DNA of 64,000 bases. Origin: Blastococcus sp. HT6-4. Its GTDB lineage: Bacteria; Actinomycetota; Actinomycetes; Mycobacteriales; Geodermatophilaceae. This document shows, one piece after another, positions 1 to 64,000 of this stretch (position 1 is the stretch's first letter; the number at the start of each line of letters is the position of its first letter). A model generated the notes under the pieces. That model did no database searches, was not told the origin of the DNA, and saw nothing but the letters and a program-made list of their open reading frames with translations. Position numbers and translations under genes: made by a program. The DNA is taken from the NCBI RefSeq assembly GCF_039679125.1, contig NZ_CP155551.1, forward strand, positions 2,294,001 to 2,358,000, read 5' to 3'.

Positions 1-287
1 ACCTGGTGGAGCTGCCCGCCGCCGACCAGTGCTGCGGGTTCGGCGGCACGTTCGCGGTGAAGAACGCGGAGACCTCCACGGCGATGCTCACCGACAAGAT
101 GGCCAACGTGCTCTCGACGCACGCCGAGGTCTGCACCGCCGGCGACGCCTCCTGCCTGATGCACATCGGCGGCGGACTGTCCCGGCTGCGCTCGGGCACC
201 CGCACCGTGCACCTCGCCGAGATCCTCGCCTCGACGGAGGACGCCGTGAGCCCGCACCAGGCAACCACCCCGGCGGTGTCCGCATGA
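1..287 (+). CDS. lutA: Lactate utilisation protein A, Fe-S oxidoreductase (3' fragment)
   Basis: The gene enters from the left edge (reading frame begins at base 3), so only about the last 94 residues are present. The fragment carries the second cysteine-rich CCG motif (QCCGFGGTF) typical of LutA/GlpC-type Fe-S oxidoreductases. In the family LutA, LutB and LutC together oxidise L-lactate to pyruvate in the cytoplasm. Its TGA overlaps the ATG of the next gene (ATGA), as expected for a translationally coupled lutABC operon. The identity rests on this motif plus the neighbours; the N-terminal half, which would carry the first CCG motif, lies outside the window. Confidence 0.85.
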   Translation, partial: LVELPAADQCCGFGGTFAVKNAETSTAMLTDKMANVLSTHAEVCTAGDASCLMHIGGGLSRLRSGTRTVHLAEILASTEDAVSPHQATTPAVSA

Positions 288-1744
288 CCGCCGTCTTCCT
301 CGGCATCCCGACCGCTCCCCCGGGCGTCGGCCACCTGCGCGGCGACCGGTCGTTCCCCGACGCCGCCCGCGACTCGCTGCGCGACGGGCAGCTGCGGGCC
401 AACCTCGGCCACGCCACGGCGACGATCCGGGGCAAGCGGGCCGCCGTCGTCGGCGAAGTGCCCGACTGGGCGGAGCTCCGCGAGGCCGGCCGTGCCATCA
501 AGGCGGCCACGATGGCTCGGCTGGACGAGCACCTGATCGCCCTCGAGGAGCAGGTCACCGCCCGCGGCGGAACGGTGCACTGGGCCCGGGACGCCACCGA
601 GGCCAACGCGATCGTGACCCGGCTCGTGCAGGCGACCGGCGCCGACGAGGTGGTCAAGGTCAAGTCGATGGCCACCCAGGAGATCGGGCTCAACGAGGCG
701 CTCGAGGCGGCCGGCATCGCGGCCCACGAGACCGACCTGGCCGAGCTGATCGTCCAGCTGGGCGAGGACACGCCGTCGCACATCCTGGTGCCGGCGATCC
801 ACAAGAACCGGGCCGAGATCCGCGAGATCTTCCTGCGCACCATGCCGGGCGTCGACCCGGAGCTCCCCGACGACCCGCGCCGGCTCGCCATGGCCGCCCG
901 GGCGCACCTGCGCGAGCGGTTCCTCCGGGCGCGGGTGGCGATCAGCGGCGCGAACTTCGCCGTCGCCGAGACCGGCACGCTCGCCGTCGTGGAGTCCGAG
1001 GGCAACGGCCGGATGTGCCTGACGCTGCCGCAGACCCTCATCACGGTCATGGGCATCGAGAAGGTGGTGCCGACCTGGCGCGACCTCGAGGTGTACCTGC
1101 AGCTGCTCCCCCGCTCCTCCACCGGAGAGCGGATGAACCCCTACACCTCGCTGTGGGCCGGCGTCACGCCCGGCGACGGGCCACAGGACTTCCACCTGGT
1201 CCTGGTCGACAACGGGCGGACGGCGGTGCTCGCCGACGAGGTGGGTCGCGAGGCGCTGCACTGCATCCGCTGCTCGGCCTGCCTCAACGTCTGCCCGGTG
1301 TACGAGCGCGCGGGCGGGCACGCGTACGGCTCGGTCTACCCCGGGCCGATCGGCGCCGTGCTGTCGCCGCAGCTGACCGGGGTCGAGGACAACGCCTCGC
1401 TGCCGTACGCGTCGTCGCTGTGCGGCGCCTGCTACGACGTCTGCCCGGTGGCGATCGACATCCCGTCGATCCTGGTGCACCTGCGCGCCGAGCACGTCGA
1501 GGCCCAGACCCGGACGACGCCCGAGGCGCTGGCGTTCCGGGCGCTGTCGACGGCCATGTCGCATCCCCGGCTGTGGCGGCTGGCCCAGCGGGCCGCAGGC
1601 CTGGGCCGGTTCCTCGCGCGTGGGCGACCGACCCTCCCCGCCACGCTGCCCCCGCCGGCGTCGAGGTGGACCCGGTCGCGCGACCTGCCCACGCCACCGG
1701 CGGAGACCTTCACGCAGGCCTGGGCCCGGGAGCACGGCGGATGA
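284..1744 (+). CDS. lutB: Lactate utilisation iron-sulfur protein LutB
   Basis: A 486-residue protein with the LutB architecture: an N-terminal LUD (DUF162) domain up to about residue 300, then a ferredoxin-like part with cysteines at 327, 330, 333 and 337 (CxxCxxCxxxCP) and a second group at 380, 383 and 387 (CGACYDVCP). These should ligate two 4Fe-4S clusters. The start at 284 overlaps the lutA stop and gives the usual family length; an upstream extension in the same frame would run over lutA. It is the middle gene of lutABC, oxidising lactate to pyruvate. The shared IAETGTL motif seen in LutC is also present here (VAETGTLAVVESEGN). Confidence 0.93.
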   Translation: MTAVFLGIPTAPPGVGHLRGDRSFPDAARDSLRDGQLRANLGHATATIRGKRAAVVGEVPDWAELREAGRAIKAATMARLDEHLIALEEQVTARGGTVHWARDATEANAIVTRLVQATGADEVVKVKSMATQEIGLNEALEAAGIAAHETDLAELIVQLGEDTPSHILVPAIHKNRAEIREIFLRTMPGVDPELPDDPRRLAMAARAHLRERFLRARVAISGANFAVAETGTLAVVESEGNGRMCLTLPQTLITVMGIEKVVPTWRDLEVYLQLLPRSSTGERMNPYTSLWAGVTPGDGPQDFHLVLVDNGRTAVLADEVGREALHCIRCSACLNVCPVYERAGGHAYGSVYPGPIGAVLSPQLTGVEDNASLPYASSLCGACYDVCPVAIDIPSILVHLRAEHVEAQTRTTPEALAFRALSTAMSHPRLWRLAQRAAGLGRFLARGRPTLPATLPPPASRWTRSRDLPTPPAETFTQAWAREHGG

Positions 1745-2370
1745 ACGCCCGCGAGGAGATCCTGGGCCGGATCCGGACCGCACTCGGTCCCGACCGTCCC
1801 GCACCGGCCGAGGTGCGGCGCGACTACCGGCTCGCCGACGGCCGACCGCCCGGCGACCCGGCCCTGCTGGACCTGCTGATCGACCGGCTCGAGGACTACA
1901 AGGCCTCGGTCGTGCGCTGCGCGCCGCCCGACGTCGCGGTCACCGTCGCCGGTGCGCTCCGGGGCGCGCTCGGCGAGCACTCCCCCGCCGGCGTCGTCGT
2001 CGCCCCCGGCGTGCCCTCGGGCTGGCGGCCGGACGGCGCGGTCGAGGACGACGGCCGCCCCGCCGTGGCCCTGGCCGAGCACGCTGCCACCCTCACCGGC
2101 GTCTCCGTGGCGATCGCCGAGACCGGCACGCTGGTCCTCGACGGCAGCCCGCTGTCGGGCCGGCGCGCCCTCTCGCTGCTGCCCGACTGCCTGGTCTGCG
2201 TCGTCGAGGCGGCCCAGGTCGTCGGGAGCGTCCCGGAGGGGCTCGCCCGGCTCGACCCGCTGGCTCCGCTGACGATGATCAGCGGGCCGTCGGCGACCAG
2301 TGACATCGAGCTGCAGCGCGTCGAGGGCGTGCACGGACCGCGCACCCTCGTCGTCGTCCTCGTCGGCTGA
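1741..2370 (+). CDS. lutC: Lactate utilisation protein C, LUD domain
   Basis: A 209-residue LUD-domain protein (DUF162) with the characteristic IAETGTLVLDGSPLSGR segment in the middle and no cysteine cluster. The ATG overlaps the lutB stop by four bases (ATGA), so it is translationally coupled. It completes the lactate-oxidation operon; in the family LutC works with LutA and LutB but its exact chemistry is not settled. Length is close to the usual size of the family. The operon ends here: the next gene is on the other strand and convergent, only seven bases away. Confidence 0.9.
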   Translation: MNAREEILGRIRTALGPDRPAPAEVRRDYRLADGRPPGDPALLDLLIDRLEDYKASVVRCAPPDVAVTVAGALRGALGEHSPAGVVVAPGVPSGWRPDGAVEDDGRPAVALAEHAATLTGVSVAIAETGTLVLDGSPLSGRRALSLLPDCLVCVVEAAQVVGSVPEGLARLDPLAPLTMISGPSATSDIELQRVEGVHGPRTLVVVLVG

Positions 2371-2377
2371 CCGGAGG

Positions 2378-2887
2378 TCAGCCGGCCTCCCGGTCGGCCG
2401 CCCGGCGCGCCCGCTCCGCCGGCCAGCGGGCCACGGCGTCCGCGAGCTCGCCGTGCAGGAAGGCCATGAAGTCGCGGGTCTCGGCCAGACGGCGGCCGCC
2501 GGGGCGGTCGACGCCCAGCGCCGACACCCCCGACGCCACGGCGTCCCCGAACCGCTGCAGCGCCGCGAGCTCGGAGGCCATGAAGCGCGACCACAGATCG
2601 GTGTCGTCGAGCACATAGAGGTCGCTGCGCGTCCCGGGCTCCCGCTCGCGCACCAGGAGACCCACCTGGACGAGCTGACGCACGGCGCCGCTGATCGCGG
2701 CCGGACTCACCTGGAGCCCCTCGGCGAGATCGGTGGCGGTGTAGCGGTCGGCGTCGTCGGCCAGGGCGTAGGCCAGGACCCGGGCCGGCATCGGAGACAT
2801 CCCCGACTCCCGCAGGACCAGGGCGAACCGCTCGACGAACCGCAGGAGGGCGGCTCGCTGGGTCTCCTCGTCGTCGACGCTGGTCAC
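2378..2887 (-). CDS. GbsR/MarR-family transcriptional regulator
   Basis: A 169-residue winged-helix protein; the helix-turn-helix is around residues 47-75 (TATDLAEGLQVSPAAISGAVRQL), as in GbsR/MarR proteins. A longer start at 2929 is possible in frame, but it lies upstream of the predicted -10 (2913-2918), so the GTG at 2887 is preferred. It is divergent from an ABC exporter and shares an operator palindrome with it (2925-2940), which suggests autoregulation and control of the exporter. It is convergent with lutC. The ligand is unknown; by analogy with similar pairs it may sense the exported compound. Confidence 0.8.
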   Translation of the reverse strand: MTSVDDEETQRAALLRFVERFALVLRESGMSPMPARVLAYALADDADRYTATDLAEGLQVSPAAISGAVRQLVQVGLLVREREPGTRSDLYVLDDTDLWSRFMASELAALQRFGDAVASGVSALGVDRPGGRRLAETRDFMAFLHGELADAVARWPAERARRAADREAG

Positions 2888-2912
2888 CCCGCCACGGTAC
2901 CGGAGCGTTGCG

Positions 2913-2953
2913 TACGTAGGAAGCTTCACAACATTGTGAAAGCTGTGTACGTT
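2913..2953. promoter_or_regulatory. Divergent promoters sharing a palindromic operator
   Basis: A perfect inverted repeat TTCACAA-CA-TTGTGAA occupies 2925-2940. Reading forward, TTCACA (2925-2930) and TACGTT (2948-2953) form a -35/-10 pair with 17-base spacing, 8 bases before the GTG of the exporter ATPase at 2962. Reading backward, TTCACA (2940-2935) and TACGTA (2918-2913) form a pair with 16-base spacing serving the regulator at 2887. The palindrome overlaps the -35 of both promoters, so a dimer bound here would block both. Assignment to the adjacent GbsR-type regulator is inference. Confidence 0.7.
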
Positions 2954-2961
2954 CCGGGCTC

Positions 2962-3891
2962 GTGACCACAGCCATCTCCGTGTCCGGCCTGGTGAAGACC
3001 TTCGGCGCCACCCGCGCCATCGACGGCCTCGACCTCGAGGTCGCCTCGGGCGAGGTGCACGGCTTCCTCGGCCCGAACGGCTCCGGGAAGTCCACGACCA
3101 TCCGCGTGCTGCTGGGCCTGCTGCGCCCGGATTCCGGCCACGCCGAGCTGCTCGGCGGTGATCCGTGGCGCGACGCCGTCGCGCTGCACCGGCGCCTCGC
3201 CTACGTCCCGGGCGACGTGACCCTGTGGCCGACCATCAGCGGCGGCGAGGCGATCGACCTGATCGGCGCGCTGCGCGGCGGCCTCGACCCGCGCCGGCGC
3301 GCGGAGCTGCTGGAGCGCTTCGACCTCGATCCGCGGAAGAAGGCGCGCACCTACTCGAAGGGCAACCGGCAGAAGGTCGCCCTGGTCGCGGCGCTCGCCT
3401 CCGACGCCGAGCTGCTCATCCTCGACGAACCCACCTCGGGTCTGGACCCGCTCATGGAGGCGGTGTTCCAGGAGTGCATCCGCGAGCTGCGCGCCGAGGG
3501 CCGCACGGTCCTGCTGTCCAGCCACATCCTCGCCGAGGCCGAGGTCCTGTGCGACCGGGTGAGCATCATCCGGCTCGGCCGCACCGTGCAGAGCGGAACG
3601 CTGGCCGAGCTGCGGCACCTCACGCGGATGTCCATGACGGTGGAGACCGAGCGGCCCGCCGACGGCCTGGACTCCCTGCCCGGGGTGCACGACCTGCGCC
3701 GCGAGGACGGCCGGGTGCACTTCGACGCCGACACCGACGCGCTGGACGACGTGCTCCGGCACCTCGCCCCCCTGGGCGTGCGCGGCCTGACCAGCACCCC
3801 GCCCACGCTGGAGGAGCTGTTCCTGCGCCACTACGGCGACGAGCTCGAGGCCGACGGCGTTCCGGTCGCCCAGGAGGCGGGGCGGTCATGA
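2962..3891 (+). CDS. ABC exporter ATP-binding protein (drug-resistance type)
   Basis: A 309-residue ABC ATPase. Walker A is GPNGSGKST at residues 37-45, the signature is a degenerate YSKGNRQKV, Walker B is [12 protein letters not shown] and the H-loop is in SSHIL. The C-terminal 80 residues carry the accessory domain typical of DrrA-like exporter ATPases. The GTG start sits 8 bases after a -10 element, so the mRNA may be leaderless. The stop overlaps the ATG of the permease (ATGA). Together they form a two-gene exporter of a hydrophobic compound, probably controlled by the divergent regulator. Confidence 0.9.
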
Positions 3892-5492
3892 GCACCGGGT
3901 CGGGCACGCTCGCCGGCACCGGGCGGCTGTTCCGGTTCACCCTGCGCCGGGATCGGCTCCGCCTGCCGGTGTGGATCGCCGCCGGCACGTTCATGGTGGT
4001 GACCCAGTCGGTCGCCAGCCAGGCGCTGTACGAGACCCCCGCCGACCTCGCCGCCTACCGGGCGTCGGTGGGCAGCAACGCGGCGACGATCGCGCTGGCC
4101 GGCCCCCCGGTCGGGCTCGACACCGTCGCCGGCGCGGTCGCCTTCGAGATCTCCGCGACCGTCATGCTGATCGCCGCGCTGATGGCGATGTTCACCGTCA
4201 CCCGGCACACCCGCGCCGACGAGGAGGCCGGGCGCACGGAGCTGCTCCGGTCGGCGCGGGTCGGGCGGCACGCGCCGCTCCTGGCCGCCGTCCTGCTCTC
4301 CTCGCTGGCGTGCGGCCTGCTGGCGCTGGCCATCGGCGCGGCGACGACGGCGACCGGGCTGCCGGCCGCCGGCTCGTTCGTGCTCGGCGCCGCGGTGGGC
4401 GCGTGCGGCCTCGTCTTCACCGGGGTCACCGCCGTCGCCGCGCAGGTGACGGGCTCCACCCGGTCCGTCTACGGCCTGGTCGGCGGGCTGTTCGCGGTCG
4501 CGTTCGTGCTCCGCGCGATCGGTGACATCCAGGGCAACTGGGTGGTCCGGACCTCTCCGATCGGCTGGGCGCAGGCCACGCATCCGTACACCGACGACGC
4601 CGTCGCCCCGCTGCTGCTGTGCCTGGTCGTGGCCGCCGTCCTGGTCGTCGCCGGTGTCGCGCTGCTCGACCGCCGCGACCTCGGCTCCGGGCTCGTCCAG
4701 CCGCGGCCCGGCCGGCCCGCCGCCCGACCGACCCTGCTCTCCCCGCTCGGCCTCGCCGTCCGGCTGCACCGCGGCGCGCTGACCGCCTGGACGGCCGGGC
4801 TGGCGCTGCTGGGCGTGGTCTACGGCACCCTCGCCGAGTCGGTCGAGACGCTGATCGGGGAGAACGAGCAGGCGCTGGCCATGTTCGGCGACCCGGACGT
4901 CGACCAGCTCGTCGACGCCTACCTGGGCACGACGTTCGCCGTCACCGCGCTGCTCGCCTCGGCCTACGCGGTCTCTGCGGTCCTGCGGGCCCGCAGCGAG
5001 GAGTCGGGCGACCGGGCCGAGGTGCTGCTGGCCACGGCGACCAGCCGCGCGTCCTGGCTGGGCAGCCACGTGCTGGTCGCCCTGCTCGGCTCGGCGCTGG
5101 CCATGGCCGTCGCCGGGGTCACCACCGGGCTGGTGCGGGTCGCGCAGACCGGCGAGGGCGCGGCGCTGGGCCGGATGGTCGGGGCCGCGGTGTCCTACGT
5201 CCCCGCCATCTGGGTCGTGGCCGGCGTGGCCGTCGCGCTGTTCGGGCTGCTCCCCCGCCTGGCGACGACGGTGGCGTGGACGGCGGTGGGCCTCTTCCTG
5301 CTGATCACCATGTTCGCCGAGTCGTTCGACTGGCCGGACTGGGTGAGCGACCTGTCGCCGATCAGCTGGATCCCGACCCTGCCGCTGGAGGAGTGGACGC
5401 TCGCCCCCCTGGCCGGGCTGGCCGCCGTCGCCGCCGTCCTCCTCGCCGCCGGCTTCACCGGGTTCCGGCGGCGGGACATCGCCCTCGGGTGA
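3888..5492 (+). CDS. ABC exporter permease (tetronasin/anthracycline type)
   Basis: A 534-residue membrane protein with about twelve hydrophobic segments arranged as two sets of six separated by a charged stretch near residues 260-285. This two-repeat layout is that of the actinobacterial antibiotic-exporter permeases (TnrB-like), which are internally duplicated. It overlaps the ATPase gene by four bases and ends just before a strong hairpin terminator at 5504-5528. The transported compound cannot be deduced. Confidence 0.87.
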
Positions 5493-5503
5493 CCCCGCCC
5501 CGG

Positions 5504-5528
5504 GGGCGTCCGCACCGTGCGGACGCCC
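5504..5528. terminator. Hairpin terminator between convergent genes
   Basis: A perfect 11-bp stem, GGGCGTCCGCA / TGCGGACGCCC, with loop CCG, lies 12 bases after the exporter permease stop and 11 bases before the stop of the convergent sugar-type permease. There is no U-tract, as is usual in very GC-rich actinobacteria. It can serve both strands. Confidence 0.75.
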
Positions 5529-5538
5529 GCGGGGTGGC

Positions 5539-6594
5539 TCAGCCGGTCCGCGCCCCCCGGTGACGGCCCAGGTAGTGCGACAGCCCGACGGCGACCAGCA
5601 GCGCGGCCCCGTTGAAGACCGGGCTGGCCCAGGCGCTGGCACCGGAGAGGGTCAGCCCGCTGACCGCCACCGAGACGAACAGCACCCCGATGATCGTGCC
5701 GACCGCGTTGAAGAATCCGGGCACGACGGCGGTGGCCCCGAGGAACGCGGCGGCCAGCGCGGGGAAGAGCAGGCTCGTGCCGTTGTCGGCCGTGGCACTG
5801 CCGGCCCGTGCCAGCGCGAGCACGCCGGTGACCCCGGCGAGGGCGCCGGCCAGGACGAACGTCGCCCACACCGACCGGTCGACCCGCACCCCGACCAGCC
5901 GGGCGGACCGGGGGTTCGACCCGATCGCGTAGAGGCTGCGGCCGAACGGGGTCTGGGACAGCAGGTACCAGAGGGCCACCGTGGCCAGCGCCACCACGAA
6001 CACGACCCGCGGGAGCCCGAGCCAGGTGGAGCCGCCGAACCTCGGCAGCGCCGGGTCGATGCCGGCGAGGATCGTCTGCCCGCCGGTGTACCACTGGATC
6101 AGGCCGCCCAGCAGCGTCGCCATGCCGAGGGTCGTGACGAAGCTGTTGAGCCCGAACCGGGTCACCAACAGGCCGTTGATCCCGCCGATGACCGCGCCGA
6201 CCCCCACGCCGACCGCGATCGCCACGCCCAGCGGCAGGCCGGAGAAGCTCATCAGCCCCGCGGTCAGGACGCTCGACGTCGCCGCGATGGCGCCGAGGGA
6301 GAAGTCGAAGTAGCCGGTGACCAGCGGCAGGATCACCGCCAGGGCGAGGAGGGCCACCACCGACTGGTTGCCGAGCAGGACGCCGGCGTTCTGCGTCGTG
6401 AAGAAGGTGTCCGAACTTCCGGGGTACAGCGCGAAGAAGGCGATGACCGCCAGCAGCAGCGCGAGCAGCGCGTTGCGTTCGGCGAACCCCTTGAGCCCGG
6501 ACGAACGGGCCGCCGGCGGCTCCTCCACCGGTGCGGTCGCCCCCGGATCGGCCGGCGACCCGGTCTCGACGTGCTCGGTGTTGGTCAGGCTCAT
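5539..6594 (-). CDS. Ribose-type ABC transporter permease (RbsC-like)
   Basis: A 351-residue membrane protein with about nine to ten hydrophobic segments and the conserved BPD_transp_2 features (GYFDFSLGAI near the middle, GSNPRSARLVGVRV, and GTIIGVLFVSV near the end). The N-terminal 35 residues are hydrophilic and Pro/Ala-rich. Its ATG overlaps the TGA of the ATPase gene, so it is the last gene of the binding protein-ATPase-permease operon. Such importers take up sugars, but some actinobacterial members carry other polar compounds; the adjacent aromatic-degradation cluster suggests the latter here (inference). Confidence 0.88.
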   Translation of the reverse strand: MSLTNTEHVETGSPADPGATAPVEEPPAARSSGLKGFAERNALLALLLAVIAFFALYPGSSDTFFTTQNAGVLLGNQSVVALLALAVILPLVTGYFDFSLGAIAATSSVLTAGLMSFSGLPLGVAIAVGVGVGAVIGGINGLLVTRFGLNSFVTTLGMATLLGGLIQWYTGGQTILAGIDPALPRFGGSTWLGLPRVVFVVALATVALWYLLSQTPFGRSLYAIGSNPRSARLVGVRVDRSVWATFVLAGALAGVTGVLALARAGSATADNGTSLLFPALAAAFLGATAVVPGFFNAVGTIIGVLFVSVAVSGLTLSGASAWASPVFNGAALLVAVGLSHYLGRHRGARTG

Positions 6595-8195
6595 CGCTGG
6601 GCTCCTGGGGCCGGCGCGGGGCCGGGCGTCTCGTCGGTGCTCTGGGTCAGTTCGGTCAGCCGGTCGGCGGTCAGGTCCGCGCCGTGCACCTCGGCCGCGA
6701 CGCGGCCGTCCCGCAGCACGAGCACGCGGTCGCACAGCGCGCACAGCTCCATCAGGTCGGAGGAGGCGACCAGCACCGCACAGCCGCCGGCGGCGGTCTC
6801 CCGGACGGTGCGGTAGATGTCGGCGCGGGACATCACGTCCACGCCCTGGGTCGGCTCGTCGAGCAGCAGCAGCGACGGCGACCGGCGCAGCCACCGGGCC
6901 AGCACGGCCTTCTGCTGGTTGCCGCCGGACAGCGCCGCGAACGGCACCTCCGGCGACGGCGCCTTGATGCCGTGCTCGCGGATGAGCTCGGCCGCCTCGG
7001 CGCGTTCCTGTCGGGCGGCCATGCCCCACGGCCGCCAGTACCGGCGCAGCACGGTGGCCGAGAGGTTGTGGCGGACGGTCAGGTCCGCGAAGGCGGCCTC
7101 CCCGCCACGGTCCTCCGGCACGTAGGCCACGCCGGCCGCGATCCGGCGGGGAGTGCCCTTGCCGGCGTCCGCACCGGCCGACCCCGAGGCGATCCGCAGG
7201 GTGCCCGCCTCCGGCTCGTGCTCGCCGAAGACGGTCTTCAGCAGGGAGGTGCGCCCGGAGCCCACGAGCCCGGTGACGCCGACGATCTCGCCCCGCCGGA
7301 CCTGCAGGTCGACCCCGCGCAGCGGCCCCCCGGCCAGCCCCGCCACGTCGAGGACGACGTCGGAGTCGTCGCCGCGAGCAGCCGAGCCCGTCCGGGGACC
7401 CGGCCGCTCGGCCGCTGTCGCCGAGCCGGTCATGAGCGCGACCAGCTCGCGCTCGGTCGGCTGCGAGTCCACGACCGTGGCCACCGTGCGCCCGTCCCGG
7501 AACACGGTGAAGTCGTCGGACACCGCGAGCACCTCGGGCATCCGGTGGCTCACCATCAGGACGGTCTGGCCGTGGTCGGCCCGTCGGCGCACCGCCTCCA
7601 GGAGCACCTGGGACTCGTGCTGCGGCAGCGTGGCGGTGGGTTCGTCGAGGACGAGGACCAGGTGCCGGTCGCTCTCCTGGTCCTGCAGCGCCCGGGCGAT
7701 CGCGACCAGGGTGCGCTGCGCCGGGCGCAGTGCCATGACCGGGGTCGTGGGCGCCGCGTCGATCTCGTAGTCCGCCAGCAGCCCGGCGACGCGCCGGTGC
7801 AGGGCGCGCCAGGAGACCCGCCCCGCCGTTCCCCGGGGGTAGCCCGCGTCGAGCGCGACGTTCTCCGCGACCGACAGCTCCGGGAACAGGCCGAGGTCCT
7901 GGTGGACGAAGCGGAGGCCGGCGGCCCGCCCGGCCCGCGCGTCGTAGTCGGCGGCCGTCCACGAGGAGCCGGCCACCTCGATGCGTCCGGCGTCGGCCCG
8001 GTGGACCCCGGCCAGCACCTTGATGGTCGTCGACTTGCCGCACCCGTTGCCGCCCACGAGGGCGTGCACGGTGCCGCGCCGCAGCGCCAGCTCGGCGCCG
8101 TCGAGGGCAAGGGTCGCCCCGAACCGCTTGGTCATGCCGGAGACGCGCAGGACGACGTCCGTCGCGGCCGCCGGCGGGGTCGCCGTCGTTGTCAT
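6591..8195 (-). CDS. Ribose-type ABC transporter ATPase with two nucleotide-binding domains
   Basis: A 534-residue RbsA-like protein with two ABC domains. Domain 1 has Walker A GGNGCGKST, a degenerate signature region (ALRPAQRTLVAIARAL) and Walker B LVLDEPTATL. Domain 2 has a degenerate Walker A (GLVGSGRTS), a canonical LSGGNQQK signature and Walker B LLLDEPTQGVD. This asymmetry is normal in the sugar-transporter family. It is the middle gene of the import operon: binding protein upstream (65-base gap), permease downstream with ATGA overlap. Confidence 0.92.
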   Translation of the reverse strand: MTTTATPPAAATDVVLRVSGMTKRFGATLALDGAELALRRGTVHALVGGNGCGKSTTIKVLAGVHRADAGRIEVAGSSWTAADYDARAGRAAGLRFVHQDLGLFPELSVAENVALDAGYPRGTAGRVSWRALHRRVAGLLADYEIDAAPTTPVMALRPAQRTLVAIARALQDQESDRHLVLVLDEPTATLPQHESQVLLEAVRRRADHGQTVLMVSHRMPEVLAVSDDFTVFRDGRTVATVVDSQPTERELVALMTGSATAAERPGPRTGSAARGDDSDVVLDVAGLAGGPLRGVDLQVRRGEIVGVTGLVGSGRTSLLKTVFGEHEPEAGTLRIASGSAGADAGKGTPRRIAAGVAYVPEDRGGEAAFADLTVRHNLSATVLRRYWRPWGMAARQERAEAAELIREHGIKAPSPEVPFAALSGGNQQKAVLARWLRRSPSLLLLDEPTQGVDVMSRADIYRTVRETAAGGCAVLVASSDLMELCALCDRVLVLRDGRVAAEVHGADLTADRLTELTQSTDETPGPAPAPGAQR

Positions 8196-8260
8196 GGAAG
8201 TCCTCTCACCGGTGGCCGCCCGGGACACGGGCGGCCACCGGTCTCGGCGGGAGAAGGGGG

Positions 8261-9424
8261 TCAGACCCCCCATGCCTCCTGGTAGGCGGCGCGGTAGTCG
8301 ACCGGTTCGAAGTCCTGACCCTGGGGCGGCAGGTTGTGCTCCGCGTCCACGACCTGGAAGCCGTCGCCCTGCACGAGCGGCTCCTCGCCGTTGAGCACCC
8401 GGATGGCGGTGTCCACCGAGCCCCAGCCGCCCCACTGCGTCGGGTAGCCGACGATCGCGTCCTGGCCCCCGTCGCTGCGGATGAGCTCCATGTTGGCGAC
8501 GTTGCCGAGGCCGCTGATGACGTCGAGGTCGGCCGAGCGGCCCGAGGACACGACCGCCTGGGCGAGACCGGCGGGCATCCAGCCGCCGAGCGGCACGAAC
8601 ACCGAGTCGACGTCGGGCGCCTGCAGCAGGGCGGTGGAGAACTTCTGCGGCAGCGCGCCGGTCATGACGTCGTTGTTGGAGACCTCGAGGGTGCCCACGA
8701 TCTCGCAGCCGGCGCAGGTGGCCAGCTCCTCCTCGAAGCCCTCCGCCAGCCAGGGGCCCCACAGCGGGTCGGTGAAGACCAGGTGCAGCACCTTCGCCTC
8801 GCCACCGGTGGTGCCGATGAGCCAGTCGGCGGCGAGCTTGCCCTGGAGCTCGAAGTTGTCGCGGACGCTCATGCCCTCGAGCTGGATCCGCTCGCTGGCC
8901 CAGAGCGCCTCGCCCCCGACCTCGTCGCAGTCGGCGCCGCCACCGCCGATGACGGTCACGCCGGCGGCCTTCGCCTCCTGGAACGGCTGCTGGATGCTCG
9001 CGCAGTCGATCCCCACCGGGACGATCACGTCGGCGTCGGCGCTGATCGCCTGGCGGACGCAGTCGCCCCAGCCGTTGGGGTTGAGCTGGCCGTCGCACAG
9101 CCGCACGTCCCAGCCCACGGCCTCGGCCGCCTCCTGCACCGCGGCCGTCGGCGTCGAGCAGCTGGGGATCTGCTCACCGCAGGAGATCGCCCAGAGGGTC
9201 ACGTCCTCCGGTGGCGTCGTCGCGGTGGTGGGCGGGGTGCCCATCCGCCCTTCGTAGGCGACCTGCAGCGCGTCCGCGGCGGCGGCGGAGCCGCTGTCGG
9301 CGGTGCTGGCGGGGCTCCCCGAGCTGACGGCGTCCTCGTCCGTGGACCCGCAGGCGGCCAGGCCCACGGTGGCGGCCAGCGTGAGGACGGCGGTCACGCC
9401 GAGCCGGCGCATGGAGTGGGTCAT
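8261..9424 (-). CDS. ABC transporter substrate-binding lipoprotein (periplasmic-binding-protein-like I)
   Basis: A 387-residue secreted binding protein. The N-terminus is a lipoprotein signal (MRRLG, hydrophobic stretch, lipobox LAAC with Cys25). The ATG at 9424 is preferred because AGGGAAG lies just upstream. The protein has several extra cysteines and a GWDVRLCDGQLNPNGW segment where the fold contacts ligand. It is the first gene of the minus-strand importer and is separated by 85 bases from the LysR gene. Its low similarity to classical ribose-binding motifs leaves the ligand open; an aromatic or polyol substrate is possible given the neighbours. Confidence 0.88.
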   Translation of the reverse strand: MTHSMRRLGVTAVLTLAATVGLAACGSTDEDAVSSGSPASTADSGSAAAADALQVAYEGRMGTPPTTATTPPEDVTLWAISCGEQIPSCSTPTAAVQEAAEAVGWDVRLCDGQLNPNGWGDCVRQAISADADVIVPVGIDCASIQQPFQEAKAAGVTVIGGGGADCDEVGGEALWASERIQLEGMSVRDNFELQGKLAADWLIGTTGGEAKVLHLVFTDPLWGPWLAEGFEEELATCAGCEIVGTLEVSNNDVMTGALPQKFSTALLQAPDVDSVFVPLGGWMPAGLAQAVVSSGRSADLDVISGLGNVANMELIRSDGGQDAIVGYPTQWGGWGSVDTAIRVLNGEEPLVQGDGFQVVDAEHNLPPQGQDFEPVDYRAAYQEAWGV

Positions 9425-9509
9425 GAACTTCCCTTCGACGCAGACGCCCCTCATCGGTGACGGGCGTCACTGCCGCCGAAGTGTCAGCACCTGCACGCCG
9501 GAGCGGAAA

Positions 9510-10505
9510 TCACTTCTCCTGGGGGTGATCATCACCGCTGTCGATAACGCCTGCGCCGAGGCCGGTCGACTGCCGCGTCGCGCGCAGCACGAGGTCCCGG
9601 AAGTAGATGTGGTCCGGGTCGTCGTCGAACACCGGGTGCCACCACATGGCCTCGACCAGCGGGCCGGCGTCGAAGGGGCACGGCAGGGCCCGGATGCCGA
9701 TGTTGAGCGGCAGCAGCTCGACCAGGCGGCGCTGCAGCAGCGCGATCCGCCCACTGCCCGCGATCAGGCCCGGCACGGTCAGGAAGTTCTCGGTGACCAC
9801 CTGCACCCGCGGCTCGATGCCGAGCATCCGCATCTGCCGGGCGGCCGGCGTGGAGGCGGTGGGGCCGTGGAACGTCACCACCCAGGGCATGGCCTCGAGA
9901 TCGGCGACGGTCAGACCCCGCTCGACCAGCGGGCTGTCGGCGGAGACGACGCACACCCACTCGTCCCGGTACAGGTCCTGGTGCGACAGATCGGTGAGGA
10001 AGCCGTGCGGCAGCACCAGCAGGTCGGTGCTCAGCAGCACCTGGTCGGCGCGGTCGACCACGGTGGGGGTGTTCGCCGACAGCCGCAGCCGGGTGTGCGG
10101 GGCCTCCTCGGCCAGCAGTTCGGCGATCGTGTCGCCCAGCACCGCGACCCCGTAGTCGCTGACCACCACCGAGAACTCGCGCCGGGACGATGCCGGGTCG
10201 AAGACCGGCTGGGCGGTGAAGACCCGCTCCACCCCGGTGAGGGCCATCCGCGCCAGGTCCTTGAGCTGCACCGCCAGCGGGGTCAGGCGGTACTCGTTGC
10301 CCGCCCGGCTGAGCAGCTCGTCGTCGAAGTGGCGGCGCAGCCGGGCCAGCGACGCCGACAGCGCCGGCTGGCTCAACCCCATCTGGGCCGCGGCTCTGGT
10401 GACGCTGCGCTGCTGGAGCAGCGCATCGAGCGACACCAGCAGGTTGAGGTCCAGGCTCGCCAGGTTCACCCGGCGCACTGTATCGACGCCGTTGATGCCT
10501 GTCAT
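9510..10505 (-). CDS. LysR-family transcriptional regulator (NodD-like)
   Basis: A protein of up to 331 residues with a LysR helix-turn-helix near the N-terminus (RSVTRAAAQMGLSQPALSASL and a RLRRHFDDEL extension) and a NodD/DntR-type effector domain. The ATG at 10505 gives the longest form; a GTG at 10469 (319 residues) would start at NLASLDLNLL, the usual family start, and would leave a small inverted repeat (10493-10507) outside the gene. It is divergent from the catabolic run starting at 10581 and probably controls it, and perhaps the importer behind it, in response to a pathway compound (inference). Confidence 0.88.
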   Translation of the reverse strand: MTGINGVDTVRRVNLASLDLNLLVSLDALLQQRSVTRAAAQMGLSQPALSASLARLRRHFDDELLSRAGNEYRLTPLAVQLKDLARMALTGVERVFTAQPVFDPASSRREFSVVVSDYGVAVLGDTIAELLAEEAPHTRLRLSANTPTVVDRADQVLLSTDLLVLPHGFLTDLSHQDLYRDEWVCVVSADSPLVERGLTVADLEAMPWVVTFHGPTASTPAARQMRMLGIEPRVQVVTENFLTVPGLIAGSGRIALLQRRLVELLPLNIGIRALPCPFDAGPLVEAMWWHPVFDDDPDHIYFRDLVLRATRQSTGLGAGVIDSGDDHPQEK

Positions 10506-10580
10506 CAGACATCTCGTCTTCCCGGGTGAGGGGTCGGTCCCGCAGCGTGATGCGCGTCGCAGTCCGAGGAGAGGACCCCC

Positions 10581-11573
10581 GTGCTCACGCCCGACCAGCT
10601 CGACCCGACCGACCCCGAGGGCGCCATCGCCGCTGCGGCGAAGCGCTGCTCGAACTGGGGACGCTGGGGCGCCGACGACGTGCTGGGCACGCTGAACTTC
10701 CTGACCGAGGACAAGCGCGTCGAGGGGGCCCGGCTGGTCCGCCGCGGGGTGAGCTTCTCGCTGTCCCAGCGCTTCGACATGGACGGCCCGCAGAAGGGCT
10801 GGCGGCGGCGCACCAACCCGGTGCACACCATGCTCGACACCGGTACCGACGCCGAACGCGGTCAGGGGTTCCCGCACGGCCTGGGCGGCGCCGACGACGT
10901 CATCGCCATGCCGCTGCAGTCCTCCACCCAGTGGGACGGGCTCGGCCACATCTTCGACCACGGCAACGCGTGGAACGGCCGGCGCGCCGGGAACGTCGTC
11001 ACCAGCGCCGGCGACGCGGTCACCGGCATCGAGACCGTCGCCTCGCTGATCACCGGCCGCGGCGTGCTCCTCGACGTCGGCCGCGCCCTCGGGACCGACG
11101 GCGAGCTGCCCGACGGCTTCGCCATCACCGCCGAGCACCTGCAGGCCACCATCGCCGCGCAGGGCGACAGCGCCCGCGTCGGCCGCGGCGACCTCCTGCT
11201 GGTGCGCACCGGTCAGCTCACCCGCGCCCGCCGCGACATCGCCGAGGGCCGCGGGTGGGGCGAGTACGCCGGCGGCCCGGCCCCCGGCCTGTCGTTCACC
11301 ACCGCCGACTGGCTGCACGGCACCGAGATCGCCGGCATCGCCACCGACACCTGGGGCTTCGAGGTGCGGCCCAACGAGTTCGAGGTCGCCTTCCAGCCGC
11401 TGCACCAGGTCGCCATCCCCCACATCGGCCTGTTCCTCGGCGAGATGTGGGACCTCGATGCACTGGCCGCCGACTGCGCCGACGACGGCGTCTGGGACTT
11501 CCTCCTCACCGCCGCGCCCCTGCCCGTGACCGGCGCCGTCGGCGCCCCGGTCAACCCCATCGCCGTCAAGTGA
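10581..11573 (+). CDS. Cyclase-family (kynurenine formamidase-like) metal hydrolase
   Basis: A 330-residue protein of the cyclase/KynB superfamily. The metal-site region reads QWDGLGHIFDHG, corresponding to the HxGTHxD-type motif, with a later AIPHIGLFLGEMWDLD segment. The GTG start follows a GAGGAGAGG ribosome site. It is the first gene of the forward catabolic run. Members hydrolyse amides, lactones or ring-cleavage products; the specific reaction is unknown. The position next to a monooxygenase and a dioxygenase argues for a role in aromatic-compound breakdown. Confidence 0.85.
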   Translation: MLTPDQLDPTDPEGAIAAAAKRCSNWGRWGADDVLGTLNFLTEDKRVEGARLVRRGVSFSLSQRFDMDGPQKGWRRRTNPVHTMLDTGTDAERGQGFPHGLGGADDVIAMPLQSSTQWDGLGHIFDHGNAWNGRRAGNVVTSAGDAVTGIETVASLITGRGVLLDVGRALGTDGELPDGFAITAEHLQATIAAQGDSARVGRGDLLLVRTGQLTRARRDIAEGRGWGEYAGGPAPGLSFTTADWLHGTEIAGIATDTWGFEVRPNEFEVAFQPLHQVAIPHIGLFLGEMWDLDALAADCADDGVWDFLLTAAPLPVTGAVGAPVNPIAVK

Positions 11574-11596
11574 CCACCGGACGAAGGAGTCCTGAC

Positions 11597-12727
11597 ATGC
11601 CCGCCGTCAACACCGTGCTCGTGGTCGGTGCCGGCCTCGCCGGCACCGCCACCGCCATCCGCCTGGCCGAGGCCGGTGTGGCCGTCGAGATCGCGGAGAT
11701 CAAGCCCGACGTCGCCGCCATCGGCTCAGGCATCACCCTGCAGGGCAATGCCCTGCGCGAGCTGCGCACCCTCGGCGTCTGGGAGCAGGTCCAGGAGAAG
11801 GGGTACGCCTTCGACACCACCGGGATCCGGGCGCCGGACCCCAACGGGACCGTGGTCGCCGAGATCGCCGACGCCAAGACGGGCGGCCCCGACCTGCCCG
11901 CGGTCATGGGCATGCCCCGCCCGGAGCTGGCCCGCATCCTCTGCGAGCGGGCCACCGGGGTCGGCGTGAAGCTGCGGTACGGCACGACGCACACCGAGCT
12001 GCGCCAGGACGCGGACGGCGTGGACGTCACCTTCGCCGACGGCTCCACCGGCCGCTACGACCTGGTCGTCGGCGCCGACGGCATCCGCTCCTGGACCCGC
12101 CGCGCGCTGGGCATCGACCTGGAGACGAAGTCGGTCGGCATGGGGATCTGGCGGGCGTTCGGCCCCCGGCCGGCGAGCGTCACCCGCACCGACCTCTACT
12201 ACGGCGGCCCGTCGTTCATCGCCGGCTACTGCCCGACCGGCGAGGACAGCCTCTACGCCTACATCGTCGAGCCCGCGCAGGACCGGTCGACGCTCACCCC
12301 GGACGAGCAGCTCGCCGTGATGAAGGAGCTGTCGCGGGCCTACCACGGCCCCTGGGACGAGATCCGCGAGACGCTGACCGACCCGGGCCGGGTCAACTAC
12401 ACCTGGTTCGGGACGCACATCCTGCCCGCGCCGTGGAACCGCGGTCGCGCGGTGCTGATCGGCGACGCCGCGCACACCTGCCCGCCCACGATCGCCCAGG
12501 GCGGCGCGCAGGCTCTGGAGGACGCCTTCGTCCTCACCGACCTGCTGCTCACCCGGGAGGCACTCGACCAGGACCTGTGGGACGCCTTACACGCCCGTCG
12601 CCTCGACCGGGCGACGGCCGTCGTCGACGCGTCGAACCAGCTGGCCCGGTGGCAGCTGGAGCACGTGCAGGGCGACGCCCCCGCCCTCTTCCGCTCGATC
12701 GCCCAGCTCACCAGCCGGCCCGCCTGA
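11597..12727 (+). CDS. FAD-dependent aromatic monooxygenase (PHBH fold)
   Basis: A 376-residue flavoprotein hydroxylase: FAD dinucleotide-binding GAGLAG near residue 11, the VVGADGIRSWTRR motif in the middle that contacts FAD and NAD(P)H, and the GDAAHTCPP motif near residue 290 that binds the FAD ribose. AAGGAG precedes the ATG. It is similar in length to salicylate or 3-hydroxybenzoate hydroxylases. It likely hydroxylates a phenolic ring to give the catechol-type substrate for the extradiol dioxygenase encoded next. The true substrate cannot be read from sequence. Confidence 0.88.
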   Translation: MPAVNTVLVVGAGLAGTATAIRLAEAGVAVEIAEIKPDVAAIGSGITLQGNALRELRTLGVWEQVQEKGYAFDTTGIRAPDPNGTVVAEIADAKTGGPDLPAVMGMPRPELARILCERATGVGVKLRYGTTHTELRQDADGVDVTFADGSTGRYDLVVGADGIRSWTRRALGIDLETKSVGMGIWRAFGPRPASVTRTDLYYGGPSFIAGYCPTGEDSLYAYIVEPAQDRSTLTPDEQLAVMKELSRAYHGPWDEIRETLTDPGRVNYTWFGTHILPAPWNRGRAVLIGDAAHTCPPTIAQGGAQALEDAFVLTDLLLTREALDQDLWDALHARRLDRATAVVDASNQLARWQLEHVQGDAPALFRSIAQLTSRPA

Positions 12728-12756
12728 CCCCTGCGACACCGACCGAGGACGCACCG

Positions 12757-13695
12757 ATGACCCAGCGCCTGATCACCCACCTGCGGCACGTCGACCTGGC
12801 CGTGCCCGACTTCGCCAAGCAGCTCGACTTCTACTCCGGCACCTGGGGTCTGAAGACCGAGCACACCGACTCCGGCCTGGCGTTCCTCGCCGCCGAGGGC
12901 TCGCCGGAGCAGTACATCGTCCGGCTGCGCGAGGCCACCGACAAGCGGATCGACCTGATCTCGTTCGGTGCCGCGAGCGCGGCCGACGTCGACACCCTCG
13001 CCGGGCAGCTCGCGGCCGACGGCGTCCGGCTGGTCACCGAGCCCGGCACCCTGCAGACCCCCGGCGGCGGCTACGGGTTCCGGTTCTTCGACAACGAGGG
13101 GCGCACGATCGAGGTGAGCTCGGACGTCGAGGTGCGGCAGCACCGGAAGATCGAGGAGGGCGAGTCCATCCCGGTCCGGCTGTCCCACGTCGTCATCAAC
13201 TCCGCCGACCCCGAGGGCGCCCTGGCCTTCTACGAGAAGCACCTCTCGTTCGCTCTCTCGGACACGCTCATGCACCCGCGGATGGGCAGCATGATGTGGT
13301 TCCTGCGGACCAACGCCTGGCACCACAGCATGGCCATCGCCCGGGGGCCGCACCCGTCGCTGCACCACGCCAGCTTCGAGATGCGCGGCATCGACGAGTA
13401 CATGCGCGGCACCGGCCGGCTGCTGCGCCAGGGCGTGGAGAAGATCTGGGGCCCGGGCCGGCACATGGCCGGCAACAACACCTTCAGCTACTTCCTCGAC
13501 CCGCACGGCAACACCGTCGAGTACACGACCGAGCTCGAGGTGCTGGACGAGGACACCTGGCACCCGAACGTCTACGACTTCAGCAACCCCGAGGTCTCCG
13601 ACCAGTGGGGCACCGCCAACGCGATGAACGAGTTCGTCGCCCAGCGGTCGTTCAACGACCCGGACAAGGGCCTGTTCGTGGCCCCTCCCGTCTGA
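12757..13695 (+). CDS. Extradiol ring-cleavage dioxygenase (type I, VOC fold)
   Basis: A 312-residue two-domain VOC protein like 2,3-dihydroxybiphenyl or catechol 2,3-dioxygenases. The expected Fe(II) ligands of the C-terminal domain are visible: His144 (SHVVIN), His204 (HHASFEM) and Glu255 (GNTVEYTTE). The conserved HxxYxxDPxGNxxEY-like block near residues 245-260 is also present. It should perform meta-cleavage of a catechol made by the upstream monooxygenase. The TGA overlaps the ATG of the next gene (TGATG), indicating coupling. Confidence 0.9.
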   Translation: MTQRLITHLRHVDLAVPDFAKQLDFYSGTWGLKTEHTDSGLAFLAAEGSPEQYIVRLREATDKRIDLISFGAASAADVDTLAGQLAADGVRLVTEPGTLQTPGGGYGFRFFDNEGRTIEVSSDVEVRQHRKIEEGESIPVRLSHVVINSADPEGALAFYEKHLSFALSDTLMHPRMGSMMWFLRTNAWHHSMAIARGPHPSLHHASFEMRGIDEYMRGTGRLLRQGVEKIWGPGRHMAGNNTFSYFLDPHGNTVEYTTELEVLDEDTWHPNVYDFSNPEVSDQWGTANAMNEFVAQRSFNDPDKGLFVAPPV

Positions 13696-14663
13696 TGCGG
13701 TTCGCCACCTGGGAGACCGAGGGCCGCGTGCAGGCCGGCGCAGTCGGGGTCGCGGGCCTGCACGCACTCCCCGGCGACCGCACGATCCTCGACCTCGTCC
13801 GCGCCGGGCTGCCCGCCGCGCTCGAGGCGGGTGCCGAGGCGCTGTCCGCCCCCGCCGTGCCGGTGGAGTCGGTGCGGCTGCTGCCGCCGCTGCAGGCACC
13901 CACCGTGCGCGACTTCGTCGCGTTCGAGGAGCACGTCGAGGGCGTGGTGAAGAGCGTCGGGGACGGCGCCGGCGTCGTGCCGGAGTGGTACGAGGCGCCC
14001 ACCTTCTACTTCACCAACCCCTACGCCCTGGTCGGCGCGCACGACGACGTCGCCGTCCCACCGGGGTCGCACCTGCTGGACTTCGAGCTCGAGGTCGCCG
14101 TCGTCGTCGGGAAGGACGGCGCCTCGCTCACCCCCGAGCAGGCCCGCGACCACGTCTTCGGCTACACCGTGTTCAACGACTGGTCGGCCCGCGACCTCCA
14201 GCGCCGGGAGATGAAGGTCAACCTCGGCCCGGCCAAGGGCAAGGACTCCGCCACCACCCTCGGCCCGTGGCTGGTCACCGCAGACGAGCTGGAGCCCTAC
14301 CGCGACCCCGACGGCTTCCTCGCCCTGGACATGCGCGTCTCGGTGAACGACGTCGAGATCGGCCAGGACCTGCTGTCGAACATGGGCTGGCCCTTCGAGG
14401 AGCTCATCTCCTACGCCTCCCGCGGCACCTGGCTCCGCGCCGGCGACGTGCTCGGCTCCGGCACCTGCGGCAACGGCGGCTGCCTGGCCGAGCTGTGGGG
14501 ACGCCGCGGCGAGCAGACCCCTCCCCCGCTGCAGCCCGGCGACGTCGTCGAGATGACCGTCGAGGGCATCGGCACCATCCGCAACCGCGTCGTCCCCGGG
14601 CTGGACCTCCCGCCCGTCGCCCCGGCCCGTCCCCGGCCACGGGTCCGGAAGCGCACCGCGTGA
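13695..14663 (+). CDS. Fumarylacetoacetate hydrolase-family protein
   Basis: A 322-residue FAH-superfamily enzyme. Metal-binding carboxylates lie in FELEVAVVVGKDG, and the conserved NDWSARDLQ, KGKDSATTLGPW and GSGTCGNGG segments follow in order. The family cleaves or hydrates 2-oxo acids from ring cleavage. It is coupled to the dioxygenase upstream and its stop overlaps the GTG of the SDR gene (GTGA). The C-terminal tail is proline- and arginine-rich and probably disordered. In this pathway it would process the meta-cleavage product or a later dienoate (inference). Confidence 0.88.
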   Translation: MRFATWETEGRVQAGAVGVAGLHALPGDRTILDLVRAGLPAALEAGAEALSAPAVPVESVRLLPPLQAPTVRDFVAFEEHVEGVVKSVGDGAGVVPEWYEAPTFYFTNPYALVGAHDDVAVPPGSHLLDFELEVAVVVGKDGASLTPEQARDHVFGYTVFNDWSARDLQRREMKVNLGPAKGKDSATTLGPWLVTADELEPYRDPDGFLALDMRVSVNDVEIGQDLLSNMGWPFEELISYASRGTWLRAGDVLGSGTCGNGGCLAELWGRRGEQTPPPLQPGDVVEMTVEGIGTIRNRVVPGLDLPPVAPARPRPRVRKRTA

Positions 14664-15418
14664 GCGGCCGGGTCGCGGGGAAGGTCGTCGTCGTCACCGG
14701 TGGCGGCCAGGGGCAGGGGGCGGCCGCGGCCCGGTTGCTGGCCGCCGAAGGCGCGACCGCCATAGCTCTCGACCTCGGGGAGGCGCCCATCGAGGCCCTC
14801 CCCGGGGTCGAGTACCACCGGCTCGACGTCACCGACGCGGGCGGCTGGGCGGCGCTCGCCGCCGACCTGCGGGAACGCTTCGGCCGCGTGCACGGGCTCG
14901 TCGCCAACGCTGGCGTCACCTTGCGGGCACGGCTGGCCGACGTCGACCCCGCCGACCTGGCGCGGGTGTCGGAGGTCAACGTGACCGGCACCCTGCTGGG
15001 CATCCAGGCCCTCACCCCGCTGATGCCCGCAGGCGGCTCGGTCGTCGTCGTCGGCTCCGCCGCCGCCCTGACCGGCCACTTCCCCGTCGCGTACACGGCG
15101 AGCAAGTGGGCGCTGCGCGGGCTGGCGAAGGCCGCCTGCCTGGAGCTCGGGCCGCGGGGCATCCGGGTCAACACCGTGCATCCCGGCTACATCGAGACAC
15201 CGATGACCGCCTCGGCGGCGCCGCCCTTCCGGGCGGCCAACGTCGCCGAGACGCCGCTCGGCCGGACCGGGACCGTCGGCGAGGTCGCCCCGCTGGTGCT
15301 CTTCCTCGTCAGCGACGAGGCCTCCTTCATCACCGGCGCGGAGATCCCCGTCGACGGCGGCATGACCGCGCACGGCGGCGTGAAGTCGATCAGCGACGCC
15401 GTCCGCACCGCTTCCTGA
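14660..15418 (+). CDS. Short-chain dehydrogenase/reductase
   Basis: A 252-residue classical SDR: TGGGQGQG nucleotide-binding motif near residue 13, NAG motif, VGSAAALTG catalytic serine segment, YTASK catalytic Tyr/Lys, and the HPGYIETPMT and ITGAEIPVDGG C-terminal segments. The GTG start overlaps the previous stop. It oxidises or reduces a hydroxyl/keto group of a pathway intermediate using NAD(P). The 3' end lies 22 bases before the alpha/beta-hydrolase gene. Confidence 0.88.
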   Translation: MSGRVAGKVVVVTGGGQGQGAAAARLLAAEGATAIALDLGEAPIEALPGVEYHRLDVTDAGGWAALAADLRERFGRVHGLVANAGVTLRARLADVDPADLARVSEVNVTGTLLGIQALTPLMPAGGSVVVVGSAAALTGHFPVAYTASKWALRGLAKAACLELGPRGIRVNTVHPGYIETPMTASAAPPFRAANVAETPLGRTGTVGEVAPLVLFLVSDEASFITGAEIPVDGGMTAHGGVKSISDAVRTAS

Positions 15419-15440
15419 GAACGACCCGAGAGGACCACCT

Positions 15441-16616
15441 GTGTTCGAGTACTTCCCCACCGGCCCCTACACCTGGAACCTCGGCGTCGTCGCGACGCTG
15501 AACTCCGGCGGGCTGATCGACGAGGTCGACCGCGCCTGCCGGCCGATCAAGGAGGCCGCGAACGCCGGCGAGGACGCCGGGACGCCGGACTTCCTGCGCG
15601 CCTGGCGGGCGCTGACCGACCAGCTGGTCGGCCAGGCCGAGGCGGCGGAGAAGGCCGGGCACGTCCGCACCGCGGGGCAGCTGTGGTTCCGGGCCAGCAA
15701 CTACCTCGCCCAGGCCGAGCGGATGCTCGCCCACTCCGACCCGAACCGGGTGCCCACCTACCGGCGGATGCTGGAGCTGGCGCAGAAGGCCTTCGACACC
15801 CACAGCCCGCGCGTCTCCCGCGTCGAGATCCCCTACGAGGGCACCACGCTGCCGGCCTACTTCAGCCAGGCGCCGGCCACCGACGACGGCCCCGCTCCGG
15901 TCGTCGTGCTGGTCAACGGGCTGGACTCCACCAAGGAGCACATGTACGCCTCCAACCACTGGGAGGAGCTCGCCGCCCGCGGCATCTCCTGCCTGATGCT
16001 CGACCAGCCCGGCACCGGTGAGGCGCTCCGGCTGCAGGGGCTGACCGCCCGCATCGACACCGAGGTCTGGGCCGGCGCTGCCGTCGACTGGCTGGAGACC
16101 CGCGACGACGTCGACGCCTCCCGGATCGGCATCGTCGGCTGGTCGCTGGGCGGCTACTACGCCCCCCGCGCCGCCGCGTTCGAGAAGCGGTTCGCGCTCT
16201 GCGTCGCCTGGGGCGCCAACCACGACTGGGGCGCGGTGCAGCGCCGCCGCAAGGAGCGCGAGGGCGAGCGTCCGGTCCCCCACTACTGGGAGCACGTCCT
16301 CTGGGTGTGGGGCCAGGAGGGCGACGAGAAGAACCTCGACGCGTTCCTCGACTTCGCCGACGCCGTGAACCTCGAGGGCGTCGTCGAGCAGATCACCGTC
16401 CCGTTCCTGATCGCGCACGGCGCCAACGACCGGCAGATCCCGCTGGAGATGGCGCACCGCTCCTACGACCAGGCGGTCAACTCGCCCAAGCGCGAGCTCC
16501 GGGTCTTCACCCCCGAGGAGGGCGCCACCGAGCACATCGGGCTGGACCACCTCTCCTACGTCAGCACGTTCATCGCCGACTGGGTGAGCGACACCTTCGC
16601 CGAGCTGAAGAGCTGA
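15441..16616 (+). CDS. Alpha/beta hydrolase with N-terminal helical cap (2,6-dihydroxypseudooxynicotine hydrolase-like)
   Basis: A 391-residue hydrolase with about 125 residues of helical N-terminal domain followed by the alpha/beta core. Ser235 lies in GWSLGG, with probable Asp330 (HGANDRQIP) and His370 (GLDHLSY) completing the triad; LVNGLDSTKEH supplies the oxyanion region. This is the layout of the actinobacterial C-C-bond hydrolases related to 2,6-dihydroxypseudooxynicotine hydrolase. The GTG start has GAGAGGA upstream. In context it probably splits a C-C bond of an acylated or ring-opened intermediate. The substrate is unknown. Confidence 0.83.
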   Translation: MFEYFPTGPYTWNLGVVATLNSGGLIDEVDRACRPIKEAANAGEDAGTPDFLRAWRALTDQLVGQAEAAEKAGHVRTAGQLWFRASNYLAQAERMLAHSDPNRVPTYRRMLELAQKAFDTHSPRVSRVEIPYEGTTLPAYFSQAPATDDGPAPVVVLVNGLDSTKEHMYASNHWEELAARGISCLMLDQPGTGEALRLQGLTARIDTEVWAGAAVDWLETRDDVDASRIGIVGWSLGGYYAPRAAAFEKRFALCVAWGANHDWGAVQRRRKEREGERPVPHYWEHVLWVWGQEGDEKNLDAFLDFADAVNLEGVVEQITVPFLIAHGANDRQIPLEMAHRSYDQAVNSPKRELRVFTPEEGATEHIGLDHLSYVSTFIADWVSDTFAELKS

Positions 16617-16621
16617 CCGCC

Positions 16622-17008
16622 GTGCCCATGCTGTTCGTGACGCTGCCGGTGCGAGACCTGCCGGCGTCGAGGGATTTCTACGAGGCTCTCGGCTTCAGCA
16701 TCAACCAGCACTCCTCCGACGAGCACACCACGGCGGTGGTCATCGACGACAACATCGTGGTGAAGCTGCTGACGCGGGACTCGTTCCCCGTTCCGCCGGG
16801 CGACCCCGCGGCCGGTCCGACGGTCGTCAACTGCCTGACCGTCGAGGGCCGGACGGAGGTCGACGACCTCGTCGGGAAGGCGCTCGCCTCGGGCGGGAAC
16901 CCACTCCCCGTCCGGGACGATGCGTCGACCTACTCCGGGTGCTTCGCCGATCCCGACGGTCACGTCTGGCAGGTCAGGTGGATGGACCAGCTGCACGTGG
17001 TCGACTGA
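16622..17008 (+). CDS. Small VOC-family protein
   Basis: A 128-residue single-domain VOC (glyoxalase/bleomycin-resistance fold) protein with the typical LPVRDLPASRDFYEALGF start and the FADPDGHVWQVRW end. The GTG at 16622 lies 5 bases after the hydrolase stop; an in-frame ATG at 16628 is an alternative. It is the last gene of the catabolic run and is followed by a terminator-like hairpin. It may be an isomerase, lyase or a binding protein; the sequence alone does not decide. Confidence 0.78.
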   Translation: MPMLFVTLPVRDLPASRDFYEALGFSINQHSSDEHTTAVVIDDNIVVKLLTRDSFPVPPGDPAAGPTVVNCLTVEGRTEVDDLVGKALASGGNPLPVRDDASTYSGCFADPDGHVWQVRWMDQLHVVD

Positions 17009-17022
17009 CCGGCTCGCTCGCA

Positions 17023-17063
17023 CCCCTCGATGGCAGCCGACCCGCGGTCGACCGCTCGAGGGG
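17023..17063. terminator. Nested hairpin after the catabolic operon
   Basis: CCCCTCGA (17023-17030) pairs with TCGAGGGG (17056-17063), and the enclosed GCGGTCGACCGC (17044-17055) forms an inner hairpin. It sits 15 bases after the VOC gene stop and in front of a convergent gene. It is probably a bidirectional terminator without a U-tract. Confidence 0.5.
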
Positions 17064-17219
17064 GCGGGTGCGTGGCCGGGGCTCGGCAGGACAACTCGAG
17101 CGCCGCCGGCGTCCGCCCGGTGGACTGCCCAGGAGGCGTCGCATCCAGCGGCGGTGCCGCCCTGCTCGCCCACCTGCACCGACGCCTCGACGACGGCGCG
17201 GGCGACGTGCGGCGTGGGG

Positions 17220-18050
17220 CTATCCGCGCTCGGGGCGGAAGGGGTTCCTGCCCGGCCGGAAGAGGGTCTCCTGCACGAAGCTCGCCGCCAGCGCGCCGGC
17301 CGGCGTGAAGATCGACCCGGTGTACCAACCACGTCCGGCGGCGACGGTGCGCGGGGTCATGTCCATGAGCACCCAGTCGTCGAGCCGGGCGTGGCGGTGG
17401 AACCAGACCGCGTGGTCGAGGCTCGGCCCCGGGCTGGCCTCGTCCTCGGGGAGCGCGGAGAGCCCGGTGCCGATGTCGGACAGGTAGGCCAGCACGCAGG
17501 CGTGCACGAGCGGGTCCTCGGGCAGCGGCACCGTCGCGCGCGCCCAGAACCGGGTGGGCCAGTGCCCCGACGGGAAGGGCTGTGGCGGACGCCGGCTCTC
17601 CATGGAGAACAGCCGGGGCATCTCGAGGTCCGCGGACTCGTCCGGCGGCTCGGCGCCGGGCGCCTCCTGCACCTGCAGGTCCGGGCCCGGGCCCGCGACG
17701 TGGAAGGAGGCGGACATGCTGAAGATGACCTCGCCGCCCTGGAGGGCGACCACGCGGCGGGCGGAGAACGAACCGCCGTCCCGGTCCCGGTCCACGCGGA
17801 AGACCGTGGGCCGCGCCGCGTCACCGCTGCGCAGGAAGTAGCCGTGCAGCGAGTGCGGCAGGCGGTCGGGGCCGACGGTCCGGCCCGCGGCGTGCAGGGC
17901 CTGGGCGGGGACCTGGCCCCCGTAGAGCGGGAACGGATCGGCGAACACCAGGGTGCTGCGGTAGAGATCGCGGTCGATCTCCTCGAGCGTCAGGACGTCG
18001 AGGACGGTCGGCTCTCGCCCTTCGTCGATGCCGGGAGCCGCGGTCTGCAC
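17220..18050 (-). CDS. TesB-like acyl-CoA thioesterase
   Basis: A 276-residue double-hotdog protein of the TesB/acyl-CoA thioesterase II family: LYGGQVPAQAL in the first half, LHGYFLRSGD, FSARRVVALQGG and, in the second half, SLDHAVWFHRHARLDDW. These match the family blocks that build the active site. The start is GTG. It hydrolyses acyl-CoAs in the cytoplasm. It stands alone on the minus strand, convergent to the catabolic run and divergent from the siderophore-interacting protein gene. A second, more distant TesB is encoded at 30096-31004. Confidence 0.87.
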   Translation of the reverse strand: MQTAAPGIDEGREPTVLDVLTLEEIDRDLYRSTLVFADPFPLYGGQVPAQALHAAGRTVGPDRLPHSLHGYFLRSGDAARPTVFRVDRDRDGGSFSARRVVALQGGEVIFSMSASFHVAGPGPDLQVQEAPGAEPPDESADLEMPRLFSMESRRPPQPFPSGHWPTRFWARATVPLPEDPLVHACVLAYLSDIGTGLSALPEDEASPGPSLDHAVWFHRHARLDDWVLMDMTPRTVAAGRGWYTGSIFTPAGALAASFVQETLFRPGRNPFRPERG

Positions 18051-18230
18051 CTCGGGAATCTAGCCCGCGCCGGTCGGGCAGCCGCGCCCCGGCCGGGCGT
18101 GGTCCCGAGACGTGCGAGCACTGGTGACGCACCTCTCACGTGATCACGCGGCGATCTCCCCGGATACTCGGCGCACACCCAGAGACGTCGAGACGGCGGT
18201 CGACGCGCACGACCGGAGAGCGGAGCACGG

Positions 18231-19097
18231 ATGAGCGAGCCACGACGGAACGGCGACGGGCGACCGCCGCGCAAGCGGACGCCGCGGGTGGGTGAGGTCG
18301 TCCGCACCTCGTGGATCACCCCGCACATGGTCCGCGTCGTGCTCGGGGGCGAGGGCCTGGCGACCTTCCCCACCGGAGAGTTCACCGACCGCTACGTCAA
18401 GCTGCTCTTCCCGCCGGCCGGCGCGTCGTACGGCGTGCCCTACGACGTCGAGCAGGTGCGGGCCGAGCTGCCGCCGGACCAGTGGCCGGTCACCCGCACC
18501 TACACCGTGCGCGCCTGGGACCCGGTGGCCGGCGAGCTGACCATCGACTTCGTGCACCACGGCGACGAGGGGCTGGCCGGTCCCTGGGCGGCCGCCGCCC
18601 GTCCGGGCGACCGCATCCAGTTCATGGGCCCGGGCGGTGCGTACGCACCCCGGCCGGACGCCGACTGGCACCTGCTGGCCGGCGACGAGGCGGCGCTCCC
18701 GGCGATCGCGGCCACGCTCGAGCAGCTCCCGGCCGGCGCGCGCGTCCTGGCGTTCGTCGAGGTGGCCGGACCCGAGGAGGAGCAGCACGACGTCGTCGCC
18801 GGCCCGGGCGTCGAGCTGCGCTGGCTGCACCGGGGCGACGCCGCGCCCGGCGAGGCCCTGGTCGAGGCCGTGCGGGGCGTACCCCTCCCGGCCGGCAACG
18901 GGCACGTCTTCGTCCACGGCGAGGCGCACGCCGTCCGCGAGCTGCGCCGGCACCTGCGGGCCGAGCGCGGGCTCGACCCGGAGTGGACGTCGGTCTCCGG
19001 CTACTGGCGGCGCGGGGACACCGAGGACCGCTGGCAGTCGGGCAAGCGCGAGTGGAACGCCGCCATCGAGGCCGAGGAGTCCGCCGCCGCACGGTGA
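18231..19097 (+). CDS. Siderophore-interacting protein (FAD/NAD(P)H ferric-siderophore reductase)
   Basis: A 288-residue SIP-family flavoprotein. The FAD-binding RTYTVR motif, the LAGDEAALPAIAATLE segment (pyridine nucleotide side) and the C-terminal SGYWRRG are all present and in family order. It reduces ferric siderophores in the cytoplasm to release iron. The ATG is preceded by a GGAG element (GGAGCACGG). No IdeR-type box was seen in the 180-base divergent intergenic region, so iron control could not be shown. Confidence 0.9.
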   Translation: MSEPRRNGDGRPPRKRTPRVGEVVRTSWITPHMVRVVLGGEGLATFPTGEFTDRYVKLLFPPAGASYGVPYDVEQVRAELPPDQWPVTRTYTVRAWDPVAGELTIDFVHHGDEGLAGPWAAAARPGDRIQFMGPGGAYAPRPDADWHLLAGDEAALPAIAATLEQLPAGARVLAFVEVAGPEEEQHDVVAGPGVELRWLHRGDAAPGEALVEAVRGVPLPAGNGHVFVHGEAHAVRELRRHLRAERGLDPEWTSVSGYWRRGDTEDRWQSGKREWNAAIEAEESAAAR

Positions 19098-19131
19098 GCG
19101 GGTCCGGGGCGGCCCACGGTAGGAAGGGGCC

Positions 19132-19602
19132 ATGCCCGAGTCGTTCCCGCCCCTCGCCGAGCTCGCCGCGGACGAGGACGAGCTGCAGTTCACCTCCTTC
19201 ACCAACGACGACGCCTGGGAACTGGGCTGCGCGCTGGTCGCCGCCGCCCGCCGGGACGCCGCGCCGGTCGCCGTCGAGATCAGCCGCAACCACCACCGGC
19301 TGTTCTCGGCGGCGCTGACCGGCGCCACCCCGGACAACGCGTCGTGGATCGAGCGCAAGTCCCGCGTCGTGCACCGCTTCGGGCACAGCTCCCTCTACGT
19401 GCGGCAGGACAGCATCGCGCGGGGCACGACGTTCGAGGAGGAGTTCGGGCTGGACCCGTCCCGGTACGCCGCGCACGGCGGCGCCTTCCCGCTGCTGGTG
19501 CGCGACGTCGGCCCGGTCGGCGTCGTCGCGGTGTCCGGGCTGCCCCAGGTCGACGACCACCGCATGCTCGTCGGCGTCCTCCGTCAGCACCTGGGCCGCT
19601 GA
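19132..19602 (+). CDS. UPF0303 / heme-degrading-domain protein (HbpS-like)
   Basis: A 156-residue protein of the UPF0303 family, whose fold is shared with the haem-binding HbpS domain; the NHHRLFSAAL and WIERKSRVVHRFGHSSLYV segments are characteristic. It lies 34 bases after the siderophore-interacting gene, which makes a link to haem or iron handling plausible, though family members are poorly characterised. GGAAGGGG precedes the ATG. Confidence 0.8.
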   Translation: MPESFPPLAELAADEDELQFTSFTNDDAWELGCALVAAARRDAAPVAVEISRNHHRLFSAALTGATPDNASWIERKSRVVHRFGHSSLYVRQDSIARGTTFEEEFGLDPSRYAAHGGAFPLLVRDVGPVGVVAVSGLPQVDDHRMLVGVLRQHLGR

Positions 19603-19756
19603 GCCCCGTCGCTCACGGCCGCGATCCGGCGCCGGCGGCACCGATCTCTGGCACGCTGCTGGGCGTGGTCCGGCCGGCCCCGGTTCTCCCGGCGATCGGC
19701 ACCGCACTCCCCCGCCGGCGATCCGCCGAGCACCCGAGCGACACCGAGGAGCTGTC

Positions 19757-20161
19757 ATGACGGTCCTGGTCGGTTACGTCCCCACCCCGGAGGGCGAGGC
19801 AGCGTTCACCGCGGCCCTCGTCGAGGCGCGGCGGCGGTCCGAGGGGCTCGTGGTGCTCAACACCGCCCGCAGCGGCGCGGCGGTGAGCGTCGACGTCGCG
19901 CCCGAGGACGCGATTCGCGAGATCACCGAGCGCGCGGCAGGCGAGGGTGTGGAGCTGGACCTGCGCCAGACGTCGCACGGCGGTGACGCCGCCGACGAGG
20001 TCCTGCGGGTGGCCCGGCAGGTCGACGCGTCGGTGATCGTGATCGGCCTGCGCCGGCGCTCCCCGGTCGGCAAGCTGCTCATGGGCAGCAGCGCCCAGCG
20101 CATCCTGCTCGAGGCCGACCGGCCGGTGCTCGCGGTCAAGCCCGTGCAGCGCGGCGGCTGA
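19757..20161 (+). CDS. Universal stress protein (UspA family)
   Basis: A 134-residue single-domain Usp. It has the N-terminal VLVGYVPTPEG strand-loop and a C-terminal nucleotide-binding block (GLRRRSPVGKLLMGSSAQRILLEADRPVLAVKP), close to the G-2x-G-9x-G(S/T) ATP motif. AGGAGCTGTC precedes the ATG. Such proteins respond to redox, energy or stationary-phase stress. The 154 bases upstream contain no recognised regulatory site. Confidence 0.88.
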   Translation: MTVLVGYVPTPEGEAAFTAALVEARRRSEGLVVLNTARSGAAVSVDVAPEDAIREITERAAGEGVELDLRQTSHGGDAADEVLRVARQVDASVIVIGLRRRSPVGKLLMGSSAQRILLEADRPVLAVKPVQRGG

Positions 20162-20202
20162 CGGGCGTTCCACCGGGCGTGTGACGTGCCGATGAGGGAG
20201 GC

Positions 20203-20532
20203 ATGCGCCCCCGCCACGTCGCCACCGCCCTCGCCGCATTGACCGCCGGGATCGCCGCCGGCGCGGCCCTGCACCGCCGCGCCGGCGGGGACCGCCCCGG
20301 GACCACCGCCACCCCGGTACGCCCCGCCCCCGCACGCCCCGCCCCGGTCGACGCGCGCACCGACGCCGTCGTCCTGCCTTTCGTCCGCCCGGGCGCCGGC
20401 GCGCCCGCGGACCGCCGGCCCGACGCCCCGGCCCGGTGCGGCGACAGCGGGGGCCGGACGAAGGCGGGCGCCCCGTGCGCGGCGCGGGCCGCGACGAGCG
20501 GCCGCTGCCACCACCACCCGCTGGCGGCCTGA
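20203..20532 (+). CDS. Small membrane-anchored protein with Cys/His tail
   Basis: A 109-residue protein of unknown function. Residues 6-22 form a short hydrophobic segment (signal anchor or signal peptide). A Pro/Ala-rich linker follows, and the last 30 residues contain Cys79, Cys92, Cys102 and His103-105 in a GGRTKAGAPC...GRCHHH arrangement that resembles a small metal-binding or 'GGRT.AG.PC' motif seen in assorted actinobacterial and phage proteins. GAGGGAGGC precedes the ATG. It lies 41 bases after the Usp gene and may be cotranscribed. Confidence 0.65.
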   Translation: MRPRHVATALAALTAGIAAGAALHRRAGGDRPGTTATPVRPAPARPAPVDARTDAVVLPFVRPGAGAPADRRPDAPARCGDSGGRTKAGAPCAARAATSGRCHHHPLAA

Positions 20533-20579
20533 GCCCGACCCGCACCTCGCGGCCGCAACCGTCCGGTGTGACCAACGCT

Positions 20580-20618
20580 ACCGACCGAATCGGTCGGTGG
20601 GCCTACCGATCCGGTCGG
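20580..20618. promoter_or_regulatory. Tandem TetR-type operators upstream of the tetR-mmpL operon
   Basis: Site 1 is a perfect inverted repeat ACCGACCG-AAT-CGGTCGGT (20580-20598). Site 2 is a weaker copy, ACCGATCCGGTCGG (20605-20618), seven bases on. A -10-like TACCCT (20626-20631) lies 7 bases before the GTG of the TetR gene at 20639, so the mRNA may be leaderless. Binding by the encoded TetR protein would repress both genes; this is inference from position and symmetry. Confidence 0.65.
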
Positions 20619-20638
20619 CGGCTCGTACCCTTGTCCGC

Positions 20639-21238
20639 GTGACGCGACCGTTCCGGCAGCAGATCGACGAGGGCATCCTCGATCGGGCCGCAGCACTGTT
20701 CGCCCGGCGTGGCTTCGGAAAGACGTCGGTGCAGGACATCGCCGACGCCGTCGGCCTGTCCAAGGCGGGCCTCCTGCACCACTTCCCCAGCAAGGACGCC
20801 CTCTACGAGGCCGTGCTCGCCCAGGCCGGCACGCTCGGGCAGCGCGTGCTCGACCAGGTCGCCGCGCTCCCCCTCGGCCCGGAGCGCGACCGGCGGGCCC
20901 TCGACGTGCTCGTCGACGTCGCCCTGGCCCACCCCGGCACCGTCGCCCTGCTCCTGGCCCCCCTGACCCAGGGCGGCGCCGACGCCGGGCCGACCGAGCT
21001 GGACGCCGCCGGCGCCACGGCGCTGCAGGCGTTCGGCGTCGACCTCGGGGCGCCCGTCACCGACCGCACCATCCGCGCCGTCGGGGCGCTGTCGGCGCTC
21101 GCCGTCCTCACCCTCGCCGCGCACTGCCAGGACGAGCCCGCCACCTGGCGCGCCGCCATCGTCGCGACCTGCTTCGACGCCCTCGGTCATCGCCGTCCGG
21201 GCGCTGCTCTTCCCCGTTCCGTCCAGGTGGAGGCCTGA
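20639..21238 (+). CDS. TetR-family transcriptional regulator
   Basis: A 199-residue TetR protein. The helix-turn-helix lies at about residues 24-50 (TSVQDIADAVGLSKAGLLHHFPSKDALYEAVL). The C-terminal ligand domain is variable, as usual. The GTG at 20639 is chosen because it directly follows a -10-like TACCCT and the operators. The stop is six bases before the MMPL transporter ATG, so it almost certainly regulates that exporter and itself. Confidence 0.88.
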   Translation: MTRPFRQQIDEGILDRAAALFARRGFGKTSVQDIADAVGLSKAGLLHHFPSKDALYEAVLAQAGTLGQRVLDQVAALPLGPERDRRALDVLVDVALAHPGTVALLLAPLTQGGADAGPTELDAAGATALQAFGVDLGAPVTDRTIRAVGALSALAVLTLAAHCQDEPATWRAAIVATCFDALGHRRPGAALPRSVQVEA

Positions 21239-21244
21239 TCCCGC

Positions 21245-23443
21245 ATGGCTGTCTTGTTGTCCCGCATCGGTGCCTTCTCGCACCGGCACCGGCTGACCGT
21301 GGTCGCCGTCTGGCTGATCCTCCTCGTCGGTGGCGGGGTGGGTGCGGCCACGCTGGCGGGCGAGACCTCGAGCACCTTCTCCATCCCCGGCCAGGAGTCG
21401 ACCACCGCGCTCGAGCGGATCGGCGAGGAGTTCGGCGGCGTCGGTGACGGGGCCACCGCCCGCGTCGTCGTGCAGGCACCGGACGGGGAGACCGTCACGA
21501 CGCCGGAGAACGCCGCGGCCCTGGTCGGGCTGGTCGCCGAGCTGGAGCAGCTGCCCGGCGTCGCCTCCGCCAGCAACCCCCTCGACCCGACCGCGCCGGC
21601 GGTCAACCCGGAGCTGACCACCGCCTACAGCACGGTCACCTACGACTCCGCCCCCGGCGAGGTCACCCCCGAGCAGCAGGAGGCTCTGCTGGAGACGGTC
21701 GAGGAGGCCGGCGCCGGCGACCTCACCGTCGAGGTGTCCGGCCAGGCGACCCAGGAGGCCCCGCACGTCGGCGGGGCGAGCGAGGTCATCGGCGTCGTCG
21801 TCGCCCTCGTGGTCCTGGCGGTCACCTACGGCTCGCTCGCCGTGGCCGGCATGAACCTGCTCACCGCGGTCGTCGGCGTGGGCATCGGCGTGCTGGGCGT
21901 GACCATCGCGACCGGCTTCATCGACCTGTCCTCGACCACGCCCACCCTCGCCGCGATGCTCGGCCTTGCCGTCGGCATCGACTACGCGCTGTTCATCGTC
22001 ACCCGGTACCGGCAGGAGCTGCGCAGCGGCGCCGACGTCCCGACGGCGATCGGCACGGCCGTGGGCACCGCCGGCTCGGCCGTGGTCACCGCCGGCCTCA
22101 CCGTCGTCATCGCGCTCACCGGCCTCTTCGTCGTCGGGATCCCCTTCCTGACCCAGATGGGTGTGGCCGCCGCGTTGACCGTCGTCATCGCCGTGCTGGT
22201 CGCGCTCACCCTGGTGCCCGCCGCGCTGAGCTTCCTGGGCCACCGGGCGCTGCCCCGCAAGCAGCGTGCCGCCGCCAAGGAGGCGACCGCCGGCACCGCG
22301 GCCCCGGCCGGCGGCCGTGGCTTCCTCGCAGGCTGGGGGACGACGGTCACGCACCGCCGCGTGCTGTCCCTGCTGCTGACGATCGTGGCCCTGGGCGTCA
22401 TCTCGATCCCGTTCTTCTCGATGCAGACCACGCTGGTGCAGAACCCGCCGGAGGGCTCCACCCAGGCCCGCGCGGAGCAGCTCCTCGCCGAGGGCTTCGG
22501 CGCGGGGGTCAACGGCCCGATCACCGTCCTGTTCGAGGGCGACGGCGCTCCCGCGGCGGCCGCGGCGGCCACCGGCGCGATCACCGGGCTCGATGACGTC
22601 GCCCTGGTGACCCCGCCGGTGCCCAACGCCGACGGCAGCGCGGCCCTGCTCACGGTCATCCCCGAGTCGGGCCCCACCGACCCGGCGACCGAGCAGCTGG
22701 TGGCCGACATGCGCGCCGAGCTCGCCGACCTGGACGGCGTCGAGGCGTCCGTCACCGGCGCCACCGCGGTCAGCGTCGACGTCGCGCAGAGCCTCGAGGA
22801 GGCGCTGCCGGTCTACCTCGCCCTGGTCGTGGGCCTGGCACTGGTGCTGCTGGTGCTCGTCTTCCGGTCGCTGCTGGTGCCGCTGGTCGGCGTGCTGGGC
22901 TTCCTGCTCACCATCGGCGCCTCACTCGGCGCCACGGTGGCGGTGTTCCAGTGGGGCTGGCTCGCCGGCCTGGTCAACCTGGACACCACCGGACCGCTGA
23001 TCAGCCTCACCCCGATCCTGGTGATCGGCATCCTGTTCGGGCTGGCGATGGACTACCAGATCTTCCTGGTGTCCCGGATGCACGAGGCGCACAGCCACGG
23101 TGCCGCTCCGCTGGAGTCCATCCGCACCGGTTTCCGCCAGGCGGCCCCGGTCGTCGTCGCGGCCGCGCTGATCATGTTCTCGGTGTTCGCCGGCTTCGTG
23201 CCGGCGGGCGAGGCGACCATCAAGTCGATCGCCTTCGCCCTCGCCGCCGGCATCCTCTTCGACGCCTTCGTCGTCCGGATGGTGCTCGTGCCGGCCGCCC
23301 TCGCGCTCCTGGGCGAGCGCGCCTGGTGGCTGCCGCGCTGGCTGCGCTGGCTGCCCACCCTCGACGTCGAGGGCGCCGCCCTCGAGAAGGCGGCACCGGC
23401 CGGCAGCGGTTCCCGCGAACCGGTCGGCGCCCCTCGGCGCTGA
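21245..23443 (+). CDS. MMPL-family RND transporter
   Basis: A 732-residue membrane transporter with two homologous halves, each with one N-terminal helix, a large extracytoplasmic loop and five further helices. The conserved proton-relay Asp-Tyr pairs are visible in each half: Asp246 (GIDYALF) and Asp603 (AMDYQIF). The family exports lipids, siderophores or drugs by proton antiport. It is cotranscribed with the TetR gene upstream and followed by a strong terminator hairpin. Confidence 0.92.
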   Translation: MAVLLSRIGAFSHRHRLTVVAVWLILLVGGGVGAATLAGETSSTFSIPGQESTTALERIGEEFGGVGDGATARVVVQAPDGETVTTPENAAALVGLVAELEQLPGVASASNPLDPTAPAVNPELTTAYSTVTYDSAPGEVTPEQQEALLETVEEAGAGDLTVEVSGQATQEAPHVGGASEVIGVVVALVVLAVTYGSLAVAGMNLLTAVVGVGIGVLGVTIATGFIDLSSTTPTLAAMLGLAVGIDYALFIVTRYRQELRSGADVPTAIGTAVGTAGSAVVTAGLTVVIALTGLFVVGIPFLTQMGVAAALTVVIAVLVALTLVPAALSFLGHRALPRKQRAAAKEATAGTAAPAGGRGFLAGWGTTVTHRRVLSLLLTIVALGVISIPFFSMQTTLVQNPPEGSTQARAEQLLAEGFGAGVNGPITVLFEGDGAPAAAAAATGAITGLDDVALVTPPVPNADGSAALLTVIPESGPTDPATEQLVADMRAELADLDGVEASVTGATAVSVDVAQSLEEALPVYLALVVGLALVLLVLVFRSLLVPLVGVLGFLLTIGASLGATVAVFQWGWLAGLVNLDTTGPLISLTPILVIGILFGLAMDYQIFLVSRMHEAHSHGAAPLESIRTGFRQAAPVVVAAALIMFSVFAGFVPAGEATIKSIAFALAAGILFDAFVVRMVLVPAALALLGERAWWLPRWLRWLPTLDVEGAALEKAAPAGSGSREPVGAPRR

Positions 23444-23479
23444 CCGGGGCGCGGCCCGGCCGCCCGCCCCGGCACGACC

Positions 23480-23510
23480 GCGCGGCCCGCCTCCGGGAGG
23501 CGGGCCGCGC
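23480..23510 (+). terminator. Terminator hairpin after the MMPL gene
   Basis: A perfect 14-bp stem GCGCGGCCCGCCTC / GAGGCGGGCCGCGC with loop CGG, 36 bases after the MMPL stop. No U-tract follows. The remaining 180 bases up to the WhiB gene hold its promoter region. Confidence 0.75.
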
Positions 23511-23693
23511 CGTACGGCGCACACCGGCGCACGCGAGGTCGATACGTCGACACATCACACCAAGGAACCGGTCGGTTTCGTTCACTTTCTGCCAGTGCCC
23601 GCCGGGCGTCGGTGCCCGTAACGTCACGGTGAGCAATCGCGTCTTTCCGGCAGGTCATGTCGGCGCACCGCACGCCTACTCGAGGAGCCTCCC

Positions 23694-24035
23694 GTGTCGT
23701 CCCTGCCCCGCCCGTCCCTGACCCTGCTCACGGAGTTCGGGCCCGCCTCGCCGGCGCCGCGGCCCGTCCCCGCCCCCGAGTGGCCGGAGGCGTTCGCCCC
23801 CGACGACGAGTGGCGGCTCGACGCCCTCTGCGCCGAGACCGACCCCGAGGCCTTCTTCCCCGAGAAGGGCGGCTCCACCCGCGACGCCAAGCGCGTCTGC
23901 GCCGGGTGCCCCGTGCGGGACGAGTGCCTCGAGTACGCCCTCGCCTCCGACGAGCGGTTCGGCATCTGGGGCGGGCTGTCCGAGCGCGAGCGTCGCCGGG
24001 TGCGCCTGCAGCGACGGGACGCGATCAGCGCCTGA
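23694..24035 (+). CDS. WhiB-family redox-sensing transcription factor
   Basis: A 113-residue WhiB protein. Four cysteines that ligate a 4Fe-4S cluster are at 46, 69, 72 and 78 (C...CxxCxxxxxC), followed by the GIWGG turn at 90-94 and a basic C-terminal tail ([12 protein letters not shown]) for DNA binding. A GAGGAG ribosome site precedes the GTG. WhiB proteins work with the principal sigma factor and respond to oxygen, NO or redox state. The subclass (WhiB1 to WhiB7) is not clear from sequence alone. Confidence 0.93.
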
Positions 24036-24072
24036 CCCCGGCCGCACACGGGCCGGCCGCCGGTTCCGCTCG

Positions 24073-24078
24073 TACCCT
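24073..24078 (+). promoter_or_regulatory. -10-like element of selO (leaderless mRNA likely)
   Basis: TACCCT with exactly 7 bases to the selO GTG; the tetR gene at 20639 has the same hexamer at the same spacing. Transcription would start at or next to the start codon. Confidence 0.5.
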
Positions 24079-24085
24079 CGGACGG

Positions 24086-25543
24086 GTGGACCTCGCACCG
24101 GCACCCGTGCTCGGCAACAGCTTCGCCCGGGACGTCCCCGAGATGGCCCTGCCTTGGCAGGCCGACGACGCTCCCGAGCCGCGCCTGCTGGCGCTCAACG
24201 AGCCCCTCGCCGCCGAGCTCGGGCTCGACGCCGCGGCGCTGCGCAGCCCCGGAGGGCTGCGCCTCCTCGTGGGCACCGCCGTCCCCGACGGCGCCACCCC
24301 GGTGGCCCAGGCCTACGCGGGCCACCAGTTCGGCGGGTTCGTCCCCCGGCTCGGTGACGGGCGCGCACTCCTGCTCGGCGAGGTCGCCGACGCCGACGGC
24401 CGGCTGCGCGACCTGGCCCTGAAGGGCTCCGGGCGCACACCGTTCGCCCGGGGCGGCGACGGGCTGGCCGCCGTCGGCCCCATGCTCCGCGAGTACGTGA
24501 TCAGCGAGGCGATGCACGCCCTCGGCATCCCCACCACCCGCTCGCTCAGCGTGGTGGCGACCGGGCGGCCCGTGCGCCGGGAGACCCTGCTGCCCGGAGC
24601 GGTGCTCGCCCGCGTCGCCAGCAGCCACCTGCGGGTCGGCAGCTTCCAGTACGCCCGCGCCACCGGCGACGCCGACCTGCTCCGCCGGCTCGCCGACCAC
24701 GCCATCACGCGGCACCACCCGGCCGCCGCGGACGCGGAGCGGCCCGCCCTCGCCCTGTACGAGGCCGTCGTGGCCGCGCAGGCGTCGCTGGTGGCCCGGT
24801 GGATGCTGGTCGGCTTCGTGCACGGCGTCATGAACACCGACAACATGACGATCTCCGGCGAGACCATCGACTACGGGCCGTGCGCCTTCATGGACGCCTA
24901 CGACCCGGCCACCGTCTACAGCTCGATCGACACCGGCGGGCGCTACGCCTACGGCAACCAGCCGGTGGTGGCCCAGTGGGACCTCGCGCGGCTCGCCGAG
25001 GCCCTCCTCCCCCTCCTGCACGAGGACGAGGAGCAGGCCGTCCCCCTGGCGGTCGAGGCGCTCGGCGCCTTCGCCCCGCAGTACGAGGCCGCGTGGACCG
25101 CCGGGATGCGCGCCAAGCTCGGCCTGCCCGACGACGTCGACGACGCCGCCGTCCGGGCGCTGGCCGAGCAACTGCTCGCCCTGCTGCACAGCGGCCACGT
25201 CGACCTCACCTCGGCGTTCCGGCTGCTCGGCGGGGCGGCCCGCGACGACGCCGAGCCCGTCCGCCGCCTGGTGCTCGACCTCGCGGCGTTCGACGACTGG
25301 CTGGCGCGCTGGCGCGCCCTGGGCCCGGACCCAGGCCTGATGGACCGGGTGAACCCGGTGTACGTCCCGCGCAACCACCTCGTCGAGGAGGCCCTCGAGG
25401 CGGCCACCGACGGCGACCTGGCGCCGTTCGACCGGCTGCTCGACGCCGTCACCTCGCCGTACGTGGTCCGGCCCGGCCTCGAGCGCTACGCCGCCCCGGC
25501 CCCGCAGGACTTCGGGGTCTACCGCACCTTCTGCGGCACCTGA
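24086..25543 (+). CDS. selO: SelO protein adenylyltransferase (YdiU/UPF0061 pseudokinase)
   Basis: A 485-residue SelO protein. Conserved blocks include [33 protein letters not shown] (nucleotide-binding loop), [25 protein letters not shown] (metal and catalytic region) and [15 protein letters not shown] near the C-terminus. The family transfers AMP to Ser/Thr/Tyr of proteins and helps in oxidative-stress tolerance. The GTG at 24086 is preferred: a TACCCT -10-like element ends 7 bases before it. The C-terminal redox position is an ordinary Cys (FCGT), not selenocysteine. The last 25 bases overlap the convergent P-loop gene. Confidence 0.92.
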
Positions 25544-26148
25544 CCGCTCACTGTCGGCAGCTCGGCGAGGATGTCGGCCAGGGTGAGCCGGCGGGCCGCT
25601 GCCCGGTCGACGGCGAGCACGTCCGCGGTGCCCCGTCCGCCGCCGGTCCCCGCCGGGCCGGCGAGCAGCGCCGCCCAGCGTGCGGCGTGCCGCTCCATGC
25701 GGCGTTCGGAGATGCACCGCCCCCGGGCCTCCTGCCCGCGCACCGCCTCCCCGGGTGAGACCTCGAGCAGCACCACGCGCACCGATCGGGAGGCCCGCCG
25801 GGCGGCCCGCAGCACCGCCGCCCGCCACCGGGGACCGGTCCACGGATCGGTGAGGACGACCACCGGCGTCGAGCCGGCGACCGCCCGCAGCACCCGCCAC
25901 CGGTGCCAGAGGTGCACCGCGGGCCGCAGCAGGCGGTAGGGGGCGCGTACCCCGGCGGCCCGCACCCGCGCGGCCACCTGCTCGGAGTCCACCCCCGTCA
26001 TCCCGGGCACGCGCTCGGCCGACAGCCGCCGCAGCAGGGTCGTCTTGCCACTGCCGGGCAGCCCGGCGACGACGACCAGGACCGCGCCACGGTCGGCGCG
26101 GGCCGGCCGGACCCGGCGCTCGCCCGCGGGCGGCGATGCGACGGCCAT
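25519..26148 (-). CDS. P-loop NTPase / kinase-like protein
   Basis: A 209-residue protein with Walker [10 protein letters not shown] at residues 29-37 and an Asp-containing strand VVVLTDPW that may be Walker B. The overall size and the [17 protein letters not shown] segment resemble zeta-toxin-like or gluconate-kinase-like small kinases, but no specific family is certain. The ATG follows a GAGGAGG ribosome site. The gene ends inside the 3' end of the convergent selO gene (25-base overlap) with a TAG stop. Confidence 0.75.
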
Positions 26149-26260
26149 GCGGACCTCCTCTGCGTCGGGACCGACATTCCACGCCGATCCTGCCGCTCCC
26201 GTGCCCGCACGCTGGGAGGTTGCTGTGCGCGCCCCTCGACGGCCGAGCGCCTCCGGGGGC

Positions 26261-27136
26261 TCAGCCGGCCGTCGGCACCACCCGGTCCAGCCAGGCGAGC
26301 AGGTCGGCGACGACCTCGTCCCGGTTGGTCTCGTTGAAGACCTCGTGCCGGGCACCGGCGTAGGCCTGCAGCGTCACGTCCTGGAGACCGGCCTGTCGCA
26401 GCCGGTCGACCAGCGCGTGCACGAGGGCGAGCTGCCCGTTGAGCGGGTCGGCGTCGCCCACCGCGATGTAGACCGGGAGGTCGCCCCGGAGCCCGCGCAG
26501 CCGGTCGGCGTCGGCCAGTTCCCGCCCGGAGACGAACATCTGCCGGCTGTCCTCGGTGGCCAGGCCGAAGCCGCAGCGCGGATCGGCGACGTAGGCATCC
26601 ACCTGCGCCGGGTCGCGCGAGAGCCAGTCGTACTCGGTCCGGGCCGGCTCGAACGGGGCGTTGAACGCCGACAGATCCGTCGGACCGTCGAGGTCGACCG
26701 CAGGCTCGAGGAGGTCCAGCAGCGTCGTCCCGGTGAGCACCAGCCCGGCGAGCTCCGCGCTGTGGTCCAGGACGTACTGCTGGGCGGCGAAGGAGCCCAT
26801 GCTGTGGCCGAGCAGCACCAGCGGCAGGTCCGGGTGGTCGCCGCGCACGGCAGCGCTCAGCCGGCCGATGTCGCGGACCAGCTCGCCCCACCCGCCCGGG
26901 CCCAGCTCGCCCCACCGCCCGTCCTGCACGGTCGCGCCGTGGCCTCGGTGGTCCTGCCCGACCACGAGGAACCCCGCGCCGGTGAGCGCGGTGGCCAGCG
27001 GCTCGTAGCGCAGCAGGTGCTCCCCCATCCCGTGGGTCAGCTGCACGATCCCGCGCGGCCGGCCGGCCGGCTCCCAGCGGTAGGCGGTGACGGCGACCCC
27101 GTGGGCGGAGGAGATCTCGAACGTCTGCGTCGGCAT
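26261..27136 (-). CDS. Alpha/beta hydrolase, monoacylglycerol-lipase type
   Basis: A 291-residue hydrolase with the full monoglyceride-lipase layout: [12 protein letters not shown] oxyanion loop, QDHRGHG, nucleophile in GHSMG, acidic residue in VGDADPLNG and the catalytic His in ARHEVFNE. It should cleave monoacylglycerols or related esters in the cytoplasm or at the membrane. It is separated by about 110 bases from the P-loop gene and stands as a single gene. Confidence 0.88.
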
Positions 27137-27305
27137 GGCGGCACGCTACGACGTCCGGCTCCGCGGTGTCCCGGCAGACGCCCGGGCGGCGTCCGCCCTC
27201 GGCCCAGGTCCGGCGACGACGCGCGCCGGCCTCTCGATGGCACCGGTCGGAGGACGACGGCCGGGCGGGGAACCCCAGCGTGCCCGCGTGTCGCCGGGCG
27301 GCGGG

Positions 27306-27905
27306 TCAGCCGGTGCCCCGGGCGCCCTTGAGCTCGCTGAACCCCGGCACCGAGGTCACGAGCGCCAGCCCGTCGAAGAGCCGGAGCGCGTCCTCCCCCG
27401 CCGGTGTGTCGTCCACGATCGGGCCGAAGAAGCCCCGTCGGTCGGCGAAGGCGGTGATCGGCGACCCCGATTCCGTGCCCACCCGGTCCTGGCCCTCGGC
27501 GTGCGAGGCCTCGACCGCCGCCTGGTGGGTGTCATCGTCCCCGGCGGCGGCGAGGTCGGCCGGGAGCCCGGCGGCGGCCAGCGCCTCCCGGTGGAGCCCG
27601 GTGTCGACGTCCCGCCCCTGCTCGTGCAGGCGGTCGCCGAACTCGGTGTACAGCCGGGCCAGGGCGTCCGGTCCGTGCTCGGTGGCCACGGCCGCGAAGA
27701 GCCGGGTGGTGACCAGCCCCTGGGCGCGCCGCCGGCGGATGTCCTCGGGGGCCTCCTTGCCGGCGTTGAGCACCGCCAGGCTCATGAGGTGCCAGTGCAC
27801 CGGGACGCCGCGCTCGGCGGCGGCCGACACCAGCCAGCGGCTGGTGCGCCAGGTGAAGGGGCAGGACGGGTCGAACCAGAAGTCGACGTGGTCGGGAGCG
27901 GTCAC
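27306..27905 (-). CDS. DsbA-fold protein related to mycothiol-dependent nitroreductase, resolving Cys lost
   Basis: A 199-residue thioredoxin-fold protein whose blocks FWFDPSCPFTWRTSRW, HWHLMSLAVLN and the C-terminal FFGPIV...FELK match the mycothiol-dependent nitroreductase family (M. tuberculosis Rv2466c type). In that family the active site reads CPWC; here it is Cys15-Pro-Phe-Thr, so only the first cysteine remains. A one-cysteine mechanism using mycothiol is possible. The GTG at 27905 follows a GGAAGG ribosome site. Confidence 0.82.
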   Translation of the reverse strand: MTAPDHVDFWFDPSCPFTWRTSRWLVSAAAERGVPVHWHLMSLAVLNAGKEAPEDIRRRRAQGLVTTRLFAAVATEHGPDALARLYTEFGDRLHEQGRDVDTGLHREALAAAGLPADLAAAGDDDTHQAAVEASHAEGQDRVGTESGSPITAFADRRGFFGPIVDDTPAGEDALRLFDGLALVTSVPGFSELKGARGTG

Positions 27906-28202
27906 GGCGATGTCCTTCCAGGGTCGGGGCTTCCAGGATCGGGGTCTGCGGTGGGGTCGGCACGGCGGCCGGACCATCGGTACCGGCGTAGGGGGAAACC
28001 TGGACCGCCAGCCCACCACGCGGGCGGACCTGCCGTCACCGGCCCGCCGGTGGGCTCGGCGGAGGGCTGGACGAAGAGCCGGGCGCCGAGCGGGGGCGGA
28101 CCCCGAGGGCATGGATCACGGACCCGCGGTGTTGTCTGTGTGACGGTCCGCCTCCGCAGGGGCGTCGACCCGCCCCAGCCCCCGGCCATCGAAGGACGCA
28201 GC

Positions 28203-29996
28203 TTGCCCGTGCCCCACTCCCAGCCCGCTCCCTCCCCGCGTCGCCGCGAACGATCCGCGGCCCGCCAGTCGACGGCGCAGCAGGCCGCACGCGAGGAGAG
28301 CCGGGCCCAGCAGAGCTGGGTCGAGGGTGCGGCGCCCGCCCTGCCGGTCCGGGCGACCCCGCCCGCCGAGGTGGTGTTCCACCTCGGGCCGACGAACTCC
28401 GGCAAGACCTACGAGTCCCTGCAGGCGCTGGCCGCCACCGGCTCCGGCGTCTACGCCGCCCCCCTGCGGCAGCTCGCCCACGAGGCCTACGCCAAGCTCT
28501 CGGCGCAGCTGCCGGAGGGCACCGTGGGCCTGTCGACGGGCGAGGAGGAGATCGACCCGTTCGCGCCCATCGTCTGCTGCACCGTGGAGAAGGCCCCCGA
28601 CCGCGGCCAGATGCTGGTGCTCGACGAGGCCCACTGGGTCACCGACCCCGACCGCGGCCACCACTGGGCCCGCCTCCTGCTCACCGGCGAGTACCGCCAG
28701 ATGCACCTGATCTCCGCCGCCGAGGCGTACCTGGTGCTCAAGCCGCTGGTCTCCGACGCCGAGCACGTGGAGGTCGTCAACCACAAGCGGCTGTCCCGGC
28801 TCGACGTGCTCCGGGCCCCCGTGCGACCGGCGAACGTGCGGCCGCAGACTCTCGTCGTCGCCTTCTCCCGCAAGGCCGTCTACGCCGTCGCCGCCGAGCT
28901 CGACCAGCACCGGCCCGGCAAGGTCGGCGTCCTCTACGGCGCGCTCCCCCCGGCCACGCGGCGCGAGGTCATCGAGCGGTTCACCAGAGGTGACCTCGAC
29001 GTGCTGGTCACCACCGACGTCATCGGTCACGGCATCAACGTGCCGGCCACCACGGTGCTGTTCGCCGAGACGACCAAGTTCGACGGCCAGGAGATGCGGC
29101 CGCTGCGCACCTGGGAGACCGCGCAGATCGCCGGGCGGGCCGGGCGCTACGGCCTCACCGGGCACGGCGCGGTCGGCATCCTGATCGGCGTCAGCGGGCT
29201 CAAGCCGGTCGCGTCCCTGGTCGGAGCCGGCGCCGCCGTCGCCCGCGGCGACGAGATGAGCGACCTGCCCAAGCGCGCGCCCCGGCTGCGCCCGGAGCTC
29301 GAGGACCTGGGCGCGATGGAGGCGGTCGACCTGCCCGAGGCCCTGACCCGGTGGATGGCGTGGGCGCGGGCCGCCACCCGAGACGAGGCCATGACCGCCG
29401 ACGACGTCACCAGTCTCGTGCTGCGGGTCCACGCGCTGCTGCCGCTGCTGCGCGGACCGCTCGGGGCGGCCGGCGACCTGGACACCGTCTGGCGGCTGGT
29501 CAACCTGGCCATCGACTACAACCCGCCCCGGCGCACCCGCTGGCTCGTCCTCGCCAAGGCCGCGCTGCAGCACGCCGTGGGCCTGCCGGTGCCGCCGGAG
29601 ACGGTGCTGCCCGACGTGCCTCGCGGGGGCAGCGTCGAGGAGTACGAGCAGGCCGCCGCCGCGGCCCGCGACGCGCAGACGCTGCTCCGCCAGTTCCCGG
29701 GCGTCGCCGGCCTGGACGCCGACGACGCCGCCTGGGTCGAGGAGGAGTGCGCGGAGATGATCACCGAGCTGCTCCCCGACGCCATCGCGCTGGGACGCTC
29801 CGGGAAGTGCGTCGAGTGCGGCAGCGCGATCGCCCCCTGGTTCACCACCTGCCGGCCGTGCAGCGCTCCGGCCGGACGCCGCGGCGACGAGCGGGACCGC
29901 CGTCCCGCCGGTGGCCGCCGGACGGCCGGCCGCGCCGCCGGCCGCGCGCTCGGCGGACGGCAGGGCGGGCCGCGCGGACGGGCCCGCCGCGGCTGA
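28203..29996 (+). CDS. SUV3-like DExH helicase with C-terminal zinc-finger-like tail
   Basis: A superfamily-2 helicase of about 597 residues. Walker A is GPTNSGKT, the DExH box is LDEAHW, and helicase C motifs include VTTDVIGHGIN and QIAGRAGRYG, the signature of the mitochondrial SUV3/RNA-helicase group. A basic, disordered N-terminus precedes it. The C-terminus has CVECG...CRPC, a likely zinc knuckle, and an Arg/Gly-rich tail. The TTG at 28203 is chosen because GAAGGA lies 6 bases upstream; a GTG at 28140 would add 21 residues. It probably unwinds structured RNA. Confidence 0.85.
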   Translation: MPVPHSQPAPSPRRRERSAARQSTAQQAAREESRAQQSWVEGAAPALPVRATPPAEVVFHLGPTNSGKTYESLQALAATGSGVYAAPLRQLAHEAYAKLSAQLPEGTVGLSTGEEEIDPFAPIVCCTVEKAPDRGQMLVLDEAHWVTDPDRGHHWARLLLTGEYRQMHLISAAEAYLVLKPLVSDAEHVEVVNHKRLSRLDVLRAPVRPANVRPQTLVVAFSRKAVYAVAAELDQHRPGKVGVLYGALPPATRREVIERFTRGDLDVLVTTDVIGHGINVPATTVLFAETTKFDGQEMRPLRTWETAQIAGRAGRYGLTGHGAVGILIGVSGLKPVASLVGAGAAVARGDEMSDLPKRAPRLRPELEDLGAMEAVDLPEALTRWMAWARAATRDEAMTADDVTSLVLRVHALLPLLRGPLGAAGDLDTVWRLVNLAIDYNPPRRTRWLVLAKAALQHAVGLPVPPETVLPDVPRGGSVEEYEQAAAAARDAQTLLRQFPGVAGLDADDAAWVEEECAEMITELLPDAIALGRSGKCVECGSAIAPWFTTCRPCSAPAGRRGDERDRRPAGGRRTAGRAAGRALGGRQGGPRGRARRG

Positions 29997-30095
29997 TCCG
30001 CCCGGTCGCCGGCGGCTCCCGGTCCACGTGCCCGTACATCGAGGGTGCTTGAATCCACCGGTCCGGTGACGGCGGCGCGAGAGGGCGGGGCACGC

Positions 30096-31004
30096 ATGCA
30101 GGTCGGCGACGTCCCGGCGACGGGGACCGCGGCAGCCGCGGCCGGGCCCACCGGCCTGGCCGCCCTGTTCGACCTGACCCGGCTCGAGGAGACCCTCTTC
30201 CGCTCCGGGCCGCGAAGCACGGTGGCCGAGCACGCCTTCGGCGGCGCCGTGGCGGCGCAGTCGCTGCTCGCCGCCGGCCGCACGGTGCCACCGGAACGGG
30301 CCGTCCACTCCATCCACGCCCACTTCCTGCGGCCCGGCGACACCACCGCGCCGACCGACTTCCGGGTGACCCCGGTCCGCGACGGCGCCAGCTACACGAG
30401 CCGCCAGGTCACGGCGGAACAGCGTGGCAAGGCCATGTTCGTGCTGACGGCGTCGTTCCAGGCGCCCGAGGAGGGCTGGGCGCACCAGCTGCCCGAGCTC
30501 GACGCGCCCGCCCCCGAGGAGCTCCCCCGGCTCGAGGACGCGGTCACCGTGACCGAGGGGCCGGTGCGGCAGTGGCTCGACTGGCTCGCCGGGCGCCACG
30601 CGTTCGACTTCCGGTTCGCCGGGGAGCTGCCCCGGGTCGCCGCCGCCCGTGGCGAGCGCACCCAGCCGCGCCAGCGGTTCTGGCTGCGCAGCCGTGACGA
30701 CCTCCCCGACGAGCCGCTCCTGCACAGCTGCGCCGCCGCGTACGCCTCCGACATGCTGCTGCTGTCGACGGCCCTCGCGCCGCACGCGACGGTCATCGGC
30801 TCCCCCGGCGTCGCGGCGGCGAGCCTCGACCACGCCGTCTGGTTCCACGAGCCGATCCGCGCCGACGAGTGGCTCTTCTACGACCAGGAGAGCAGCTGGG
30901 CGGGCGGCGGGCGGACGCTCTGTCACGGCCGGCTGTTCGACCGGTCCGGCCGGCTGCTGCTCACCGTCGCGCAGGAAGGGATGATCCGCCGGCGTCCGCG
31001 CTGA
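30096..31004 (+). CDS. TesB-like acyl-CoA thioesterase
   Basis: A 302-residue TesB-family double-hotdog protein: FGGAVAAQSLLAAGRTV, HSIHAHFLRPGD, SYTSRQVTAEQRG, and in the second half AASLDHAVWFHEPIRADEW. It is related to but clearly different from the thioesterase at 17220-18050. The ATG at 30096 follows GAGGGCGGGG; an in-frame GTG at 30066 is an alternative. It starts about 100 bases after the helicase gene. Confidence 0.85.
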   Translation: MQVGDVPATGTAAAAAGPTGLAALFDLTRLEETLFRSGPRSTVAEHAFGGAVAAQSLLAAGRTVPPERAVHSIHAHFLRPGDTTAPTDFRVTPVRDGASYTSRQVTAEQRGKAMFVLTASFQAPEEGWAHQLPELDAPAPEELPRLEDAVTVTEGPVRQWLDWLAGRHAFDFRFAGELPRVAAARGERTQPRQRFWLRSRDDLPDEPLLHSCAAAYASDMLLLSTALAPHATVIGSPGVAAASLDHAVWFHEPIRADEWLFYDQESSWAGGGRTLCHGRLFDRSGRLLLTVAQEGMIRRRPR

Positions 31005-31072
31005 CAGCCGGGCCGGTATCCGCGGGGTGCCGGACGGCGTTCATCCGGCGCCCCACGGGTAGGGCCAGGGGC

Positions 31073-31228
31073 GTGCCGCGCGAGATGGACCCCAAGGACC
31101 CCGACACCCTCTACGCAGAAGGACCCGTCGCCGAGGAGCCCCCGGGCGAGGACCTGCCCGACTCCTCGCCGCTGCGTGATTCCGGAGGCACCGGCCCGGG
31201 CCCGGACGACCTCGACCGGCTGCTCTGA
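31073..31228 (+). CDS. Small acidic protein of unknown function
   Basis: A 51-residue acidic, proline-rich protein (DPKDPDTLYAEGPVAEEPPG... ending DDLDRLL), probably disordered. The GTG at 31073 follows a TAGGGC element by 7 bases, matching the spacing of leaderless starts elsewhere in the window; an ATG at 31085 is an alternative. Codon use is as in its neighbours. Short acidic proteins of this kind are common in actinobacteria; no function is known. Confidence 0.5.
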   Translation: MPREMDPKDPDTLYAEGPVAEEPPGEDLPDSSPLRDSGGTGPGPDDLDRLL

Positions 31229-31265
31229 GGCCCTCTCGGCCGCCGGCGCCGGACGGGCCCGGTGG

Positions 31266-33218
31266 TCACACCCGTTCGGCGGGCCCCTGCCGGTTGCCGC
31301 CGCCGCGCTGCTCGCCGACCTCGGGACGGTTGCCGCCGCCGCGCTGCTCGCCGACCTCGGGACGGTTGCCGCCGCCGCGCTGCTCGCCGACCTCGGGACG
31401 GTTGCCGCCGCCGCGCTGCTCGCCGACCTCGGGACGGTTGCCGCCGCCGCGCTGCTCGCCGACCTCCGGCCGGTTGCCGCCACCGGGCCGCTCGCCGGAT
31501 CCGGTCGCGCTCCGCCCCGGCGCGGTCGAGGGGTCGTCGCCGTCCCCGCGGCCGTCCTGGGGGCGGTCGGCAGGGCGATCCGTTCCGGTCGCGTCGCCGT
31601 CCTCGGTCGGGCCGTCGGTCGGGTCGCTGTCCTCCGTCGGTCCGGCGGGGACCTCTGGGACGGTCGGGTCGCTGTCCTCCGTGGGACCGGCGGGGACCTC
31701 CGGGACGGTCGGGTCGCTGTCCTCCGCCGGTTCGGCCGGAACCTCCGGGCCGGTCGGCTCGCCGGTCGGGTCGTCGTCCTGCGCCGGGCCGGCCGGAGCG
31801 CTGGGCGCCACCGGCGCCGCGACGTCCACGTCCGGCTCGGGCTCTGGCTCGGGCTCGGGCTCGGCCGGCGGGACGCCGGCGGGGGGTGGCGGCTGGGTGC
31901 CGGGCTCGGAGACCGGACGGGTCACCGGCTCCGGCGGGTCCTGCTCGCCCGGGACCTCCACGCGAGCCGCTGCGACGTGGAGGAGCACCTGGTCACCGCG
32001 TACCAGCCGGGTGCCCGCCGGCTCCAGCCGCGTCACCGTGCCCGCGGGGCCGGTGGAGGTCGTGTCGAGCTGCTGCCGCACGTCGAGACCCAGGGCCCCG
32101 AGTTCGATGACGACGTCCCCGACGGGGCGCCCCACGTAGTCCTCGGCGTCGAGCACCACGCCGGTGCCGGCCACCACGGCCGCGGAGCCGGCCGCCTGCC
32201 CGCTGTCGGAGGGGTCGTCCACGAGCACCGCCCCCACCCCGAACAGCGCGAGCACCAGCATCGGCACGAGCACCCACCCGGCCCGCCGGGGTGCCGGCGG
32301 GGCGCTGGTCGTCGGGTGCGCCCCGGCCGGACGGGCCGGCGCCGCGGGCGGGAGCGGACGGGCGAACGGCGCGGTGCCGTCCGGCTGCCGGCGCGTCTCC
32401 TCGACCGCGTGCAGGAAGGCGTCGCCGTCGCGCAGCCGGACCTCGGGGTCCTTCACCAGGGCGGCGTCGATCAGCGCGCGCACCTGGTGCGGGAGCTCCG
32501 CCGGCAGCGGCTCGGGGTGCTCGCGCACCTGCTTGAGCGCGACGGTCACCGGGTTGTCACCTTCGAAGGCGGCATGGCCGGTCAGCGACTCGTATCCGAC
32601 CAGCCCGAGCGCGTAGACGTCGCTGGCCGGGCCGACCCGCTCGCCCATCGCCTGCTCGGGAGACATGTACTGGGCCGTGCCGATGACCTGGCCGGTCCGG
32701 GTCAGGGCCACGTCACCGGCCGACCACGAGATGCCGAAGTCGGTCAGCTTCACCGTGCCGTCGGGCGCCACCAGGATGTTCGCCGGCTTGACGTCCCGGT
32801 GGACGACGCCCGCGCGGTGCGCCTCGGCCAGGCCGGCCGCCGCCTGCTCGAGCACCGACAGGGTGGCGTCGATGTCGAGCCGGCCCTCGGAGATGCGGGC
32901 GGACAGCGGCGCGCCCTCGACCAGCTCCATCACCAGGTATGCCAGCTGCTGGCCGTGCTTGCCCGCCGTCTCGCCGTAGTCGAGGACCGCCGCGATGTTG
33001 GGATGGCTGAGGCTCGCCGCGTGCCGGGCCTCCGAGCGGAACCGCGCGATGAAGGTCGGGTCGCCGGCGCACTCCTCGCGGAGCACCTTGACCGCCACCG
33101 GGCGGTCCAGGACCACGTCACGCCCCCGCCAGACCAGCCCCATACCGCCGACGGCGATCAGATCCTGCAGCTCGTAGCGGTCACCCAGGATCTCCCGGCC
33201 GGTGTCGGCGGTCGTCAC
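31266..33218 (-). CDS. Ser/Thr protein kinase with one PASTA domain and a repetitive C-terminus
   Basis: A 650-residue PknB-like kinase. The kinase domain (about residues 12-270) has the Gly loop AVGGMG, Lys44, HRDVKPAN with Asp142, DFG at 160-162 and SPEQ at 186-189. A membrane helix is at about 313-333, then one PASTA domain (about 355-417) that would bind muropeptide outside the cell. The last 230 residues are low complexity: an EP repeat, TVPEVPAGPTEDSDP copies and five to six GGGNRPEVGEQR copies encoded by a 36-bp DNA array. A GGAG-type site precedes the GTG. Confidence 0.9.
   Translation of the reverse strand: MTTADTGREILGDRYELQDLIAVGGMGLVWRGRDVVLDRPVAVKVLREECAGDPTFIARFRSEARHAASLSHPNIAAVLDYGETAGKHGQQLAYLVMELVEGAPLSARISEGRLDIDATLSVLEQAAAGLAEAHRAGVVHRDVKPANILVAPDGTVKLTDFGISWSAGDVALTRTGQVIGTAQYMSPEQAMGERVGPASDVYALGLVGYESLTGHAAFEGDNPVTVALKQVREHPEPLPAELPHQVRALIDAALVKDPEVRLRDGDAFLHAVEETRRQPDGTAPFARPLPPAAPARPAGAHPTTSAPPAPRRAGWVLVPMLVLALFGVGAVLVDDPSDSGQAAGSAAVVAGTGVVLDAEDYVGRPVGDVVIELGALGLDVRQQLDTTSTGPAGTVTRLEPAGTRLVRGDQVLLHVAAARVEVPGEQDPPEPVTRPVSEPGTQPPPPAGVPPAEPEPEPEPEPDVDVAAPVAPSAPAGPAQDDDPTGEPTGPEVPAEPAEDSDPTVPEVPAGPTEDSDPTVPEVPAGPTEDSDPTDGPTEDGDATGTDRPADRPQDGRGDGDDPSTAPGRSATGSGERPGGGNRPEVGEQRGGGNRPEVGEQRGGGNRPEVGEQRGGGNRPEVGEQRGGGNRPEVGEQRGGGNRQGPAERV
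31291..31470. repeat. 36-bp tandem repeat array inside the kinase gene
   Basis: Five consecutive, essentially identical 36-bp units begin at 31291, 31327, 31363, 31399 and 31435, followed by a diverged sixth copy at 31471. Each unit encodes GGGNRPEVGEQR on the minus strand. The near-perfect identity at DNA level points to recent expansion and probable length variation between strains. Confidence 0.95.
31618..31752. repeat. 45-bp repeats encoding TVPEVPAGPTEDSDP
   Basis: Three 45-bp units starting at 31618, 31663 and 31708 (the third more diverged) encode Pro/Glu/Asp-rich 15-residue repeats in the extracellular part of the kinase. They lie between the EP repeat and the 36-bp array. Confidence 0.8.
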
Positions 33219-33369
33219 TCCTGGTCCTCCCGTGCCGCGAGGTCGATCCTCGCTCGTCGTCGGTCTGCGGGGTCCGGAGGCAACCGGTCCGCAGGCGTGC
33301 GCCATCCAGGAGGGTGCCCATCTGAGGCCGTCCTGAACCCCTGTCCGCCGATCGGGTCAGACTGGGGCG

Positions 33370-33687
33370 GTGACCAGCTCGTACGCCCAGGGCGACCCGG
33401 CAGTGCGTGGCGTCGTCCGCCTGCTGAACACCGCGGACGGGCGCGTGCTGTGCCTGGCCGGCGACGTCGATGCCGCCGTCGTCGACTCGTTCCTGCGGCG
33501 CTACGGCCGGGAACCGGTGCGCGTCGACGCGATCGACGCCGGCTCGGTGACCGCGCTGTCGGCCGCCGGCCGGGACCTCCTGCTCGACCACGTCGACCTC
33601 GCCGCGCGGTCGGGCCGGCGGCTCCCCCTGCGCCGGTCCCCCGGGCTGGACCGCGCGCTCGCGGACCCCGCGGACGACCGGCCCTGA
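33370..33687 (+). CDS. STAS-domain-like protein (anti-sigma-factor-antagonist fold)
   Basis: A 105-residue protein whose strands and the IDAGSVTALSAAGRDLLLDHVDLA segment fit a STAS domain; the phospho-acceptor serine of classic anti-anti-sigma factors would align with the S/T of GSVTALS. The GTG start follows a CAGACT element with 6 bases between, possibly leaderless. It is divergent from the protein kinase gene; a link between them is conceivable but unsupported. Family assignment is moderate. Confidence 0.6.
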   Translation: MTSSYAQGDPAVRGVVRLLNTADGRVLCLAGDVDAAVVDSFLRRYGREPVRVDAIDAGSVTALSAAGRDLLLDHVDLAARSGRRLPLRRSPGLDRALADPADDRP

Positions 33688-33743
33688 GCCCGTGCCGTCG
33701 TCCCGGCTGCAGGACGGCCCGGCCGGCCCCTCGCCGCCGACTC

Positions 33744-34652
33744 CTAGCGGTAGTTCACGTGGACGTGGTCGAAGTGGTTGGCGGTCACGCCGCCACGGTT
33801 CTCCATCGCCTTCCACGACCCACCGGGTGAGGAGAGCATCCGCTGCTGCCAGATCAGGTAGTCGACGCCCAGCTCGTCCCAGTGCGCCCGGTGGTAGGCC
33901 ACGATCGCGTCCCCGAGGGCGGCGTCGGTGAGCACCATGTAGTCCAGCGCCAGGCCGGACGGGTGGCCTCCCGGGTCCGCCGCGCTCGGGCGCGTGCCGC
34001 CCAGGGTGATCCGGCCGGCCCCCGGCACGTTGCTGACCACGGCGTCGGCGGCGGCCTGGACCTGCGGCCGGACGGCCCCGGAGCTGTTGGTGATGCGCGC
34101 GACCGCCGTGGCCGCCACCGAGGCGGCCGCCGTGGCGGACTCCCGGGCGCGCTGCTGCGTGGTGGGCGCGGCGGGAGCGGCCGGCGTCCGCGCCTGGGCC
34201 TCAGCCTCGACCTGAGCTCGAGCCTCCGCCGCGGCCTGGGCCTCGGCCTGCGCCCGGGCCTCCTCCTCCGCGCGGGCCGCGGCCTCCGCCTCGGCCCGCT
34301 GCCGGTCGAGCGCGGCCTGGTCGGCGGCGGCCTGGGCCTGCTGGGCGGCGGTCTGCTCCGCCTCGCGGGTGCTGCGGCTGGCCGTGAGGTCCTGCAGCGG
34401 CTGGAGGTCCTCGGTGACGTCGACCGGACCGGAGGAGGCGCTCAGCCCGAGCTGCTCGGCGACGCTGACCGACTCGGTCGCGGCCGGCTCGGCCTGGGCG
34501 GCCGGGTCCACGCCGACGAGCGCGTTGACCAGGACGGCGCCGGCGGCGGCCACCCCGAGGTAGAGCCCGGGGCGGCGGACCGCGGTCGGCGGGCGGCGGC
34601 GCGGAGCGGTGACCCGGCCGCGACGGCCGGAGACGGTGGTGCGGGGATCCAT
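33744..34652 (-). CDS. Secreted peptidase M15-like cell-wall hydrolase with coiled coil
   Basis: A 302-residue protein. After a basic N-terminus, residues 30-52 are a membrane/signal segment. Residues about 95-160 are Ala/Glu/Gln-rich coiled coil. The C-terminal domain carries the M15 zinc pattern: GGHPSGLALD (His and Asp ligands) and HFDHVHV (last His). It should cleave peptidoglycan stem peptides outside the cell. The gene lies behind a c-di-AMP riboswitch on the same strand, a known arrangement for actinobacterial wall hydrolases. Stop is TAG. Confidence 0.82.
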   Translation of the reverse strand: MDPRTTVSGRRGRVTAPRRRPPTAVRRPGLYLGVAAAGAVLVNALVGVDPAAQAEPAATESVSVAEQLGLSASSGPVDVTEDLQPLQDLTASRSTREAEQTAAQQAQAAADQAALDRQRAEAEAAARAEEEARAQAEAQAAAEARAQVEAEAQARTPAAPAAPTTQQRARESATAAASVAATAVARITNSSGAVRPQVQAAADAVVSNVPGAGRITLGGTRPSAADPGGHPSGLALDYMVLTDAALGDAIVAYHRAHWDELGVDYLIWQQRMLSSPGGSWKAMENRGGVTANHFDHVHVNYR

Positions 34653-34909
34653 GGGTGCAGGTGCTCCGTGAGTGTGGTGCGCAGCGCGGCCAGGGGCGGC
34701 TGCAGCGGGGTGCGGTCGGCGGGGCCCGGGCGTCGAGGCGCCTGCGGAGGGCCACCGGGGACGGCGATCGGCCGGTCGAGCGGAGGTGCTCGGGGTGGTG
34801 GTCCAGCGGGCGGGCGGCGGCCGGGGCGGGCGCTCAGCTGCGCGGGCAGGCCCGGACGCGGCGGCTACGGGCGGAGCAGGGGCGTGCGAGGGTGCAGGGG
34901 CGCGCCATG
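34653..34909 (-). other. Long leader between riboswitch and peptidase start
   Basis: These 257 bases hold no convincing gene on either strand. They lie between the aptamer and the ATG and must contain the expression platform (a terminator or ribosome-site switch), but no single hairpin could be chosen by eye. Confidence 0.5.
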
Positions 34910-35070
34910 CGGCGGCTCTCCGTTTCTTCCATGGCCGCCTACCGAGTTAGCTGACGGATTCGGGCGGGAAGCGGCCCTACCCGCACCGGGACGTGCCCGG
35001 CGCGCGATTCACCCCAGTGCTGCGGTGGGTCCCCGGCCCGCCCCGGAGGGCGGCTCGGCGGCGTCCGCCC
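34910..35070 (-). ncRNA. c-di-AMP riboswitch (ydaO-yuaA class)
   Basis: Reading the minus strand, the conserved pieces of this class appear in order: GGGGACCCA, TGGGGTGAATC, GGGTAGGGC, CCCGAATCCGTCAGCTAAC, CGGTAGGCGG and a purine-rich GGAAGAAACGGAG end. It lies in the long leader of the M15-like peptidase gene. In the class, c-di-AMP binding turns expression off. Exact ends are estimated from the helices. Confidence 0.88.
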
Positions 35071-35113
35071 GGACTCCCCCGGGTGGGGGCGTGGCGACCG
35101 GGCTGACCGAGCC

Positions 35114-35143
35114 ACGGTAACCGCCGTTATGCGTCCGTGACAA
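35114..35143 (-). promoter_or_regulatory. Promoter of the riboswitch-controlled peptidase gene
   Basis: On the minus strand TTGTCA (35143-35138) and TACCGT (35119-35114) form a -35/-10 pair with an 18-base spacer. Transcription would begin near 35107, just before the riboswitch, giving a leader of about 455 bases. Confidence 0.6.
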
Positions 35144-35217
35144 TCAGAAGTCGGTCATTTCCGAGCCGTGACGTGTGTCGCGGTGCCCTGCCCGGCAGCT
35201 CCGTGTACAAGGCGACG

Positions 35218-36876
35218 TCAGCCGGCGTCACCCCACGACCCGACGACGGCGACGTCGAGCGGGAAGTCGACCGGGAAGGACCCGAACAGCAGCCGTCCCG
35301 CGGTGGCCGCCGCGGCCTGCACCTCCGCGACGACGGCGTCCGCCAGGTGCTCGGGGGCGTGCACCACCACCTCGTCGTGGAGGAAGAAGGCCAGGTGCGG
35401 GCGGCGGCCGAGCGCGCCGGCGCCGCCCAGCCGCCACAGCCGGTTGCGCAGGTCGGCCAGCCAGCACAGGGCCCACTCGGCGCCGGTGCCCTGGACGACG
35501 AAGTTGCGGGTGAAACGGCCCCACGCCCGCCGCGCCCGATCGCGGTCCTCGGCGGATCCGCCGTCGTCGGGCGGCTCGCCGGGATCCACCGGCCGCCGCG
35601 CCCACCCACCGGCGGGCAGCGGGGAGCCGCGGCCGAGCAGTGTGTGCACCACCTCACCGCGCTCGCCCGCGCGGGCGGCCTCCTCCACCAGCCCGATGGC
35701 CCGCGGATAGCGACGGGCCAGCCGGGGCATCATCCGGCCGCTCTCGCCGCGCGTACCGCCGTACATCGCGCCGAGGATGCCGACCTTGGCCTCGGCACGC
35801 GCCGCGACTGCGCCGCCGGCCACCATGCCCTGGTACAGGTCGGTCGCCCGCGCCGCCTCCGCCATGGCGGCGTCGGCGCTCATGCCCGCGAGCACCCGTG
35901 GCTCCAGCTGGGCGACGTCGGCGACCACGAACCGCCAGCCCTCGTCGGCGACGGCGGCGGGACGGATCTGCGTCGGCACCGAGAGCGCACCACCCCCCGA
36001 GGACGCCCACCGCCCGGTCACCACGCCACCGGGCAGGAAGGTCGGCCGGAAGCGGCCGTCCCGCACCCAGGTCTCCAGCCAGGTCCAGCCGTTGGCCTGC
36101 AGCAGCCGCGACAGCTTCTTGTACTCCAGCAGCGCCGGCACGGCGGGGTGGTCGAGCTGCTCCAGCGACCAGGAGCGGGTGTCGGTCACCGGCAGCCCGG
36201 CGGTCCGCAGCGCGCGCAGCAGCTCCCCGGGCGAGTCCGGGTTCAGCAGAGGGGCGCCGAGCGCCGCACGGATCTCGCCGAGCAGCCGCTCGAGCACCGG
36301 CGGCCGCCCGCCGGCCGACGACCGGGGGCCGAGCAGTCCGGTCAGCAGACGCTCGTGGACGTCGGCCCGCCAGGGCAGGCCGGTGTGGGTCATCTCGGCG
36401 GCCACGAGGGCTCCGGAGGACTCCGCAGCGAGCAGCAGCGCGAGCCGCTGCGCGTGCACCGACGCGGCGAGGGCCACCTGCTGCCGCTCGTGCTCGGCGA
36501 CCGGGTCGAGCCGGTCGGCCGGATCGGCGACCGGGAACAGCGCGGGGTCGGCGGCCGTCACCGGCTGGAGGGCGTCCCACCCGGCGGTCTGCTCACCGGC
36601 CAGCAGGGACTGGTCGACGAACGGCGAGCGCCGGAGAACGGCGTGGGCCAGCCGCAGATCGGTGCAGCGCTCGATCCGGACCCCGCCCTCGAGGAGCGCG
36701 GGGTACCAGCGCGTGGTGTCGTCCCAGACCCAGCGGACCGGCGCACGCTCCCGGCCGGCGACGAATGCCGCGAACCGGTCCGCCGGCACGAGCGTGCCGG
36801 CCACCGTCGTCCCGTCGTCGGCCAGTTCCCGCGCCTGCACGGCGCCCTCGGCGCGCCGGACCACCATCCGGTTCAC
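35218..36876 (-). CDS. DNA polymerase I-like family A polymerase (bifunctional exonuclease/polymerase type)
   Basis: A 552-residue family A polymerase, much shorter than Pol I. It lacks the N-terminal 5' nuclease. The first ~190 residues correspond to a divergent 3'-5' exonuclease-like domain. Polymerase motif A is VVADVAQLEPRVLAGMS, the O-helix is RAEAKVGILGAMYGG and motif C is HDEVVV. The O-helix position usually Phe/Tyr is Leu. The GTG at 36876 is used; an ATG at 36867 is close behind. It is a known actinobacterial accessory polymerase type; its role is not established. Confidence 0.85.
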   Translation of the reverse strand: MNRMVVRRAEGAVQARELADDGTTVAGTLVPADRFAAFVAGRERAPVRWVWDDTTRWYPALLEGGVRIERCTDLRLAHAVLRRSPFVDQSLLAGEQTAGWDALQPVTAADPALFPVADPADRLDPVAEHERQQVALAASVHAQRLALLLAAESSGALVAAEMTHTGLPWRADVHERLLTGLLGPRSSAGGRPPVLERLLGEIRAALGAPLLNPDSPGELLRALRTAGLPVTDTRSWSLEQLDHPAVPALLEYKKLSRLLQANGWTWLETWVRDGRFRPTFLPGGVVTGRWASSGGGALSVPTQIRPAAVADEGWRFVVADVAQLEPRVLAGMSADAAMAEAARATDLYQGMVAGGAVAARAEAKVGILGAMYGGTRGESGRMMPRLARRYPRAIGLVEEAARAGERGEVVHTLLGRGSPLPAGGWARRPVDPGEPPDDGGSAEDRDRARRAWGRFTRNFVVQGTGAEWALCWLADLRNRLWRLGGAGALGRRPHLAFFLHDEVVVHAPEHLADAVVAEVQAAAATAGRLLFGSFPVDFPLDVAVVGSWGDAG

Positions 36877-36920
36877 GCCGCGCAGTCTCGCCGAACCCGC
36901 CGACACCCCGGAGAGGCGAC

Positions 36921-37505
36921 CTACCCGCCGAGCAGCCGGCGCAGGAAGCGTGCCTGCTCCCGCACCGACCAGAGCGCCACCCGGGCGGGCGCGGACGCCA
37001 CCGCGCGTGCCACGTGCACGCCCAGGCGCAGCAGGTCCGCGTAGTCAGGCGGCCGGACCTCGTGCCCCGCGGCCGGAGCGTCAGGAGCGGGGGCCGCCGG
37101 AGCCTGAACCTCGACGTGAGGTCGAACCCGGGGCGGGGACACGGGCGCCGGGCGCGGTGCCCCGGGGACGAGCAGGTCGACGGCCGTCCGGCGGCGGGGC
37201 GCGCGAAGCGAGTCGAAGGACGGGATCGCCGGCGCGGCCGGCGACTCCTCGTCGTCGGGGTGGCGCGGGCCGGCCGGCGCAGCGGCCGACCGCGGCAGCG
37301 TCGCAGGTGGCTCGGGGACGACGGCGCGGATCGCCGCGACCAGCCCCGGCCCGAGGCCGGGGACCGCGCTCAGCTCGCGGCCGGTCAGCCCCGCGAGGAC
37401 GGCGGGGTCGGTGATCCCGGCGCGGGTCAGCGCCGTCACCGCGCGCCCGGGCAGACCGAGCTCCCGGATCGTGCTCACGGGCTGTTCCGGTGACCTGATC
37501 GGCAT
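36921..37505 (-). CDS. Helix-hairpin-helix protein of unknown function
   Basis: A 194-residue protein. Residues 12-63 look like a double HhH / RNA polymerase alpha-CTD-like module (LGLPGRAVTALTRAGITDPAVLAGLTGRELSAVPGLGPGLV). A proline-rich linker follows, and the last 45 residues are an amphipathic, Arg-rich helix region. It may bind DNA or protein. It sits 44 bases upstream of the polymerase gene on the same strand, so the two may be cotranscribed. Confidence 0.6.
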   Translation of the reverse strand: MPIRSPEQPVSTIRELGLPGRAVTALTRAGITDPAVLAGLTGRELSAVPGLGPGLVAAIRAVVPEPPATLPRSAAAPAGPRHPDDEESPAAPAIPSFDSLRAPRRRTAVDLLVPGAPRPAPVSPPRVRPHVEVQAPAAPAPDAPAAGHEVRPPDYADLLRLGVHVARAVASAPARVALWSVREQARFLRRLLGG

Positions 37506-37604
37506 GACGGCCCACCCTAGCGCCGGCCGTCACCCGCTCGGGAGGTGCCGTCCGGCATCAACTGCGAAGGTGGCAGGACGCACCCGCAACGGCAGGAGGA
37601 CCCG

Positions 37605-38060
37605 GTGGCAGAGATCGCCTACGTCTCGGACGTCCGTGTGGAGCGCCTGGGAGGACCGCTGCGCGCGGCCCACCTCCCGGGCGAGGAGGAACCGACGGTC
37701 TACGGCATGCACGGGGCCATCGCCGAGCACTACGGCATGGAGCCGGGCACCGCGCCCAGCCACGCCAGCACCATCGACCACGTGGTCGGCGCCGCCGCCG
37801 GTTAGCTGACGGGGACGTTCGCCGGGGCCCTGACGGCCCGGCGGATCGACCCCACCGGTCTGGTGGGGCACGCGCGCGGCGAGGTTGAGCTCGAGGGCAA
37901 GGTGCTGGTGCTCAAGCGCATCGAGGTCACCTACACCGGCCTGGACGTCCCCGAGCAGGACGCCGAGAAGGTCCAACGGGTGCTCGCCGTCCACGCCGAC
38001 GGCTGCCCGGTCGCCCGGAGCCTGCGGGGAGCCATCGAGATCACCACGCGCCTCGGGTGA
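37605..38060 (+). CDS. OsmC-family peroxiredoxin with in-frame UAG at the catalytic Cys (probable UAG-selenocysteine protein)
   Basis: Read through, this is a 151-residue OsmC-family protein. The frame from GTG 37605 (AGGAGG just upstream) reaches TAG at 37803-37805, residue 67, within AAAG-X-LTGTFAGAL, exactly where OsmC proteins have the peroxidatic Cys (AxxGCLTGT). The same frame then continues without error through the family blocks VGHARGEVELEG and VLAVHADGCPVARSL, which holds the second conserved Cys, to a TGA at 38058. Cys (TGC/TGT) to TAG needs two base changes. UAG-decoded selenocysteine is known in Geodermatophilus and Blastococcus, so recoding is the best reading; a pseudogene is the alternative. 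Confidence 0.82.
37820..37868 (+). promoter_or_regulatory. Candidate SECIS hairpins downstream of the UAG
   Basis: Hairpin 1: CGCCGG (37820-37825) with CCGGCG (37838-37843), a bulged G and an inner GCC/GGC, loop CTGAC about 27 bases after the TAG, the usual distance for bacterial SECIS loops. Hairpin 2: CCCCACC (37850-37856) with GGTGGGG (37862-37868), loop GGTCT, the same loop as the E. coli fdhF SECIS but about 52 bases from the TAG. Neither is a full match; which one matters is open. Confidence 0.4.
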
Positions 38061-38092
38061 GGGTGGGGGCGCGGGGTCCCGCGCTCTCACCC
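38061..38092 (+). terminator. Terminator hairpin after the OsmC gene
   Basis: GGGTG (38061-38065) pairs with CACCC (38088-38092), enclosing GCGCGG/CCGCGC (38069-38084). It starts directly after the TGA that ends the read-through OsmC frame, which supports that TGA as the true gene end. Confidence 0.6.
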
Positions 38093-38227
38093 GGACAGCA
38101 GGAACGACCGGCCGGCGACACGCCCGGCGGAAACGACATGCCTCAATCCCCGGCGAGCGGGTAGCGGACGCTGAGCGGAACGTGACCGCGCCAGCGCGGG
38201 TTGGTGGACAACTGGCAAGGAGGACAC

Positions 38228-39481
38228 GTGCTCTCGGATCGATCCCGGCCCGTCATCGAGGCGACGCTCCCCGTCGTCGGCGAGAACATCGAGGAGATCG
38301 CCACCAGGTTCTACGCGCACCTGTTCGGCGAGCACCCCGGGCTCTTCGACGGGGTGTTCAACCGCGGGAACCAGGCCGAGAAGACCCAGCAGATGGCGCT
38401 CGCCGGGTCGGTGGCCGTCTTCGCCTCCTCGCTGCTGAAGGTCCCCGAGCAGCTCCCCGAGCACCTGCTCTCGCGGATCGCCCACAAGCACGCCTCGCTG
38501 GGCATCACCCCGGCGCAGTACGACGTCGTCCACGAGCACCTCTTCTGGGCGATCGCGGACGTGCTCGGTGACGCGGTCACCCCGGAGGTGGCCGCCGCCT
38601 GGGACGAGGTCTACTGGCTCATGGCCTACGCGCTGATCAACCAGGAGCGCGGCCTCTACAGCGCCCGCGGGGTGCGCCCGGAGACGGTGTGGCGCGAGTG
38701 GGAGGTCGCCGAGCGGATCCAGGAGACCGCGGACGTCGTCACCTTCCGGATGCGGAAGGTCGACGACCGCCTGGTGAAGACCTCGCTGCCCGGTCAGTAC
38801 GTGACCGTCCAGGTGCCGATGCCCGACGGCGTGCGCCAGCCCCGGCAGTACAGCCTCACGAAGGCCGACGACGGCGAGCACCGCCAGTTCTCGGTGAAGC
38901 GGGTGCACGGCGGCGGCAAGCCCGACGGCGAGGTCTCGAACCTCCTCTGCGACCAGGTGCAGGTCGGTGACCGGCTGACGATGTCGGTGCCCTTCGGGGA
39001 CGTCGTGCTCGACGACTCGGGCCGCCCCGTCGTGTTCGCCAGCGCCGGCATCGGCGTGACCCCGATGGCCGGCATGCTCTCCCACCTGGTGGCGGCGGGG
39101 TCGCACCTGCCGATCACGCTCCTGCACGCCGACTCCGACGAGGAGTCCTTCGCCCTGCGCGAGCAGGTGCTCGAGGACCTCCGGTCGCTGGAGTCCGGAT
39201 CGGCGCACGTCTGGTACGAGGGCGGCGCCGCGAGCAGCCTCCCCGTGGAGGTCCACGCCGGGACGATGGACCTCCGCGAGGTCGCGCTGCCCGACGACGC
39301 CGTCTACTACCTGTGCGGCCCGCTGCCGTTCATGCAGGGCGTGCGCAGCGCGCTGATCGAGCGCGGGGTGCCCGCGCGCGACATCCAGTACGAGGTGTTC
39401 GGACCCGACCTCTGGCAGGCCGACCTCGCCACGGAGTCCACCCCGGGGGCATCGGACGAGCGGGTCGCCGTGGGCGCCTGA
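38228..39481 (+). CDS. hmp: Flavohemoprotein / nitric oxide dioxygenase
   Basis: A 417-residue three-domain protein: globin (about 1-140) with the distal Tyr region RFYAHLFGEHP and the proximal-His region IAHKHASLGI; FAD-binding domain with RQYSLT; NAD-binding domain with GIGVTPM and CGPLPFM, ending in YEVFGP. It converts NO to nitrate in the cytoplasm using NADH and O2. The GTG follows AAGGAGGA. No recognised NsrR-type site was seen in the 135 bases upstream. A second, related gene follows. Confidence 0.93.
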   Translation: MLSDRSRPVIEATLPVVGENIEEIATRFYAHLFGEHPGLFDGVFNRGNQAEKTQQMALAGSVAVFASSLLKVPEQLPEHLLSRIAHKHASLGITPAQYDVVHEHLFWAIADVLGDAVTPEVAAAWDEVYWLMAYALINQERGLYSARGVRPETVWREWEVAERIQETADVVTFRMRKVDDRLVKTSLPGQYVTVQVPMPDGVRQPRQYSLTKADDGEHRQFSVKRVHGGGKPDGEVSNLLCDQVQVGDRLTMSVPFGDVVLDDSGRPVVFASAGIGVTPMAGMLSHLVAAGSHLPITLLHADSDEESFALREQVLEDLRSLESGSAHVWYEGGAASSLPVEVHAGTMDLREVALPDDAVYYLCGPLPFMQGVRSALIERGVPARDIQYEVFGPDLWQADLATESTPGASDERVAVGA

Positions 39482-39553
39482 CCGCCTGTCCCCACCGCCG
39501 GTCCGGCTCGCGTGCCGCGGGACACCGGACGCCACCCCCTTGAGGAGACGCTC

Positions 39554-40693
39554 GTGGACATCCCCGCGATGCGGGCCAACTTCGCCAAAGCAGCTGCCAC
39601 GGGGGACGAGGCCCCGCTGTACTTCTACTCGCACCTGTTCCTGAGCCACCCGGAGACGCGGCAGATGTTCCCCGTCTCGATGGCACACCAGCGGGACCGA
39701 TTCTTCACCGCTCTCGGCGAGGTGGTCACCCGGGTCGACGACCTCGAGGCGCTGGTCCCCATCCTGCAGCAGCTCGGGCGCGACCACCGGAAGTTCGGGG
39801 TGCTCCCCGCGCACTACCCCGCCGCCGGGGCGAGCCTGCTGGCGACCCTCGAGCACTTCGACGACGAGTGGACGCCCGAGCTCGCCAAGACCTGGGCCGA
39901 GGCCTACGACGTCGTGGCGAACGTGATGATCCAGGCCGCCGAGGAGGCCGAGGGGCAGCCGGCGTGGTGGGACGCCGACGTGGTGGGCCACGAGCGCCGC
40001 GCCCTGGACGTCGCCGTCCTCCGGATCCGCCCCCGGGCGCGGTACGACTACCTCCCGGGGCAGTCGCTGTCCCTGGAGACCGAGCTGCGCCCCCGGTTGT
40101 GGCGGTACTACTCCCCCGCCAACGCCCCCCGGTCGGACGGGCTGGTGGAGCTGCACGTCAAGGCGCGGGACGGCGGTCCGGTCAGCTCCGCCCTGGTGCG
40201 CAGCGTCGGGGTCGGCGACGTCCTGCGGCTGGGGCCACCGATGGGCGACCTGACCGTGGGCCAGGACTCCGACCGCGACCTGCTGCTGATCGCCGGCGGC
40301 ATGGGTCTGGCCCCGCTGAAGGCGATGGTCGACCAGGTGGCCCGCCAGGGTCCGCCCCGGCGGGTCGACCTGTTCGCCGGGTTCCGCACCGAGGACCAGA
40401 TCTACGACCGGGCCGACCTCGAGCAGCTGGCCCGGGAGCACCCCTGGCTCAACGTCACCTTCGCCGTCTCCGACGACGCCATCTCGTCCCTGGTGCACGG
40501 CGAGATCGGGGACGTGGTGCGACGCTCCGGCCCGTGGTCGAGCCGGGAGGTGCGCATCGCCGGCCCCGAGCCCATGGTGACCAGCACCGTGGCCGGCCTC
40601 CGGCAGGATGGCGTCCCGGAGCACCGCATGTCCAGCGAGGTCTTCGCCCCCAGCCGACCGGGGCCCAGTGTTGACGGAGAGGTGACCGAATGA
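39554..40693 (+). CDS. Globin-FAD/NAD reductase fusion (second flavohemoglobin-type protein)
   Basis: A 379-residue protein with a globin domain (FYSHLFLSHPETRQMF; proximal His in RDHRKFG), a FAD domain with RYYSPAN in place of RxYSL, and an NAD domain with GGMGLAPLKAM and AGPEPMV. It is shorter and well diverged from the gene before it, so it is a separate type, not a recent copy. A GAGGAG site precedes the GTG. Its stop overlaps the ATG of the DivIVA-like gene. It may act on NO or O2 or serve as a sensor; the reaction is not shown. Confidence 0.87.
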   Translation: MDIPAMRANFAKAAATGDEAPLYFYSHLFLSHPETRQMFPVSMAHQRDRFFTALGEVVTRVDDLEALVPILQQLGRDHRKFGVLPAHYPAAGASLLATLEHFDDEWTPELAKTWAEAYDVVANVMIQAAEEAEGQPAWWDADVVGHERRALDVAVLRIRPRARYDYLPGQSLSLETELRPRLWRYYSPANAPRSDGLVELHVKARDGGPVSSALVRSVGVGDVLRLGPPMGDLTVGQDSDRDLLLIAGGMGLAPLKAMVDQVARQGPPRRVDLFAGFRTEDQIYDRADLEQLAREHPWLNVTFAVSDDAISSLVHGEIGDVVRRSGPWSSREVRIAGPEPMVTSTVAGLRQDGVPEHRMSSEVFAPSRPGPSVDGEVTE

Positions 40694-41460
40694 CCAGCGC
40701 ACCGACGAGCGGGCCCGGGAACGCCGACCGGGGGCTCACCCCCGCCGACCTGCGGAACGTGCGGTTCACCCGCGCCCCGATGCTGCGCCCCGGCTACGTC
40801 GAGTCCGAGGTCGACCGGGTCCTGCACCGGGCCGCCGAGGAGCTCGCGCGGCACGTCGCCGAGAAGGCGCAGCTCCGCGAGCAGGTGCGCACCCTGCAGG
40901 CCCAGTTGAACGGCGCGCCCGCGCACGAGCCGCCCAGCGAGCAGGCCGTGCGCATCCTGGCCAGCGCCCAGCAGACGGCGGACAACTACGTGGCCGAGGC
41001 GGAGCAGTTCAGCCGGCAGGTGACCGGCGAGGCCCGCGCCGAGTACGAGGACGCGCTGCGCCTGGCCCGCGAGAACGCCGGGGCGATCATCCAGGCCGCC
41101 CAGGAGGCGGCCGCCCGGCTAACCGGACCGGCCCCCGACGGCCCCGATCAGGGCGGGCCCGACCGGGGTGGCCGCAGCGTGGCGGAGCTCGAGGAGCAGG
41201 TCGCCTACCTGAAGGCGTTCGGCCAGGCGTGCCGGGTGCAGCTGCGTTCCTACCTGGAGGCGCTCCTCAGCGACGTCGAGAACGAGTGGGGCCGCGCCGA
41301 TCCGGGCGCCCTGCCGGCACCGCCGCGGCCACCGGCCCGGCGCACCGGCGAGGACGACCCGGAGCGGTCGACGACCTTCGTGTCCAACACCGCCGCGGAG
41401 GACCAGGCCGACGAGCCCGCCGATGGTGTGCCGGCGGGGACCGGGAACCGCCCGTCGTAG
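40690..41460 (+). CDS. DivIVA-like coiled-coil protein
   Basis: A 256-residue protein. Residues about 16-52 match the DivIVA N-terminal motif (LTPADLRNVRFTRAPMLRPGYVESEVDRVL), which normally targets curved membrane. Long coiled coil follows (about 50-75 and 85-145, again around 160-195), then a disordered acidic/proline tail. It is shorter and more divergent than Wag31. It overlaps the globin fusion gene by ATGA, so the two are coupled, an unexpected pairing. Stop is TAG. Confidence 0.8.
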   Translation: MTSAPTSGPGNADRGLTPADLRNVRFTRAPMLRPGYVESEVDRVLHRAAEELARHVAEKAQLREQVRTLQAQLNGAPAHEPPSEQAVRILASAQQTADNYVAEAEQFSRQVTGEARAEYEDALRLARENAGAIIQAAQEAAARLTGPAPDGPDQGGPDRGGRSVAELEEQVAYLKAFGQACRVQLRSYLEALLSDVENEWGRADPGALPAPPRPPARRTGEDDPERSTTFVSNTAAEDQADEPADGVPAGTGNRPS

Positions 41461-41505
41461 GTCCGTGCCCGGCCGGGCCGGGTCCACCGGCCCGGCCGTC
41501 GCGGC

Positions 41506-42738
41506 TCAGACCGCCGCGACCTCGTAGGTGTGCCCGGCCGCGCGCAGCCGCTCGACGAGCACCTCGCCCAGGGCGGTCGCCGGCGTGAGGGAGCCCGCCC
41601 GGTCGGGCAGCCGGTCGCCGTCCAGCGCCAGCGCGAGAGCGGCCTCGCCGAGCATGACGGCGGTCGCCGCGTACCCGGGGTCGCCCTTCCCCGCGGCGGT
41701 CGCCCGGTAGCGGCGGCCGTCCTCGGTCCCGGCATCGACGACCATCCGGAACCAGCCCTTCGCCCGGGTGGCCTCGCCGGGTCCGGTGCCCGGCGCCGGC
41801 AGCACCCGGTCGAGGACCGCACGGGTCGGCGCCAGGTTCATGGCGGACACCGTGGCGACCAGCGCGGCCGTGACCCCGGCCGCGGTCACGGCACCCAGTG
41901 GCCCGCGTCCGACGCCCATGACCTCGCCGTAGCGCAGGCCCCGCCCGTAGGCCCACCCCTGCAGCGCGTTGCTGCGCCGCACGATGCGGGTGTTGAAGGG
42001 CGCCATGACGAAGGCGGCCGTCCATCGCCCGTCGTCGGTCCGGCTCGGCAGAGCGCCGTCGCGGGGCTGCGGAGTGTCGGGCTCGGCAGCCCGGTCCGGG
42101 CTCAGCGCGAACGGGTCGCCGAAGACGCGGCGCAGCGACGGGTCCTCCTGCATCGCCTCGACCTGGGCCCGCATCGAGTCGATCGTGCCGCCGCTGAGCC
42201 CACCCCGGGCCGTGGCGACCAGCTGGACGTCGCGGAGGCCGCCCGCACCGTCGGCCTCGGCCCGTCGGGCCAGCAGCATCGTGCTCAGGTCGGACGGGAT
42301 GGAGTCGTAGCCGCAGGCGTGCATGATCCGGGCGCCGGTGTCCCGCGCCACGGCGTCGTAGCGCGCGATGGCGTCGCGGACGAAGAGCACCTCACCGGTC
42401 AGGTCGGCGTAGTGCGTGCCCGCCCGGGCGCAGGCCTCGACGACCGGCAACCCGTAGCGGGCGTACGGCCCCACCGTCGTGGCCAGCACGCGGGTGCTCC
42501 CGGCGAGCGCCCGCAGCGAGTCCGGGTCGGTGGAGTCGGCCTCGATGAGGGGCCAGTCCCGCCCGGCCGGGGGCAGCGCGGCCCGGACCTCCTCCAGGCG
42601 GGCCCGCGAGCGCCCGGCGAGCGCGATCCGGGTCCCCTCCGGCGCGTGCTCGGCCAGGTAGCCGGCGAGCAACCTGCCGACGAAGCCGGTGGCTCCGTAG
42701 ACGACGAGGTCGTGGGTCCGTGCGTCTTCTGCTGCCAT
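41506..42738 (-). CDS. Saccharopine dehydrogenase-family / trans-acting enoyl-reductase-like protein
   Basis: A 410-residue NAD(P)-binding protein with YGATGFVGRLLAGYLAEH at the N-terminus (Rossmann GxxGxxG), GPYARYG and YADLTGEVLFV, the layout of mycobacterial trans-acting enoyl reductases (Rv2953 type) rather than true saccharopine dehydrogenase. It stands alone and is divergent from the GH13 gene. Its substrate is unknown; a lipid role is possible from the family. Confidence 0.85.
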   Translation of the reverse strand: MAAEDARTHDLVVYGATGFVGRLLAGYLAEHAPEGTRIALAGRSRARLEEVRAALPPAGRDWPLIEADSTDPDSLRALAGSTRVLATTVGPYARYGLPVVEACARAGTHYADLTGEVLFVRDAIARYDAVARDTGARIMHACGYDSIPSDLSTMLLARRAEADGAGGLRDVQLVATARGGLSGGTIDSMRAQVEAMQEDPSLRRVFGDPFALSPDRAAEPDTPQPRDGALPSRTDDGRWTAAFVMAPFNTRIVRRSNALQGWAYGRGLRYGEVMGVGRGPLGAVTAAGVTAALVATVSAMNLAPTRAVLDRVLPAPGTGPGEATRAKGWFRMVVDAGTEDGRRYRATAAGKGDPGYAATAVMLGEAALALALDGDRLPDRAGSLTPATALGEVLVERLRAAGHTYEVAAV

Positions 42739-42792
42739 ACCGACATCCTGGCCCGACCCGGGACGGCCGGCAGGCGCCGGGCTCACCTCACG

Positions 42793-42833
42793 GAGTGGTA
42801 ACGACGGGTCACACCGACCACTCGACGCCCCAG
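42793..42833. promoter_or_regulatory. Inverted repeat in the divergent promoter region
   Basis: GAGTGGT (42793-42799) and ACCACTC (42827-42833) are perfect inverted arms 27 bases apart, between the divergent reductase and glucosidase genes. It could be a looping operator or an RNA hairpin; no regulator is adjacent. Confidence 0.3.
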
Positions 42834-42873
42834 CAGACGCAAGTCGCGGGCCGCTCCTGCCGATGGTGGTCGC

Positions 42874-44505
42874 ATGGCAGTGCGGCTCGCAACGGTGCGG
42901 ACCGCGACCGAGCACCAGGTCGCGGCCCAGTCGGCGTCCCCGTGGTGGCGGACGGCGGTGGTCTACCAGGTCTACCTGCGCTCGTTCGCCGATGCCAACG
43001 GCGACGGGATCGGCGACCTGGCCGGCCTCCGCTCGCGGCTGCCGTACCTGTCGTGGCTCGGCGTGGACGCGGTGTGGATCAACCCGCACTACCCCTCCGG
43101 TGGCGCCGACGGGGGGTACGACATCAGCGACTACCGCGCGGTCGACCCCGACTACGGTGACGTCGCCGACCTGGAGGCGCTGGTCGCCGACGCCCGCGAG
43201 CTGGGGCTGCGGGTCGTGCTGGACGTCGTCCCCAACCACACGTCCGACCAGCACCCCTGGTTCCAGGCCGCCCTCGCCGACCCGGACTCCCCCGAGGCGG
43301 CCCGGTACCACTTCGCCCCGGCTTCGGAGGAACCGCCGAACAACTGGCAGTCCCTGTTCGGCGGGCCGGCCTGGTCGCGCACCCCCGACGGCCGCTGGTA
43401 CCTGCACCTGTTCGCCCCCGAGCAGCCCGACCTCAACTGGCGCGACCCCGCCGTCGCCGCCGACTTCGAGAAGACGCTGCGGTTCTGGCTCGACCGCGGG
43501 GTGAGCGGGTTCCGCGTCGACGTCGCCTACGGGCTGTTCAAGGACGCCGGGCTGCGGGACAACCCGGGCGCCTACTCCCCCACCCTCTTCGGGCACGGGC
43601 CCGAGCAGGCCATGACGTGGAACCAGCCGGAGGTCCACGACGTCTGGCGCCGCTGGCGGTCGATCTGCGACGAGTACCCCGACACGATGCTGGTCGGCGA
43701 GGTCTGCCTGGCCGACCCGACGGAGGTCGCGCTCTACTCCCGGCCCGACGAGCTGCACCAGTCCTTCTCGTTCCGGCTGCTGAAGTCCCCGTGGTCCACG
43801 GAGTCCTTCGCCGACGGCGTGCGCAGCGCGCTGGACGCGTTCGGGAAGGTCGGGGCCCCGGTCTCCTGGGTGCTGGGCAACCACGACAAGGACCGGCAGG
43901 TCACCCGGTTCGGCGGCGGCGAGGTGGGCCTCGCCCGGGCCCGCGCCGCCGCGCTGCTGATGCTGTCGCTGCCCGGCTCGGCGTACGTCTACGCCGGCGA
44001 CGAGCTCGGCCTGCCGCAGGCCGACGTCCCGGACGAGGTCAAGCGCGACCCGATCTTCTTCCGCAGCGGCGGCGCCCGCAGCGGCCGCGACGGCTGCCGG
44101 GTTCCCATGCCGTGGAACACCACCCCCGGCGTCGGCTTCTCCCCCCGGGGAGCGGACCGGCCGTGGCTGCCGGTGCCCGAGGAGTGGGAGCGGTACGCCG
44201 TGTCCCGCCAGTCGCGGGACGGTGGATCGATGCTCACCCTCTACCGGCGCGCGCTCGCCCTGCGGGAGGCCCACCGGGCGCTCGGCTCGGGCGAGGCGAC
44301 GGTGAGCACGCGCGGCGACGTTCTCACGGTGCGGTGCACCGCGCCGGACGGCAGCGTCGTGCGGTGCGTGGTCAACATGGGATCGGGGACGGCGCTGGTC
44401 CGCTCCCGCGGCACGGTGCTGATCGCCTCGAGCACCAGCGTGCGCCGCTCGGCCGCCAGCGTGGCCCTGCCCCCGGACACCGCGGTCTGGCTCGCCGACA
44501 GCTGA
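42874..44505 (+). CDS. GH13 alpha-glucosidase (oligo-1,6-glucosidase / trehalose-related)
   Basis: A 543-residue GH13 enzyme. Conserved regions are DVVPNHTS (region I), GFRVDVAYG with the Asp nucleophile (region II), VGEV with the acid/base Glu (region III) and LGNHDKDR (region IV). No signal peptide is seen, so it is cytoplasmic. It hydrolyses or transfers alpha-glucosyl units from short malto- or isomalto-oligosaccharides. It forms a single-gene unit, starting 135 bases from the divergent reductase gene. Confidence 0.9.
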   Translation: MAVRLATVRTATEHQVAAQSASPWWRTAVVYQVYLRSFADANGDGIGDLAGLRSRLPYLSWLGVDAVWINPHYPSGGADGGYDISDYRAVDPDYGDVADLEALVADARELGLRVVLDVVPNHTSDQHPWFQAALADPDSPEAARYHFAPASEEPPNNWQSLFGGPAWSRTPDGRWYLHLFAPEQPDLNWRDPAVAADFEKTLRFWLDRGVSGFRVDVAYGLFKDAGLRDNPGAYSPTLFGHGPEQAMTWNQPEVHDVWRRWRSICDEYPDTMLVGEVCLADPTEVALYSRPDELHQSFSFRLLKSPWSTESFADGVRSALDAFGKVGAPVSWVLGNHDKDRQVTRFGGGEVGLARARAAALLMLSLPGSAYVYAGDELGLPQADVPDEVKRDPIFFRSGGARSGRDGCRVPMPWNTTPGVGFSPRGADRPWLPVPEEWERYAVSRQSRDGGSMLTLYRRALALREAHRALGSGEATVSTRGDVLTVRCTAPDGSVVRCVVNMGSGTALVRSRGTVLIASSTSVRRSAASVALPPDTAVWLADS

Positions 44506-44599
44506 GCGGGGACCGCGCCGTCGGCCTGGTCCGACCCCGTCCGCCGGCTCGCCGAGGAGGTCGGGCGAGCCGGACGGAGGGGCCGGCGGGACGGAAGGA

Positions 44600-45436
44600 T
44601 CAGGAGGGCTCGACGCCGAACACCTGGGCGAGCCGTTCGATCTTGCGGGCCCGGCCCAGCCGGGGCAGGTCGCTGCCGTCCCGGATGACCTGCCCACGCG
44701 CGTCGAAGTCGGCGAGGAAGTCCCGCGCCCAGGCGACGTCGGACGGCGTGGGGCTGATGACCTCGTTGATCACCGGCAGCTGGTCCATGTCGAGGCAGAG
44801 CTTGCCCGTGAGCCCCAGGGAGACGGTGACGGCGGTCTGCTCGCGCAGCACCGGGTGGCTGCTGCTCACCGTCGGGCCGTCGATGGGGCCGGGGAGCCCG
44901 CCGATGCGGCTGGCCACCACCAGCCGGGACCGCGGATAGGCCATGGCGAGGTCGTCGGCACTGGTGCCGGTGTCCCGGCGGTAGTCGCCGCTGCCGAAAG
45001 CCAGCCGGAAGGCGCCGCGGGCGCGCGCGATCCGGACCGCCTCCTCGATGCCGAGGGCCGACTCGACGAGGGCCAGCACGGGGCTGGAGCCGCCGAGCCG
45101 GTCGAAGGTCTCGGTGACGTGCTCGGCCGCCTCGGCCTTGGCCAGCATGACGCCGAGCAGGCCGGGCAGGCCCGCCAGACCGGCGACGTCGTCGGCCCAG
45201 TAGGGCGTCGAGTGGTCGTTGATCCGCACCCAGGCGCTGCGGTCCTCACCGGACAGCCACTGGATGACCCCCTCGCGGGCCTCCGCCTTGCGCGCGGGGT
45301 CCACGGCGTCCTCGATGTCGAGCACCACCTGGTCCGCCCGCGACCCGTGGGCCACGTCGAACAGCTCCGTGCGGGCACCGTTCACCAACAGCCACGAGCG
45401 CGCGTGCTCCGGCTCTACCTTGCGTCGTCTCACCAC
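44600..45436 (-). CDS. HpcH/HpaI aldolase-family CoA-ester lyase (CitE-like)
   Basis: A 278-residue CitE/malyl-CoA-lyase-like protein. It has SWLLVNGAR at the start, LDIEDAVDPARKAEAR (metal Asp/Glu), VRINDHSTP, ALVESALGIEEAVRIARA and FGSGDYRRDTG in family order. The GTG at 45436 is used. Such enzymes cleave or hydrolyse CoA esters such as citramalyl- or malyl-CoA. There is no linked CoA-transferase, so the substrate is unclear. Confidence 0.85.
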   Translation of the reverse strand: MVRRRKVEPEHARSWLLVNGARTELFDVAHGSRADQVVLDIEDAVDPARKAEAREGVIQWLSGEDRSAWVRINDHSTPYWADDVAGLAGLPGLLGVMLAKAEAAEHVTETFDRLGGSSPVLALVESALGIEEAVRIARARGAFRLAFGSGDYRRDTGTSADDLAMAYPRSRLVVASRIGGLPGPIDGPTVSSSHPVLREQTAVTVSLGLTGKLCLDMDQLPVINEVISPTPSDVAWARDFLADFDARGQVIRDGSDLPRLGRARKIERLAQVFGVEPS

Positions 45437-45579
45437 GGGGCCATCCTCGTACGGATCCGCCGGCCACACCCATCGGCGCGCCCTTCCGGACCGGTTTCGA
45501 TCACCTGACCGATGCGTGCGACGCGATGCGCCGGGTAGGGCCGTCAGGACCTGACCGCGCACCACCGGAAGGAGCAGAC

Positions 45580-45798
45580 GTGAGCGAACGAGACCTCGAG
45601 GAGACCGGGACCGGTGACGCCGCCAAGCGCATCGGCCAGGCCCCCACGACCACCGACGTGACCGACCCGGAGCGCTCCTCGCGGAACACCGCCGCGGGCT
45701 CCGGCTCGAAGCCCGGCGAGGGCCCCGTCCAGCCGGCCGCCGACGAGGGCGTGGACCCCTCGGCGAGCATCGAGCCCCACAACGAGGGGCTGGCCTGA
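45580..45798 (+). CDS. Small hydrophilic protein of unknown function
   Basis: A 72-residue acidic, Gly/Pro/Ser-rich, probably disordered protein (MSERDLEETGTGDAAKR...). The GTG start has a strong GGAAGGAG ribosome site, which supports real translation. It lies 48 bases before the convergent LLM oxidoreductase gene. No motif or homologue is recognised. Confidence 0.55.
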   Translation: MSERDLEETGTGDAAKRIGQAPTTTDVTDPERSSRNTAAGSGSKPGEGPVQPAADEGVDPSASIEPHNEGLA

Positions 45799-45845
45799 CC
45801 GGCTCCTGACGATCGCGCGGCTGAGCCGGGGCGCCGAGCCCCGGC

Positions 45846-46874
45846 TCAGCCGGCCGCGACCTGCGGGGCGACCTCGGTACCCAGCAGCTCGATGCCGCGC
45901 AGGAGGTCCTCGTGGGCCAGCCGCGGGTTGGTCATCTGCAGGGCCACCCGGTCCACCCCGCCGAGCTGTTCGGAGACGCGACGGAGCTTGGCGGCCACCG
46001 TGTCGGGGTCGCCCATGAAGAAGGCGCCGTCCGGCCCGCTCGTCGCGTCGAACTGGGCCCGGGTGGGCGCGGCGAAGCCCCGCTCGCGGGAGACCTTCGT
46101 GAACAGCTCGTGCCACCCGGGGTAGATGGTGTCGGCGGCGGCCCGGGTGCTCTCCGCGACGAACCCGAACACGTGCAGCCCCACCTGCAGCTTCTCGGGC
46201 GCGTGCCCGGCGTGCGCGCCGGCCCGTCGGTAGAGGTCCACCAGCGGGGCGAACTGCCGGGGCTCGCCACCGATGATCGCCACCATCAGCGGCAGACCCA
46301 GCAGCCCGGCCCGGGCGAACGACTCCGGCGTCCCTCCGACGCCGACCCAGATGGGGAGCGGGTCCTGCAGCGGCCGCGGGTAGACCCCCTGCCCGGACAA
46401 CGGCGGGCGGTGCTTGCCCGACCAGGTGACGTGCTCGGACTCCCGGATCCGCAGCAGCAGGTCCAGCTTCTCGGCGAACAGCTCGTCGTAGTCGGCCAGG
46501 GACAGCCCGAAAAGCGGGAACGCCTCGGTGAACGAGCCGCGCCCGACCACGAGGTCGATGCGGCCCTTCGAGATGAGGTCCAGGGTCGCGAACTGCTGGA
46601 ACACCCGGACGGGATCGGCGGCGCTGAGCACCGCCACCGCGCTCCCGAGGCGGATGCGGGAGGTGCGGGCCGCCGCCGCGGCGAGGATCACCGGCGGCGC
46701 GGAGTCGTAGTACTCGCTGCGGTGGTGCTCGCCGATGCCGAACGAGTACAGCCCCACCCGGTCGGCCAGCTCGATCTCCTCGAGCAGGTGGGCCATCCGC
46801 TCCTCGGGGCCGATCAGGCGCTCGGTCCGGGGATCGGTGACCGCCGAGACGAAGCTGTCGACGCCGAGGTGCAT
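45846..46874 (-). CDS. LLM-class flavin-dependent oxidoreductase
   Basis: A 342-residue luciferase-like monooxygenase-fold protein with GEHHRSEYYDSAPPVILAAAAART near residue 48, RIDLVVGRGSF, and PIWVGVGGTPESFARAG. FMN or F420 could be the cofactor; the sequence does not settle this. It stands alone on the minus strand. Confidence 0.87.
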   Translation of the reverse strand: MHLGVDSFVSAVTDPRTERLIGPEERMAHLLEEIELADRVGLYSFGIGEHHRSEYYDSAPPVILAAAAARTSRIRLGSAVAVLSAADPVRVFQQFATLDLISKGRIDLVVGRGSFTEAFPLFGLSLADYDELFAEKLDLLLRIRESEHVTWSGKHRPPLSGQGVYPRPLQDPLPIWVGVGGTPESFARAGLLGLPLMVAIIGGEPRQFAPLVDLYRRAGAHAGHAPEKLQVGLHVFGFVAESTRAAADTIYPGWHELFTKVSRERGFAAPTRAQFDATSGPDGAFFMGDPDTVAAKLRRVSEQLGGVDRVALQMTNPRLAHEDLLRGIELLGTEVAPQVAAG

Positions 46875-46987
46875 GCGGGTCCTCCGGTGCTCGCGGGCGG
46901 GCCCGGCCGGACCCGTGGGCCAGTCAACACCGGTGGCCGGCCGGCAGGCGACCCGAGCGGCACCGCCGCCCGGGTCCGTGCCCGCGG

Positions 46988-47605
46988 TCAGTCCGCCGGC
47001 GCCTCCTCCGTGCTCGCCTCCTCGTCGGACGACCCGGAGCCGCCCTCCTCGGCCGTCCGCGGGCCGCGGCGACCGTGGCCGTCGCCACCCCTGGCGGGAA
47101 CCGCGGTCTCCACGCGCTCGGTCACCCGTTCCGCCAGGCCGGCCAGCCGCTGGTCGGCCGCCTCCTGGGTGAGCCGGCCCGCTGCGACCGCCGCGGCGAT
47201 GCGCTCCTCCTGCGCCTCCACCAGGGCGTCGACCAGCGTGTCGACGGCGACGCCCTGCTGCTCGGCGACGTCGGCCAGGGTGGTGCCCTCCGTGCGCAGC
47301 GCCGTCCGCAGCTCCTCCTCGGTCGTGCCGAGCGCTGTCGCGGCGGCGGACAGGTCCATCCGGCCACCGTGCCCACCGCGCCCGCCGATACCGGCGTCGG
47401 CGAGCGTCCGCGCCACCTCGTCGGCCTGGTCCTGGGTGAGCGAACCGTCGTCGACCAGCCCGGCCAGGGCCTCGGTGATGCGGTCGACGGACGACGACGC
47501 TGCCGCGACCGTCCCCGGCGGTGCGGCGATGGCCGGCACGGCCACCGCCAGGCCGGTCAGGCTCAGCGCGCCGGCCGTCGTCGCGATGATCATCTTCCTG
47601 CGCAT
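46988..47605 (-). CDS. Secreted protein with alpha-helical repeats, unknown function
   Basis: A 205-residue protein. Residues 1-27 are a signal peptide (MRRKM, hydrophobic stretch, AIAAP cleavage region). The mature part has related segments: ITEALAGLVDDGSLTQDQADEVARTL and RIAAAVAAGRLTQEAADQRLAGLAERV, with an intervening LGTTEEELRTALRTEGTTLADVAEQQGV helix pair common in secreted actinobacterial proteins. The C-terminus is acidic and disordered. GAGGAGG precedes the ATG. Function unknown. Confidence 0.75.
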   Translation of the reverse strand: MRRKMIIATTAGALSLTGLAVAVPAIAAPPGTVAAASSSVDRITEALAGLVDDGSLTQDQADEVARTLADAGIGGRGGHGGRMDLSAAATALGTTEEELRTALRTEGTTLADVAEQQGVAVDTLVDALVEAQEERIAAAVAAGRLTQEAADQRLAGLAERVTERVETAVPARGGDGHGRRGPRTAEEGGSGSSDEEASTEEAPAD

Positions 47606-47718
47606 GGGACCTCCTCGTGTGCGACCGGGGTCCCCCGGCCGTCGCCGAGAGCCTCGGCGGCCGGCCTGTGGCGGCGCTGTGAGCCGCCCGTGGCGTCGCT
47701 GTGGACCGGTGGCCGCGG

Positions 47719-48354
47719 TCAGGCGTCGACGGCCTCGTGCGTGTTGACGCCGGGGATCCGCCGCACCGACCCCCACCCGACGCGGGCCCACGCCACCAGC
47801 AGCGCCGCGCCGGCCAGCGACCCGAGGGTGTCGCGGACCAGGTCGCCGTTGGTGTCGTCGTTGCCCTCCGACAGGGCGGTGCCGAACCAGGCGTCGGACC
47901 GCCACTCGTAGACCTCCCAGAGGGCCCCGACCGTGATGCCGAGGGCGGCCGTGACGACGGCGATGCCGACGTAGTGTCGCAGATGCGTCTCGTCGCGCGG
48001 GTCCGGGACGACGTCGAGCCGGGCAAGGGCGATGTACACGACCGGTGCGGTCAGCATGGGCAGCGTGACATGCACGAGGTCGTCGAAGCGCACGTACCGG
48101 TCGTAGAGCCCCCAGACCTCGCCGAAGCCCTGCAGCGCCATCCCGAGCGTCACCGACAGGTCGTAGACCCGGGGCAGGTTCACCGCCCGCGCGACGAGCG
48201 TGACCGCGCCCATCACGGCCAGCACCGCGGCCGCGCCCGGGTCCCCGCGCAGCGCGTAGACGACCGCGCCGCCGAGGATCACCAGCCGCAGCACGTCGAT
48301 GCCGTCGCGGACGATCGGGTTCCAGTCCCCCAGCACGAGCCTGCGCGTGTCCAC
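47719..48354 (-). CDS. Integral membrane protein (YjdF/DUF2238-like)
   Basis: A 211-residue protein with about five hydrophobic helices. The segment GALWEVYEWRSDAW...NDDTNGDLVRDTLGSLAGA matches the conserved WEIxEW...DTxxDLxxDxxG motif of the DUF2238/YjdF family. Function unknown. The start is GTG. It is divergent from the GAF-ANTAR gene across a 229-base spacer in which no specific site was recognised apart from a TGACGTCA palindrome. Confidence 0.75.
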   Translation of the reverse strand: MDTRRLVLGDWNPIVRDGIDVLRLVILGGAVVYALRGDPGAAAVLAVMGAVTLVARAVNLPRVYDLSVTLGMALQGFGEVWGLYDRYVRFDDLVHVTLPMLTAPVVYIALARLDVVPDPRDETHLRHYVGIAVVTAALGITVGALWEVYEWRSDAWFGTALSEGNDDTNGDLVRDTLGSLAGAALLVAWARVGWGSVRRIPGVNTHEAVDA

Positions 48355-48583
48355 GCACCGCCGCTACCCGGTGGTGACGGTCCTCGCGCATCCGTCCAGG
48401 TGACGTCACGTCCCCACGGGCGGTGCCGCCGTCCGCAGCCCACCGAGGTGTAGCGTCGGTCCCGAGACGCGGGATGCTCCCGTGTGCCGATGATGCGTCA
48501 GACAAGCGGCGTGTGTCGTCCCGGGCCCACGCGGCTCGGCGACCGAGGTCCCCGCCCCGGTGTAACGACCGGAGGCCCGGCGC

Positions 48584-49306
48584 ATGGCCCGCACCGAGAA
48601 CCCGCCACCCACATCTGCCGCCGAGGCGCTCGAGCAACTCGGCCGGTTGTCGCTGCGCGAGCACTCGATGGAGTCGGTGCTCCAGACCGTCGCGGACCTG
48701 ACCAGCGCCGTGATGCCGGGCGCGACCGACGTCTCCATCAGCCTGCTCGTCGACGACAAACCGGAAACGCCGGTCTACAGCGGCCGGCTCGCGCTCGAAC
48801 TCGACGAGAGCCAGTACAGCCGGGGCTACGGGCCCTGCCTGCACGCGGCCGGTACCGGTGAATGGGTGCAGGTCGACGACGCGCGAGCCGACGACCGATG
48901 GCCGGAGTACATGGAACGCGCCGTCGCGGCCGGCAGCCTGAGCTCGCTGTCCATGCCGCTCCCGATCGCCGAGGGCCTCTGCGGGGCGCTCAACATCTAC
49001 GGCCGCGAGGCCCACGCGTTCTCCGCGGAGAGCCGCTCGGTGGCCGAGCAGCTGGCGCCCTACGCCGCGGTCGCCGCCGGGAACATGCACGCCTACGCCA
49101 GCGCCCAGGACCTGGCCGACAACCTGCAGATCGCCCTGGAGTCGCGGGCCGTCATCGACCAGGCGAAGGGCATCCTGATCGAGCGGTACAAACTGACCCC
49201 CGACCAGGCGTTCCAGCTCCTGGCCCAGGCGTCGATGGAGACGAACCGGAAGGTGCGCGCCGTCGCCGAGCACCTGGTCCGCACCGGCGAACTGCTCGTC
49301 CGGTAG
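48584..49306 (+). CDS. GAF-ANTAR RNA-binding antiterminator protein
   Basis: A 240-residue protein: GAF domain at about 25-165 (including YSRGYGPCLHAAGTGEWVQVDD) and a C-terminal ANTAR domain at about 175-235 (SRAVIDQAKGILIERYKLTPDQAFQLLAQASMETNRKVRAVAEHLV). ANTAR domains bind paired hairpins in mRNA and prevent termination; GAF would sense a small molecule or redox signal. A GGAGG site precedes the ATG. Stop is TAG. The target RNA is unknown. Confidence 0.88.
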   Translation: MARTENPPPTSAAEALEQLGRLSLREHSMESVLQTVADLTSAVMPGATDVSISLLVDDKPETPVYSGRLALELDESQYSRGYGPCLHAAGTGEWVQVDDARADDRWPEYMERAVAAGSLSSLSMPLPIAEGLCGALNIYGREAHAFSAESRSVAEQLAPYAAVAAGNMHAYASAQDLADNLQIALESRAVIDQAKGILIERYKLTPDQAFQLLAQASMETNRKVRAVAEHLVRTGELLVR

Positions 49307-49404
49307 CCCTGGAAGAACTGCGCCGACGGTCCGGATGCGGCCACGCCCGCGAGCCCGGACCCTTCAGACAGCCGCCTGTGGCCCCCGGGGACCTCTGGCG
49401 GTCA

Positions 49405-49439
49405 GGCCCCACCGCTCCAGACACGGGGGCGGTGGGGCC
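49405..49439. terminator. Bidirectional terminator between convergent genes
   Basis: GGCCCCACCGC (49405-49415) and GCGGTGGGGCC (49429-49439) form a perfect 11-bp stem with a 13-base loop, between the GAF-ANTAR stop (49306) and the SRPBCC stop (49466). Confidence 0.7.
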
Positions 49440-49465
49440 GCCCCCCGGCCGGGCCGGGTGCCCGG

Positions 49466-49954
49466 TCAGCCGTCGCCGCGGCCGACCCCCGGCCCCGACT
49501 CGGCGATCCGCTTGATCGCCGCGAGGCTGGCCGGGATGCTCGCGTGCGCCGCCCGGGTGCGGTCGGCGATCTCGTCCTGGGCGGCGTCCCCGTAGCGCTC
49601 GGCGAACAGCGCCAGCCCGTCGGGCAGGAACGCCCAGGACTCGGCGAGCTCCGTGCCGCCGTCGACCGCGGTGAAGGTGTACCCCCAGCGCACGTAGGAC
49701 CCGCCGACCACGAAGGCGAACTCCCGGCCGCGGTCGGCCGCCACCACCCGGGAGCGGGTCTCCCAGGTGCGTCCCGGGGTGACGTTGCGGCCGGTGAACC
49801 AGTCGCCCACCCGTGCCGAGGCGCCCTCGTCCCACCAGCAGGCCGTGCAGATCGGGCTCCACTCGCCGGTGCGGGTCACGTCGGAGACGAGGTCGTACAG
49901 CACCTCCGGCGGCACGGCGACGGTGATCGACCCGGAGTGGCGCAGCTCGCTCAT
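49466..49954 (-). CDS. SRPBCC-family (polyketide cyclase/START-like) protein
   Basis: A 162-residue SRPBCC protein beginning with SGSITVAVPPEVLYDLVSDVTRTGEWSP, the standard pattern of the family, and ending with a long helix. It should form a hydrophobic ligand pocket. No partner gene is linked. Function unknown. Confidence 0.82.
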   Translation of the reverse strand: MSELRHSGSITVAVPPEVLYDLVSDVTRTGEWSPICTACWWDEGASARVGDWFTGRNVTPGRTWETRSRVVAADRGREFAFVVGGSYVRWGYTFTAVDGGTELAESWAFLPDGLALFAERYGDAAQDEIADRTRAAHASIPASLAAIKRIAESGPGVGRGDG

Positions 49955-50013
49955 CCGCGCAGTGTCGCAGTGGCGATGCGTGGCGGCGCAGCGGCCGGGG
50001 GTATGCGCGCCCC

Positions 50014-50445
50014 GTGGAGGAGCTGCTGCAGGAAGTCGTCGACGTCCTGATCGTCATCGTGGAGGCCTGCGGCGCCGTCGTCATCATCATCGGCGCCGTC
50101 TGGGCGTTCATCCGTTTCGCCTGGGCCGGGCTCGTCCACCGGAGCGCCGGCGCCTTCGTGCCCGTCCGGCTGACGCTGGGCCGGTTCCTGGCCCTAGGTC
50201 TGGAGTTCCAGCTCGCCGGTGACGTCCTCCGGACCGCCGTGGCCCCCAGCTGGGACGAGATCGGCCAGCTCGCCGCGATCGCCCCGATCCGCACGGTGCT
50301 GAACTACTTCCTCGGCAAGGAGATCGCCGAGGAACGGCGCGAGATCGAGGAGGACGAGGAGAAGGAACGCCCGGCCGGCGGATCGGAGCGGGCCGGCGCC
50401 GGGCACCCGGCGTCGTCGGAGCTGCGAGCCGGGCGACAGGTGTGA
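50014..50445 (+). CDS. DUF1622-family membrane protein
   Basis: A 143-residue protein with a strong N-terminal membrane helix (about 10-34), the RLTLGRFLALGLEFQLAGDVLRTAV segment and TVLNYFLGKEI, which define DUF1622. The C-terminus is charged. The GTG start is 59 bases from the divergent SRPBCC gene. The stop overlaps the next GTG. Function unknown. Confidence 0.8.
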   Translation: MEELLQEVVDVLIVIVEACGAVVIIIGAVWAFIRFAWAGLVHRSAGAFVPVRLTLGRFLALGLEFQLAGDVLRTAVAPSWDEIGQLAAIAPIRTVLNYFLGKEIAEERREIEEDEEKERPAGGSERAGAGHPASSELRAGRQV

Positions 50446-50789
50446 GCACGGCGCTGACCGCCGTCACCGGCACCGCCGCGCAGCTGGTCGCCGGCGTCGC
50501 GCTGCTGACGGGCGTGTGGACCCTGGCGATCACCCGCCGGCCGGCGCTCGCGCTCGGGATCCTCCTCGACCTGCTCGTGGCCGCCGGCGTGCTCCGGCTG
50601 GCCGGCGACCCGAGCTGGGAGGCGATCGCCACCGCGGCGACCGTCGTGGCGATCCGGCACCTGGTCGGGTACGGGCTGCGCATCGGCGCCCGGTCCTGGG
50701 AGGCGACGCGTGGCCGCCGGCCGGGCCGGCCGCCCCGGCGGTACGACCGGACCGTCCGGCACCTGCTCCGGCCGGCATGGCACCGATGA
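50442..50789 (+). CDS. Small membrane protein, DUF1622-like partner
   Basis: A 115-residue protein with two hydrophobic helices (about 8-30 and 35-55) and TVVAIRHLVGYGLRIGARSWE, which parallels the conserved core of the preceding DUF1622 protein; it looks like a shorter paralogue. It is coupled to it by GTGA overlap. The C-terminus is Arg-rich and cytoplasmic. Function unknown. Confidence 0.7.
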   Translation: MSTALTAVTGTAAQLVAGVALLTGVWTLAITRRPALALGILLDLLVAAGVLRLAGDPSWEAIATAATVVAIRHLVGYGLRIGARSWEATRGRRPGRPPRRYDRTVRHLLRPAWHR

Positions 50790-50925
50790 GCCGGTGGCGC
50801 CCCGACTTGCCATGGACCCCCCGAGCGGGATGATGGGCAGCGCACGTGGACGGTGGCCACCGAGTCGCCCCCGCACCGACCCGCGGTCGACGTCGACCGG
50901 TCCGGACCTGGAGGGGGTGGACGGC

Positions 50926-52191
50926 GTGGGCGCTGCACCGGCACCGCCCACGGCCGGCCTCGACGTCGACGCGGTGACCCACCGGATCACCCGGACGGCG
51001 CTCCGTCCCGGTCCGGTCGGCTCGGTCGGGCTGGAACTCGAGGCTCTCCTCGTCGAGCGGGCCCATCCCGGCCGGCGTGTGCCCTGGGACCGCGTCACGG
51101 ACCTCCTCGCCGGCGTGGGGCCGCTGCCCGGCGGCAGCCGGATCACGCTGGAGCCGGGTGGCCAGGTGGAGCTCTCCGGACCGCCCGCCGACGGCGTGGC
51201 GACAGCGGTGGCGGCGCTGCGCGCCGACCGTGCGCTCCTCGCGGATGCCCTGGCTGCCGACGGACTGGCCCTCGCTCTGCTCGGCAGCGACCCGCTGCGC
51301 CCTCCGCAGCGGCTCAGCCCTGCCCACCGCTACGCGGCGATGGAGGAGCACTTCACGGTTGCCGGGTGCCGGGACGCCGGGCTCAGCATGATGACCGGCA
51401 CGGCGTCGGTGCAGGTCAACCTGGAGGCCGGCCCCGCCGACGGCTGGGCGGCGCGGGTTGCCCTGGCCCACCGTCTGGGCCCGGTCCTCGTCGCGGTCTC
51501 GGCGTGCTCGCCCGCGGCCGCCGGCCGTCCCGGCGGCTGGCGGTCCTGCCGCCAGCAGATCTGGGGCGATCTGGACCAGGCGCGGTGCGGACCGGTGCTG
51601 ACCGGGGACGACCCCGTCGGGGAGTGGGCCGCCTACGCGCTGGCCGCTCCGGTGATGCTGGTGCGCGACCCCACGACCGGCCGATCCGAGCCGGTGCGCA
51701 CTCGGACGTCGCTGCGGGACTGGGCGGCCGGCATCACCCCGCTGGGCGGCCGTGCGCCGACCGCCGACGACGTCGACTACCACCTGACCACCCTCTTCCC
51801 GCCCGTCCGCCCGCGCGGCTACCTCGAGATCCGGTACCTCGACGTCGCGCCGGAGCCGTGGTGGCCGGCGCTCGCCGCGGTGACCGCCACGCTCCTGGAC
51901 GACCCGGTCGCCGCCGACCGGGCCGCCGCGGCCAGCGCTCCGGTGGCCGGCCGGTGGAGCGACGCCGCCTGTCTCGGCCTGGCCGACGCCGCGCTGCGCA
52001 CGGCTGCGGTCGGCTGCCTGTCCGCGGCACTCGACGCGGTGCCCGACGGCCTCCGCGACGACGTCGCCGGCCTGCTCGCCCTGGCGGAGCAGGGACGGAG
52101 CCCCGGCGATGCGGTGCTCGCAGCAGCGGGGACCGCGGACCCGCTCGCCGTCCTCTGTGCCGCCATCGACCTTCCGGAGGCATCCCGATGA
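50926..52191 (+). CDS. egtA: Glutamate-cysteine ligase EgtA (ergothioneine synthesis)
   Basis: A 421-residue GCS2-type ligase. It has [12 protein letters not shown] near the N-terminus, [27 protein letters not shown] and [16 protein letters not shown], all typical of EgtA. It makes gamma-glutamylcysteine, the sulfur donor for ergothioneine. The GTG at 50926 is chosen because GGAGG lies about 11 bases upstream; GTG 50917 is too close to it. The stop overlaps the egtB ATG (ATGA). It is the first gene of the egtABCD operon. Confidence 0.9.
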
Positions 52192-53483
52192 CCCCCGTCC
52201 CGACGCCGTCGGCACTGCGCGAACGCCTGGCGGGCGACCTGGCGGCCGCGCGAGCCCGGACCCTGCTGCTCACCGACCACGACGAGCCGGAGCTGGTGCG
52301 CCAGCACACCCCCCTGCTCAGCCCGCTGGTGTGGGACCTCGCGCACATCGGCCAGCAGGAGGAGCTGTGGCTGCTGCGCGCGGGCGATCCCCACCGGGCG
52401 AGCCTGCTGCCCGCGGACGTGGAGGCGCTGTACGACGCGTTCACCCATCCGAGGGCCGGCCGGGCGAGGCTGCCGCTGCTGCCGCCTGTCGAGGCGCGCG
52501 GCTTCTGCTCGGAGGTGCGCGGTCGGGTCCTGGACCGGCTCGACCGCCTGGGAGACGGCGACGACCCGTTCGACTTCGCGATGGTCGTCAGCCACGAGCA
52601 GCAGCACGACGAGACCATGCTGCAGGCGCTGAACGTGCGGACGGGTCGACCGCTGCTCGGCGCCGGATCCCCGCTGCCGCCCGGGCGTCCCGGGCTGGCC
52701 GGCACGTCGGTCCTGGTCCCGGGTGGCTCCTTCGTACTGGGCGTGGACCCGGCCGACGAGCCGTTCTCGCTGGACAACGAGCGGCCGGCCCACCGGGTCG
52801 ACGTACCGGCCTTCCGGATCGGGCGGGTGCCGGTGACCAACGCGGAGTACGCGGAGTTCATCGCCGACGACGGCTACCGGAACTCCCGGTGGTGGTCGGC
52901 CCGCGGCTGGGAGCACCGGACCTCGGCGGGCCTGGAGCGCCCGCAGTTCTGGGGGCAGGACGGCACCCGCACCCGCTTCGGGGTGGTCGAGGACCTGCCG
53001 CCCGACGAGCCGGTGCAGCACGTCACCTTCTTCGAGGCCGAGGCCTACGCCGCCTGGGCCGGAGCCCGGCTGCCCACCGAGGTGGAGTGGGAGAAGGCCG
53101 CCGTCTGGGACCCGTCGGCCGGCCGACGGCGGCGGTTCCCGTGGGGCGCGGCCGAGCCGTCGCCGGCTCTCGCGAACCTGGGCGGGACGGCGCTGCGCCC
53201 GGCGCCGGTCGGCGCATACCCCGCCGGCGCCTCCGCGTACGGGGTGGAGCAGCTGGTGGGCGACGTCTGGGAGTGGACGTCCTCGTCCTTCGAGCCGTGG
53301 CCCGGCTTCCGGCCGATGCTGTACGTCGACTACTCGGCCCCGTTCTTCGGCGGGGACTACCGGGTGCTGCGCGGGGGCGCGTGGTCGGTGGGTTCCTCGA
53401 TCATCCGGCCGAGCTTCCGCAACTGGGACCACCCGATCCGCCGGCAGATCTTCAGCGGCTTCCGGCTGGCCTGGGACGTCTGA
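52188..53483 (+). CDS. egtB: Ergothioneine sulfoxide synthase EgtB
   Basis: A 431-residue protein with an N-terminal DinB_2 domain and a C-terminal FGE-sulfatase domain. The iron ligands are visible as His53 (LAHIGQQEE) and His136/His140 (HEQQHDE). The FGE part has [31 protein letters not shown] and RGGAWS. It joins gamma-glutamylcysteine to hercynine with O2 at a non-haem iron. It is coupled on both sides in the operon. Confidence 0.95.
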
Positions 53484-53485
53484 CC

Positions 53486-54190
53486 GTGTGCCGTCACCTG
53501 GGCTGGCTGGGACAGCCGCGGTCGCTGGCCGAGCTCGTCCTCGAGCCGCCGTCCTCGCTGCTGGTGCAGTCGTGGGCACCGCGGCGGCAGCGCTACGGCA
53601 CGGTCAACGCCGACGGGTGGGGCGTGGGCTTCTGGGCTCCCGGATCCGACGGTCCGGTGCGGTGGCGGTCCCCCCGGCCGCTGTGGGCCGACCCCTCCTT
53701 CGCGTCGGTCGCGCCGGTGCTGCGCTCGGGCTGCGTCGTGGCCGCGGTGCGCTCGGCCACCGTCGGCATGCCGCTGGAGGAGAGCGCGGCGGCGCCGTTC
53801 ACCGATGGGCGGGCGCTGGTGTCGCACAACGGCCGGGTGGACCGTGCGGCGCTGCCCGCGGTGCGGGACGCGGAGTCCACCGTCGACAGCGCGCTGCTGG
53901 CCGCGCTGGTGTTCGACCGCGGGCTGGACGCCCTGGCGGACGTCGTCCGGGAGGTGGCCGGGCGCGACCCGGCGGCCCGGCTGAACCTGCTCGCCGCCGA
54001 CGGCGCACGGTTGCTCGCCACCACCTGGGGCGACACCCTGTCGGTGCTGGTCACGCCCACCGGCACGGCGCTGGCCAGCGAACCGTGGGACGACGACCCG
54101 TCGTGGACCGACGTCCCCGATCGCCATCTCGTGGAGGTGACGCCGGACGGCGTCGCGCTCGTCCCCCTCGACCCACCGGAGTCCGCGTGA
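53486..54190 (+). CDS. egtC: Gamma-glutamyl-hercynylcysteine sulfoxide amidohydrolase EgtC
   Basis: A 234-residue class II glutamine amidotransferase-type Ntn hydrolase. The start is GTG followed directly by Cys2, the N-terminal nucleophile exposed after Met removal. [10 protein letters not shown] and VSHNGRV are the expected substrate-side motifs. It removes the glutamyl group in the third step of ergothioneine synthesis. It begins two bases after egtB and overlaps egtD by GTGA. Confidence 0.93.
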
Positions 54191-55155
54191 CACTGTCCCT
54201 CATCGACCACTTGGGTCTGGTCGACGCCTCGGCCGCCCTGCGCGCGGACGCCCTCGCCGGGCTGACCGCACGGCCGAAGTCCCTGCCGCCACGGTGGTTC
54301 TACGACGAGCGCGGCAGCGTCCTGTTCGACGAGATCACCCGGCTGCCCGAGTACTACCCGACGCGGGCCGAACGCGCGGTGCTCGGGGCGCGGGCCGTCG
54401 AGATCGCCGCGGCGTCCGGCGCCGACACGCTCGTCGAGCTCGGCAGCGGGACGTCGGAGAAGACCCGTCTCCTGCTGACCGCACTGCGCGATGCCGGCAC
54501 GCTGCGCCGGTTCGTGCCCTTCGACGTCGATCCCAGCGTGCTGCACGCCGCCGGCGCGGCCATCACCGCCGAGTACCCGGCGGTCGACGTGCTGGCGGTG
54601 GTCGGTGACTTCACCCGCCACCTCGGGGAACTGCCCCGCGACGGCCGACGGATGGTCGCCTTCCTCGGTTCCACGATCGGCAACCTCGAGCCCGGCCCCC
54701 GGACCGCGTTCCTCCGGGACCTCGCCGGCACCCTGAACCCCGGCGACACCTTCCTGCTCGGCACCGACCTGGTGAAGGACCCCGATCGGCTCGTGCGCGC
54801 CTACGACGACGCCGCCGGGGTCACCGCCGAGTTCAACCGGAACGTCCTCGCCGTGCTGAACCGGGAACTGGACGCCGCCTTCGACCCGGACCTGTTCGAC
54901 CACGTGGCCCGGTGGGATCCCGCCGAGGAGTGGATCGAGATGCGGCTCCGGTCGCGCGTCGACCAGCGGGTGCGGGTCGGCGCGCTCGAGCTCGACGTCC
55001 CCTTCGCCGGCGGTGAGGAGATGCGCACCGAGGTCTCGGCCAAGTTCCGCCGTGCCGGGGTCGAGGCCGAACTGGCCGCCGCCGGGCTGCGGCTGACCCG
55101 CTGGTGGACCGACCCGGACGGCGACTTCGGGGTCACCCTCTCGACCCCCGTCTGA
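54187..55155 (+). CDS. egtD: L-histidine N-alpha-methyltransferase EgtD
   Basis: A 322-residue SAM-dependent methyltransferase: [27 protein letters not shown], the SAM motif [21 protein letters not shown] and LLGTDLVKD are the hallmark EgtD blocks. It trimethylates histidine to hercynine. It is the last gene of egtABCD. No egtE (the C-S lyase) is present nearby, which is common in actinobacteria, where other PLP enzymes can do this step. Confidence 0.95.
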
Positions 55156-55188
55156 CGCCCGGCCGCCCCTCTCGACGCCGGCGCCCGC

Positions 55189-58100
55189 TCAGGGGCGGCC
55201 CGCGTCGGCGGCCGCCGGCGTCTCCCCGCCCTCCAGGTCGCCCTCCGTGTCGAGGTAGGCCTGCTGGAGCTCGGCGAGCAGCGCCGGGTCCGGCTCGGCC
55301 CACATCTGCCGGTCGACGGCCTCGAGCAGCCGCTCGGCGATGCCGTGCAGCGCCCACGGGTTGCTCTTCTCCATGAACTCCCGGTTCTCCGGGTCGAGCA
55401 CGTAGGTCTGGGCGAGCTTCTCGTACATCCAGTCGGCGACGACGCCGGTCGTAGCGTCGTAGCCGAACAGGTAGTCGACGGTCGCGGCCAGCTCGAAGGC
55501 GCCCTTGTAGCCGTGCCGGCGCATGGCGGCGAGCCACTTGGGGTTCACCACGCGGGCGCGGAACACCCGGGAGGTCTCCTCGGTCAGCGACCGGGTGCGC
55601 ACCTGCTCCGGCCGGGTCGAGTCGCCGATGTAGGCCGCCGGCGACGAGCCCGTCAGCGCGCGGACGGTCGCGACCATGCCGCCGTGGTACTGGAAGTAGT
55701 CGTCGGAGTCGGCGATGTCGTGCTCGCGGGTGTCGACGTTCTTGGCGGCCACCGCGATCCGCTTGTACGCCGTCTCCATGTCCGGTCGGGCCTCGATGCC
55801 GTCCAGGTCCCGGCCGTAGGCGTAGCCACCCCAGACGGCGTAGACCTCGGCGAGGTCGGCGTCCCCGCGCCAGTTCCGGCTGTCGATCAGCGAGAGCAGC
55901 CCCGCCCCGTACGCGCCGGGCTTGGAGCCGAACACGCGGGTGGTGGCTCGCCGGCGGTCGCCGTGGGTCGCGAGGTCCGCGTCGACGTGGGCCTTGACGT
56001 AGTTCTCCTCGTCGGACTCCGACTCCAGCGAGGCGGCGAGGGTCACCGCGTCGTCGAGCATGGTGACCACGTGCGGGAAGGCGTCGCGGAAGAAGCCGCT
56101 GATCCGCACGGTGACGTCGATCCGCGGCCGGCCCAGCTCGTCGAGCGGGATCGGTTCCAGCGCGGTGACCCGCCGCGACGCCTCGTCCCACACCGGGCGG
56201 ACGCCGAGCAGCGCCAGCACCTCCGCGATGTCGTCGCCCGAGGTGCGCATGGCCGAGGTGCCCCAGACCGACAGCCCGACCGACCGGGGGTACTCGCCGG
56301 TGTCGGCGCGGTACCGGTCGACCAGCGACTCGGCCATCGCCTGCCCCGTCTCCCAGGCGAGGCGGGAGGGCACCGCGCGCGGGTCGACGGAGTAGAAGTT
56401 CCGGCCGGTCGGCAGCACGTTGACCAGCCCGCGCAGCGGTGACCCCGACGGCCCGGCCGGCACGTAGCCGCCGTCCAGGGCGTGCAGCGTGGCGTCGAGC
56501 TCGTCGGTCGTGCGCTCCAGCCGGGGCACCACCTCGGCGACGGCGAACCGCAGGACGGCGGCGACGCCCTCGTCGTCCCGGCCGAGCACCTCGCGCACGA
56601 CGTCGTCCACCGCGCCGGCGGTCCAGCCGCGCTCCTCCATGCCCCCGACCAGCGCGTCGGCCAGCGCCTCGACGGCGTCGGTGGCCGTGAGCCCGGCGGT
56701 GCCGTCCTCCACGAGGCCGAGCGCCTCGCGGAGGCCCGGGAGGGCGACCGAGCCGCCCCAGATCTGCCGTGCCCGGAGCATCGCCACCACGAGGTCGACC
56801 CGGTTGCGGCCCGACGGCGGCGTGCCGAGCACGTGCAGGCCGTCGCGGATCTGGGAGTCCTTGATCTCGCAGAGCCAGCCGTCGACGTGCAGGATCATCT
56901 CGTCGAAGTGGTCGTCCTCGGGCCGCTCGTTGAGGCCGAGGTCGTGGTCCAGCTTGGCCGCCTGCAGCAGGGTCCAGATCTGCGCGCGGACGGCGGGCAG
57001 CTTGCCCGGGTCCATCGCCGCGATGTTGGCGTGCTCGTCGAGCAGCTGCTCCAGCCGGGCGATGTCGCCGTAGGAGTCGGCGCGCGCCATCGGCGGCACC
57101 ATGTGGTCGATCAGCGTGGCGTGCGCCCGGCGCTTGGCCTGGCTGCCCTCGCCCGGGTCGTTGACCAGGAACGGGTAGATCAGCGGCAGGTCGCCGATCG
57201 CGGCGTCCGGCCCGCAGGAGGCGGACAGGCCCACGGTCTTGCCGGGCAGCCACTCCATGTTGCCGTGCTTGCCGACGTGCACCAGCGCGTGCGCGCCGAA
57301 CACCGACCGCAGCCACCAGTACGCGGCCAGGTAGTGGTGCGAGGGCGGCAGGTCGGGGTCGTGGTAGATCGCGATCGGGTTCTCCCCGAAGCCGCGCGGC
57401 GGCTGCACCATCAGCACGACGTTGCCCGCGCGCAGGGCGGCGAAGACGATCGCGCCGTCGGACTCGTCGACGAACAGCGACCCGGGCGCCGGGCCCCAGT
57501 GCTCCTCCATCGACTCCCGCAGGTCGGCCGGCAGCGTCTCGAAGAACGCCCGGTACTCGGCGGCGGGGATGCGGACCGGGTTGCCGCTGAGCTGCTCCTG
57601 GGTCAGCCAGTCGGCGTCCTGGCCGCCGGCGGCGATCAGCGCGTGCACCAGCGCGTCGCCGTCGAGGTCGGCCACCCCGGGCAGGGCGTCCGGACCGTCG
57701 AAGGGCCCGATGTCGTAGCCCTGCCCGGCCATCGCGGCCAGCAGCCGGACGACCGAGGCGGGGGTGTCCAGGCCGACGGCGTTGCCGATGCGGGCGTGCT
57801 TGGTCGGGTAGGCGGACAGCATCACCACGATCCGGCGCTCCTCCGGCGGGGTGTGCCGCAGCCGGGCGTGGGCGACGGCGGTGCCGGCCACGCGGGCCGC
57901 CCGCTCCGGGTCGGCGACGTAGGAGGTCAGCCCGTCCTCGTCGGTCTCCTTGAAGGAGAACGGCACGCTGATCAGCCGGCCGTCGAACTCGGGGATCGCC
58001 ACCTGGTTGCCGACGTCGAGCGGGGAGAGCCCGTCGTCGTCGGCCAGCCACTCCGCGCGGGACCGGGTGAGGCACAGCCCCTGGATCACCGGCAGGTCGA

Positions 58101-58815
58101 GGGCCGCGAGCTCGCCGACGTCCCAGGCGCCGTCGTCCCCGCCGGCCTGCGCGGTGGCCGGCCGGGAGCCGCCGGCCGCCAGCACGGTGACGACCATGGC
58201 GTCGGCGGTGCGCAGCGTCTCCAGCAGCCCGGGGTCGACGGTGCGCAGGCTGGCGGTGAAGACCGGCAGCGCCTGTCCCCCGGCCGCCTCGATCGCGGTG
58301 CAGAGGTCCTCGACGAACGCGGTGTTCCCCGCCAGGTGGTGCGCCCGGTAGTAGAGGACGGCGACCCGCGGGCCGGTCGTCGTCGCGGGGGTGCGGTCGA
58401 GCACCCCCCAGTCCGGGGCGACCGACGGCGGCTCGAACCCCTCTCCGGTGAGCAGCACGGTGTCGGAGAGGAAGCGGTGCAGCTGGACGAGGTTGTCCGG
58501 GCCGCCCTGCGCCAGGTAGCCGTGGGCCTCGGTGGCCACGCCCATCGGCACGGTGGAGAGCTCCATCAGCTCGGCGTCGGGCACCTGCTCGCCCCCGAGG
58601 ACGACGACCGGCACCGGCCCGGCGAGCAGCGGCGCGAGCATCTCCTCGTACTGCCGCCGCACCCCGAGGATGCGGACGACGACCAGCGCGCTGCCCTCCA
58701 CCGCGGCGGTGATGCCCGCGTCGTCGAGCCGGGCCGGGTTGCCCAGGCGCCACTCCGCGCCGCTGGCCCGGGCCGACAGCAGGTCGGTGTCGCTGGTGGA
58801 GAGCAGGGTGAACAC
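55189..58815 (-). CDS. cobN: Cobaltochelatase large subunit CobN
   Basis: A 1208-residue CobN/BchH-family protein, near family length. Recognisable blocks include MLSAYPTKHARIGNAVGLDTPAS, VHVGKHGNMEWLPGKTVGLS, YPFLVNDPGEGSQAKRRAHA, LSVWGTSAMRTSGDDIAEVLALLGV and EKSNPWALHGIAERLLEA. It is the ATP-dependent cobalt-insertion subunit of the aerobic B12 pathway, working with CobS and CobT, which are not in the window. The GTG start follows a GGGAGG site just after a cobalamin riboswitch, so translation or transcription is repressed by B12. It is convergent with egtD (33-base gap). Confidence 0.95.
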   Translation of the reverse strand: MFTLLSTSDTDLLSARASGAEWRLGNPARLDDAGITAAVEGSALVVVRILGVRRQYEEMLAPLLAGPVPVVVLGGEQVPDAELMELSTVPMGVATEAHGYLAQGGPDNLVQLHRFLSDTVLLTGEGFEPPSVAPDWGVLDRTPATTTGPRVAVLYYRAHHLAGNTAFVEDLCTAIEAAGGQALPVFTASLRTVDPGLLETLRTADAMVVTVLAAGGSRPATAQAGGDDGAWDVGELAALDLPVIQGLCLTRSRAEWLADDDGLSPLDVGNQVAIPEFDGRLISVPFSFKETDEDGLTSYVADPERAARVAGTAVAHARLRHTPPEERRIVVMLSAYPTKHARIGNAVGLDTPASVVRLLAAMAGQGYDIGPFDGPDALPGVADLDGDALVHALIAAGGQDADWLTQEQLSGNPVRIPAAEYRAFFETLPADLRESMEEHWGPAPGSLFVDESDGAIVFAALRAGNVVLMVQPPRGFGENPIAIYHDPDLPPSHHYLAAYWWLRSVFGAHALVHVGKHGNMEWLPGKTVGLSASCGPDAAIGDLPLIYPFLVNDPGEGSQAKRRAHATLIDHMVPPMARADSYGDIARLEQLLDEHANIAAMDPGKLPAVRAQIWTLLQAAKLDHDLGLNERPEDDHFDEMILHVDGWLCEIKDSQIRDGLHVLGTPPSGRNRVDLVVAMLRARQIWGGSVALPGLREALGLVEDGTAGLTATDAVEALADALVGGMEERGWTAGAVDDVVREVLGRDDEGVAAVLRFAVAEVVPRLERTTDELDATLHALDGGYVPAGPSGSPLRGLVNVLPTGRNFYSVDPRAVPSRLAWETGQAMAESLVDRYRADTGEYPRSVGLSVWGTSAMRTSGDDIAEVLALLGVRPVWDEASRRVTALEPIPLDELGRPRIDVTVRISGFFRDAFPHVVTMLDDAVTLAASLESESDEENYVKAHVDADLATHGDRRRATTRVFGSKPGAYGAGLLSLIDSRNWRGDADLAEVYAVWGGYAYGRDLDGIEARPDMETAYKRIAVAAKNVDTREHDIADSDDYFQYHGGMVATVRALTGSSPAAYIGDSTRPEQVRTRSLTEETSRVFRARVVNPKWLAAMRRHGYKGAFELAATVDYLFGYDATTGVVADWMYEKLAQTYVLDPENREFMEKSNPWALHGIAERLLEAVDRQMWAEPDPALLAELQQAYLDTEGDLEGGETPAAADAGRP

Positions 58816-58849
58816 GCGTTCCGCCTCCCTGGGGGTCCGCGCCCCGGGT

Positions 58850-58972
58850 CGCTGGGCACGGCAGCCGGAGTGTCTGGCTCGCCCGGAGGCTCACAGTGGC
58901 GGGACCGCGCCGGGTTCGCACCGGCTTCCTCGCTGCACTGCCGTGTTGTGCTCCGGACGCTACCGGGGTGCG
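58850..58972 (-). ncRNA. Cobalamin riboswitch upstream of cobN
   Basis: On the minus strand the class core reads GAGGAAGCCGGTGCGAACCCGG, CGCGGTCCCGCCACTGTGA (with the B12-box GCCACTG) and GCGAGCCAGACACTCCGGC, in the normal order. It ends about 20 bases before the GGGAGG ribosome site of cobN, suggesting control by masking of that site. Ends are approximate. Confidence 0.93.
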
Positions 58973-59065
58973 TGCGCTGCGCGAACCGGTACCCACCGTC
59001 CGCATCCGGACGGCGCCCCGGAGGGGAAGGACGGGTATCGACCGGTTCGCCCCGAAGGAGTCGTC

Positions 59066-59854
59066 ATGGCACTGCGTCCGCACCTCCGCCGCACGCGCAC
59101 CACCCCCGAGGCGCCACCGGGTCCCTCGGGACCGGCCGCCCCGCCGGCCCGTGCCGCCGAGCCGGCGGGCTCCGGCCCTCCGGAGCCGGGGGGCTCCCCG
59201 GCCGCCAGCCCGGTGCCGGCCGTGCACCGGATCGGCGCGGTGGTCGTCGCGGCGGTGATCGCCGTGTTCGGCATCCTCGGCTTCGCCGACGGGCTGGACT
59301 TCTTCTCGACCGACGGCGAGCGGATCCTGGGCCTGTCGTCGAACGGCCTGCTCTCGACCATCTCGGTCGTCACCGCCGCCGTGCTCGTCGCCGCCGCCGT
59401 GAAGGGGCCGCGCATCGCGTCGACGGTCATAATCGTCGTCGGGGCGCTCTTCCTGGTCTCGGCGCTGGCCAACCTCGCCGTCCTGCAGACCGAGCTGAAC
59501 TTCCTGGCGTTCCGCTTCGCCAACGTCGTGTTCTCCGTCGTCGCGGGCCTGGTCCTGCTGCTCCTCGGGGCCTACGGCCGGGTCAGCGGGAACCTGCCGC
59601 CCGAGAGCCCCTACGCCCACCCCGCCGAGGACGAGGCGGTCGGCGACCGCAGCCACGAGTACCCCTCGACGTCGGCGGAGTTCGCCGCCGAGCGGGCGAT
59701 GCGGGACGCGGAGGTCGCGGTGGTCCAGCACACCGCCAGCGCTGACCAGCGGCGCCGGGTGGAGGCGATGTCCCACCACCGCAGCCGGGCCGACCGCCGT
59801 CGGGCGTGGATGTCCTTCGACGAGCCCGCCGGGGGGCCGGCGGTCAGGCCGTAG
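59066..59854 (+). CDS. Membrane protein, DUF4383-like
   Basis: A 262-residue protein. A Pro/Ala-rich cytoplasmic N-terminus (to about residue 55) is followed by four hydrophobic helices (about 57-75, 93-110, 117-137, 150-172). The arrangement resembles the DUF4383 family. The C-terminal 80 residues are hydrophilic with an Arg-rich helix. AAGGAG precedes the ATG. Stop is TAG. Function unknown. Confidence 0.7.
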   Translation: MALRPHLRRTRTTPEAPPGPSGPAAPPARAAEPAGSGPPEPGGSPAASPVPAVHRIGAVVVAAVIAVFGILGFADGLDFFSTDGERILGLSSNGLLSTISVVTAAVLVAAAVKGPRIASTVIIVVGALFLVSALANLAVLQTELNFLAFRFANVVFSVVAGLVLLLLGAYGRVSGNLPPESPYAHPAEDEAVGDRSHEYPSTSAEFAAERAMRDAEVAVVQHTASADQRRRVEAMSHHRSRADRRRAWMSFDEPAGGPAVRP

Positions 59855-59959
59855 GTCTGGCGGTTCGCCTTTCCGACGGGCGGTCGAGGCCACCCTCGAC
59901 GTCCGGGAGCCCGGCACATCGGACCTGGCCAGGACCGGATCGACCCCCTACCGTGGCCC

Positions 59960-60029
59960 GGTGCGGCGGGGAGGGCAGGACGACCGGCGAGGAGCCGGTT
60001 CCTCCGGGGCAACCCCGGGGCCTCGCACC
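59960..60029 (+). ncRNA. Compact structured RNA element ahead of the reverse transcriptase gene
   Basis: GGTGCG (59960-59965) pairs with CGCACC (60024-60029), enclosing two hairpins: ACCGGC-gagga-GCCGGT (59983-59999) and CCGGGG-caa-CCCCGG (60004-60018). A -10-like TACCGT at 59949-59954 would start transcription at about the first base of this element. It could be a retron msr-type RNA, a riboswitch or simply a leader; it matches no class I know. Confidence 0.35.
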
Positions 60030-60040
60030 AGAGCTGGACG

Positions 60041-61483
60041 ATGCACCACCCGCCGGACGGCGCGCTCCGCGCACGTCCCGGCGCCTCCGTCACGGAGCGG
60101 CTGCCCTCCCCGCCGTCCCCTCCCGGCTCCCGGGACGTGACCACCGCGCGCCGGGCCGAGGTCCTCGCGACCGGCATCGCGACCGCGCTGCTGGCCGGGC
60201 GGTGGCGGCGGCCGCCGATGGTCCGCCGGGTCGCCGTCGCCCTGGGGTACCGCCGGGCCCCCCGCTGGGTGGGCACGCTGGTCGGTGAGGTGCTCGAGGC
60301 CTACTGGCAACCGCCGGCCGACCGCCCGCGGGAGCTGGCCGGGTTCATCCGCACGACGGCGGGCTGGGCGCGCGGCCAGGAGGCCGACGTGCCGCCGAGG
60401 GTGGTGCGCTGGGAGCCGGTCCCCACCTCCGTGGTCCGCCCCCGGCTCCCCACGGTGGAGCTGTCGGACCTGAGCGTCCTGGCCCGGCTGCTCGACCTGG
60501 ACCAGGGCGAGCTGGCCTGGTTCGCCGACGCCCGCACCCTGGAGCGCACGGCGGCGGAGCCGCTGCGCCACTACCGCTGGCGAGCGGTGGACCGCCCGGC
60601 CGGAGTGCGGCTCCTGGCCGCGCCCAAGCCCCGACTGAAGGAGATCCAGCGCCGGTTGCTGCGGCACGTGCTCGACCCGGTTCCGGTACACGATGCCGCG
60701 CACGGGTGCGTCCGCGGCCGGTCGGTGCGGACGGCGGCCGCACCGCACGCGCGCGCCGCCGTCGTCCTGCGGATGGACCTGGAGCACTTCTTCGCGGGCA
60801 TTCCCGCGCCCCGGGTCCACGGGCTGCTGCTGGGCCAGGCCGGGCTGCCCGAGCCGGTCGCGCACGCGGTGACCGGCCTGGTGACGACGGTGCTCCCCGC
60901 CGCCGTGTGGCGGCGCATCCCGCTGCCGGACGACCTCACGGCGCGGGAACGGCACCGGCGGCTCGGTGCCGGGCTGGCGGTGCCGCACCTGCCGCAGGGC
61001 GCACCCACCTCGCCCGCGCTGGCCAACCTGGTCTGCTACCGACTGGACCGCCGGCTGGCTGCGCTCGCCGCGTCGTTCGACGCCACCTACACCCGCTACG
61101 TGGACGACCTGACCTTCAGCGGCGGCAGCCGGGTGGGCCGCGGCCGGCTCGCCGAGCTGGTGGGCGACATCGCGCGTGAGGAGGGCTTCCGGGTGAACAC
61201 CGCCAAGACCCGCACGATCAGCGCGGCCCGGCGGCAGGACGTGCTCGGCGTCGTGGTCAACGACCATCCGGCGCTGCCCCGCCGCGACCGCGACGCGCTG
61301 CGCGCGCTGCTGCACAACTGCGCCACCCGGGGGTGGACCACCCAGCTCCGCGGACGCGACCCCGCCGGCTTCCGCGACCACGTGCTGGGCCGGGTGGCCT
61401 GGGCCGCATCGGTCGATCCGGCGTTCGGCGCCCGGCTGCACGCGATGGCCGACCGCATCGACTGGAGCATCGACGGGAGCTGA
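60041..61483 (+). CDS. Retron-type reverse transcriptase
   Basis: A 480-residue RNA-directed DNA polymerase. The N-terminal 180 residues are helical and basic. The RT core follows: AAPKPRLKEIQRRLL, HGCVRGRSV, catalytic Asp246 in RMDLEHFF, LPQGAPTSPALANL and the YVDD box at 353-356 (YVDDLTFSG). Near the end VLGVVVN (401-407) takes the place of the retron VTG motif. This fits the actinobacterial retron-like RT group rather than group II introns (no maturase or HNH domain). No effector gene is linked. The element at 59960-60029 may be its RNA partner. Confidence 0.88.
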   Translation: MHHPPDGALRARPGASVTERLPSPPSPPGSRDVTTARRAEVLATGIATALLAGRWRRPPMVRRVAVALGYRRAPRWVGTLVGEVLEAYWQPPADRPRELAGFIRTTAGWARGQEADVPPRVVRWEPVPTSVVRPRLPTVELSDLSVLARLLDLDQGELAWFADARTLERTAAEPLRHYRWRAVDRPAGVRLLAAPKPRLKEIQRRLLRHVLDPVPVHDAAHGCVRGRSVRTAAAPHARAAVVLRMDLEHFFAGIPAPRVHGLLLGQAGLPEPVAHAVTGLVTTVLPAAVWRRIPLPDDLTARERHRRLGAGLAVPHLPQGAPTSPALANLVCYRLDRRLAALAASFDATYTRYVDDLTFSGGSRVGRGRLAELVGDIAREEGFRVNTAKTRTISAARRQDVLGVVVNDHPALPRRDRDALRALLHNCATRGWTTQLRGRDPAGFRDHVLGRVAWAASVDPAFGARLHAMADRIDWSIDGS

Positions 61484-61537
61484 GCCCCGACGGCCCGCGG
61501 TAGGGACACCGGCCGGGGACGTAGCCTCGCGGGCGCC

Positions 61538-62698
61538 ATGACCGCTATTCCCCGAGCCCGCGCCGACGCCTGCCCCGGTGCGCTGCAGACCCACGCCGCA
61601 GCCGACGGTGCCCTGGCCCGGGTGCGGGTGCCCGGCGGCGCGCTCACGGTGGCCCAGCTCCGGGTCCTCGCCGCCGCCGCCCGGGAGCTCGGGGACGGGG
61701 CGCTGGAGCTGACCAGCCGCGGCAACGTCCAGCTGCGCGGGCTCCGGCCGGGCGCGGAGCCGGAGCTGGGCGACCGGCTGGCGGCGGCCGGGCTGCTGCC
61801 GAGCGCCACCCACGAGACCGCGCGCAACGTGCTGGCCAGCGTGCTCAGCGGCCGGGCCGGCGGACTGCTGGACGTGCGCCCCTGGGTGCCGGCCTTCGAC
61901 GCCGCCCTGTGCGCCGATCCCGCCCTGGCCGAGCTGCCCGGCCGCTTCCTGGCCGCGTTCGACGACGGCCGTGGCGACGTCGCGGGGCAGGCGCCGGACG
62001 TCGGGCTGCTGGCCCTCGACGCTGGCACGGTGGCGCTGCTGCTGGCCGGGGCCGACACCGGCCTGCGCGCCGCCCCGGGGGACGCCGTCGCGCTGGCGCT
62101 GGCCGCCACGCGCGCCTTCGTGAGCGAGCGCGCGGCCCAGGGCGGCACCGCCTGGCGGGTGGCCGAGCTGACCGAGGGCCCGGCCCGCATCGCGGCCGCC
62201 CTGGACGCCCCGACCGGACCGCTCGTCGACGTCCCGGCTCCCCCGCGCACCGGGCCGGCCGGTGCGGTGCGGCAGGACGACGGGCGGACGGCGGTGGTCG
62301 CCGTCGTGCCGCTCGGCCGGCTGACGGCGGAGCAGGCGGGGCTGCTGGCGGACACGGCCCCGGCCGGGCTGCAGCTGACCCCGTGGCGCAGCGTCGTCGT
62401 CCCCGACCTCCCGGACGCCTCGGCCGCCGACGTGCTCGCGGCGGCCGGGCTGGTGCTCGACGCCGGCAGCCCGTGGCTGCAGGTGACGGCCTGCGCGGGG
62501 CGGCCCGGCTGCGCGAAGTCGCTCGCCGACGTGCGCACCGACGCGGCCTCGGCCGTCGCGGCCGGCACGCTGCCCGCCGGCGGCGCTCGGCAGCACTGGG
62601 CCGGGTGCGAGCGCCGCTGCGGCCGCCCGTCCGGCGAGGTGGTCGACGTCGTCGCCACCGGCGCCGGCTACCGGGTCGGCGGCACCGGTCGCGGCTGA
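61538..62698 (+). CDS. cobG: Precorrin-3B synthase CobG (sirohaem/4Fe-4S protein)
   Basis: A 386-residue protein of the nitrite/sulfite-reductase ferredoxin-like family, with two half-domains. N-terminal LTSRGNVQLRG is conserved. Four cluster cysteines lie at 319 and 325 (CAGRPGC) and 357 and 361 (CERRC). The length and motifs fit CobG, which uses O2 to make precorrin-3B in aerobic B12 synthesis. It goes with cobN about 3 kb away on the other strand but is not under a visible riboswitch of its own. It follows the RT gene by 54 bases. Confidence 0.85.
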   Translation: MTAIPRARADACPGALQTHAAADGALARVRVPGGALTVAQLRVLAAAARELGDGALELTSRGNVQLRGLRPGAEPELGDRLAAAGLLPSATHETARNVLASVLSGRAGGLLDVRPWVPAFDAALCADPALAELPGRFLAAFDDGRGDVAGQAPDVGLLALDAGTVALLLAGADTGLRAAPGDAVALALAATRAFVSERAAQGGTAWRVAELTEGPARIAAALDAPTGPLVDVPAPPRTGPAGAVRQDDGRTAVVAVVPLGRLTAEQAGLLADTAPAGLQLTPWRSVVVPDLPDASAADVLAAAGLVLDAGSPWLQVTACAGRPGCAKSLADVRTDAASAVAAGTLPAGGARQHWAGCERRCGRPSGEVVDVVATGAGYRVGGTGRG

Positions 62699-62853
62699 TC
62701 CGCGGAGGAGCGCACGCCGCTGCCAGGCCCGCACGACGCCGAGCCGTTCGTGATCGGTCCCTGCGGCCGCGCTGTCAAGACTACCGGGGTCAGCCTGCAT
62801 CGACAACCCGAAAGCGCAGGTCAGACGCCTGTCCACAGATCTGCGGGAAATCT

Positions 62854-62869
62854 TCGTACATGTGTTCGA
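62854..62869 (+). promoter_or_regulatory. LexA (SOS) box overlapping the start codon
   Basis: TCGTAC-ATGT-GTTCGA matches the actinobacterial LexA consensus TCGAAC-N4-GTTCGA with one mismatch. The ATG start codon of the HNH gene (62860) forms its central spacer. LexA-regulated 13E12-family genes are known in mycobacteria. Confidence 0.75.
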
Positions 62870-64000
62870 CAGCTGCGGGTGATGCGCTGGACCGGTTGAC
62901 GGCCGCGCTGGACGACCTCGCGGCCGAGGACCTGTCCGGCCGGTTCGGCCCGCAGCTGCTCGACCGGCTGCGGCCGCTGCTGGTGGCGAGCAACCGGCTG
63001 GCCGCGGAGGTCATCCGCACCGTGCGGGAGTGCGAGGTCACCTCCGCCGCCGAGCACGACGGGCAGAAGGCGATGGCGTCCTGGCTGCGCGGGCACGCCC
63101 GGCTCTCCCCGGCGGCGGCGTCGCGGATGGTGCGCTCCGGGCGGGCGCTGGCGCAGCTGCCGGCGGTGGCCGAGGCCGCCACCGCGGGTGCGATCACCGC
63201 CGAAGCGGTCGCGGTGATCGCCCCGGTAGCCGCGCCGGGGAACGTGGCCGCCGCCGAGGCCCAGCAGGTCGACCTCGCCGGGGTGGACACCACGCTGGCC
63301 GAGGTCGCCGCGAGCCGCCCGCACGCCGAACTGCGCCAGGTCGTGGACCACTACCTGGCCCGGCTCGACCCCGACGGGCCCGAACCCGACCCGACCGAGG
63401 GCCGGTCACTGGTGTTCGTCACCCACGCAGATGGCAGCGTCGGATTCCGCGGCGAGCTCGACGCCGTCGGCGGGGAGAAGTTCCAGGCCGCGGTCGAATC
63501 CATCGTCCAGGCATCCCGCCCGGCCGGGGACATGCGCACCCGCGCCCAGCAGTCCGCCGACGCCCTGGTCCAGCTGGCCGACAACCAGCTCGCCTCCGGG
63601 CAGCTGCCGGTCCTGCGCACCGTGAAGCCGCACGTCATCGTCCGGATCGACCTCACCGACCTGGTCGACCCCGCCACCGGACCCGGCGCGGCCACCACCG
63701 GGCTCGGCGCGACCATCTCCGCCGCCCGCGCCCGCTGGCTGGCCTGCGACGGCAACGTGAGCCGGATCGTCATCGGCCCCGACGGCGAGCTCCTGGACCT
63801 GGGCCGCCGGCACCGGGTGGTCCCGCCGCCGCTGCGCCGGGCGGTGGAGTACCGCGACCGGGGATGCGTGTTCGCCGGCTGCGACGCCCCGGCCTCCTGG
63901 TGCGACGTCCACCACCTCGTGCACTGGGCCGACGGCGGAGAAACCTCGCTGGAGAACTCCGCGCTGCTGTGCGAACGCCACCACACCAAGGTCCACCACG
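62860..64000 (+). CDS. DUF222 / 13E12-type HNH endonuclease-domain protein (3' truncated by window end)
   Basis: The first 380 residues are in the window and the frame runs off the right edge. The N-terminal DUF222 part spans residues about 10-310. The C-terminal HNH domain is present: GCVFAGCDAP...CDVHHLVHWADGGETSLENSALLCERHHTKVHH, with CxxxxC-type and HH zinc/metal residues. These genes occur in many copies in Geodermatophilaceae and as 13E12 repeats in mycobacteria. The ATG is within a LexA box, so SOS induction is likely. The enzymatic role is unproven. Confidence 0.9.
   Translation, partial: MCSTAAGDALDRLTAALDDLAAEDLSGRFGPQLLDRLRPLLVASNRLAAEVIRTVRECEVTSAAEHDGQKAMASWLRGHARLSPAAASRMVRSGRALAQLPAVAEAATAGAITAEAVAVIAPVAAPGNVAAAEAQQVDLAGVDTTLAEVAASRPHAELRQVVDHYLARLDPDGPEPDPTEGRSLVFVTHADGSVGFRGELDAVGGEKFQAAVESIVQASRPAGDMRTRAQQSADALVQLADNQLASGQLPVLRTVKPHVIVRIDLTDLVDPATGPGAATTGLGATISAARARWLACDGNVSRIVIGPDGELLDLGRRHRVVPPPLRRAVEYRDRGCVFAGCDAPASWCDVHHLVHWADGGETSLENSALLCERHHTKVHH

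Follow-up and report, generated by a model that had tools for sequence, protein, structure and literature searches.

The gene at 37605-38060 of the window (the whole 64,000-nt stretch analysed here, from the soil actinobacterium Blastococcus sp. HT6-4) almost certainly encodes an OsmC-type peroxidase with a peroxidatic selenocysteine (Sec) at UAG. The codon would be read by a tRNA-Sec with anticodon CUA together with SelA, SelB, and SelD, and SelB would be recruited by an RNA element that lies within the coding sequence, 3' of the UAG. Computed evidence for this comes from the reading frame, the Sec machinery of the genome, conservation of the codon, the matching UGA found in a second phylum, and the constrained RNA. 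A UAG-Sec OsmC peroxidase had been proposed in a preliminary description of the same DNA, and the machinery, codon conservation, and UGA counterpart support it, insertion of selenium being predicted from the sequence.

Table 1. Coordinates of the OsmC gene, its parts, and neighbouring signals in the window
Feature	Position	Strand	Remarks
Ribosome-binding site AGGAGG	37594..37599	+	Ends 5 nt 5' of the GTG start; from sequence
Proposed OsmC-family selenoprotein gene	37605..38060	+	151 residues, Sec is residue 67
In-frame TAG, proposed Sec codon	37803..37805	+	First redox-Cys position
Helix 1	37816..37848	+	33 nt, offset 13-45 from the T of the TAG; candidate looped-out spacer
Helix 2	37850..37868	+	7-bp stem, GGUCU loop at 37857-37861; putative SelB-binding hairpin
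TGC codon, second Cys (DGCPVARS)	38004..38006	+	67 codons 3' of the TAG
14-bp hairpin 3' of the TGA	38061..38092	+	Possible terminator without a U run

As described earlier, the frame opens with GTG at 37605 and closes with TGA at 38058-38060, its sole interruption being the TAG at 37803-37805; under the standard code it terminates after residue 66. The readthrough product matches PF02566 (E = 4.9e-11, 43.4 bits, above the curated cut-off of 27.5). In an alignment with OsmC 1ukk, Sec67 and Cys134 of DGCPVARS coincide with the first and second Cys, respectively, which agrees with the earlier placement of the TAG at the first conserved Cys and with an intact second one. In known OsmC/Ohr enzymes the first Cys is peroxidatic and the second is resolving. 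Acting as a peroxidase, the protein would use Sec67 to attack the hydroperoxide and the Cys of DGCPVARS for resolution. As for the terminator hairpin described after the TGA, the 14-bp hairpin is present, but it lacks a U run and a scan found no terminator-like site.

The Blastococcus sp. HT6-4 genome, a single 4.30-Mb contig, has one strong tRNA-Sec (65.7 bits, Rfam cut-off 47), and its anticodon is CUA. The only other match above that cut-off (48.2 bits) is tRNA-Ser(UGA) according to ARAGORN. The tRNA-Sec gene is adjoined by selA (423 bits, cut-off 267.9) and selB (288 bits, cut-off 242), with selD (388 bits, cut-off 125) close by; the gene order in the surrounding 20 kb is selD, selC, selA, selB, with selD on the opposite strand. 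The genome thus neither lacks Sec machinery nor is limited to a UCA anticodon, either of which had been named as evidence against recoding. In-frame TAG codons also occur in two formate dehydrogenase (FDH) genes and one UGSC gene of the same genome. All five stops cited previously as ordinary (41458, 49304, and 59852, and on the minus strand 25519 and 33744) are indeed TAG, and the suggestion that recoding depends on local context finds its counterpart in the conserved RNA element after the OsmC codon. If that element recruits SelB, other UAG codons would still terminate translation. As a side observation, ARAGORN names the tRNA-Sec(CUA) gene (L002 1501-1596) tRNA-Pyl, a possible source of misannotation in Geodermatophilaceae.

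OsmC homologues (E 1e-20) are present in 17 of 112 Geodermatophilaceae genomes, which represent four genera (g1, g2, g3, and g9) and each have a CUA tRNA-Sec. All 17 genes carry a single TAG at the same residue and are otherwise open, so the earlier statement that there is no decay after the TAG extends to the relatives. In Gemmatimonadota, a homologue is found in at least 90 of 395 genomes; 100/100 matches listed have exactly one in-frame stop, TGA, which falls on the TAG residue in 30/30 genes read in detail. These matches are 37-56% identical to the OsmC protein over the matched stretches. Comparison of this codon among homologues had been proposed as a check, and it gives TAG in the family, TGA in Gemmatimonadota, and no unrelated inactivating mutations. 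The query had Cys at the Sec site, so a Cys form would score at least as well, and none of this OsmC subfamily was found among the matches listed from the 112 Geodermatophilaceae and 395 Gemmatimonadota genomes. The class and phylum searches scored the best nine or fewer candidates per genome, and their counts are possible underestimates. Among the matches listed at class level (394 genomes, E 1e-25, stricter than the family limit of E 1e-20) is the own genome alone, and the close-relative scan, which alone covered other phyla, returned 12 loci (11 from Geodermatophilaceae and 1 from Gemmatimonadota). A tRNA-Sec is detected in 48/50 Gemmatimonadota genomes with the OsmC gene versus 12/20 without it; it is missing above the cut-off in G504 and 2/50 other genomes, whose assemblies are perhaps incomplete. 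According to an unrooted tree of 47 proteins, a single branch with support 100/100 separates the 17 UAG from the 30 UGA genes, and a single change between UGA and UAG would suffice to account for the codon distribution.

Within Geodermatophilaceae, 102 of 110 tRNA-Sec genes (108/112 genomes) have the anticodon CUA, and the remaining eight, with the loop CTTCAAA, have UCA. Seven genomes of genera g5, g6, and g7 (L042-L047 and L050; fragmented assemblies) combine a UCA tRNA-Sec with no FDH match, which puts the UGA/UAG switch inside the family. Genome G058 (genus g3; contigs C17 and C11) carries two tRNA-Sec genes that differ in anticodon (CUA and UCA). In L041 (1173-1263 (-) and 1579-2157 (+)), the UCA gene and a CMD/peroxidase-related gene that has an in-frame TGA at CFYU are 0.3 kb apart, so G058 may employ UGA as well as UAG for Sec; the surrounding frames look like transposases by eye.

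Genomic context is poorly conserved. The flavohaemoglobin gene and the upstream gene adjoin OsmC in 3/17 loci and the next gene in 2/17, and an operon-based role, which was looked for, was rejected with neighbours shared by just 2 to 3 of 17 loci. No plasmid record matches the OsmC gene at E 1e-10. Downstream in the window, the frame at 38201-39481 encodes a flavohaemoglobin (globin, FAD, and NAD domains), and the frame beside it (39512-40693) looks similar to it by eye.

Constraint on the protein is retained on both sides of the TAG, with median dN/dS of 0.09 before it and 0.17 after the RNA element; together with 17/17 homologues having TAG at the same residue, this argues that the codon is not there by chance. 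Median dS equals 0.61 before the TAG, 0.16 in codons +1 to +22 (132/136 pairs, only those with dS above zero being kept), and 0.60 beyond, i.e., synonymous change in the element is depleted about fourfold, and the lowest 22-codon window of synonymous change begins at -1. The least variable codons are +12 to +21, which contain the GGUCU hairpin: 0.024 of comparable pairs differ there, versus a median of 0.335 and a minimum of 0.161 for 10-codon windows elsewhere in OsmC. Compared with synonymous recodings, the fold is clearly over-stable only directly 3' of the TAG: mean z is −2.3 for offset 0 and −3.2 for +5 codons, and the strongest of the remaining offsets (26 in all) reaches −1.2. No such excess is seen from +10 codons (z −0.45), where the window takes in helix 2 and only part of helix 1, and the UGA genes (n = 30) show little at offset 0 (mean z −0.38).

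These results bear on three other explanations of the interrupted frame. A nonsense mutation that ends translation and leaves a truncated gene or pseudogene is what the standard code suggests, stopping the frame after residue 66. However, the TAG is common to all homologues in the four genera, median dN/dS is low before and after it, and in homologues from a second phylum this codon is TGA, so such a loss is scarcely credible. Reading of UAG as a different amino acid, by pyrrolysine insertion or a suppressor tRNA, draws on the tRNA-Pyl label given by ARAGORN; but Rfam scores the CUA gene as tRNA-Sec, the gene adjoins selA and selB, and the homologues of the other phylum use UGA, which makes this very improbable. 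Two polypeptides, the second initiated at GTG 37863, would be conceivable given the 65-aa frame that opens there in the OsmC frame, and this second start weakens the earlier point that no restart is available. The residues encoded from 37806 to 37862 would be omitted, yet all of them except one position are identical across the 17 genomes, and a restart is accordingly given next to no weight. The pseudogene, pyrrolysine, and restart readings were all set aside on these grounds.

As for the RNA element, 17/17 genes have, at offset 54 from the T of the TAG, a GGTCT loop closed by a 7-bp stem. A scan of the window and three other stretches (246,002 strand-bases) gives 252 GGTCT occurrences, and the OsmC copy alone has a closing stem of at least 6 bp. 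With the protein sequence fixed, 1.2% of random synonymous recodings (2,353/200,000) create a 7-bp GGUCU hairpin at this place, so the argument for it is that it is conserved and resembles the FDH hairpin, rather than that it is present at all. Folding with the first 13 nt kept unpaired, as in the ribosome, yields helix 2 at offsets 47-65 in 17/17 genes and helix 1 across offsets 13-45 in 16/17 (its interior is shifted in L025), with 14-43 in L024. The helix 1 loop is CUGGC, CUGAC, or CUCGC in 16/17 genes and has no G in its first two places. Each helix has one pair with a change on both sides, in one sequence each (C-G to G-U and C-G to U-A), and 99.7% of the cells in the helix alignment pair, compared with 25.6-54.7% when it is slid. 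In the minimum-energy fold of the free RNA of the window's own gene helix 2 is broken, and the 75-nt stretch does not exceed shuffled sequences in stability (z −0.46). Helix 2 is present when the other 16 genes are folded free. In the window's mRNA, helix 2 would consequently need the ribosome to open the first bases.

FDH genes offer the closest parallel for the loop. FDH matches are found in 99/112 Geodermatophilaceae genomes, and 118/121 matches have one TAG, the remaining 3 being fragments that end before the TAG residue. The loop, at offset 21 counted from the first base of the TAG, is GGTCT in 50 of the 51 FDH genes read and AGTCT in the other; 49 genes have a stem of 7 bp and two a stem of 6 bp, with 3/7 pairs changing on both sides. 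E. coli fdhF likewise has GGTCT at offset 21 from the first base of its UGA, and both there and in the FDH genes of this genome the hairpin begins 11 nt 3' of the Sec codon. A distance of 11 nt between codon and upper stem-loop is given for E. coli in the available part of PMC8659212. The OsmC gene shares the GGUCU loop with fdhF, but has it 33 nt further 3' (offset 54), with a 33-nt helix in between. In the UGSC gene (L214, TAG at 1696, minus strand), an 8-bp stem with a GUG loop could start at offset 14, 11 nt 3' of the UAG, and the 90-nt fold of the gene differs from this; such a hairpin would mean that the GGUCU loop is not universal.

The bacterial SECIS model, as set out in the available text of PMC13188914, has a G in the first two loop positions and separates the apical loop from the Sec codon by 16-37 nt. 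The OsmC GGUCU loop has this G in 17/17 genes but starts 51 nt after the TAG, within the distance range only if helix 1 is looped out, and the helix 1 loop has no such G; by that description, neither hairpin fits on its own. Helix 1 takes 33 nt, and 54 − 33 = 21, so looping it out as a spacer would restore the standard 11-nt spacing for the GGUCU hairpin, which would then bind SelB. The exact value of 21 depends on the two outermost helix 1 pairs, which are invariant and show no covariation; the effective offset is 26 otherwise. As a separate observation, the Gemmatimonadota OsmC genes (L154-L183) have a GC-rich hairpin-forming stretch at offset 22-38 after the TGA, at the helix 1 position, and many of the 30 folds show a hairpin at about this offset whose short loop is GGN. 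Such a hairpin would fit the published SECIS model as presented in the accessible portion of PMC13188914.

Sec may also be inserted with helix 1 alone serving as the SECIS, the GGUCU hairpin being coincidental or having another role. Helix 1 lies at the usual distance and at the position of the UGA genes' hairpin, excess stability appears in its windows (z −2.3 and −3.2) and not at +10 codons, and the chance of obtaining the distal hairpin by recoding is 1.2%. On the other hand, the helix 1 loop lacks the G that the model in PMC13188914, so far as available, requires in the first two places (16/17 genes), the hairpin codons +12 to +21 are the least variable ones (0.024 versus a median of 0.335), and the OsmC loop is that of 50/51 FDH genes. 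A signal made of helix 1 alone is therefore a real but rather doubtful possibility. A Sec signal that acts from beyond the accepted 16-37 nt by way of a looped-out 33-nt helix is mildly favoured. Since the UGA genes have their hairpin at the helix 1 position, a selenoprotein gene that was transferred may have acquired a new SelB site fitting its host while its old hairpin stayed on as a spacer. Points counted against the Sec reading as a whole are the absence of helix 2 from the free fold, the ordinary stability of the 75-nt stretch, the z at +10 codons, the recoding chance (low but not tiny), the mean z of the UGA genes, the unconserved neighbours, and the genomes with no tRNA-Sec above the cut-off (G504 and 2/50 others).

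The OsmC gene is classed as a new member of the UAG-Sec selenoproteins, and it adds a peroxidase to their short list; the standard code cuts each gene of this subfamily short. One Sec residue encoded by UGA in one phylum and by UAG in another forms a natural pair. The RNA element is probably a new variant of bacterial SECIS. If the two-hairpin reading is true, a class of signals escapes the SECIS search rules now in use, and the SelB spacing rule could be tested in a natural case. The newness lies in the RNA signal; UAG-Sec in Geodermatophilaceae, mentioned in the preliminary description as known, is indeed in print.

In comparison with known selenoproteins, the protein scores 16.3 bits against NF041052 (OsmC_like_Se), below the cut-off of 95, and a Gemmatimonadota member scores 21.1 bits; we take NF041052 to model the OsmC-like selenoproteins of marine metagenomes. 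These are described with a UxxT motif in the part of PMC1088965 available, and OsmC-like selenoproteins also appear in tables of PMC9312934, PMC2398784, and PMC13188914, as far as accessible. The marine protein belongs to the same OsmC family and has Sec as its redox residue, with the motif UxxT versus U-L-T-G here. For Geodermatophilaceae, UAG-Sec is reported for FDH, UGSC, and AhpC (PMC5330540, available text). The tRNA-Sec(CUA), the UAG at the Sec site, and the bacterial family are the same as in that account, but OsmC is not named in its available text, and the distance between codon and RNA element is larger in OsmC than in FDH; in the accessible parts of the literature searched for it, OsmC with UAG-Sec was not found named. 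The UGA-coded OsmC of Gemmatimonadota is a homologous protein with Sec at the same residue, its codon being UGA instead of UAG.
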